From Anaerolineae bacterium CG2_30_64_16 (GTDB taxonomy: Bacteria; Chloroflexota; Anaerolineae; CG2-30-64-16), in the NCBI GenBank assembly GCA_001871755.1, contig MNXL01000393.1:1-33349 (forward strand): DNA of 33,349 nt, read 5' to 3'. The stretch's first letter is position 1. Every line of letters begins with the position of its first letter. This document shows, one piece after another, positions 1 through 33,349 of this stretch. The notes below the pieces were generated by a model. It did no database searches. It saw only the letters and a list, made by a program, of their open reading frames with translations, and was not told where the DNA came from. Position numbers and translations under genes: made by a program.

Positions 1-1
1 A

Positions 2-307
2 GACGCCCAGGCCGCGGCCAGCGCGGTGACCGCCAACCGGGAGCAAACCGTCCGCTGGCTGGGCGAGCTCATCGCTGAGCTGGACGAGTGGCGCCAGCGC
101 CTGATCGAGGAGGACGACGCGGGACTGGGCCAGGCGTTTGAAGAGGCGCTGGAGAGCGGGCGACAATGGCTGAATGCCCAAACCCGCGGCGATTGGAGCG
201 AGCAGCCCACTACGACGGAGTTGCCCACCGCCGGCACGTTCATGCGCAGCCTGATCGGTTTCGGCCGGTTCAAGGACAGGCAGCCGGACGCCAGGAAGCG
301 GCGCTAG
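2..307 (+). CDS. C-terminal fragment of a CDS, possibly prephenate dehydrogenase C-terminus (truncated by window edge)
   Basis: Frame open from base 2 to TAG at 305-307; helical, acidic C-terminal style (ANREQTVRWLGELIAELDEWRQRLIEEDD) resembles prephenate dehydrogenase tails, but no diagnostic motif is visible. Confidence 0.4.
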   Translation, partial: DAQAAASAVTANREQTVRWLGELIAELDEWRQRLIEEDDAGLGQAFEEALESGRQWLNAQTRGDWSEQPTTTELPTAGTFMRSLIGFGRFKDRQPDARKRR

Positions 308-324
308 GAATTTATCTTCACGAT

Positions 325-1533
325 GTGCGACCACTGAGAATCCTGGGCATCGCGCCCACCAGCTTTTTCGCCGATTACGGCTGCCACGTGCGCATCCGCG
401 GCCACCTGACCGCCCTCTCGGCACGCGGCCACACGACCATGCTGGTCACCTATCCCAGCGGCCGGGACGTGCCGGGGATCCGGACCGTCCGCGCGCCCTG
501 GCCGGCCGGTAGCCGCGTTCAGGTCGGCTCCTCCCGGCTGAAGATCGCCCTGGATGCCGTGCTCGGCCCGACCGCGCTCGCGGCCGCGCTGCGGTTTCGG
601 CCACACCTGATCCACGCCTACCTCCACGAAGGCGCGCTGATCGGCACAGTCGTCGCCGCGCTGCTGCGCCGGCCGCTCATCTTTGACTTCCAGGGCAGCC
701 TGACCGGTGAGATGCTGGACCACCGCTTCGTCATGCCGGATTCGGCCTGGCTGGGCGGCTTGCGTCGATTGGAGCGCTGGATTGACTGCCGGCCAGCCGC
801 GATCCTGGCAAGCTCAGCCCACGCGACGCGCCTGCTGGCAACGGAATACGGCGTGTCACCGGCACGCATCCACTCTCTGCCCGATAGCGTGGACCCCGAG
901 CTCTTTCGGCCGGCCGCGGCTTTTCCGCCGGCCGAGTTGGCCGATTTGCGCGCCCGGCTGGAGATTCCACCGGATCGCCGGTTGATCGTCTACCTGGGTC
1001 TGCTCGCACCATATCAGGGTACCGACCTGCTGCTGGAGGCCCTGGCCATCCTGACAGGCCGCCGCGCCGATGCCCACCTCCTGCTCATGGGATTCCCGTT
1101 CGTAGAGCACTACCGCGTCCGGGCGGAGGCGTTGGGGTTGGCAGATCGGGTGACCTTCACCGGCCCGGTACCCTACGAAGAGGCCCCTGCTCACCTGGCG
1201 CTCGGTCACGTGGCGGTGGCGCCCAAGCTCTCGACCACCGAAGGCAGTGGCAAAGCGCTGACCTACATGGCCGCCGCGCTGCCCATCGCCGCGTTCGATA
1301 CCCCCGTCCATCGCGAATATCTTGGAGACCACGGGATCTACGCGGCCGCCGGCGATGCCGCGGCGCTCGCGAATGCCCTGGCCGGCCTGCTGGCCGATCC
1401 GGAAGAAGCCGCCGAGCGGGGCCGCGCGTTGCGCGAGCGGGTGATGACCGCCTATACCTGGCCGCGCGCTGCGTCCCTGATCGAAAACGTCTATGAAAAC
1501 GTTTTGCGCCCGTCTGCCCATGTGCTATACTGA
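325..1533 (+). CDS. Glycosyltransferase family 4 (GT-B)
   Basis: GTG at 325 (VRPLRILGIAPTSFFADYGCHVRIRGH); GT4 C-terminal pattern (VYLGLLAPYQGTDLLLEAL..., STTEGSGKALTYMAAALPIAAFDTPVHREYL). The ORF-track start at 166 overlaps the upstream gene and is unlikely. Confidence 0.85.
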   Translation: MRPLRILGIAPTSFFADYGCHVRIRGHLTALSARGHTTMLVTYPSGRDVPGIRTVRAPWPAGSRVQVGSSRLKIALDAVLGPTALAAALRFRPHLIHAYLHEGALIGTVVAALLRRPLIFDFQGSLTGEMLDHRFVMPDSAWLGGLRRLERWIDCRPAAILASSAHATRLLATEYGVSPARIHSLPDSVDPELFRPAAAFPPAELADLRARLEIPPDRRLIVYLGLLAPYQGTDLLLEALAILTGRRADAHLLLMGFPFVEHYRVRAEALGLADRVTFTGPVPYEEAPAHLALGHVAVAPKLSTTEGSGKALTYMAAALPIAAFDTPVHREYLGDHGIYAAAGDAAALANALAGLLADPEEAAERGRALRERVMTAYTWPRAASLIENVYENVLRPSAHVLY

Positions 1534-1554
1534 ACGCTCCGGGGAACTCCGAGC

Positions 1555-1702
1555 CCGTCATTCCCGCGAAAGCGGGAATCCAGACGCCTGGACACCCGCG
1601 TCCGCGGGTGTGACATGGCCCGTCATTCCCGCGCCCGCCCGTCATTCCCGCGAAAGCGGGAATCCAGACGCCTGGACACCCGCGTCCGCGGGGGTGACAT
1701 GG
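1555..1702. repeat. Two near-identical 64-bp intergenic repeat copies (1555-1618 and 1639-1702), each with two hairpins, plus a truncated start between them
   Basis: ccgtcattcccgcgaaagcgggaatccagacgcctggacacccgcgtccgcggg[t/g]gtgacatgg occurs twice, 84 bp apart, with one mismatch; internal palindromes attcccgc-gaaa-gcgggaat and acacccgcg-tc-cgcgggtgt. Confidence 0.95.
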
Positions 1703-1731
1703 AAAGCGAACCGAGGAGGCCGAGTCAAGGC

Positions 1732-4422
1732 ATGATGTTCAACAAGGACAGGCGTCTGCCTGGCCCGACGCAGGCGCACGCAAGGCAATGGGCGCTGGTG
1801 ATCCTGGCGTTGCACCTGGCCCTTGGCGGCCTCTACAGCGTCGTGGCGCCGCCCTGGGAGGCGCACGACGAATGGGCGCACTATAAGTTCGTGGAATATG
1901 TCGCACGTCATCGGGCATTGCCGCCCCCCGACGTGCGTTTGACAAACGAATACGAGTACGACGAAGCCAATCAGCCGCCCCTCTACTACGTGATCGCTGC
2001 CCTGCCGGTCATGCTGATCAACACGGACGACGGGGTCATCCCCGACGTCAATCCGCATTTCGGCACCGGGACTGGCGCCGGCGGCATCAACGCCGCCATC
2101 CACCACCCCGACCAGGAACGCTTTCCCTGGCGCGGGACCATCCTGGCGCTACACCTGGCCCGCTGGGCATCCCTGGCGATCAGCCTGGTGGGACTGGTCG
2201 CGGTCTACAAGCTGGGACGGCTGTTGGCCCCGGGGCGACCCTCCGTGGCGCTGATCGCCCTGATTATCGCGGCGCTGTCGCCGCAGTCGCTGTTCATCAG
2301 CAGCGTGGTCACCAACGACGTGCTGATTGCCGCGTTGGGGTGCGTGATCGCCTGGTTGGGAACTGAGGTCGTGCTGAACGGCTTGCGACCGCGATCGGCG
2401 CTGGGGCTGGCCCTGACGACCGGGCTGGCGTTCGTGAGCAAGCTGTCCGCGTTGGCATTGGCGCCTTTCGTGCTCCTGGCTCTGATCGCCGGCGCGATCC
2501 GTTCGCTGCGCCGGGGCAGCAACCGGCTGACCGTCCTGCTGACCTTTGCGATCCCGCTGGCTGGCGGGTTGGCGATCGGCGGGGCGTGGGTCGCGCGCAA
2601 CGTGCGGCTGACCGGGCAACTGCTGCCGCGGGACCCGTGGGTAGCGTTCCGTTTCGTGGACCGCTGGTTCAGCCGCACCGGCACGGTCAAGCCGATACAG
2701 TGGGAGGCGCTGCCCTCCGCGCTGGTCTACGGTTTTCGCACCTTTTGGGCGTCCTTCGGCTGGGGTAACCTGGAAGCGTACAGGTGGGTGTACTGGTTTT
2801 TTGCCGCACTGTGCCTGGTTGCGTTAGCCGGGTTGGGCCGCTGGGCGTTCGCGGGACGCGAGGGTGCAACGCCACGGCGGGTGAAAACCTCACCCCCCTC
2901 CCCCCCTCTCCTACGAGGCGAGGGGGGTGTCGGCGCTCCCCCTCCTTCGCAGGGAGGGGGTCGGGGGGTAGGTGGGCGATTTTCAGGGCAGTTTTTCATG
3001 CCGTGTCCGCCGCCACGACGGATGAAAAACGGACGGCCTGGACTGGAGGCTTTAGCCGGTTTGGTTGTCAGCGGCAGAAACCGGCTGAAGCCTCGATTCC
3101 AGATCGTTGGTGGGCGATTTTCAGGGCAGTCTGGGCGGGACAAGAAGATCGCGGCCGGGTTGCTGCTCGTGTTGGCCGCGTCCGTGCTGTTCATGGCCGC
3201 CTACCGTGACTTCGACTACGGTGGCACGCTGATCCGAGGGCGTTATCTGCTGCCCGCGCTGGGAGCGGTCGCGACCCTGCTCGCGTTGGGGCTGGATAAT
3301 CTTGTCTGCCGTCCCGGCTCGGTCTCAGGCCGGCCAGAGCATGCTAGATGCGCGGTCCCGCTGGTGTTGACCTGCGTGCTCACCATCTTCAACCTGCTGT
3401 TGCCGCTGAACGTGATCGGGCCGGCCTATGCACCGCCGGCGATGCTGTCCACCGCCGATCTGTTGCCGAGAGAACAGCCGTTGGACGCACGTTTCGGGGA
3501 CGCGGCCGAACTGGTGGCCTACGGACTCTGGCCCGAGCGCGTCCGGACGGGCGATGCGCTGGGCGTGACGTTGCTCTGGCGCGTGCTGGCGCCATTGGAT
3601 CGGAACTACACCGTCGGCGTGCACCTGTTGAACGCGACAGACCAGGGCAAAGTGGGCGAGCTCAACATCTACCCCGGCCGCGGCAACTATGCCACCACGC
3701 TGTGGCAGCCGGGAGACCTGTTTCGCGAGACCTACTGGGTCACGGTCGGCCAGGCGATCGCGCAGCCGGTCATGGGTCGGGTCAAGGTGGCGCTCTTCGC
3801 CGATGACGCCGGGCAAGCCGCATCTGAAGAAACGTATCTGCCGGTGATCGATGCTGCGGGCCAGCCGTTGGGCGATGCTTTGATGTTCGGCCGGTTCAAG
3901 TTGGCGCCCATGGAGCCGGCAGCCGTGGCCGCCGCTCAGGGTCCCGGCCTGGCGACGTTGGGTGAGTTCGCTCGCCTGGAGAGCGCGACCTGGCCAACCG
4001 ATATCCCGCATCTGTTAGCCGGCAGCACCTTCACCGTGACGCTGACGTGGGGAGCTCTGGCCCGGCCGCCGGCCGATTATCAGGTTTTCCTCCACGTGGA
4101 AGGACCGGACGGCCCGCTGGCTTTCGGTGATGGCCCGCCGCAAGCGGGCGCCTATCCCACCGGCCTCTGGGAGCTGGGCGAGCAGATCGTGGACCCGCGG
4201 GTGGTCCGGTTGCCGACCGAGATGCCGGCGGGCGACTACCGACTGGTAACCGGGCTGTACGACGCGGCCGGCCAACGCGTCATCGCGACCGGCCCGGACG
4301 GTCAGCGGCTGGCCGACGATCAGATCGAATTGGGGCGCGTCACCGTGGCGCGCCTGGACCAGCACAATTACATCCCTTGGGCGCCTGGGCATGCCGTGGA
4401 CGGGAACAACAAGGAGCCTTGA
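1732..4422 (+). CDS. Large polytopic membrane protein, GT39/DUF2142-like (putative glycosyltransferase) with C-terminal soluble domain
   Basis: ATG at 1732 after ggagg; N-terminal PPWEAHDEWAHYKFVEYV motif, many TM segments, Chloroflexota-style C-terminal beta domain. Carries an in-frame repeat insertion at about 2885-3130. Confidence 0.75.
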   Translation: MMFNKDRRLPGPTQAHARQWALVILALHLALGGLYSVVAPPWEAHDEWAHYKFVEYVARHRALPPPDVRLTNEYEYDEANQPPLYYVIAALPVMLINTDDGVIPDVNPHFGTGTGAGGINAAIHHPDQERFPWRGTILALHLARWASLAISLVGLVAVYKLGRLLAPGRPSVALIALIIAALSPQSLFISSVVTNDVLIAALGCVIAWLGTEVVLNGLRPRSALGLALTTGLAFVSKLSALALAPFVLLALIAGAIRSLRRGSNRLTVLLTFAIPLAGGLAIGGAWVARNVRLTGQLLPRDPWVAFRFVDRWFSRTGTVKPIQWEALPSALVYGFRTFWASFGWGNLEAYRWVYWFFAALCLVALAGLGRWAFAGREGATPRRVKTSPPSPPLLRGEGGVGAPPPSQGGGRGVGGRFSGQFFMPCPPPRRMKNGRPGLEALAGLVVSGRNRLKPRFQIVGGRFSGQSGRDKKIAAGLLLVLAASVLFMAAYRDFDYGGTLIRGRYLLPALGAVATLLALGLDNLVCRPGSVSGRPEHARCAVPLVLTCVLTIFNLLLPLNVIGPAYAPPAMLSTADLLPREQPLDARFGDAAELVAYGLWPERVRTGDALGVTLLWRVLAPLDRNYTVGVHLLNATDQGKVGELNIYPGRGNYATTLWQPGDLFRETYWVTVGQAIAQPVMGRVKVALFADDAGQAASEETYLPVIDAAGQPLGDALMFGRFKLAPMEPAAVAAAQGPGLATLGEFARLESATWPTDIPHLLAGSTFTVTLTWGALARPPADYQVFLHVEGPDGPLAFGDGPPQAGAYPTGLWELGEQIVDPRVVRLPTEMPAGDYRLVTGLYDAAGQRVIATGPDGQRLADDQIELGRVTVARLDQHNYIPWAPGHAVDGNNKEP
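2885..2990. repeat. Palindromic GC-rich repeat element, copy A (inside the GT39-like CDS)
   Basis: aacctcacccccctccccccctctcctacgaggcgaggggggtgtcggcgctccccctccttcgcagggagggggtcggggggtaggtgggcgattttcagggca; two inner hairpins and complementary C-rich/G-rich ends; near-identical to 31836-31937. Confidence 0.9.
2971..3130. repeat. 22-bp perfect direct repeats bracketing two further palindromes
   Basis: ggtgggcgattttcagggcagt at 2971-2992 and 3109-3130, offset 138 bp; between them gtttttcat...atgaaaaac (2991-3030) and a 25-bp-arm inverted repeat 3038-3062/3078-3102 with 22/25 matches. Confidence 0.9.
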
Positions 4423-5645
4423 TGGAACAAGAATTCAGCTTGAGCCAATACCTGGCCGTGCTGCGGCGGCGCTGGCGCATGATCGCCATCACGCTCGCCA
4501 TCACGCTGGGGGCCGCGATCGTCTTCAGCCTGCTGCAACCGATCTCCTACGAAGGGGAAGCGGTCCTGACCGCGCCCCCGCCAAAATACACGTGGCGGCT
4601 GGACAACAACATCCAAACCGTCACCGAAGACCTCCGGCTCGACCGGCGAGGCGATTACACCGTGTTGATCACTGACAAAACCCTGGGGCAAGCCCTGGCG
4701 CGCACGGTGATCGAGACGATGGGGGACGAACTGCCGCCGGACCTGCGCGACCCGCAACTGCTGCGGCGAGCAGTGAATGTCAAAAATGGCCAAAGCCGGT
4801 TGGTCTATCTGAATGCAACCGCGCCCACAGCCGAACTGGCCCAAAAGCTGACCAACGCCTGGGCCGCCGTCTGGATCGACGAGACGGACGCGCGCTACGG
4901 CCAGGGCGCCGACAAACTCAAATTTGCCGGCGAACTGGCGCAGGCGCAGGCCCACCTGGACACGGCCGGTCAGGCGTTGGAGGCGTTCCAATCGCGCACC
5001 GGCATGGCATTGCAAATGGGGAGCTTCATGGCCGCCCTGGACAACGGGTCGTTGGCCGCCGGCTTGCCCCTGCTGCAACAGCAACTGGTGCTGAACAACA
5101 GCGATCTGGCCGACTACCGCCTGGCCCTGTCCCGGATCAGTCTTCTGGAGGATCAGGCGCGGGCCGCGCAGGCCAACGCCGCGGGCTTCGAGACCCTGCC
5201 GCTCGAGGTCTTGGACACGCCGATGCTGGTTGCGCGCGGGGTGCTAACCCGCGCGCGGGTCGCCGCCATGCACGGTGACCTGGCGCAACTTCTGGCAGCG
5301 AGCGATGTCGAGAAGCAGGCGCTCTCCGACACGGTTGCCCGGCTCGAAACCGAGACAACGGCCATTCAGACCGAGCTCGCCGGGCTGCTCCAGAAGCAAG
5401 ACCGGCTGACGAACGACTACAACCTGGCGCAAGAGGCGGTGAGTGCCCTACAACGCAAGGTCACCGAGATCCCGATCCAACAAGAGGTGGCGGGAACGCC
5501 GCTGATGCTGATGCACCCCTCCGGCCTGCCGGGCAAACCCGCGACGCCTGACTGGCTCATGAACCTGGCCGCGGCGTTTTTGTTGGGCCTCTTGGGTGGG
5601 GTGATGATCGTGATGGGAACCGAATACTTGCGCCCTGGGCTCTGA
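4422..5645 (+). CDS. Wzz/chain-length-determinant-like polysaccharide co-polymerase
   Basis: MEQEFSLSQYLAVLRRRWRMIAITLAITLGAAIVFSLLQP N-terminal TM, coiled-coil centre, C-terminal TM (LLGLLGGVMIVMGTEYL); TGATG overlap with the upstream gene; no BY-kinase domain. Confidence 0.8.
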   Translation: MEQEFSLSQYLAVLRRRWRMIAITLAITLGAAIVFSLLQPISYEGEAVLTAPPPKYTWRLDNNIQTVTEDLRLDRRGDYTVLITDKTLGQALARTVIETMGDELPPDLRDPQLLRRAVNVKNGQSRLVYLNATAPTAELAQKLTNAWAAVWIDETDARYGQGADKLKFAGELAQAQAHLDTAGQALEAFQSRTGMALQMGSFMAALDNGSLAAGLPLLQQQLVLNNSDLADYRLALSRISLLEDQARAAQANAAGFETLPLEVLDTPMLVARGVLTRARVAAMHGDLAQLLAASDVEKQALSDTVARLETETTAIQTELAGLLQKQDRLTNDYNLAQEAVSALQRKVTEIPIQQEVAGTPLMLMHPSGLPGKPATPDWLMNLAAAFLLGLLGGVMIVMGTEYLRPGL

Positions 5646-5649
5646 CTCA

Positions 5650-7569
5650 GTGGGTACGCGCTGGAAATGGGCCTGGCTAACACTGTTGGTCGGATTCACG
5701 CTTGCTCGCGGGATTGTGTTGGCATTCTTGGTGCCACCGTGGCAAGCACCGGATGAGCCAGGACATTATGAATATGCACGGTTAGTGTTGGCCCACGGGC
5801 TTGATGTTCTGTCAGATGATCGCGACATATTCCTGCAGCAGACCATCATCGCTGACTTGGCCCGATCTGATTTCTGGGCTAATGTACGCGCACTTACTCC
5901 CAATCCTTTACCTACCACCTTTTATACCGATCCGTTTCTGGCGCGTTCAGGGTCACAGGTGGGGGATGAACCAGTTGACTATTACTGTCTACTCAGTCTG
6001 CTCTGGCGCGTCTGGCCAAAGGCCAACATACGAGAACAGTTGCTGATTGGGCGTTTATTTTCTACAATCTTGCTTGTGCTGGCCGTACTATTGACGGCCT
6101 GGGCTGCCACGACCGGCTGGCCAGCGGATCACAAACTGCAATTTGCCTTGCCGGCGTTCGTGGTGTTTCAACCGATGGCGGCGTTTATGGGTGCCGCATT
6201 GAACAACGACGTGTTAGCGCTGCTGCTAGGAACGTTAGGAAGCGCGATTGGAATCTGGGCGGTTCGGCGTGGCTTGTTATGGTGGCGAGCAGCGATCTTA
6301 GTGGGCGTGGCCGCTGCTGGGTTGCAGACGAAGAAAACGAACTTGTTCCTCTGGCCACTGACCTTTGAAGCCATGCTTCTGGCACTGCCGCCCACAGTAT
6401 GGTCTAGATGGTCTAGCCACCGGTGGCGACGCCAGATTTCACTGCCTGGATTCCGGTACGGTGTTGTGATAGTTGGCCTGGTTCTGGTGTTACTCGCAGC
6501 CTGGCTGGCCAGTCCGATCAATGACCGGCCGGCGGCATGGGTTGCCGGAGGGTGGTCAGGCCAGAGTAGTCGTTGGGTAGCTGCTGGAAGGACCGGATTG
6601 GCTCTGTTCGATCGGAGCATCAATCGGCGTGCCTTACTTGAGCAAACTATCGGCAGACAGCATGCCTGGGATGTTCGGGGCCGGCCGCTGGTGCTACAGG
6701 CCCAAGTACGTTCTCTGGATGGGTTCACTGAGGTTAGTGTACGAGCAGACGATAACGTTGTCGCCACCGAAGCTGTTTGTCTGGCAGAGAGAACCTGGCA
6801 TTCGTGTACTTTGTCGTTCACACCAGGGGCCAGGTCAGGACCTATCAGGATTGTGCTGGCCGTCGGAGCGAAGGGGCACACAGTAGCTACAGGTACTGTG
6901 CAGTGGCAAAGTGTGCAGCTTGTACCAGTGGGTGAGCCAAGGAACAACCTTTTGGTGAATTCGTCTGGTGAACGCCCTGCGCGACGAGCTACATCACTGT
7001 TCTTATGGGTTGAACGATTTTTGCAAGCCCCGCGTGGCTGGTTTCTGGCACTGACTCAGCCTGAGCAGCGGGGAATGGGTGCATTATTGCGATATGCCAT
7101 CTTCGGCGTGCTGGCCTTTGCGGGCTTTTGGGGTAATTTTGGCTGGTTGCAAGCGCCATTCCCCTGGCCGTTCTACGTTTGGCTGGCGGCTTTGTGTGGA
7201 TTGGCTGCAATGGGAGTGATCGGCAAGTTGGCCCGTGAGTTGGCCGGGTGCTGGAGCAAAGAAGATACCCTCTTTGATGATTACCAGGCAAGGATTGTCG
7301 ATTGGCTGAGCGCTGAGGGACCAATTCTCCTTTGCGTGGGTGCTGTCATCTTGATTTTAGCTCAGACTACCTTGCCGATGGTCGGCTTTGCCTGGCAACC
7401 GCAAGGGCGATATATATTGCCAGCCTTGCTGCCAATTGGCGTCTGTCTCATCGTGGGGCTTCGCAATGGCTTGCCCCTACAGTGGCGCAAGCAGGCTGAA
7501 ACCATTCTGTTGACTTCGCTGACAGCAACTAACGTAGCAATGTTTTGGATACTGAGCACGCGATGGTAA
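5650..7569 (+). CDS. Polytopic membrane protein, DUF2142/GT39-like
   Basis: GTG start; LAFLVPPWQAPDEPGHYEYARLV motif, multiple TM segments. Confidence 0.7.
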   Translation: MGTRWKWAWLTLLVGFTLARGIVLAFLVPPWQAPDEPGHYEYARLVLAHGLDVLSDDRDIFLQQTIIADLARSDFWANVRALTPNPLPTTFYTDPFLARSGSQVGDEPVDYYCLLSLLWRVWPKANIREQLLIGRLFSTILLVLAVLLTAWAATTGWPADHKLQFALPAFVVFQPMAAFMGAALNNDVLALLLGTLGSAIGIWAVRRGLLWWRAAILVGVAAAGLQTKKTNLFLWPLTFEAMLLALPPTVWSRWSSHRWRRQISLPGFRYGVVIVGLVLVLLAAWLASPINDRPAAWVAGGWSGQSSRWVAAGRTGLALFDRSINRRALLEQTIGRQHAWDVRGRPLVLQAQVRSLDGFTEVSVRADDNVVATEAVCLAERTWHSCTLSFTPGARSGPIRIVLAVGAKGHTVATGTVQWQSVQLVPVGEPRNNLLVNSSGERPARRATSLFLWVERFLQAPRGWFLALTQPEQRGMGALLRYAIFGVLAFAGFWGNFGWLQAPFPWPFYVWLAALCGLAAMGVIGKLARELAGCWSKEDTLFDDYQARIVDWLSAEGPILLCVGAVILILAQTTLPMVGFAWQPQGRYILPALLPIGVCLIVGLRNGLPLQWRKQAETILLTSLTATNVAMFWILSTRW

Positions 7570-7736
7570 ATGGCCGTGCCAGGTTGTTATTCAGGTGCCG
7601 AGCACTTTGGCTCTCGTTTGGCGCCAGTTCAGGTGTATGGTATTCACAAGCGTAGTGTTCAAGTGCTCGGAATTTCTGGCCTGAGTAGCAACCGTACCAG
7701 TTTTCGAGGCAATGAGGGAAGGAAATCAAGCGCGTC

Positions 7737-9401
7737 ATGGGGAGAAAAGCACCGATTTTAGTCATCGGACTGGATGGCGGCAGTTGGACCGTGTTGGAGC
7801 CACTATTGAAGGCCGGGTTAATGTCCAACCTGGCTAAACTGCGTGCTGAGGGTGCATGGGGCAACTTGGCCTCGACGTTACCTCCATTCACCGCGCCCGC
7901 CTGGTCCACATTTATGACCGGTAAGGATCCTGGCCAACATGGTGTGCTCTCCTTCTTTGAACAGGATGCAGCCAGTTATGACATGGCGCCTGGGAGGGCG
8001 TTGGCAACGAGTGCCGCTTTGAGCCAGCGCACTTTATGGAGTTGGCTGGGAGATGCTGGCTGGCGTGTGGGAATAGTCAACGTGCCATTGACCTATCCCC
8101 CACAACCTGTAAACGGTTTCTTGGTGACCGGGATGCTGACCCCGATTGGCGCTCAGGAGTTTACCTACCCACCTGCCATCGCTGCTGAATTGGGACCGGA
8201 GTACGTCGTGGAGCCGGACTACTTGCGCGGCATCATGGGAAGCTTTGATCTGAGTCAGTTGCCGCAGCAGGTGCAACTACTCGCAGATTTTAACCGCATC
8301 GAAGCCGTCCGAACGCAAGCCTGCCTGGACTTAATTGCCCGCCATCAACCGAACTTTTTCATGGTTGTCTATGCCAGCACTGACCGGATATCACATTTCT
8401 TTTGGGATTATCTAGGGGGTGCGCATGGAGGCACCGACCCTACGATGCTTGCCAGCGTGCACGCCCATTTCCGTCGGTTGGATGGTTGGTTGGGTAAGCT
8501 GATCGCCGCGAGTGGGCCGAATGTGACCGTGCTGATGATGTCTGATCATGGCTTTGGCCCGGCAGCACGACGATGGGCCCACGTTAATTCCTGGCTACGG
8601 GATCAGGGTTTGTTGGTTCCCAAAAAGGGCTCCGCAGTTGGATGGCGTAATCCAGCCTATTGGAAAAGTCGACTAGGCGACAGCCACCTGAGGCGCTGGG
8701 TCAGGACGGTCTTGCCGCAGCGGGCACGCCGCGCCGTGCGGCACGCTGAGCGAGTCACAGACTTAGTGAACTGGTCGGCAACCCAGGCTTATTTTGTGCT
8801 GATTTATGCTAACGTAGCGGGAGTCATGGTCAACTTGCGCGGTCGGCAGGCACAGGGGGTCATCGCTCCCGGTGCTGAATACGAGGCGGTACGAGACCAA
8901 ATCATCGCCGCTGCAAAAGAGTGGTGCGAGCCTATCACTGGGCGGCCGTTGGTGCGCCGGGCAGGGCGGCGGGAAGATTTTTACACTGGCGAGCATGTGT
9001 CAGAGTTCCCTGACGTAATCTTGGAATTAGACCCCGACTATTCGACTGTTGCTAACTTGCGGTCCCAAACAGTGACCCTGGCTAATCCTTCCTTCCGTAC
9101 GGGAGAGCATCGGCCCGAGGGCATTTTTCTCGCCCATGGTCCTGCTATCCGCCCTGGCGAGGTCCATGATGCCAGAATCGGTGATCTGGCCCCAACGATT
9201 TTGCACCTGGCTGGCGTGCCGGTGCCCACCGGTTTAGCGGGGGGAGTATTGACGCAGATATTCGACCAAGAGTGGCTGGACACGCATCCTATCAGCCAAA
9301 TAGCTGCCAACGGGCGTAAAGGGGCCGCGATAGATGAAATCTACTCCAGCGAAGAAGTTGCTGCGTTGACCGAACGCTTGGCTGGTTTGGGGTATCTGTA
9401 G
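7737..9401 (+). CDS. AlkP-superfamily phosphohydrolase/phosphodiesterase (type I phosphodiesterase/COG3379-like), copy 1
   Basis: LVIGLDGGSW, PPFTAPAWSTFMTGKDPGQHGV (nucleophile region), STDRISHFFW, MSDHGFG and TGEHRPEGIFLAHGP metal-ligand motifs. Confidence 0.88.
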   Translation: MGRKAPILVIGLDGGSWTVLEPLLKAGLMSNLAKLRAEGAWGNLASTLPPFTAPAWSTFMTGKDPGQHGVLSFFEQDAASYDMAPGRALATSAALSQRTLWSWLGDAGWRVGIVNVPLTYPPQPVNGFLVTGMLTPIGAQEFTYPPAIAAELGPEYVVEPDYLRGIMGSFDLSQLPQQVQLLADFNRIEAVRTQACLDLIARHQPNFFMVVYASTDRISHFFWDYLGGAHGGTDPTMLASVHAHFRRLDGWLGKLIAASGPNVTVLMMSDHGFGPAARRWAHVNSWLRDQGLLVPKKGSAVGWRNPAYWKSRLGDSHLRRWVRTVLPQRARRAVRHAERVTDLVNWSATQAYFVLIYANVAGVMVNLRGRQAQGVIAPGAEYEAVRDQIIAAAKEWCEPITGRPLVRRAGRREDFYTGEHVSEFPDVILELDPDYSTVANLRSQTVTLANPSFRTGEHRPEGIFLAHGPAIRPGEVHDARIGDLAPTILHLAGVPVPTGLAGGVLTQIFDQEWLDTHPISQIAANGRKGAAIDEIYSSEEVAALTERLAGLGYL

Positions 9402-11053
9402 TGATGACAAAATATGCTGGCCCACGGCTGCTGGTAATCGGGTTGGATGGGGCAACCATGCGCTTATTGGTACCCTGGATGAAAGCAGGAAAACTTCCCG
9501 CTTTAGCGCGTCTGGCGTCCACAGGAGCGAGTGGCCCGTTACGTTCCACTATTCGCCCTGAGAGTTCGGTTGCCTGGAGTAGTTTTGCGACGGGTGTCAA
9601 TGCTGGTCAACACGGCATCTTTGGTTTTGCAGGATTTGTACAAGGCACTTATCGCACGCGTCTAATGACGGCTTCTGACCTTCGGGCAACAACATTCTGG
9701 GAACATGCAGCTGCTCAGGGTATACGTGTTGGTGTTTTCAATGTTCCCTTGGTGAGCTACCCCCCAAGACCTTTGCCAGAAGGCAGCTTCAGCGTGGGGG
9801 GGCTGATTACGCCCAATTTGGACAGCAACTTCACTTGGCCGTCAGATCTAAAAGCCAATGTATTGGCCAATGTATCAAACTACCGGTTGGATGTAGATGA
9901 GGCCGGGTTGCGAGACGAAGAGATGATCTCCGAGTTGGCCGAGTTGACACAACAACATCTAGCAGCCGCCCGCTACCTGATACGGAGCCGCTTACCGGAA
10001 CTGTTCGTAGTTGTTTTCATGGCAACTGACCGTATCCAGCATCATTTGTGGCGGCACTTAGATTCGAAGCACCCCCGCTACGACCCAATCCGCTCGCTGC
10101 AGTTAGCCTCGCGCATTCTGGAACTATACTGCCAATTGGATACTGCCGTAGGTGAGTTGATGGCATTGGCTGCCCCGGACGCTCTCACCGTCGTGCTCTC
10201 TGATCATGGCTTCAATGGTTGCTATCGGGCGTTGTCGGTAAATGCCTGGTTGGCGAGTAAAGGTTGGTTAGTGCCAAAGGTAGGAGCCGGGACACGCGGA
10301 AGTGTGGCTCATGGGTTGCGTTGGCTGCGGCAAGTGCCGAATGTACGCCGTTTGAAACAGGTACTGCCGGGCCTGCGCAAGGTGTCCATGGTAGACGCCT
10401 GGCGGCCCGATCCGACGGCCTGGATCGATTGGGGGCAAACCCAAGCCTTCTTTAGCGATGTCGGTGGCATCCGTATCAACTTGCGCGGGCGTGAGCCGCA
10501 GGGCATTGTAGCACCAAAGCAGTATGACGGGTTGCGTGAGCAACTGGTCAATGATCTGTTGACGCTGAGAGACCCGCAAACTGGCGCTGCTCCTATCACA
10601 GCCGTCTATCAACGAGAAGAGCTTTATAGCGGTCCTTATGTTCCAATGGCTCCTGATTTGATTGTCGAGCCACGGAGAGATGCCAACGATCCGCGTAATA
10701 ACTATATGCTGGCTTATGGCGCGTCGCCGACAGGAGCACTATTCTCTGAACCGGCTGGCTTGAACGGCAATCATGATCTGGACGGCATCTTGCTCGCTGC
10801 TGGCCCAGGAGTTGAGCCCGGCCCAATCACGGAAGCCCATCTATGGGACTTGGCCCCGACTTTGTGCCAGGCTCTTGGCATACCGCTTCCCCCCGCCCTG
10901 GACGGGCGGGTGATCCCGCAATTGGTTACAAAGAAGGCCGTGAATTATGGCCCCACGATGATTAAAACCAGCGAAGCCAAGGCAGATGGTCTCAGCACCA
11001 AGGATGAAGCCACTGTTGCTGACCGCCTTCGGGCCCTGGGTTACTTGAGTTAA
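9401..11053 (+). CDS. AlkP-superfamily phosphohydrolase/phosphodiesterase (type I phosphodiesterase/COG3379-like), copy 2
   Basis: LVIGLDGATM, RPESSVAWSSFATGVNAGQHGIFGF, ATDRIQHHLW, LSDHGFNG, NGNHDLDGILLAAGP; GTG at 9401 or ATG at 9404 immediately after copy 1. Confidence 0.88.
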   Translation: MMTKYAGPRLLVIGLDGATMRLLVPWMKAGKLPALARLASTGASGPLRSTIRPESSVAWSSFATGVNAGQHGIFGFAGFVQGTYRTRLMTASDLRATTFWEHAAAQGIRVGVFNVPLVSYPPRPLPEGSFSVGGLITPNLDSNFTWPSDLKANVLANVSNYRLDVDEAGLRDEEMISELAELTQQHLAAARYLIRSRLPELFVVVFMATDRIQHHLWRHLDSKHPRYDPIRSLQLASRILELYCQLDTAVGELMALAAPDALTVVLSDHGFNGCYRALSVNAWLASKGWLVPKVGAGTRGSVAHGLRWLRQVPNVRRLKQVLPGLRKVSMVDAWRPDPTAWIDWGQTQAFFSDVGGIRINLRGREPQGIVAPKQYDGLREQLVNDLLTLRDPQTGAAPITAVYQREELYSGPYVPMAPDLIVEPRRDANDPRNNYMLAYGASPTGALFSEPAGLNGNHDLDGILLAAGPGVEPGPITEAHLWDLAPTLCQALGIPLPPALDGRVIPQLVTKKAVNYGPTMIKTSEAKADGLSTKDEATVADRLRALGYLS

Positions 11054-11058
11054 GGCCC

Positions 11059-12519
11059 ATGGGTATTTTGGCACGCGTAGTACGCAACTTCCTGGCCCTT
11101 ACCACATCGTTGGTCCTTGAACGGGCTATCAGCTTTGTCTTGTTTTTGTTCATCGCCCGCCAACTGGATGCTGACGTCCTGGGTGAATATGCGCTGGCTT
11201 TCTCGTTTCTAGCTATCTTTGAAACCCTCTCAGTGTTTGGCCAGAATTTACTGATCGTGCGAGAGGTGGCCCGAGACCGTTACAATGCTGGGCAGTACCT
11301 AATCCAGTCCAGCATTCTTGTGCTGATGTCCTCGGCGATTTGGGCTGTCACCATGCCTCAAATTGCGCGAGGATTGGGCTATCCCGCTCAGACCGTGTAT
11401 TACGTCGGACTGATGGCCTTGGTATTGGTCCCGGATTCGCTGGCGGTTGTGCCAGAATCAGTGATTCAGGGCTGGGAGAGAATGGAATTTATCACGGCCT
11501 TTCGGTTTCTAACTCACCTGGTTGGGACCACCCTTTCGGTTTTTTTGTTATTGAAGGGACAAGGCTTGGCCGCTGTACTGTATGTACTGGTTGGGCAGCG
11601 AGCAATTCTGGCGGCACTTTACTCGTGGTTGGTATGGCATCGGATACATCCGTCTCTCCGCTTTGACAGAGTTTTTTTCTGCTCTTTGGTCAGCTTATCT
11701 TTGCCGTTTTTAGGGATGAATGCCCTTTCTGCCGTTTATAAAAACGTGGATGTATGGATCTTGCGAGGCATGACAAATGCTGCTGAGGTAGGCTACTACT
11801 CAGCTGCCGATCGACCGATTCAGATGGTAGGTTTGCTGATGCCAATTCTGATGGTGGCTATCTACCCGAGCCTGGCCGAAACATATCGGATTGCTCCTGA
11901 CCGGTTTGAGCGCATGTTGCGAGCCGGTTTGTATGGTTTGGCTGTGACTGTCCCGTTCATTGCGATGCTATTTACCGTGGCCGCGCCAAGCTTCGTAGCA
12001 TTCGCCTACGGTGAAGGCTATGCGGCGACAACGTTGCCTCTACAAATCCTGGCCTGGTCGCTTGTGCCCACCTCCATCGCCGCACTGCTTTTCCGAGCAT
12101 TACTGGCCAGCAACAACGAGCGTGTCTCACTGCGGGTGGCGTTCGTCAATATGGCCGTTAACGTCAGCCTTAACCTGACCCTGATCCCGCGCTGGGGGGC
12201 AGTGGGGGCCAGCGCTGTGGCGCTGTTGACTTCCCTGGTGGGGCTGGCGCAGAATTACTGGTTTGTGGAGCGGCATTTAGTCCGACTGAAAGCCGGGCGC
12301 TTGTTTGTCCGTCCGGCGTTGGGAATGATGTTGGCGGGAGGACTATTTTTGCTTCTTCCTGGGAGCTGGCCCCTATATGTGCGTGGGAGTGTAGCTACGC
12401 TGAGCTACTTAGCTTTTCTGGTAGCTAGCGGGGCTTTGTCTCGCAGAGAGGTAGCATTATTGCAAGCTGCCCTGCGTGATTTGCGGCATGGTGCGATGCC
12501 CTTGCCGGATCGGTCTTGA
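11059..12519 (+). CDS. Oligosaccharide flippase (Wzx/MOP superfamily), copy 1
   Basis: 12-14 TM pattern; IARQLDADVLGEYALAFSFLAIFETLSVFGQNLLIVREVARD and YYSAADRPIQ are typical of polysaccharide flippases. Confidence 0.88.
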   Translation: MGILARVVRNFLALTTSLVLERAISFVLFLFIARQLDADVLGEYALAFSFLAIFETLSVFGQNLLIVREVARDRYNAGQYLIQSSILVLMSSAIWAVTMPQIARGLGYPAQTVYYVGLMALVLVPDSLAVVPESVIQGWERMEFITAFRFLTHLVGTTLSVFLLLKGQGLAAVLYVLVGQRAILAALYSWLVWHRIHPSLRFDRVFFCSLVSLSLPFLGMNALSAVYKNVDVWILRGMTNAAEVGYYSAADRPIQMVGLLMPILMVAIYPSLAETYRIAPDRFERMLRAGLYGLAVTVPFIAMLFTVAAPSFVAFAYGEGYAATTLPLQILAWSLVPTSIAALLFRALLASNNERVSLRVAFVNMAVNVSLNLTLIPRWGAVGASAVALLTSLVGLAQNYWFVERHLVRLKAGRLFVRPALGMMLAGGLFLLLPGSWPLYVRGSVATLSYLAFLVASGALSRREVALLQAALRDLRHGAMPLPDRS

Positions 12520-12522
12520 GCC

Positions 12523-13746
12523 ATGCGTCTGGTAAATGTATGTCCCGTGTCACCCTGCCCGCCCGTTTCGGGTGGGCAGGTTCGGTCGTACCACTTGCTT
12601 GACCGGCTGCGCCGTCGGCACGAGTTGAGTTTGCTCTGCTTCTACCGCTCAGCCGAAGAGCAAGAATCGCTGCGCTGGCTGGCAACGCAAGGCTGGGATG
12701 TGCGGGCGGTGCCGTTTGCTCGTTTGCATCCGGCCTGGCCAGCCACTTGGGGGGTGTTGGGACGGCATCTACGGGCTCTCCTGGGGCGTGAGCCGGCTGG
12801 GGTGACCCACTGGAATCAACCGGCCATGCGGGTTGCCGTGGCTGAAGTTGCAGCCAGGGCCGATGTGGTCCATACAGAGTGTAGCTACCTGGCACCATAT
12901 TTGTTGAATCTGACAGGCAGTGCAACCAGGATCACCACCGCACTGGACCTTTACTCGGTAACACTGCGACGGCAATTGAATGTTGCCACTGACTGGCGTT
13001 TGCGCTGGCGTCTGCGACGTGAGTTACCACGGTTTACTCGCTATGAAGCCTGGATCGCCGGGCAAGTTGACAATGTGTTAGTAATGTCAGAAGTAGATGC
13101 GGCGTTGCTGCGTCGTATGAATCCGGCCGGCCACGTGGTTGTGGTCCCTAACGGCGTGGACACACAAGTACTGCGGTTTGAACACGTAACCAGGATAGGC
13201 CGACACGTGCTATTTGTAGGATCGCCGGGACACGCGCCCAACCTGGATGCGGCCAACTGGGTGTTAACGGGGATTTGGCCTCAACTGCGCCGGCGTTGCC
13301 CGGAAGCAACATTGACGTTGGTCAATATGGATGTTCCTTTGGTGCGCACGTTGGCTGATGGGCAGCCAGGGGTCGACGTGACCGGCCAAGTGCCGGACGT
13401 TGTGCCTTACTATCGGCGGGCTGATCTTTGCTTGGTACCGCTGCGGGCCGGTTCTGGCACGCGGCTGAAGATTTTGGAGGCGATGGCGCTCGGCGTACCG
13501 GTGTTGAGTACAACTGTTGGTGTGGAAGGGTTGAGCGTTGAGCCAGGGCATCATATTGCGTTGGCCGACACTACAAAAGCGTTTACCGATGAAACCATAG
13601 CTCTTTTGAAGAACGGTGCACGGCGACACGCACTTGCAGTAGCTGCCCGTGCCCTCGTTGAAGAAGTCTATGAGTGGGATCATATAGCGGATAAACTAGA
13701 GGCTGTGTTCTATGAAGCGGTGACTCGCCACGCCGCGCTTTACTAA
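12523..13746 (+). CDS. Glycosyltransferase family 4
   Basis: CPVSPCPPVSGGQVRSYHLLDRL N-terminus; VPNGVDTQVL; LVPLRAGSGTRLKILEAMALGVPVLSTTVGVEGL. Confidence 0.9.
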   Translation: MRLVNVCPVSPCPPVSGGQVRSYHLLDRLRRRHELSLLCFYRSAEEQESLRWLATQGWDVRAVPFARLHPAWPATWGVLGRHLRALLGREPAGVTHWNQPAMRVAVAEVAARADVVHTECSYLAPYLLNLTGSATRITTALDLYSVTLRRQLNVATDWRLRWRLRRELPRFTRYEAWIAGQVDNVLVMSEVDAALLRRMNPAGHVVVVPNGVDTQVLRFEHVTRIGRHVLFVGSPGHAPNLDAANWVLTGIWPQLRRRCPEATLTLVNMDVPLVRTLADGQPGVDVTGQVPDVVPYYRRADLCLVPLRAGSGTRLKILEAMALGVPVLSTTVGVEGLSVEPGHHIALADTTKAFTDETIALLKNGARRHALAVAARALVEEVYEWDHIADKLEAVFYEAVTRHAALY

Positions 13747-13761
13747 TTCGGGAGATCGAGT

Positions 13762-14772
13762 TTGGAGCACACCATCGCAGACGCTTCCCGGCCAACAGTG
13801 TCTGTGGTTATCGTCAATTGGAACACCCGCCAGTTCCTGGGACCATGCCTGGATTCTATCCTGGCAGCCCAGGATAAAGTGTCGCTGGAAATTCGGGTGG
13901 TTGACAACGCGTCACAGGATGGCAGTGTGGCCATGCTGCGAGACCGCTATCCACAGATCAAAGTAATTGCCAATGACGAGAATCGTGGTTTTGCCGCAGC
14001 CAATAACCAGGCCCTGGCTCAAGCGCGCGGTAAGTATACACTCTTGCTAAACCCTGATACCGAGGTTCCTGGCGGTACATTGGAACACATGGTGCGCTTT
14101 CTGGACGACCATCCACAGGTGGGAATCGTTGGGCCGCGTTTGCAGGTATTGAGCGGCAAAATCCAGGGGGGGGCAGCGGGCTACGAGCCGTCGCTCTGGA
14201 CGGTGTTCAACTATAGCTTCTTCCTGTACAAGCTGGCCCCGCGCCTGTTCCGAGGCATGTGGCTGGCGCAGCGGCAATACCTGGCCGGCGCGCCAATCCG
14301 CGTGGACTGGGTGTCGGGCGCGGCGCTGATGGTGCGACTGGCAGCGGCCCGAGAGGTGGGCCAGCTCGACGAGGCGTACTTCATGTACGCCGAAGACGTG
14401 GATTTCTGCCGCCGGCTGCGCGAACGGGGCTGGACCATCTATTGCCTGCCCGACGTGCAGATCATCCACCACATTGGCCGCAGCACGCGGCAGCGCGGGC
14501 CGGGCTTCTTCGCCATCAACGTCCACAGCCTCGACCACTACTACCGTTCGCACTACGCGCCTGGCGTCGTGCGCCTGCTGCACCTGTTTGGCGCGGGCGG
14601 CTTCCTGTTGCGTATCTTGGGATACGAGGCGCTCTATCTGCTCCGCCGCAAGGCCGTCTATGCGGAATTGCGGGACCAATGGCGGTCATGCCTGGCGACC
14701 AGCCTGCGGCGCTTGCTCGGCTTGACGCAGTTGGGAGTGGACAAGACGTTATCGGATGAGGCGCCACGATGA
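13762..14772 (+). CDS. Glycosyltransferase family 2 (rhamnosyltransferase-like)
   Basis: TTG start after ggag; VSVVIVNWNTRQFLGPCLDSI, NRGFAAANNQAL, LLLNPDTEV, AEDVDFCRRLRERGW. Confidence 0.92.
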   Translation: MEHTIADASRPTVSVVIVNWNTRQFLGPCLDSILAAQDKVSLEIRVVDNASQDGSVAMLRDRYPQIKVIANDENRGFAAANNQALAQARGKYTLLLNPDTEVPGGTLEHMVRFLDDHPQVGIVGPRLQVLSGKIQGGAAGYEPSLWTVFNYSFFLYKLAPRLFRGMWLAQRQYLAGAPIRVDWVSGAALMVRLAAAREVGQLDEAYFMYAEDVDFCRRLRERGWTIYCLPDVQIIHHIGRSTRQRGPGFFAINVHSLDHYYRSHYAPGVVRLLHLFGAGGFLLRILGYEALYLLRRKAVYAELRDQWRSCLATSLRRLLGLTQLGVDKTLSDEAPR

Positions 14773-16214
14773 GTACTGCGCAGCGCGTGGCGCGCAACAC
14801 CGCGTCACTGGCAGCCGTCCAGGGCTTCCGCATCGTGGCCGCGCTGGCGATCACCCTATACATCGCCCGCTTCGGCGCGGCCTGGCTGGGCAAGTACGCG
14901 CTGCTGCTGGCCTACCTGAACATCTTTCAGATTCTGGCCGATTTTGGACTGCCGCGCCTGGTCACGCGGGAGGTGGCCCGGGCGCCGGCCGCGGGCAACC
15001 GCTATTTTTGGAATGCGCTGGCGGCCCAGTTGACCCTGTCCGCCGCCTCCATGTTGTTGATGCTGGCCGCAGTCGCGCTGATCGGCTATCCGGCCGATAC
15101 GACCAGGATGTTACAGGTGGCCACCCTGGCCATCCCGCCCTACGCGCTGGCCTCAGTGGCCGGTGCGCTGCTCCAGGCCCACGAACGCATGGCCGCGTTG
15201 GCGCTGGCGGAGGGGGTAAGCACCCTTTGGCAGTTGGTGGGGAGCATCTGGCTGCTCTCGGCCGGGTACGGCGTGGTCGCGCTGGCGTGGGTGCGCGTGG
15301 TGGGCGTACTGCTCAGCGGGCTGGTCAATCTGATCAGTATGCGCCGCGTGACACATCCCGGCCGGCCGGCCGTCTCGCCCCATTTCGCGCTGGCGCTGGC
15401 GCACGGCTCGTTGGACCTGTTCATCCTGGCCGCCTTCGGCGCGATCCTGTTCCGGCTGGATGTCCTGGTGCTGACCGAGGTCGCTGGCGAGGCAGCCACA
15501 GGGGTCTACAACGCCGCCTACCAGTTGGCGAAGGTGGTGGCATTGCTGTCGTTGGCCTACGCCGACGCGATCTTCCCGACGCTGTCCCGTCTCTATGCTG
15601 CCGGGGAAACTGCGGAGCAAACCGGCAACGGACAGGCAGATTGGGTGTTGCGCAAGTCGTTCGCCTGGAGCGCCGCGGTGCTTTTGCCGCTGGCGGTGGG
15701 CGCGACCATCCTGCCGGCGCCGGTGATCGGGCTTTTGTATCCGCAGGCAGAATTCGCCGCAGCCGTGACGGTGTTGCCCTGGCTGGGCTGGATGTTGCTG
15801 CCGTACTTCGCTTATGTGATACTCAACCGGGCGTTGGTGGCCGCCAACTTACAACGCGTGGCGCGCGACACCACCGTGATCATGGTCCTGGTGGGGGTCG
15901 GGCTGCAATATGGGCTGGCCCGCTGGCAAGGTGTGACCGGCACGGCCATCGCCACGACTCTGACCTTCCTGTTGGGTGCGGCCCTCAACGCGTTTTTCGT
16001 GCGGCGAGCGTTGGGCACGTTGCACCTGGGGCGGGCTTTCGGGCGAGCGTTGCCCGCGGCGCTGGGACTGAGCGCCGTGCTGGCCCTGCTGCGCGCCTGG
16101 CCGCTGTGGGTCAGCCTGCCGGCCGGCGCGCTAAGTTACGCGGGGCTGGCATTTATGACGCGCGCCTTCACCCGCGAGGATCTGGCGCTGGTGCGAAAGA
16201 TGATCGGCAGGTAG
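14769..16214 (+). CDS. Oligosaccharide flippase (Wzx/MOP superfamily), copy 2
   Basis: ARFGAAWLGKYALLLAYLNIFQILADFGLPRLVTREVAR, VYNAAYQLAKVVALLS; multi-TM; ATGA overlap with the GT2 gene. Confidence 0.88.
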   Translation: MSTAQRVARNTASLAAVQGFRIVAALAITLYIARFGAAWLGKYALLLAYLNIFQILADFGLPRLVTREVARAPAAGNRYFWNALAAQLTLSAASMLLMLAAVALIGYPADTTRMLQVATLAIPPYALASVAGALLQAHERMAALALAEGVSTLWQLVGSIWLLSAGYGVVALAWVRVVGVLLSGLVNLISMRRVTHPGRPAVSPHFALALAHGSLDLFILAAFGAILFRLDVLVLTEVAGEAATGVYNAAYQLAKVVALLSLAYADAIFPTLSRLYAAGETAEQTGNGQADWVLRKSFAWSAAVLLPLAVGATILPAPVIGLLYPQAEFAAAVTVLPWLGWMLLPYFAYVILNRALVAANLQRVARDTTVIMVLVGVGLQYGLARWQGVTGTAIATTLTFLLGAALNAFFVRRALGTLHLGRAFGRALPAALGLSAVLALLRAWPLWVSLPAGALSYAGLAFMTRAFTREDLALVRKMIGR

Positions 16215-16237
16215 GGGCAGCTGAAAATGCCCCCCTG

Positions 16238-16255
16238 CCCCCCAATCCTGGGGGG
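16238..16255. repeat. Intergenic perfect hairpin (CCCCCCA-ATCC-TGGGGGG)
   Basis: 7-bp perfect stem 16238-16244/16249-16255 inside a C-rich tract between flippase stop and methyltransferase start. Confidence 0.75.
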
Positions 16256-16271
16256 AGATGCTATCAGATCT

Positions 16272-17117
16272 ATGATCAAACCAGAATCGATCGACAGCTT
16301 GCAAGCTTTCTACGACGCGGATGCGGCCGGCTACTTCACCCACCGCTGGGACCGCAACATCGTCACCCGCGCGGACTTCGCGGCGACCCGCGACATCTTG
16401 CTGGAAACACTCCGTCCCCAACCCGAACAGCGGTTGCTGGAAATCGGCTGCGGGCCAGGCAGTTGGACCGGGCTGACCAGCGCGCGCTGTGTCGCGGTGA
16501 CGGCGTTGGACCTCAGCGCGGAGATGCTGGCGGAAGCCCGCCGGCGGGTGACCGCGGCCAACGTGACGTTTGTCCGGGCTGATTTCGCGACCTGGGAACC
16601 GGCCGCGGACACGCGCTTCGACGGCGCCTACAGTGTACGGGTCTTCGAGCACCTGCCGGACAAGACCGCCGCGTTGCGCCGCCTGCGTTCACTGCTGCTG
16701 CCCGGCGGCCGGGTGGTCATCATCACCAAGACCGCGCCCTCCATTTGGAACGGCCGGGTGCGAATGATGCAGGCCTTGCGCCGCCTGATGGGCCGGCCCG
16801 ATCCGGGCCGCGCCGGAGGCAAAATCGAGAATTTCTGGATGCAACGGGCCACGCCGTGGCAGTTGGCGAAAATGCTGCGCCAGTCAGGCTTCGTGAACGT
16901 CGGCGTTGCGCCGGTCATCTTCCGGCCGCCAGTCTTCCGCGGCGGTGAGAGCGAGTACCCGCTGATCGGCGAACGGCTGGCCGCGCCTTTGTTGCGCTGG
17001 CATGGCCGGCTGGCAGTGGCTACGCTGCGCTGGCCGGCCTGGTTGCGGCTGGTCGCCACGCTGGGGTCCGAATCCTATGTGGCCTGGGGAATGGTCCCCG
17101 GAGGAGGGCCGCAGTGA
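16272..17117 (+). CDS. Class I SAM-dependent methyltransferase
   Basis: LLEIGCGPGSWTGL motif I, ALDLSAEMLAEARRR, VRADF, FEHLPDKTAALRRLRSLLLPGGRVVI. ATG at 16272 (MIKPESIDSLQAFYDADAAGYF) preferred over the track start inside the C-rich repeat. Confidence 0.9.
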   Translation: MIKPESIDSLQAFYDADAAGYFTHRWDRNIVTRADFAATRDILLETLRPQPEQRLLEIGCGPGSWTGLTSARCVAVTALDLSAEMLAEARRRVTAANVTFVRADFATWEPAADTRFDGAYSVRVFEHLPDKTAALRRLRSLLLPGGRVVIITKTAPSIWNGRVRMMQALRRLMGRPDPGRAGGKIENFWMQRATPWQLAKMLRQSGFVNVGVAPVIFRPPVFRGGESEYPLIGERLAAPLLRWHGRLAVATLRWPAWLRLVATLGSESYVAWGMVPGGGPQ

Positions 17118-18205
17118 GCCGGGTGGCGTTCGTCGGCTACTCCTACGGCGTGGACCCGCGGCTGATCGGCGGGCATCAGAGCATCCTGCGCCGGCTGGCG
17201 CGCTATCTGACCGGCCGCGGCCACGCCGTCGATTTCCTGGTGTTCGGCGAACCCGCGGCCCCGCCGCAGCGGCTGGCCGCGGACACCACGCTGTACACGT
17301 TCCCGACCTTCGCCACAGCCGCTCAGCGACTTCAGCACGAACGGTATGCCTATGTGCAACTCTCCTACCTGCCGCTCGCCACTTATCCGGCCGCGATGCG
17401 CTACCTGGCCAGCCAGCGCAACCGGTCGGATCGGCCGCGCCTCGGCTACCTGTACGTCGTCTGGCCGGACAAAGTCGTGATGCGTCTGGCGCGCATCCTG
17501 CTGTTCAAGTTGTTCTACGATCGGGTCATCGCGGTCTCGCCCCGGCTGCAACGCCAACTGAACCGCTACCGGGTGTCTTCTTTCACGCTCCTGCCACCGG
17601 TGCCGGACGACTTCTTCGAGCCGGTCGCGCGGGGCGATAGGCCACCGCGGGTGGCCTACATGGGCCGGGTGGACGACGACAAGGGCGTACAACATATCCT
17701 GGCCCTGCTGCGCGGCTTGAAAGCCGCTCACCCCGACCTGGCAGCCGAGATCTCCGGGTACTATTATCCGCACTCGGCCGCGTCGCTGGCCCTGCACCGG
17801 GAACTCCAGGCCCAGGACGTGATTCACTACTCGGGAGGGTCGTACCACGACTATGACCCGGCCATGGAGCAACGCGTGCTGAACCAGTTGCGCCACACGG
17901 ATCTCCTGCTCCTGCCCTACGAGCGGCTGTCCGGCATCACCGTGGATGTGCCACTCCTATTACTGGAGGCGATGGCCACTGGCTGCACGGTGCTCACCAC
18001 CCAGGTGGCCGATTTGCCCGAGATCGTGGCCCAACCTGCGCTCACGGTGCCGCACCCGGCGGCGATGCAGGCCGCGGCCGAGGCTTTGATCGCGCAACGC
18101 GGCTGGGGAGCGACAGGGGAGAGGTTGCAGGCGCGGGCTCAGGAGCTGGGCGTGGCGCTCTCCGTGGCCGGGCCGCGCTATGAACGTGAGGTGGGGTTGG
18201 CATGA
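17114..18205 (+). CDS. Glycosyltransferase family 4
   Basis: GTG start overlapping upstream stop; GGHQSILRRLARYLTGRGHAVDFL, VAYMGRVDDDKGVQHILALL, LLLLEAMATGCTVLTTQV. Confidence 0.88.
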   Translation: MSRVAFVGYSYGVDPRLIGGHQSILRRLARYLTGRGHAVDFLVFGEPAAPPQRLAADTTLYTFPTFATAAQRLQHERYAYVQLSYLPLATYPAAMRYLASQRNRSDRPRLGYLYVVWPDKVVMRLARILLFKLFYDRVIAVSPRLQRQLNRYRVSSFTLLPPVPDDFFEPVARGDRPPRVAYMGRVDDDKGVQHILALLRGLKAAHPDLAAEISGYYYPHSAASLALHRELQAQDVIHYSGGSYHDYDPAMEQRVLNQLRHTDLLLLPYERLSGITVDVPLLLLEAMATGCTVLTTQVADLPEIVAQPALTVPHPAAMQAAAEALIAQRGWGATGERLQARAQELGVALSVAGPRYEREVGLA

Positions 18206-18933
18206 GCGCGTTACACGAGAGCATCGAGCGATTGATCCAAAAACTAAAACACGACCCCGGCTACCGCGTGGACCCGGTCCTCTCGACCGGAGATTTGATC
18301 GAGTTGCTGTGGGCGCGCGGGGTGGCGCTGTGGCGCGGGTTGTGGTTACGCTGCCGGGTGGGCAGCGCCGATGGGCTGCTGTTCGTGGCGCGGGGCGTCC
18401 GGGTGCGTCACACCGGCCATCTGCACCTGGGTCGCAATGTCACCCTGGAGGAGCACGTCCAGATCGACGCGCTGAGCCGCGATGGCGTGCGGCTGGGCGA
18501 CAACGTCAATGTGGGCCGCTTCACCGTGATCGAGGCCACCGGCGTCATCACCAGGCTGGGGGTGGGTTTCAGCATCGGCGCCAACTCGAATCTGGGCGAC
18601 TTCTGTTTCGTGGGCGCGGCCGGCGGCGTGCGCATCGGGGAGAACGTGCTGATCGGGCAACGGGTCAGTTTTCACAGCGAGAACCATGTGGCGACGCGGG
18701 TGGACATCCCCATGAAGGCGCAGGGCGTCACCAATCAGGGGGTCGTCGTGGAGGACGATTGCTGGCTCGGTTCGGGCGCGATCTTGTTGGACGGGGTAAC
18801 GGTCGGCAGGGGGAGCATCGTGGCCGCCGGCAGCGTCGTGACCAGGGATGTGGCGCCGTATAGCGTGGTGGGTGGCGTACCGGCGCATTTGCTCCGCAAC
18901 CGCCTGCCCCAAAGTGAAGTGCAAGATGCCTGA
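18202..18933 (+). CDS. Left-handed beta-helix (hexapeptide) acyltransferase
   Basis: Hexapeptide repeats (IGANSNLGDFCFVGAAGGVRIGENVLIGQRVSFHSENH, VVEDDCWLGSGAILLDGVTVGRGSIVAAGSVVTRDVAPYSVVGGVPA). Confidence 0.92.
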   Translation: MSALHESIERLIQKLKHDPGYRVDPVLSTGDLIELLWARGVALWRGLWLRCRVGSADGLLFVARGVRVRHTGHLHLGRNVTLEEHVQIDALSRDGVRLGDNVNVGRFTVIEATGVITRLGVGFSIGANSNLGDFCFVGAAGGVRIGENVLIGQRVSFHSENHVATRVDIPMKAQGVTNQGVVVEDDCWLGSGAILLDGVTVGRGSIVAAGSVVTRDVAPYSVVGGVPAHLLRNRLPQSEVQDA

Positions 18934-21658
18934 ACTGCCCGCCTCCACCGGATTTTCCACGACGCAGCGCCCGGTGCCGCGCCCGACCTGGCTCTGGCTG
19001 ATCGGGGCCGGGACCGTCCTGGCCGCGGGCGCCGTTTTCGGTCCATTGCCCGCCGCGTTACTGGTGCTTGCTCTGCTGGGAGCGCTGGTGCTCCTGCGGG
19101 GTTGGCCGGTCAGTGGCATGGTGCTGCTCGTCGCCGCGGCGATGCTGACGCATTTCAAGGCCGACGTCGGTCCCGTTTCAGTGCGCCCTGAACACCCGGC
19201 AATCTTGCTGGTCGGCGCGCTGTGGCTCTGGCAGATCATCATCCACCAAAGGCCGTTTCGCCTGGACTGGCCGGCGTTCTTCGCCCTGGCCTGGTTCGGG
19301 CTTAACGTGGGGGCCACGCTGGCCAACGCGCCCGATCCCGGCGACTCGTTGCGCCACATCTTCCGGCTTTCCCTGATGGTCGCCACCTACGTCGTGGGGA
19401 TCAACCTGTTGCGGACGCCGCGCTCGTGGACGGCGGCCTTCCACGGGTTCTTGCTCCTGGCGTTCGGCGAGGCTGCGTTCGGTTTGATCGCCCTGGCGCT
19501 GTACCGTTTCGGCATCAACGTGGGGGTGCAAACGGCCTGGGTGCTGACCCATCCCGTGCCGTACGGCACGCTGGAAGAAGGCAACATGTTCGGCAGCCAT
19601 TCGGCGGCCTGGCTGATCGCCTTTCTGGCGCTTTTCCTGGCTCACTCGGCCCGGTTTTCCTCCCTCAGGTCAAAGCTCTCCGGCCTATCGCTCCCACTGG
19701 GGGCCGCCGTCGCCGGGACCGGGCTGGCGGTCCTGCTTAGCTTTAGCCGGGGCGCCTGGCTGGCGTTGCTGGTCGGGCTGGCGCTGCTTTTCATCTACTA
19801 CAGCCCGCGCAGTCGCGGCCAGTACCTGCGCGGCACACTGCTGGCGCTGGGTGGACCATTCCTGGTCATCAGCTTGTTGCTGCTGATCCAGACCCTACCG
19901 GAAAGCGTGCCGCTGGCCGCCCGCCTGCGCACTTTCACCACTCTGGCCAACGATCCCACCGTCAATTCCCGGCTGGGCAACTACTACGAGGGCCTGATGG
20001 ATTGGGCGGCCCATCCCTGGCTCGGCTGGGGACCCGGCACTTTTTACCAACTGCACGGCATCCGCAACTGGGCGCCCGCCTGGCTGAGCAATCAGATCGT
20101 GCGCACGCTGCAAGAAACCGGCGTCTTCGGACTGTTGGCTTATGGTGGTTTCGTGGTCACGTTGCTCTGGGCGGCGGCGCGCGGTATCCGGCGTGCCTCA
20201 AATCCGCACAACCGGGCCGCGTTGCTGGGCCTGACGCTTGGCTTCGTGGTCCTGCAAGTGGCCTACCAGGCCACAGATGGCACCTGGCTGGCCGCGATGT
20301 GGGTCCAGGCCGCGCTGCTGGCGTCAGGGGCGCGGTTGATCGGGGATCGGCAAATCGGCAAATCGGCAAATGGCAAATGGCAAATGGCGCAATCCGCAAT
20401 CCGCAATCCGCAGTCCCAAATCCGCAATCCCCAATCCCCAATCCCCCTTCTCTTCATCCACAGCTCCGACGAAATGTACGGCTCGGACGTGGTGCTGCTG
20501 GAGTTGCTGCGGCGGCTCGACCGGACCCGCTTTGCGCCGCTGGTGGCGCTGCCGACCGACATCACCTACGAACAGGGCCAGGCCCGGCTCAGCGACGAGC
20601 TGACGAAGCTGAGCATCCCCGTCCGTCACATCGATTTCGCGGTGCTGCGCCGGCGCTATCTCAGCCCGCGCGGCCTGCCCGGGTTCGCGCGGCGGCTCTG
20701 GCGCGGGAGTCGGGAGTTGGCCGATTGGATGCGGAGCGCAGACGTAGCGTTGGTCCACGCCAACACCGTGGCCGTGCTGGGCGGCGCGCTGGCCGCAAAG
20801 CTGGCGGGCCGGCCGCTGCTGTGGCACGTGCACGAGATCATCGTCGAGCCGCGCTGGCTGCGCTGGCTGATCGCCCGGCTGGTCACGGCCGCGGCGGATC
20901 GGATCGTGGTCATCTCCGGGCCGGTGGCCGAACATCTGTTGGGGCTGGGCGCGGCCCGGGGCGCGCGGGATAAAGTCATAGTGATCCCGGACGCGGTCGA
21001 CACCGAGCGGTTCAACCCCGCCAACGATGGCGCGCCGGCGCGGGAGGCGTGGGGCATCCGGCCGGACCAGGTGCTGATCGGCATGGCCGGCCGGATTCAC
21101 ACCTGGAAGGGGCAGGGCGTGCTGGTGGAGGCCGCGCGACTGCTGCGCGACCGCTGCGCCGAGGCCCGGTTCGTGATCGCCGGCGACATCGTGCCCGGCC
21201 AATCGGCGCCCAAGGAGGCGTTGGAGGCGGCCATCGCCGCGGGCGGGCTGGCCGATCGGGTCCAGTTGGTTGGTTTCTGGCCGGACGCCCGCCAGGTGAT
21301 GGCCGGCCTGGACGTGCTGGCGCTGCCCAGCACCGCGCCGGAGCCGTTCGGGCTGGTGGTGCTGGAGGCGATGGCCAGCGGCAAGCCGGTGATCGCCACC
21401 GCGGCCGGCGGCCCGCTGGAGATCGTCGGCGATGGCGAAACCGGGCTCCTGGTACCCCCGCGCGACCCGGCCGCCCTGGCCGACGCCATCGAGCGGCTGG
21501 TCCGTGATCCCGATCTGCGGGCGCGCATGGCCGCGGCCGGCCGGCGCCGGGCGGTGGAGAAGTTTGGGTTTGCTGCGCATATAGTAACGTTTGAGCGAGT
21601 ATATCAAGCACTGCTCGCTTCCAAAGTCGCTATTGGATTCGCCAGTCGGAGACGTTAG
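18926..21658 (+). CDS. Fused O-antigen ligase/polymerase-like membrane domain + C-terminal GT4 domain
   Basis: ATG at 18926 (MPELPASTG); Wzy/WaaL-like TM domain with FSRGAWLALLVGLALLF and NYYEGLMDWAAHPWLGWGPG; then LFIHSSDEMYGSDVVLLELLRRL...VIPDAVDTERF...PEPFGLVVLEAMASGKPVIATAAGGPLEIV. The two are joined by a repeat-encoded linker (20343-20448). Confidence 0.85.
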   Translation: MPELPASTGFSTTQRPVPRPTWLWLIGAGTVLAAGAVFGPLPAALLVLALLGALVLLRGWPVSGMVLLVAAAMLTHFKADVGPVSVRPEHPAILLVGALWLWQIIIHQRPFRLDWPAFFALAWFGLNVGATLANAPDPGDSLRHIFRLSLMVATYVVGINLLRTPRSWTAAFHGFLLLAFGEAAFGLIALALYRFGINVGVQTAWVLTHPVPYGTLEEGNMFGSHSAAWLIAFLALFLAHSARFSSLRSKLSGLSLPLGAAVAGTGLAVLLSFSRGAWLALLVGLALLFIYYSPRSRGQYLRGTLLALGGPFLVISLLLLIQTLPESVPLAARLRTFTTLANDPTVNSRLGNYYEGLMDWAAHPWLGWGPGTFYQLHGIRNWAPAWLSNQIVRTLQETGVFGLLAYGGFVVTLLWAAARGIRRASNPHNRAALLGLTLGFVVLQVAYQATDGTWLAAMWVQAALLASGARLIGDRQIGKSANGKWQMAQSAIRNPQSQIRNPQSPIPLLFIHSSDEMYGSDVVLLELLRRLDRTRFAPLVALPTDITYEQGQARLSDELTKLSIPVRHIDFAVLRRRYLSPRGLPGFARRLWRGSRELADWMRSADVALVHANTVAVLGGALAAKLAGRPLLWHVHEIIVEPRWLRWLIARLVTAAADRIVVISGPVAEHLLGLGAARGARDKVIVIPDAVDTERFNPANDGAPAREAWGIRPDQVLIGMAGRIHTWKGQGVLVEAARLLRDRCAEARFVIAGDIVPGQSAPKEALEAAIAAGGLADRVQLVGFWPDARQVMAGLDVLALPSTAPEPFGLVVLEAMASGKPVIATAAGGPLEIVGDGETGLLVPPRDPAALADAIERLVRDPDLRARMAAAGRRRAVEKFGFAAHIVTFERVYQALLASKVAIGFASRRR
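20343..20448. repeat. Simple tandem repeat tract (atcggcaa / atggcaa / atccgca / atcccca units) within the fusion CDS
   Basis: ggatcggcaaatcggcaaatcggcaaatggcaaatggcaaatggcgcaatccgcaatccgcaatccgcagtcccaaatccgcaatccccaatccccaatccccc. Confidence 0.93.
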
Positions 21659-21727
21659 CCGAAGTGGTTCGGCGTGGCTTGCGAAGACCATCGCCTTAGA
21701 CGAAACGCAACGATAACTGGAGAAACG

Positions 21728-23878
21728 ATGAACGCCTGGAACCGCTCGAACCGTCTCTTCGCTTCAGCCATGTCTGTCTGGAGCACCTGGCTGCTTCTGC
21801 CGATATTGGTGGGGGCTCTGGGCACACGCATGTGGCAGTTAGGGCGTGAGAGTTTGTGGTTTGACGAAATCTACACGGCCGAACTGGCGCAACGTCCGGT
21901 ATCTGAGATTGCCCTTCGGCTTCTGCGTTGGGGGGTTGACCCTCCGTTACACTACTATGCCGTGTGGGCCGCGTTGCGTGGGTTTGGCGCCTTGGGCGTT
22001 GAGATTGCGGCACGCCTCCCCTCGGTGATGGCTGGCACATTGGCGGTCGCGGCGCTCTACATGACCGCGCGCCATCTATGGAGCCGGCCTGCGGGGACGG
22101 CGATTGGCCTGATCGCAGCGGGGGCGTTTGCTCTGGCACCGTTTCAGGTGGAGTATGCTCAGGAAGCTCGAGCCTATGCGTTCGTGGTGCTGTGGACATC
22201 GGTGGCGGTCTGTGGCCTGGTATGGGCCACAGGTAATCCGGGCCCTGGTCTTGACGCGCGTGGGTGGCGGCATCCGGGATGGGTCATATGGCTGCTCGGA
22301 GCGACACTTGCCCTTTACACGCACTACATCGCGGTACTGGCCGTTTCCGGGCTTGCGCTATTTGGGATTCTGTCAACGTTGCGTTTGCAAAGACAAAGGC
22401 CTCCACGGGTGCTCTTGGGGAGCCTGATCTGGCTGGTTAGCCCGTTTCTGCTCTTCATACCGTGGCTGGCCCAGGCTGAGCAACAGTTTGCCCAGATGGC
22501 CGGCAGGTCGTCTGCCGGTACCGGCTGGTTAGAGCCTAGGATGCTTTCCATAGCATTGGTGAAGCACATGTCCTATGTGCTCGGCGCGGGAGCAGCTTCT
22601 CCCTGGCGAAAGGTGATCCCCCTCCTGGCCATGCTTGGCTGCGTGACGATGGTCGCCAGGCGCGAGTGGCGGGTCTTATGGCTCACAGTTCTATGGTTCT
22701 TGCCATCGGTTGCCTTCTTGCTGGCGATGCCTGTGCGCCCGTTTCCGGATCGCTATCTGATCATTTGGGCACCAACATTTCTCCTGTTGGCGGCTCGCGG
22801 TACTTACGCACTGGCCGAGTTGGTAGTAGCTTTTGTTCGCAGACCAGCGTACCGAACTCATGTAGCTCTGCTCCTGGGAACGGTATTCTGGCTGGCGCTG
22901 TGGCTTGGCCTGCAACATTACTACACAGTCCATAAGCAAGACTGGCGCGATGCGATCCGCCTGGTAAACGCCTCGCCGCCCATGCCCTTGTATGCACCGT
23001 GGATGCCTTCTATCGCCTGTTTCTATGCGAGTAACGATCCCACCCATCCTGCTCTCGATTCACGTGACCCTGCTGAGTTACAGGCTCGCCTTCTGGCAGA
23101 ACCACGGGCATGGCTGATAGTCAACCAAATCCAACGAGCATTCGACCCAGAGGACAAGATAGCTGACGCCTGGTATCCTCTCAGTCATGTTGATCTCGTT
23201 TTCTGGGGCAACTTACACCTGGTTTACGTGGGTGGACAGGCAAAACCCTCTGAGTTGATTGCTGAGGTTGAACGCATGGAGCTCCCCCCAGCGGCGCCCG
23301 TGTGGCTGAGCCTGGCCCGCGCTCAGCGTAAGATCGGCGATACCGAGGCTGCCAGACACACATTGCACCGTGCCGCCGAGTTCGCACGGGTAGATCCTTC
23401 GCCCCAGTATTTGCGGGACATCGCGGGGGAGATGCGTTTGCTGGGGTTACACGAGGAGGCTATCGAGCTTTACCGAACTGCCTTGAAGCGCATGCCGGAT
23501 GACGTGGAGACGCGACTGGGTCTGGCTGTCAGTGCAACCGCCTTGCAACGCCCCGACGAGGCGTTGCAAGTTCTAGCTTCTTTGCCGCGGAAAGAAGCCA
23601 ACAAGTATTGGCCCCAGCGTTTGTTGGGAGAGGCATACCGGCAAAAAGGCCAGCTTGCTCAAGCACTGGCACATTTCGCGGCCGCAGAAAAATCTAAATC
23701 GACAGATGCCGACATCTGCGTGCTGCTGGCAACGACCAGTGACGCGCTGAGCGACAGCGTAGGGGCTGTGTACTGGTGGCAGCAATACTTAGAGCGGGCA
23801 CCTGACGGGCCGTTTCGCGCGTCTGCATGCCAGTATTTTATCGAACATAATGGGCCAGCCTGTTCTGACCAACCATAG
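21728..23878 (+). CDS. GT39-like membrane protein with C-terminal TPR region
   Basis: LGRESLWFDEIYTAELAQRP near the N-terminus, FQVEYAQEARAYAFVVLW, many TM helices, then TPR-like repeats (EEAIELYRTALKRMPDDVETRLGLA..., GQLAQALAHFAAAEK). Confidence 0.85.
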   Translation: MNAWNRSNRLFASAMSVWSTWLLLPILVGALGTRMWQLGRESLWFDEIYTAELAQRPVSEIALRLLRWGVDPPLHYYAVWAALRGFGALGVEIAARLPSVMAGTLAVAALYMTARHLWSRPAGTAIGLIAAGAFALAPFQVEYAQEARAYAFVVLWTSVAVCGLVWATGNPGPGLDARGWRHPGWVIWLLGATLALYTHYIAVLAVSGLALFGILSTLRLQRQRPPRVLLGSLIWLVSPFLLFIPWLAQAEQQFAQMAGRSSAGTGWLEPRMLSIALVKHMSYVLGAGAASPWRKVIPLLAMLGCVTMVARREWRVLWLTVLWFLPSVAFLLAMPVRPFPDRYLIIWAPTFLLLAARGTYALAELVVAFVRRPAYRTHVALLLGTVFWLALWLGLQHYYTVHKQDWRDAIRLVNASPPMPLYAPWMPSIACFYASNDPTHPALDSRDPAELQARLLAEPRAWLIVNQIQRAFDPEDKIADAWYPLSHVDLVFWGNLHLVYVGGQAKPSELIAEVERMELPPAAPVWLSLARAQRKIGDTEAARHTLHRAAEFARVDPSPQYLRDIAGEMRLLGLHEEAIELYRTALKRMPDDVETRLGLAVSATALQRPDEALQVLASLPRKEANKYWPQRLLGEAYRQKGQLAQALAHFAAAEKSKSTDADICVLLATTSDALSDSVGAVYWWQQYLERAPDGPFRASACQYFIEHNGPACSDQP

Positions 23879-24024
23879 GGCCTCACCAGTTCAACAGGCA
23901 AGAATTTTCTGAATGCTTTGGTCTGTTTGGGTCCGGCCTGTAAGCGCAGCGGTCTTGTCCGGGTCAGGTAAGTCATGCTTTCATTCGAATATCATGACCG
24001 ACCACAACGGCATGGAGGTCTCTT

Positions 24025-24762
24025 ATCCGTAAGCACTGTGTACCAACTCTCGGGGCGCTGATCCTTGCCTGTAGACTGATCCTTGGCGCAGGTTGCAGCG
24101 CATTACCCACCGATCAGAACCACGCACCCGCCCACATCTGGATCCTGGGCGACAGCCTGACCGGCGGGCTCTATGCGTCTGACGCGGATGCGACTTTCCG
24201 CAGCCTGCTTTTCGGGAATTTGCAGGAGCAATCCGGGCATCAGATCGAAGAGCTGTACTGGCGCCGGTTCTGCACGCTGGCCAGCCTGGAGGGGCGTTGG
24301 GAAGAGCTGGCCGGACACCCCGACCTGGTCTTCATCGAAATCGGCATCAACGACGTGGCCAACGTCAATTGCGAACAGGTCCCTGAGTCAGCGTGGCGGG
24401 CGCGCTACGGCGCGATGCTCGACCGCATCCACGCCCGCGCGCCGGACGCGGCGATCATCGTGGGCACGATCCCGTGGTGCGGCTGGTCGGATGGCAACCC
24501 AACCCGCGCCCGGGCGCTCGCCTACAGCGATTGGATTCGAGCGGAGGCAGACGCGCGCGGCCTGGCGGTGGCGGATCTGTGGGCGGTGACGGTCGATCGG
24601 CCGGACGGTATCTCGGCCCCGAAACAACCGAGTGCCTTCCCGCCCAAATATCAAGGCGACACGTTCCATCCCAACGACGTGGGGCACGCGCGCATCGCTG
24701 AGACGTTTTACCAGACATACGTCGAGCATTATGCCAACAACGCTACGGGGAATGCAAAGTGA
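24025..24762 (+). CDS. SGNH/GDSL-family hydrolase, putative lipoprotein, possible non-canonical ATC start
   Basis: IWILGDSLTGG (block I), FIEIGINDVANVN (block III), DTFHPNDVGHARIAE (block V). Frame is open upstream of the track start (24220) to a stop at 23995; translation from ATC 24025 gives [M]RKHCVPTLGALILACRLILGAGCSALPTDQN with ggaggt just upstream. Confidence 0.75.
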   Translation: MRKHCVPTLGALILACRLILGAGCSALPTDQNHAPAHIWILGDSLTGGLYASDADATFRSLLFGNLQEQSGHQIEELYWRRFCTLASLEGRWEELAGHPDLVFIEIGINDVANVNCEQVPESAWRARYGAMLDRIHARAPDAAIIVGTIPWCGWSDGNPTRARALAYSDWIRAEADARGLAVADLWAVTVDRPDGISAPKQPSAFPPKYQGDTFHPNDVGHARIAETFYQTYVEHYANNATGNAK

Positions 24763-25859
24763 AAATCGCCATGCTCGGCAGCCGGGGCATCCCGGCCAGT
24801 TATAGTGGGTTCGAAACTTACTACGAACAGTTGGGCGCGCGACTGGTGCAGCGCGGCCACCAAGTCACCGTGTACTGCCGCACGCACCACATCGCCTACC
24901 CCGATCCCACCTATCGGGGCATGCGGCTGGTCAAGCTGTCCACCATCCCCAACAAATATCTGGACACCATCGTCCACAGCGCCCTCTCCGGCCTGCACGC
25001 CCTGACCCAGGGCTACGACATCGCGCTCTACGTCATCGCGGGCAACAGCCTGGTGGCCTGGATCCCGCGGCTGGCCGGGCAGGTGACCGTCCTGAACGTG
25101 GACGGCCTGGATTGGAAACGGGCCAAGTGGCCGGGGCCGGCCAAGGCCTACATCCGCTTCGCCGAGCGGATGGCCCCTGTCCTGCCCACCGCCTACCTGA
25201 CCGATTCGCGCGTCGTCCAGGCTTATTACCGCGAGGCATACGGGAGCGAGCCGCCCTACATCCCCTACGGCTCGGAAGTCCCCCGCGTCCCGCCCGGCGA
25301 AACCCTGGCGCGTTTCGGCCTGGAAGCCCGCAAATACATCCTGTTCGTGGGCCGACTGGTGCCGGAGAACTGCGCCCACCACCTGATTGAGGCGTTCCAG
25401 GGGCTGGACACCGACCTGCGGTGCGTCATCGTCGGGGACGCGCCCTACGCCGAGGCCTACATCGCGCGGCTCAAGGCCACTCGCGACCCACGCGTGATCT
25501 TCACCGGCTACCAGTTCGGGACGGCGTATCACGAGCTGGGCTCCAACGCAGCCGTTTTCGTGGAGACGTCCGGGGTGGGCGGCACCCACCCGGCCCTGCT
25601 GGAGGCGATGGCGTTCGGTAACTGCGTCGTGGTTCACGACACGGCCGAGAACCTGGAGACGATCGGGGACGCCGGGCTGAGCTACCACGGCGCAACTGGC
25701 GCCGATGCGCTGCGCGAACTGTTAGCCCGGCTGCTGGCCGACCCCGATCTGGTCGCCGAACTCCGCGCCCGCGCGGCGGCCCGGGCCGCTGCGGTCTACA
25801 GTTGGGACGCGATCACCGACCAGTACGAAGCACTGTTCGAGGCTCTGCTCACGCGCTGA
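24759..25859 (+). CDS. GT4 with DUF1972 N-terminus (rhamnosyltransferase-like)
   Basis: MKIAMLGSRGIPASYSGFETYYEQLGARLVQRGHQVTVYCR; ILFVGRLVPENCAHHLIEAF; GGTHPALLEAMAFGNCVVVHDT. Confidence 0.9.
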   Translation: MKIAMLGSRGIPASYSGFETYYEQLGARLVQRGHQVTVYCRTHHIAYPDPTYRGMRLVKLSTIPNKYLDTIVHSALSGLHALTQGYDIALYVIAGNSLVAWIPRLAGQVTVLNVDGLDWKRAKWPGPAKAYIRFAERMAPVLPTAYLTDSRVVQAYYREAYGSEPPYIPYGSEVPRVPPGETLARFGLEARKYILFVGRLVPENCAHHLIEAFQGLDTDLRCVIVGDAPYAEAYIARLKATRDPRVIFTGYQFGTAYHELGSNAAVFVETSGVGGTHPALLEAMAFGNCVVVHDTAENLETIGDAGLSYHGATGADALRELLARLLADPDLVAELRARAAARAAAVYSWDAITDQYEALFEALLTR

Positions 25860-25930
25860 TGACCCCCCGTCACTGTCTGCCCTGAAAATACACAACGAAT
25901 GGGGAAAACAACGAATTTCTTGCTGTGGTC

Positions 25931-26040
25931 GGCTTCGTCCTGAGGCTCGCGAAGGGTCTACGACCGAGCTACCGTTTTCATGCACCGTGGCCCTTCGACG
26001 AGGCCCTTCGATAGACTCAGGACACGGCTCAGGACAGGCG
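25931..26040. repeat. Intergenic composite repeat of cttcg(a)...ctcagga type in opposed orientations
   Basis: cttcgtcctgaggctcgcgaagggtc (about 25933-25958) opposed to gcccttcgacgaggcccttcgatagactcaggacacggctcaggacaggc (about 25990-26039). Confidence 0.8.
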
Positions 26041-26229
26041 CCGCGCTCGGCATGAACACTATCCGTATCCTCTCAAAAAGGTGGGGACGAATCTGCTCAA
26101 GCCGAGTCCGTGACTCGGCGGGCGAGCGGCGGATCGCTGTGAAGGGGCGCTCAGCAGACGCGTAGCCAGGTGATGAATCGACCGATCCCCCGATTTGGCC
26201 CCTAACCGCCTTGCTGCTAGAATTGAGCG

Positions 26230-26303
26230 GTTCCACGATGGAACAAATCGTCAGCGCAGTGACGCCCCATTCCATCCGGGCAACACCCGGGGGAGGGCGT
26301 CAC
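26230..26303 (+). promoter_or_regulatory. Candidate structured leader (two hairpins) upstream of the EamA gene
   Basis: GTTCCA-CGA-TGGAAC (26230-26244), then GTGACGCCC (26259-26267)/GGGCGTCAC (26295-26303), 9-bp perfect stem, capped by CCGGG-CAACA-CCCGG (26276-26290). Confidence 0.45.
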
Positions 26304-26408
26304 CTTTTGTCGGAGAGAAACGATGCCGTGCGCCTATCTGCGCCCGCTGCGCTTTGTATGACTGGGGCGCCTGGAAATGGACCATGACCCAAGCCGGGAG
26401 CCAGGTCT

Positions 26409-27254
26409 GTGATCGTCGCCCAGCTTCTCGGCGCGTTTCTGGCCCTTGCATCGGCGGCCGTGTTCGGCGGTGGGGATTTTAGCGGCGGCGTGGCCACGCG
26501 GCGCCATCACCAGTTCCAGGTGCTGGCGTTGTCAGCGATCGCCAGCATCGCGTTGCTGGCCGCTTTTGCCCTGCTGTGGCGGGAGACCTTGCCCTCGCCG
26601 CGCAGCGTGCTGTGGGCGGCCGCGGCCGGCGTCGCCGGCTCGTTGGGGCTGGCCGCGCTCTACCGGGGACTGTCGCTGGGGAACGCGGCCAGCGTGTCGC
26701 CGACTGCCGGCGTGATCGGCGCGGCCGTGCCCGTGGTCTTTGCCGCGCTGACCGAGGGGTTGCCGCCGCCCGTCCGCATGATGGGGTTCGCGATTGCCAT
26801 CGCCGGCATCTGGCTGGTGACGCGCGTGCCCGCCGCGGATGGCCTGGGCTCACGCCACAACCTGCTGTTGGCGGTTTTCGCCGGCATCGCGTTCGGCGCG
26901 TTCTTCATCTTCATCGCGCAGGTCGAAGCGGATGCGGTCTTCCTGCCGCTGATGTTCGCCAAGATCGTAGCTTTCGGTCTGGCGTTGGCGTTGCTCCGGC
27001 TCAAACGCCTGCCGTTGCCGGGGCCGAGGAGCAACCCGATCGCCCTGCTCGCCGGCCTGCTCGACGCGTCGGCGAATGCGCTTTACCTGGTGGCCAGCCA
27101 GCTCACGAGGCTGGACGTGGCCGTTGTGCTGACGTCGCTCTACCCGGCCGGGACAGTGCTGCTGGCGCGCGGCCTGCAGAAGGAACCGACCTCACGCCCG
27201 CAATGGGTCGGCGTCCTGCTCTGTCTGGTCGCCATCGCACTGATCGTCGTCTAG
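26409..27254 (+). CDS. EamA/DMT-superfamily transporter
   Basis: GTG start; 10-TM DMT pattern with [33 protein letters not shown] and [25 protein letters not shown]. Confidence 0.9.
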
Positions 27255-27289
27255 GAGAGCGCTATCGCTGCCCGGAAAGGAAGCTTGAC

Positions 27290-28564
<1,275 letters not shown>

Positions 28565-28592
28565 CGAGCAGCAAGTAAGGCATCGGGACCGC

Positions 28593-28635
28593 CTTGTTTC
28601 CCTGTTTCCTTGTCTACTTGTTTCCTTGTCTACTC
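28593..28635. repeat. Tandem pyrimidine-rich repeat (ttgtttcc/ttgtctac units) upstream of purB
   Basis: cttgtttccctgtttccttgtctacttgtttccttgtctact between purA and purB. Confidence 0.9.
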
Positions 28636-28653
28636 CTACCCAGGAAAACCGCC

Positions 28654-30141
28654 ATGTCCGATGAACCAATCTACACTCACGACACCTACCTCTCCCCCTT
28701 CACCTGGCGCTACGGGTCGGCCGAGATGCGCCGGCTGTGGGGTGAGACGCACAAACGCCGGCTGTGGCGCCGCATCTGGGTGGCGCTGGCCGAAGCCGAG
28801 CAGGCCGCCGGGCTGGTCACCGCCGAACAGGTGGCCGATCTGCGCGATCACGTGGAAGACATCGATCTGGCCCGCGCGCAGCAGATCGAGGCGGAGATCC
28901 ACCACGACCTGATGGCCGAGGTGCGGGCCTACGCGGAGCAGTGCCCGGCCGGCGGCGGGATCATCCACCTGGGCGCGACCTCGATGGATGTGGAAGACAA
29001 CGCGGACGCGCTACGCGTGCGGGACGCGCTCAACCTGGTGCTGGCCGGGCTGCGCCAACTGCTGTTGGCCTTCGCCCGGCAAATCGAATGCTGGGCCGAC
29101 ACGCCGACCCTGGCCTTCACCCACCTCCAGCCGGCCGAGCCGACCACCACCGGCTATCGGCTGGCGCAGTATGCCCAGGATCTGTGGATCGATTGGCAGG
29201 ACTTGAGCTGGTTGCGCGCCGGGCTGCGCGGCAAGGGGTTCAAAGGTGCGGTGGGGACGTCGGCGTCGTATGCACAGTTGCTGGACCTAACCCCCCAACC
29301 CCCTTCCCATGTAGGGAAGGGGGAGTTGAATCCCCCCCTTCCTTTGCAGGGAGGGGGGGCAGGGGGGGTAGGTGACTTCGAATCTCATATCATGTCCGTC
29401 CTGGGCCTTGATGCCTTCCCGGTCACCACCCAAACCTACCCCCGCAAACAGGACTATCGCGTGCTCGCCGCGCTGGCCGGGCTGGGGGGATCGCTTTACA
29501 AGTTCGCGTTCGATCTGCGCGTGCTGCAATCGCCCCCCATCGGCGAGTGGGCCGAGCCATTTGGCAGCCAGCAGGTGGGGTCGAGCGCGATGCCGTTCAA
29601 GCGCAACCCGGTCAACGCCGAAAACATCGACAGCCTGGCGCGCTTGCTGGCCGCGCTACCGCGGGTGGCGTGGGACAACGCCGCGCATAGCCTGCTGGAG
29701 CGCACCCTGGACGACTCGGCCAACCGGCGCAGCATCCTGCCCGAGGCGTTCCTGATGGCCGACGAGCTGCTGCGCCGCGGCTTCCGGCTGATCGAGGGGC
29801 TGACCATCAACCCTGACGCCACGGCCCGCCTGCTCGCCAACTACGGTGTCTTCGCCGCGACCGAGCGGCTGCTGATGGAATGCGTCAAGCGCGGGGCCGA
29901 CCGCCAGGCGTTACACGAGGTGATCCGCGCCCACGCGCTGGTCGCGTGGGCGCGGGTGCAGGCCGGGCAGCCGAACCCGCTGGCCGACCTGTTGTGCACC
30001 GACCCGCGCATCACCTGCTATGCCTCGCCCGAAGCAGCACACGCCTGGCTGGATGCTACAGACTACATCGGTGACGCACCGACCCGTGCGCGACAATTTG
30101 CGACTATGCTGCGCGAGCAATTACCGAAAGGAAGCTTGTGA
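28654..30141 (+). CDS. purB: Adenylosuccinate lyase with in-frame repeat-encoded insert
   Basis: MAEVRAYAEQCPAGGGIIHLGATSMDVEDNADAL; TFTHLQPAEPTTTGYRLAQYAQDL; VGTSASYAQLL; fumarase/aspartase-superfamily signature GSSAMPFKRNPVNAENIDSL. Confidence 0.95.
   Translation: MSDEPIYTHDTYLSPFTWRYGSAEMRRLWGETHKRRLWRRIWVALAEAEQAAGLVTAEQVADLRDHVEDIDLARAQQIEAEIHHDLMAEVRAYAEQCPAGGGIIHLGATSMDVEDNADALRVRDALNLVLAGLRQLLLAFARQIECWADTPTLAFTHLQPAEPTTTGYRLAQYAQDLWIDWQDLSWLRAGLRGKGFKGAVGTSASYAQLLDLTPQPPSHVGKGELNPPLPLQGGGAGGVGDFESHIMSVLGLDAFPVTTQTYPRKQDYRVLAALAGLGGSLYKFAFDLRVLQSPPIGEWAEPFGSQQVGSSAMPFKRNPVNAENIDSLARLLAALPRVAWDNAAHSLLERTLDDSANRRSILPEAFLMADELLRRGFRLIEGLTINPDATARLLANYGVFAATERLLMECVKRGADRQALHEVIRAHALVAWARVQAGQPNPLADLLCTDPRITCYASPEAAHAWLDATDYIGDAPTRARQFATMLREQLPKGSL
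29285..29373. repeat. Palindromic GC-rich repeat element, copy C (inside purB)
   Basis: Ends acctaacccccc / ggggggtaggt; inner hairpins CCCCCTTCCC-ATGTA-GGGAAGGGGG (29299-29323, perfect) and CCCCCCCTTCC-TTTGCA-GGGAGGGGGGG (29332-29359, 10/11). Confidence 0.95.
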
Positions 30142-30145
30142 TCCC

Positions 30146-31714
30146 ATGCCCCGACGAGCCATCCTGAGCGTACATGACAAAACCGGCCTGGTTGAATTCG
30201 CCCACGGCCTGGCCGGCCTGGGCTTCGAGCTGGTCGCGTCCGGCGGAACCGCGCGGGCGCTGGGCGATGCCGGCTTGCCCGTGACCCAGGTCGCCGCGGT
30301 CACCGGCTTCCCGGAAATCCTCGGCGGCCGCGTCAAAACGCTGCACCCGGCCGTCCACGGCGGCATCCTGGCCCGCCGCGTTCCCGACCACCTGGCCGAG
30401 CTGGCGGCCCACGGCATCACGCCGGTGGATCTGGTCGTCTGCAACCTCTACCCCTTCGTCGAGACAGTGAGCCGGCCGGACGTCACCGAGGCGCAGGCCG
30501 TGGAGGAGATCGACATCGGCGGGGTGACACTGCTGCGCGCGGCCGCCAAGAATTTTGAAACGGTGACCGTGGTCTGCGACCCAGCCGATTACGACGGCCT
30601 CCTGAACGCGTTGCGAGGCGCGGGGGACTCGGTCGGGAGACCGGCCCCAGCGGGGATCTCTGTGGACGCGCGCCGGCGGCTGGCGCTCAAGGCGTTCCGC
30701 CACACCGCCGCGTACGATGCTGCCATCGCCACCTGGCTGACGGGCATGGTGGAGAAAGATGAGCTGCTGCCGGCCGTGCTCAACCTGGCCGCCGAACGCG
30801 TGCAGACCCTGCGCTACGGCGAAAACCCACACCAGCAGGCTGCGTTCTACCGGTGGGCCGGCGCCGCGCCCGCGTTCGAGCAGCTCCTGGGCAAGGATCT
30901 GAGCTACAACAACCTGGTGGACCTGGATGCCGCGTGGGCCATGCCGCAGGAGTTTAGCGAACCGGCCGTCGCGATCATCAAACACACCAACCCCAGCGGC
31001 CTGGCCACGGCCGATACCCTGGTGGAGGCATACCGGCTGGCGCTGGCGTGCGATCCGGTGTCAGCGTTCGGATCGATCATTGCGGTCAACCGTGAGGCCG
31101 ACCTGGCGCTGGTCGAGGAGATCGGGCCGCTGTTCGTGGAACTGTTAGCCGCACCCGCGTACACGCCCGCCGCGCTGGCCTGGCTGGCTGAACACAAGAA
31201 GAATTGCCGGGTGATGATCGCCAGTGCCCCGGGGGGCGGGCACGGAGGCGCCGCCCCTACGTCGGTTCTACGGTCGGTCCGCGGCGGCCTCCTGGCCCAG
31301 ACCGGCGACGACCGTGGCGTAGACGAAGACGGCTGGCAGGTGGTCACCCGGCGGCAGCCGACCGCAGCCGAGCGCCGGAGCCTGGCGTTTGCGTGGCTGG
31401 CGGTCAAGCATGTCAAGTCGAACGCCATCGTCCTCGCGCAGGGGACCGCCACCGTGGGTGTCGGCGCGGGCCAGATGAACCGCGTGGATGCAGTTTACCT
31501 GGCGGCACGTCGGGCGGGGAACCGGGCCCAGGGTGCAGTGATGGGGTCCGACGCGTTTTTCCCCTTCCCCGACGGCATCGAGGCCGCCGCCGCCGCTGGC
31601 GTCACCGCGTGCATCCAGCCGGGCGGCTCCGTGCGGGACGCCGAAGCGATCGCGGCCGCCGACCGGCTGGGGATGGCGATGGTGTTCACGGGGGAGCGAC
31701 ATTTCCGGCATTAA
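30146..31714 (+). CDS. purH: Bifunctional AICAR formyltransferase/IMP cyclohydrolase
   Basis: [114 protein letters not shown]. Confidence 0.98.
31226..31262. repeat. Candidate short palindromic insert within purH
   Basis: gccccggggggcgggcacggaggcgccgcccctacg; imperfect inverted repeat ggggcggg/gccgcccc; encodes low-complexity [12 protein letters not shown] between conserved-looking PurH segments. Confidence 0.6.
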
Positions 31715-31835
31715 GTCGCGTTCAAGGGAAACCTGGCTGGGCTGTAACCGTACCCGTGGGCATGTTGCGCATGGCCGCGAAAGATCGTATAATCAGCTCA
31801 GTTGATCGTGCCGGGCGTGACGCCCCGGCGGATGC

Positions 31836-31939
31836 AAACCTCACCCCCCTACCCCCCTCTCCTACGAGGCGAGGGGGGGCGGCGCTCCCCTTCCCTCGTA
31901 GGGAGGGGGTTGGGGGGTAGGTGGCCGATTTGCAGGGTA
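31836..31939. repeat. Palindromic GC-rich repeat element, copy B (intergenic, purH-pcm)
   Basis: aaacctcacccccctacccccctctcctacgaggcgagggggggcggcgctccccttccctcgtagggagggggttggggggtaggtggccgatttgcagggta; close match to copy A along its whole length. Confidence 0.95.
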
Positions 31940-31973
31940 AGCAGGCGTTGGCGCCTGCGACGGAGAAGGGAAG

Positions 31974-32747
31974 ATGTCCAGATACGGCGCAGCGATTCTG
32001 TTGCTCCTGATTGTCCTCTTCTGCGCGGGATCGGTGCGCGTCGAAGCGCCGGCTCTCGTACCCGTTGCTGCCGCTCCTGTCACTCCCGCCCCTGCTCCCA
32101 CCCCTGGCCCTGATCCGACGCAGCAGGCCCGCGACGAGATGGTCCACGAACAGATTGCCGCCCGCGGCGTTGCGGACCGCGACGTGCTCCGGGCCATGAC
32201 GACCGTCGAGCGCCATCGCTTTGTCCCTGGAAGCTATCAGAACCTGGCCTATGAGGACCACCCATTGCCCATCGGCTACGGACAGACCATCTCGCAGCCG
32301 TACATCGTGGCGCTGATGACTGAAGCGCTCAAGCTGGAGCCGGGCGATCGTGTGCTGGAGGTCGGCACCGGCAGTGGCTACCAGGCCGCGATCCTGGCCG
32401 AGGTCGGGGCAGAGGTCTACACGGTCGAGATCATCCCGGAATTGGCGGCGCAGGCCGAGAAACTGTTGCGCGACCTGGGGTATGCCCAGGTGCACGTGAA
32501 GAACCTCGACGGCTACTTCGGCTGGGCGGAGCACGCGCCCTACGACGCCATCATCGTGACGGCCGCGCCGGACCACCTGCCCCAGCCGTTGGCCGGGCAA
32601 CTCGCTGAGGGTGGCCGGCTCATCGTCCCGATCGGCCCACAGGGCAGCGTCCAGACGCTGTGGTTGTTCGAGAAGCAGGGCGGGGAGTTGGCGGCGACGA
32701 ACCTGGGCGCGGTGCGATTCGTGCCCCTCACGGGGGGCGAGCCTTAG
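31974..32747 (+). CDS. pcm: Protein-L-isoaspartate O-methyltransferase with N-terminal signal/TM segment
   Basis: VERHRFVPGSYQNLAYEDHPLPIGYGQTISQPYIVALMTEAL, VLEVGTGSGYQAAILAEVGAEVYTVEI; preceded by hydrophobic MSRYGAAILLLLIVLFCAGS and a Pro/Ala linker. Confidence 0.93.
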   Translation: MSRYGAAILLLLIVLFCAGSVRVEAPALVPVAAAPVTPAPAPTPGPDPTQQARDEMVHEQIAARGVADRDVLRAMTTVERHRFVPGSYQNLAYEDHPLPIGYGQTISQPYIVALMTEALKLEPGDRVLEVGTGSGYQAAILAEVGAEVYTVEIIPELAAQAEKLLRDLGYAQVHVKNLDGYFGWAEHAPYDAIIVTAAPDHLPQPLAGQLAEGGRLIVPIGPQGSVQTLWLFEKQGGELAATNLGAVRFVPLTGGEP

Positions 32748-33349
32748 ACCGGTCCATCCGCGGGCCTGGCGCGGGCCGGCCGCGGGCCAAAAAGCAAGAG
32801 CCAGGCCGCGGCATAGCAGAGCGCGCCGAGCAGCAGCACCGCGGTGAACCCGTAGCTGAGCGCCAGGATCGCGGCCAGCACCGATGCCAACACCGACGCT
32901 GACCCGTTGACGGCCCAGGCCCACGGCACGAGACCCGGCGCGGCCTCCTCCAGCCAGGCCAGCCCGAGTGGAAACGGCAGCCCCATCAAGACCCCCAGCG
33001 GGGCCAGCCCCAGCACCGCGGCCACACTGCGCATCCAGAACGGCCACCCCAGCACGCTGTCGGTCAGCCTCCCCATTAGCAGCGCAGCCGCAACCGCCAG
33101 CCCGACCAGCGCGGCCAAAGCGGCCCGTCGAGGCAGCCAGCGCGCGCGCGTAAGCAGGCTCCCCAGGCTCGAGAAGAGCAGCAGGCTCAGCACGACCGCG
33201 GTGAACGCGTAGGTCGGGTAGCCGAGCAACAGGATCCACCGCTGGATCAGCGGGATTTCCACGAAGAGAAACGCCACGCCGAGGCAACCGAAGTAGCCCA
33301 GACCGCGCCACCGCAAATGCGCGACCCGGCGGCCCGTTGCCGCCACCCC
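32744..33349 (-). CDS. Polytopic membrane protein resembling C-terminal part of spermidine-synthase-like integral membrane proteins (truncated at window edge)
   Basis: GLGYFGCLGVAFLFVEIPLIQRWILLLGYPTYAFTAVVLSLLLFSSLGS and GLPFPLGLAWLEEAAPGLVPWAWAVNGSASVLASVLAAILALSYGF; converges on pcm with overlapping stops. Confidence 0.75.
   Translation of the reverse strand, partial: GVAATGRRVAHLRWRGLGYFGCLGVAFLFVEIPLIQRWILLLGYPTYAFTAVVLSLLLFSSLGSLLTRARWLPRRAALAALVGLAVAAALLMGRLTDSVLGWPFWMRSVAAVLGLAPLGVLMGLPFPLGLAWLEEAAPGLVPWAWAVNGSASVLASVLAAILALSYGFTAVLLLGALCYAAAWLLLFGPRPARARPADGPV

Follow-up and report, generated by a model that had tools for sequence, protein, structure and literature searches.

Two head-to-tail palindromic repeat units with constant ends in an inter-transmembrane loop of a PMT_2/GT39-like protein from an Anaerolineae bacterium

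Introduction

Since palindromic repeat DNA runs through the open frame of a gene for a polytopic membrane protein at positions 1732..4422 (+ strand) of the window analysed here, the question arises what kind of element this DNA represents and how it came to lie there. The window, i.e., the whole stretch of 33,349 nucleotides under study, corresponds to contig C331 of a metagenome-assembled genome (MAG) from the Anaerolineae (Chloroflexota), which comprises 3.98 Mb in 409 contigs and is 75.7% complete (hereafter G000). A sequence-only reading had proposed a nesting of several repeat families, with three palindromic modules interrupting the protein over 246 bp from position 2885. From our point of view, the locus is better described as two tandem non-autonomous mobile repeats that were inserted recently, in frame and specifically in this lineage, into an inter-transmembrane (TM) loop, a reading to which we assign a probability of roughly 0.7.

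Results

The host protein carries a lineage-specific insertion

The gene encodes 896 aa in one open frame, matches the Pfam profile PMT_2 (PF13231; E 2e-6) and has orthologues in 59 of 60 relatives, the named relatives of its product being Chloroflexota/Anaerolineae MAGs. The Pfam family is PMT_2 and not DUF2142, which the earlier reading had also named. In an alignment with 18 orthologues, the anchors GNLEAY and KIAAG are 132 residues apart in G000 vs 42 in each of G005, G006 and G007, which represent three genera and have a loop of equal length at the insertion site. Orthologue loop lengths and predicted disorder place a net in-frame insertion of 270 bp, or 90 codons, at 2860..3129 (+ strand; left edge uncertain by ~11 bp), so that the insert is slightly longer than first described and begins at ~2860-2871. 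The 90-codon net gain bears out the proposal of an in-frame repeat insertion limited to this lineage; orthologues that are free of the repeats and still possess a homologous domain of equal length were looked for, and all 18 were found to be without an equivalent domain. A DNA-level comparison with empty sites was less informative, as the relatives are too diverged in the PMT_2 gene to fix the exact borders.

The insert is open and in frame 0 of the + strand, and the 430 codons on its 3' side are intact. In an AlphaFold model based on a 19-sequence alignment (mean pLDDT 82.7), residues 374-467 are predicted at a pLDDT of ~30 and are flanked by confident helices at 351-373 and 468-495, which confirms both flanking TM helices and the suspected inter-TM location. 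The predicted insert peptide is Pro/Gly-rich and includes FSGQFFMPCPPPR. In the nearest MAG, the sister HGW-Chloroflexi-1 (G001), a frameshifting deletion is found exactly at the PMT_2 insertion site (L057, G001:C25, near 2590-2625). Just upstream of the PMT_2 gene, the window also contains two copies of CGTCATTCCCGCGAAAGCGGGAATCCAG (1556-1583 and 1640-1667), a palindrome similar to the Neisseria dRS3 pattern ATTCCC(N8)GGGAAT.

The insert consists of two units of one element

Repeat detection recovered all three previously described features at their positions, namely the A palindrome (2891-2929, inside 2885-2975), the gtttttcat/atgaaaaac short inverted repeat (~2991-3029) and a long inverted repeat, although the arms of the latter, given as 25 bp with 22 matches, were measured as 30 nt (3033-3062/3078-3107) with 83% complementarity. 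The clue to the true architecture is a further repeat that had gone unreported, a 25-bp direct repeat at 2968-2992 and 3106-3130 (96% identical), which brackets the second half of the insert. The insert is made up of one element that is present twice, head to tail, with a different palindromic core in each copy. This element combines constant ends, (TTTCTCATGCCGnGCnCGnC)GCCACGGCGGATGAAAA on the left and ATTTTCAGGGCAG on the right, with a swappable palindromic core; in its general form, which we call a frame unit, the left end reads TTTCTCATGCCGnGCnCGnCGCCACGGCGGATGAAAA and the right end is again ATTTTCAGGGCAG.

Core A (CCTCACCCC..) comes first in the insert and core C (CTGGACTGGAGGC..) second, with all parts on the + strand. 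The first unit has a left end at 2871..2887 (GCCACGGCGGGTGAAAA), the 5' part of whose left arm is missing or degenerate, followed by the core A palindrome at 2888..2978 (CCTCACCCCCC...GGGGGGTAGGTGGGCG) and the right end at 2979..2991 (ATTTTCAGGGCAG). As the left arm is largely missing, the sequence here does not show where this unit begins on the left or whether a target was duplicated. In the second unit, the left end at 2992..3028 (TTTTTCATGCCGTGTCCGCCGCCACGACGGATGAAAA) is followed by the core C palindrome at 3029..3116, which harbours the long inverted repeat, and by the right end at 3117..3129 (ATTTTCAGGGCAG), a direct repeat of 2979-2991. As such, the supposed nesting of families resolves into tandem copies of a single frame element that recurs with many other cores, and the middle module, described earlier as a hairpin, proves to be the place where a right end meets a left end.

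The folding data agree with this division. The 270-nt segment folds well beyond its dinucleotide shuffles (z -4.9; 0/200), as do core A (z -3.5) and core C (z -6.4) when folded separately, whereas the middle 'hairpin' does not reach significance by itself (z -1.5). An Rfam scan of the window returned no RNA family.

The frame element is family-specific and its cores are interchangeable

When the modules were searched separately in the genome, as had been suggested, core A gave 36 matches, core C 34 and the middle piece 18, compared with 51 for the whole composite. Wherever the middle module occurs, a palindrome follows and the same right end usually precedes, and the palindrome varies by site. 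A strict left-end pattern has 27 matches in G000, one of them in the second unit of the insert, and none in the reversed control; it was further found in G001 (22), G005 (36), G006 (29) and G008 (3), and in none of the remaining genomes among 298 of the class, which makes it family-specific. Composite-like sequences, mostly cores, are present in 69 of these 298 genomes. The cores recorded comprise A, a second C-rich type, C, D, D2, E (GTCATTCTGAGCG), F, G, H, I, J (GTCATTGCGAGGAGCG), K, L and M; 13 representatives fall into 12 unrelated groups, with sequence shared by D and D2 only, and nine of the 13 show a significantly palindromic fold. Hence, the ends are constant and the core is interchangeable, and the element is confined to one family while its cores are class-wide and also occur in frame elsewhere.

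Frame layouts were sampled in ~0.77 Mb of contigs. The units are 110-220 bp long, and tandem arrays with an identical right-end/left-end junction were found on C202, C299, C158, C135, C70 and C314. No empty frame was present among 44 inspected, which runs counter to a simple model of palindromes entering a pre-existing frame, since such a model predicts empties. The window itself holds two further single units in intergenic positions, one with core A between purH and a protein-L-isoaspartate methyltransferase-like gene (31802..31937, + strand) and one with core D (25877..26059, - strand). Long open frames hardly ever contained the B and C modules of the copies examined, so that the PMT_2 case is unusual in having received two units at once, the first without part of its left end. 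In another Anaerolineae genome, ~15 core-C-like palindromes are arranged in tandem at ~73 bp spacing (G064:C251:24711-25805).

Core palindromes also occur in frame in other genes

The PurB gene of the window (28639-30138) bears an independent in-frame A-type core of 90 bp at 29285..29374 (+ strand), and its relatives have either no insert or other inserts at the same loop. This loop is short in G002, G003, G004 and G008, and none of the PubB crystal structures in the alignment has the insert. In G001, an A-type element is present, truncated and out of frame, with a frameshifting deletion within the palindrome (L165, G001:C290, near 2106-2215); this deletion and the one at the PMT_2 site could be either real, palindrome-linked deletions or assembly errors. 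PurB of G007, a member of another genus, contains an unrelated E-type (GTCATTCTGAGCG) palindrome in frame at the same loop (L166/L174, G007:C96). Judged from these comparisons, the loop appears to be a repeatedly used landing loop and the G007 insertion an independent one.

An in-frame A-type element is further borne by a hydantoinase, and a degenerate relative of that element was found in G005. Additional open reading frames with in-frame A cores encode proteins whose translations suggest an AddA-like helicase, an SMC-like ATPase and a pyruvate formate-lyase-like protein. A different kind of in-frame linker is seen in the window at 20357-20455, where AATCCGCAATCC-type short repeats lie inside the open reading frame 18848-21658 and apparently separate a membrane part from a glycosyltransferase part.

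Target sites, ends and transposase genes

Frame copies are usually preceded by TCAGnnYAG-like sequence. In a table of 28 copies aligned by hand, 16 of which are single, CAG or TAG stands at the end of the left flank in all but one of the single copies (15 of 16). Within a copy, the six terminal bases of the left flank and of the right end are identical in five of these 16, compared with 1.3 expected from shuffles (p ~0.003, from a small, hand-aligned table). In most single copies, the left and right ends are unlike.

No transposase was found beside the frame copies. The genome, at 75.7% completeness, has four Y1_Tnp genes, none of which is flanked by A, B or C modules; other palindromes are found there. 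At one of these loci (L160, G000:C42, 1345-2200), a Y1 transposase gene has on one side a tandem array of another palindrome (CCTGCTTCAGCAGG...GCCTGCGAATTCATTCGCAG), and gene and array likely constitute a REP-RAYT pair.

Discussion

The element would best be regarded as selfish DNA resembling the Rickettsia palindromic elements (RPEs) that is tolerated in its loop. Such tolerance would rest on an inserted length divisible by three, on the absence of stops from three of the six frames and on a predicted peptide that forms an unstructured Pro/Gly-rich loop. The two copies may have come in successive events or already joined to each other. We further propose, with less assurance than for the insertion itself, that units insert beside a TCAGnnYAG-like target; the ends were compared in a small table aligned by hand, and they might have been homogenised by recombination, which weakens this step. 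As the right end (TTTTCAGGGCAG) resembles the target, it would be regenerated with every insertion, the next unit could land directly downstream, and tandem arrays would build up by stacking. One candidate for the mobilising enzyme is a trans-acting Y1 (HUH) transposase.

Different explanations for the locus can be imagined. The first is that the pair arose by recombination, i.e., by unequal crossing-over or template switching between frame ends, in which case the arrays would be tandem duplications and the matching ends a product of gene conversion. The 13-25 bp direct repeats at the ends permit such events, and the B-C tandem on C314, being near-identical, has the look of a duplication. Simple duplication, however, does not yield neighbours with different cores, and adjacent units mostly differ in core (A-C here; F-C, F-D, E-D and G-D elsewhere), so that we consider this origin unlikely for the pair, with some real weight left to it.

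The second is that three unrelated palindromic families were inserted successively into one loop. It is true that cores can exist on their own, with no frame arm within 70 nt in seven of 14 A copies and six of seven C copies in the sampled contigs, and that nested insertions of other repeats occur in this genome, e.g., where CTTCGACAAGCTCAGG-type pieces occupy the left-arm loop. Nevertheless, the middle module coincides exactly with a right-end/left-end junction that recurs in arrays with other cores, and the B+C block recurs as a unit with both ends on C70 and C314 and also in G005 and G006. This scenario is thus distinctly improbable.

Thirdly, an assembly chimera or a frameshift artefact at repeats might be suspected in a fragmented MAG of 409 contigs and 75.7% completeness, all the more as the frameshifting deletions of G001 at both insertion sites indicate that the repeats are hard to assemble. 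Against this stand a host sequence that is continuous and orthologous on both sides, a reading frame kept across 270 bp and the same kind of insert in several genes, which leaves an artefact with very little probability. Finally, the insert might be a loop or domain that serves the glycosyltransferase and is kept by selection. The frame open through 90 codons with an intact downstream part could speak for this reading, which is nevertheless hardly to be expected given that 18 of 18 orthologues are without the insert, that it is predicted to be disordered, that similar peptides appear in unrelated proteins and that insert-type DNA elsewhere is mostly intergenic.

Returning to an insertion of two mobile units, no known family that we tested fits fully. 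The closest parallel are RPEs and the protein-coding palindromes of Wolbachia, which measure ~100-150 bp and are found between genes as well as in frame in unrelated conserved genes, where they encode loop-like peptides and are tolerated by the host protein (PMC2229807, PMC10969869). The present element likewise is a multi-copy palindromic repeat in the range of ~100-150 bp and lies in frame in unrelated conserved genes whose orthologues are without it (PMT_2 protein, PurB, hydantoinase). It differs in phylum and composition, probably in sequence, and in its constant ends, swappable cores and tandem stacking.

REP/BIME repeats of the GTAG/CGTC families are high-copy palindromes whose intra-ORF clusters code for 43-82 residues, GTAG repeats having been reported in Chloroflexi; REPs measure 20-40 bp, carry a GTAG or CGTC tag before the stem, have RAYT genes close by and are inserted within other palindromes in some bacteria (PMC3733652). 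We rejected this assignment, as the frame units are 110-220 bp long, GTAG in them is confined to the 3' end of core A and follows the stem, and no RAYT gene was found beside them in a genome of 75.7% completeness. The neisserial NIME, in which a constant short repeat (dRS3, a 20-bp inverted repeat) is combined in arrays with many RS repeat families of 30-160 bp (PMC3898611), share the mosaic of constant and variable parts; the frame ends, however, differ from ATTCCC(N8)GGGAAT and are two unlike ends rather than one inverted repeat, and the cores are palindromic and the insertions lie inside genes, which led us to discard NIME as well. The PATEs of Haloquadratum are transposase-free and bear palindromes that ~110-bp SMR-A repeats favour as insertion sites, with SMR-A present in only part of the PATE copies, e.g., in 9/19 of one type (PMC3119063). 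Palindromes inside palindromes recall SMR-A in PATEs, whereas none of the 44 frames inspected here is empty. Elements derived from IS200/IS605 have subterminal palindromes and insert 3' of a short fixed target that they leave unduplicated; the observation to set beside this is the CAG or TAG that precedes 15 of the 16 single copies.

Two more candidates were considered. The ends are not mutual inverted copies beyond TGAAAA/TTTTCA and the retrieved loci contain no autonomous relative, which does not suit a MITE; with respect to a target site duplication, the six terminal bases agree within a copy more than in shuffles (p ~0.003), the agreement being exact in five of the 16 single copies. No sequence link to a parent transposon of the IS605 type was found for the frame element either. 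An integron-like cassette array, suggested by junctions that have a different core on either side, was rejected, as TTN or ATG usually opens the left end and a GTTRRRY core site is absent. A literature search for such elements in Anaerolineae gave no paper that matched on every term.

One could speculate that the element is a mobile 'cassette' of one Anaerolineae family, with fixed non-inverted ends, head-to-tail stacking, at least 12 unrelated palindromes as obligatory cargo and a right end that serves as the next landing site, a tentative proposal that we would not yet expect to hold in full. A hairpin of any sequence between the ends may then be what the mobilising enzyme needs. If the element is indeed one mobile unit, its design of constant ends and a swappable core would be unusual for a small mobile element, and with copies, arrays and several carrier genera in hand, this is directly testable.

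Overall, the present study extends palindromic in-frame gene invasion, for which Rickettsia and Wolbachia with their reduced genomes are the best-known cases, to environmental Chloroflexota, the housekeeping gene purB included, and it suggests a broader route by which proteins can gain disordered loops.
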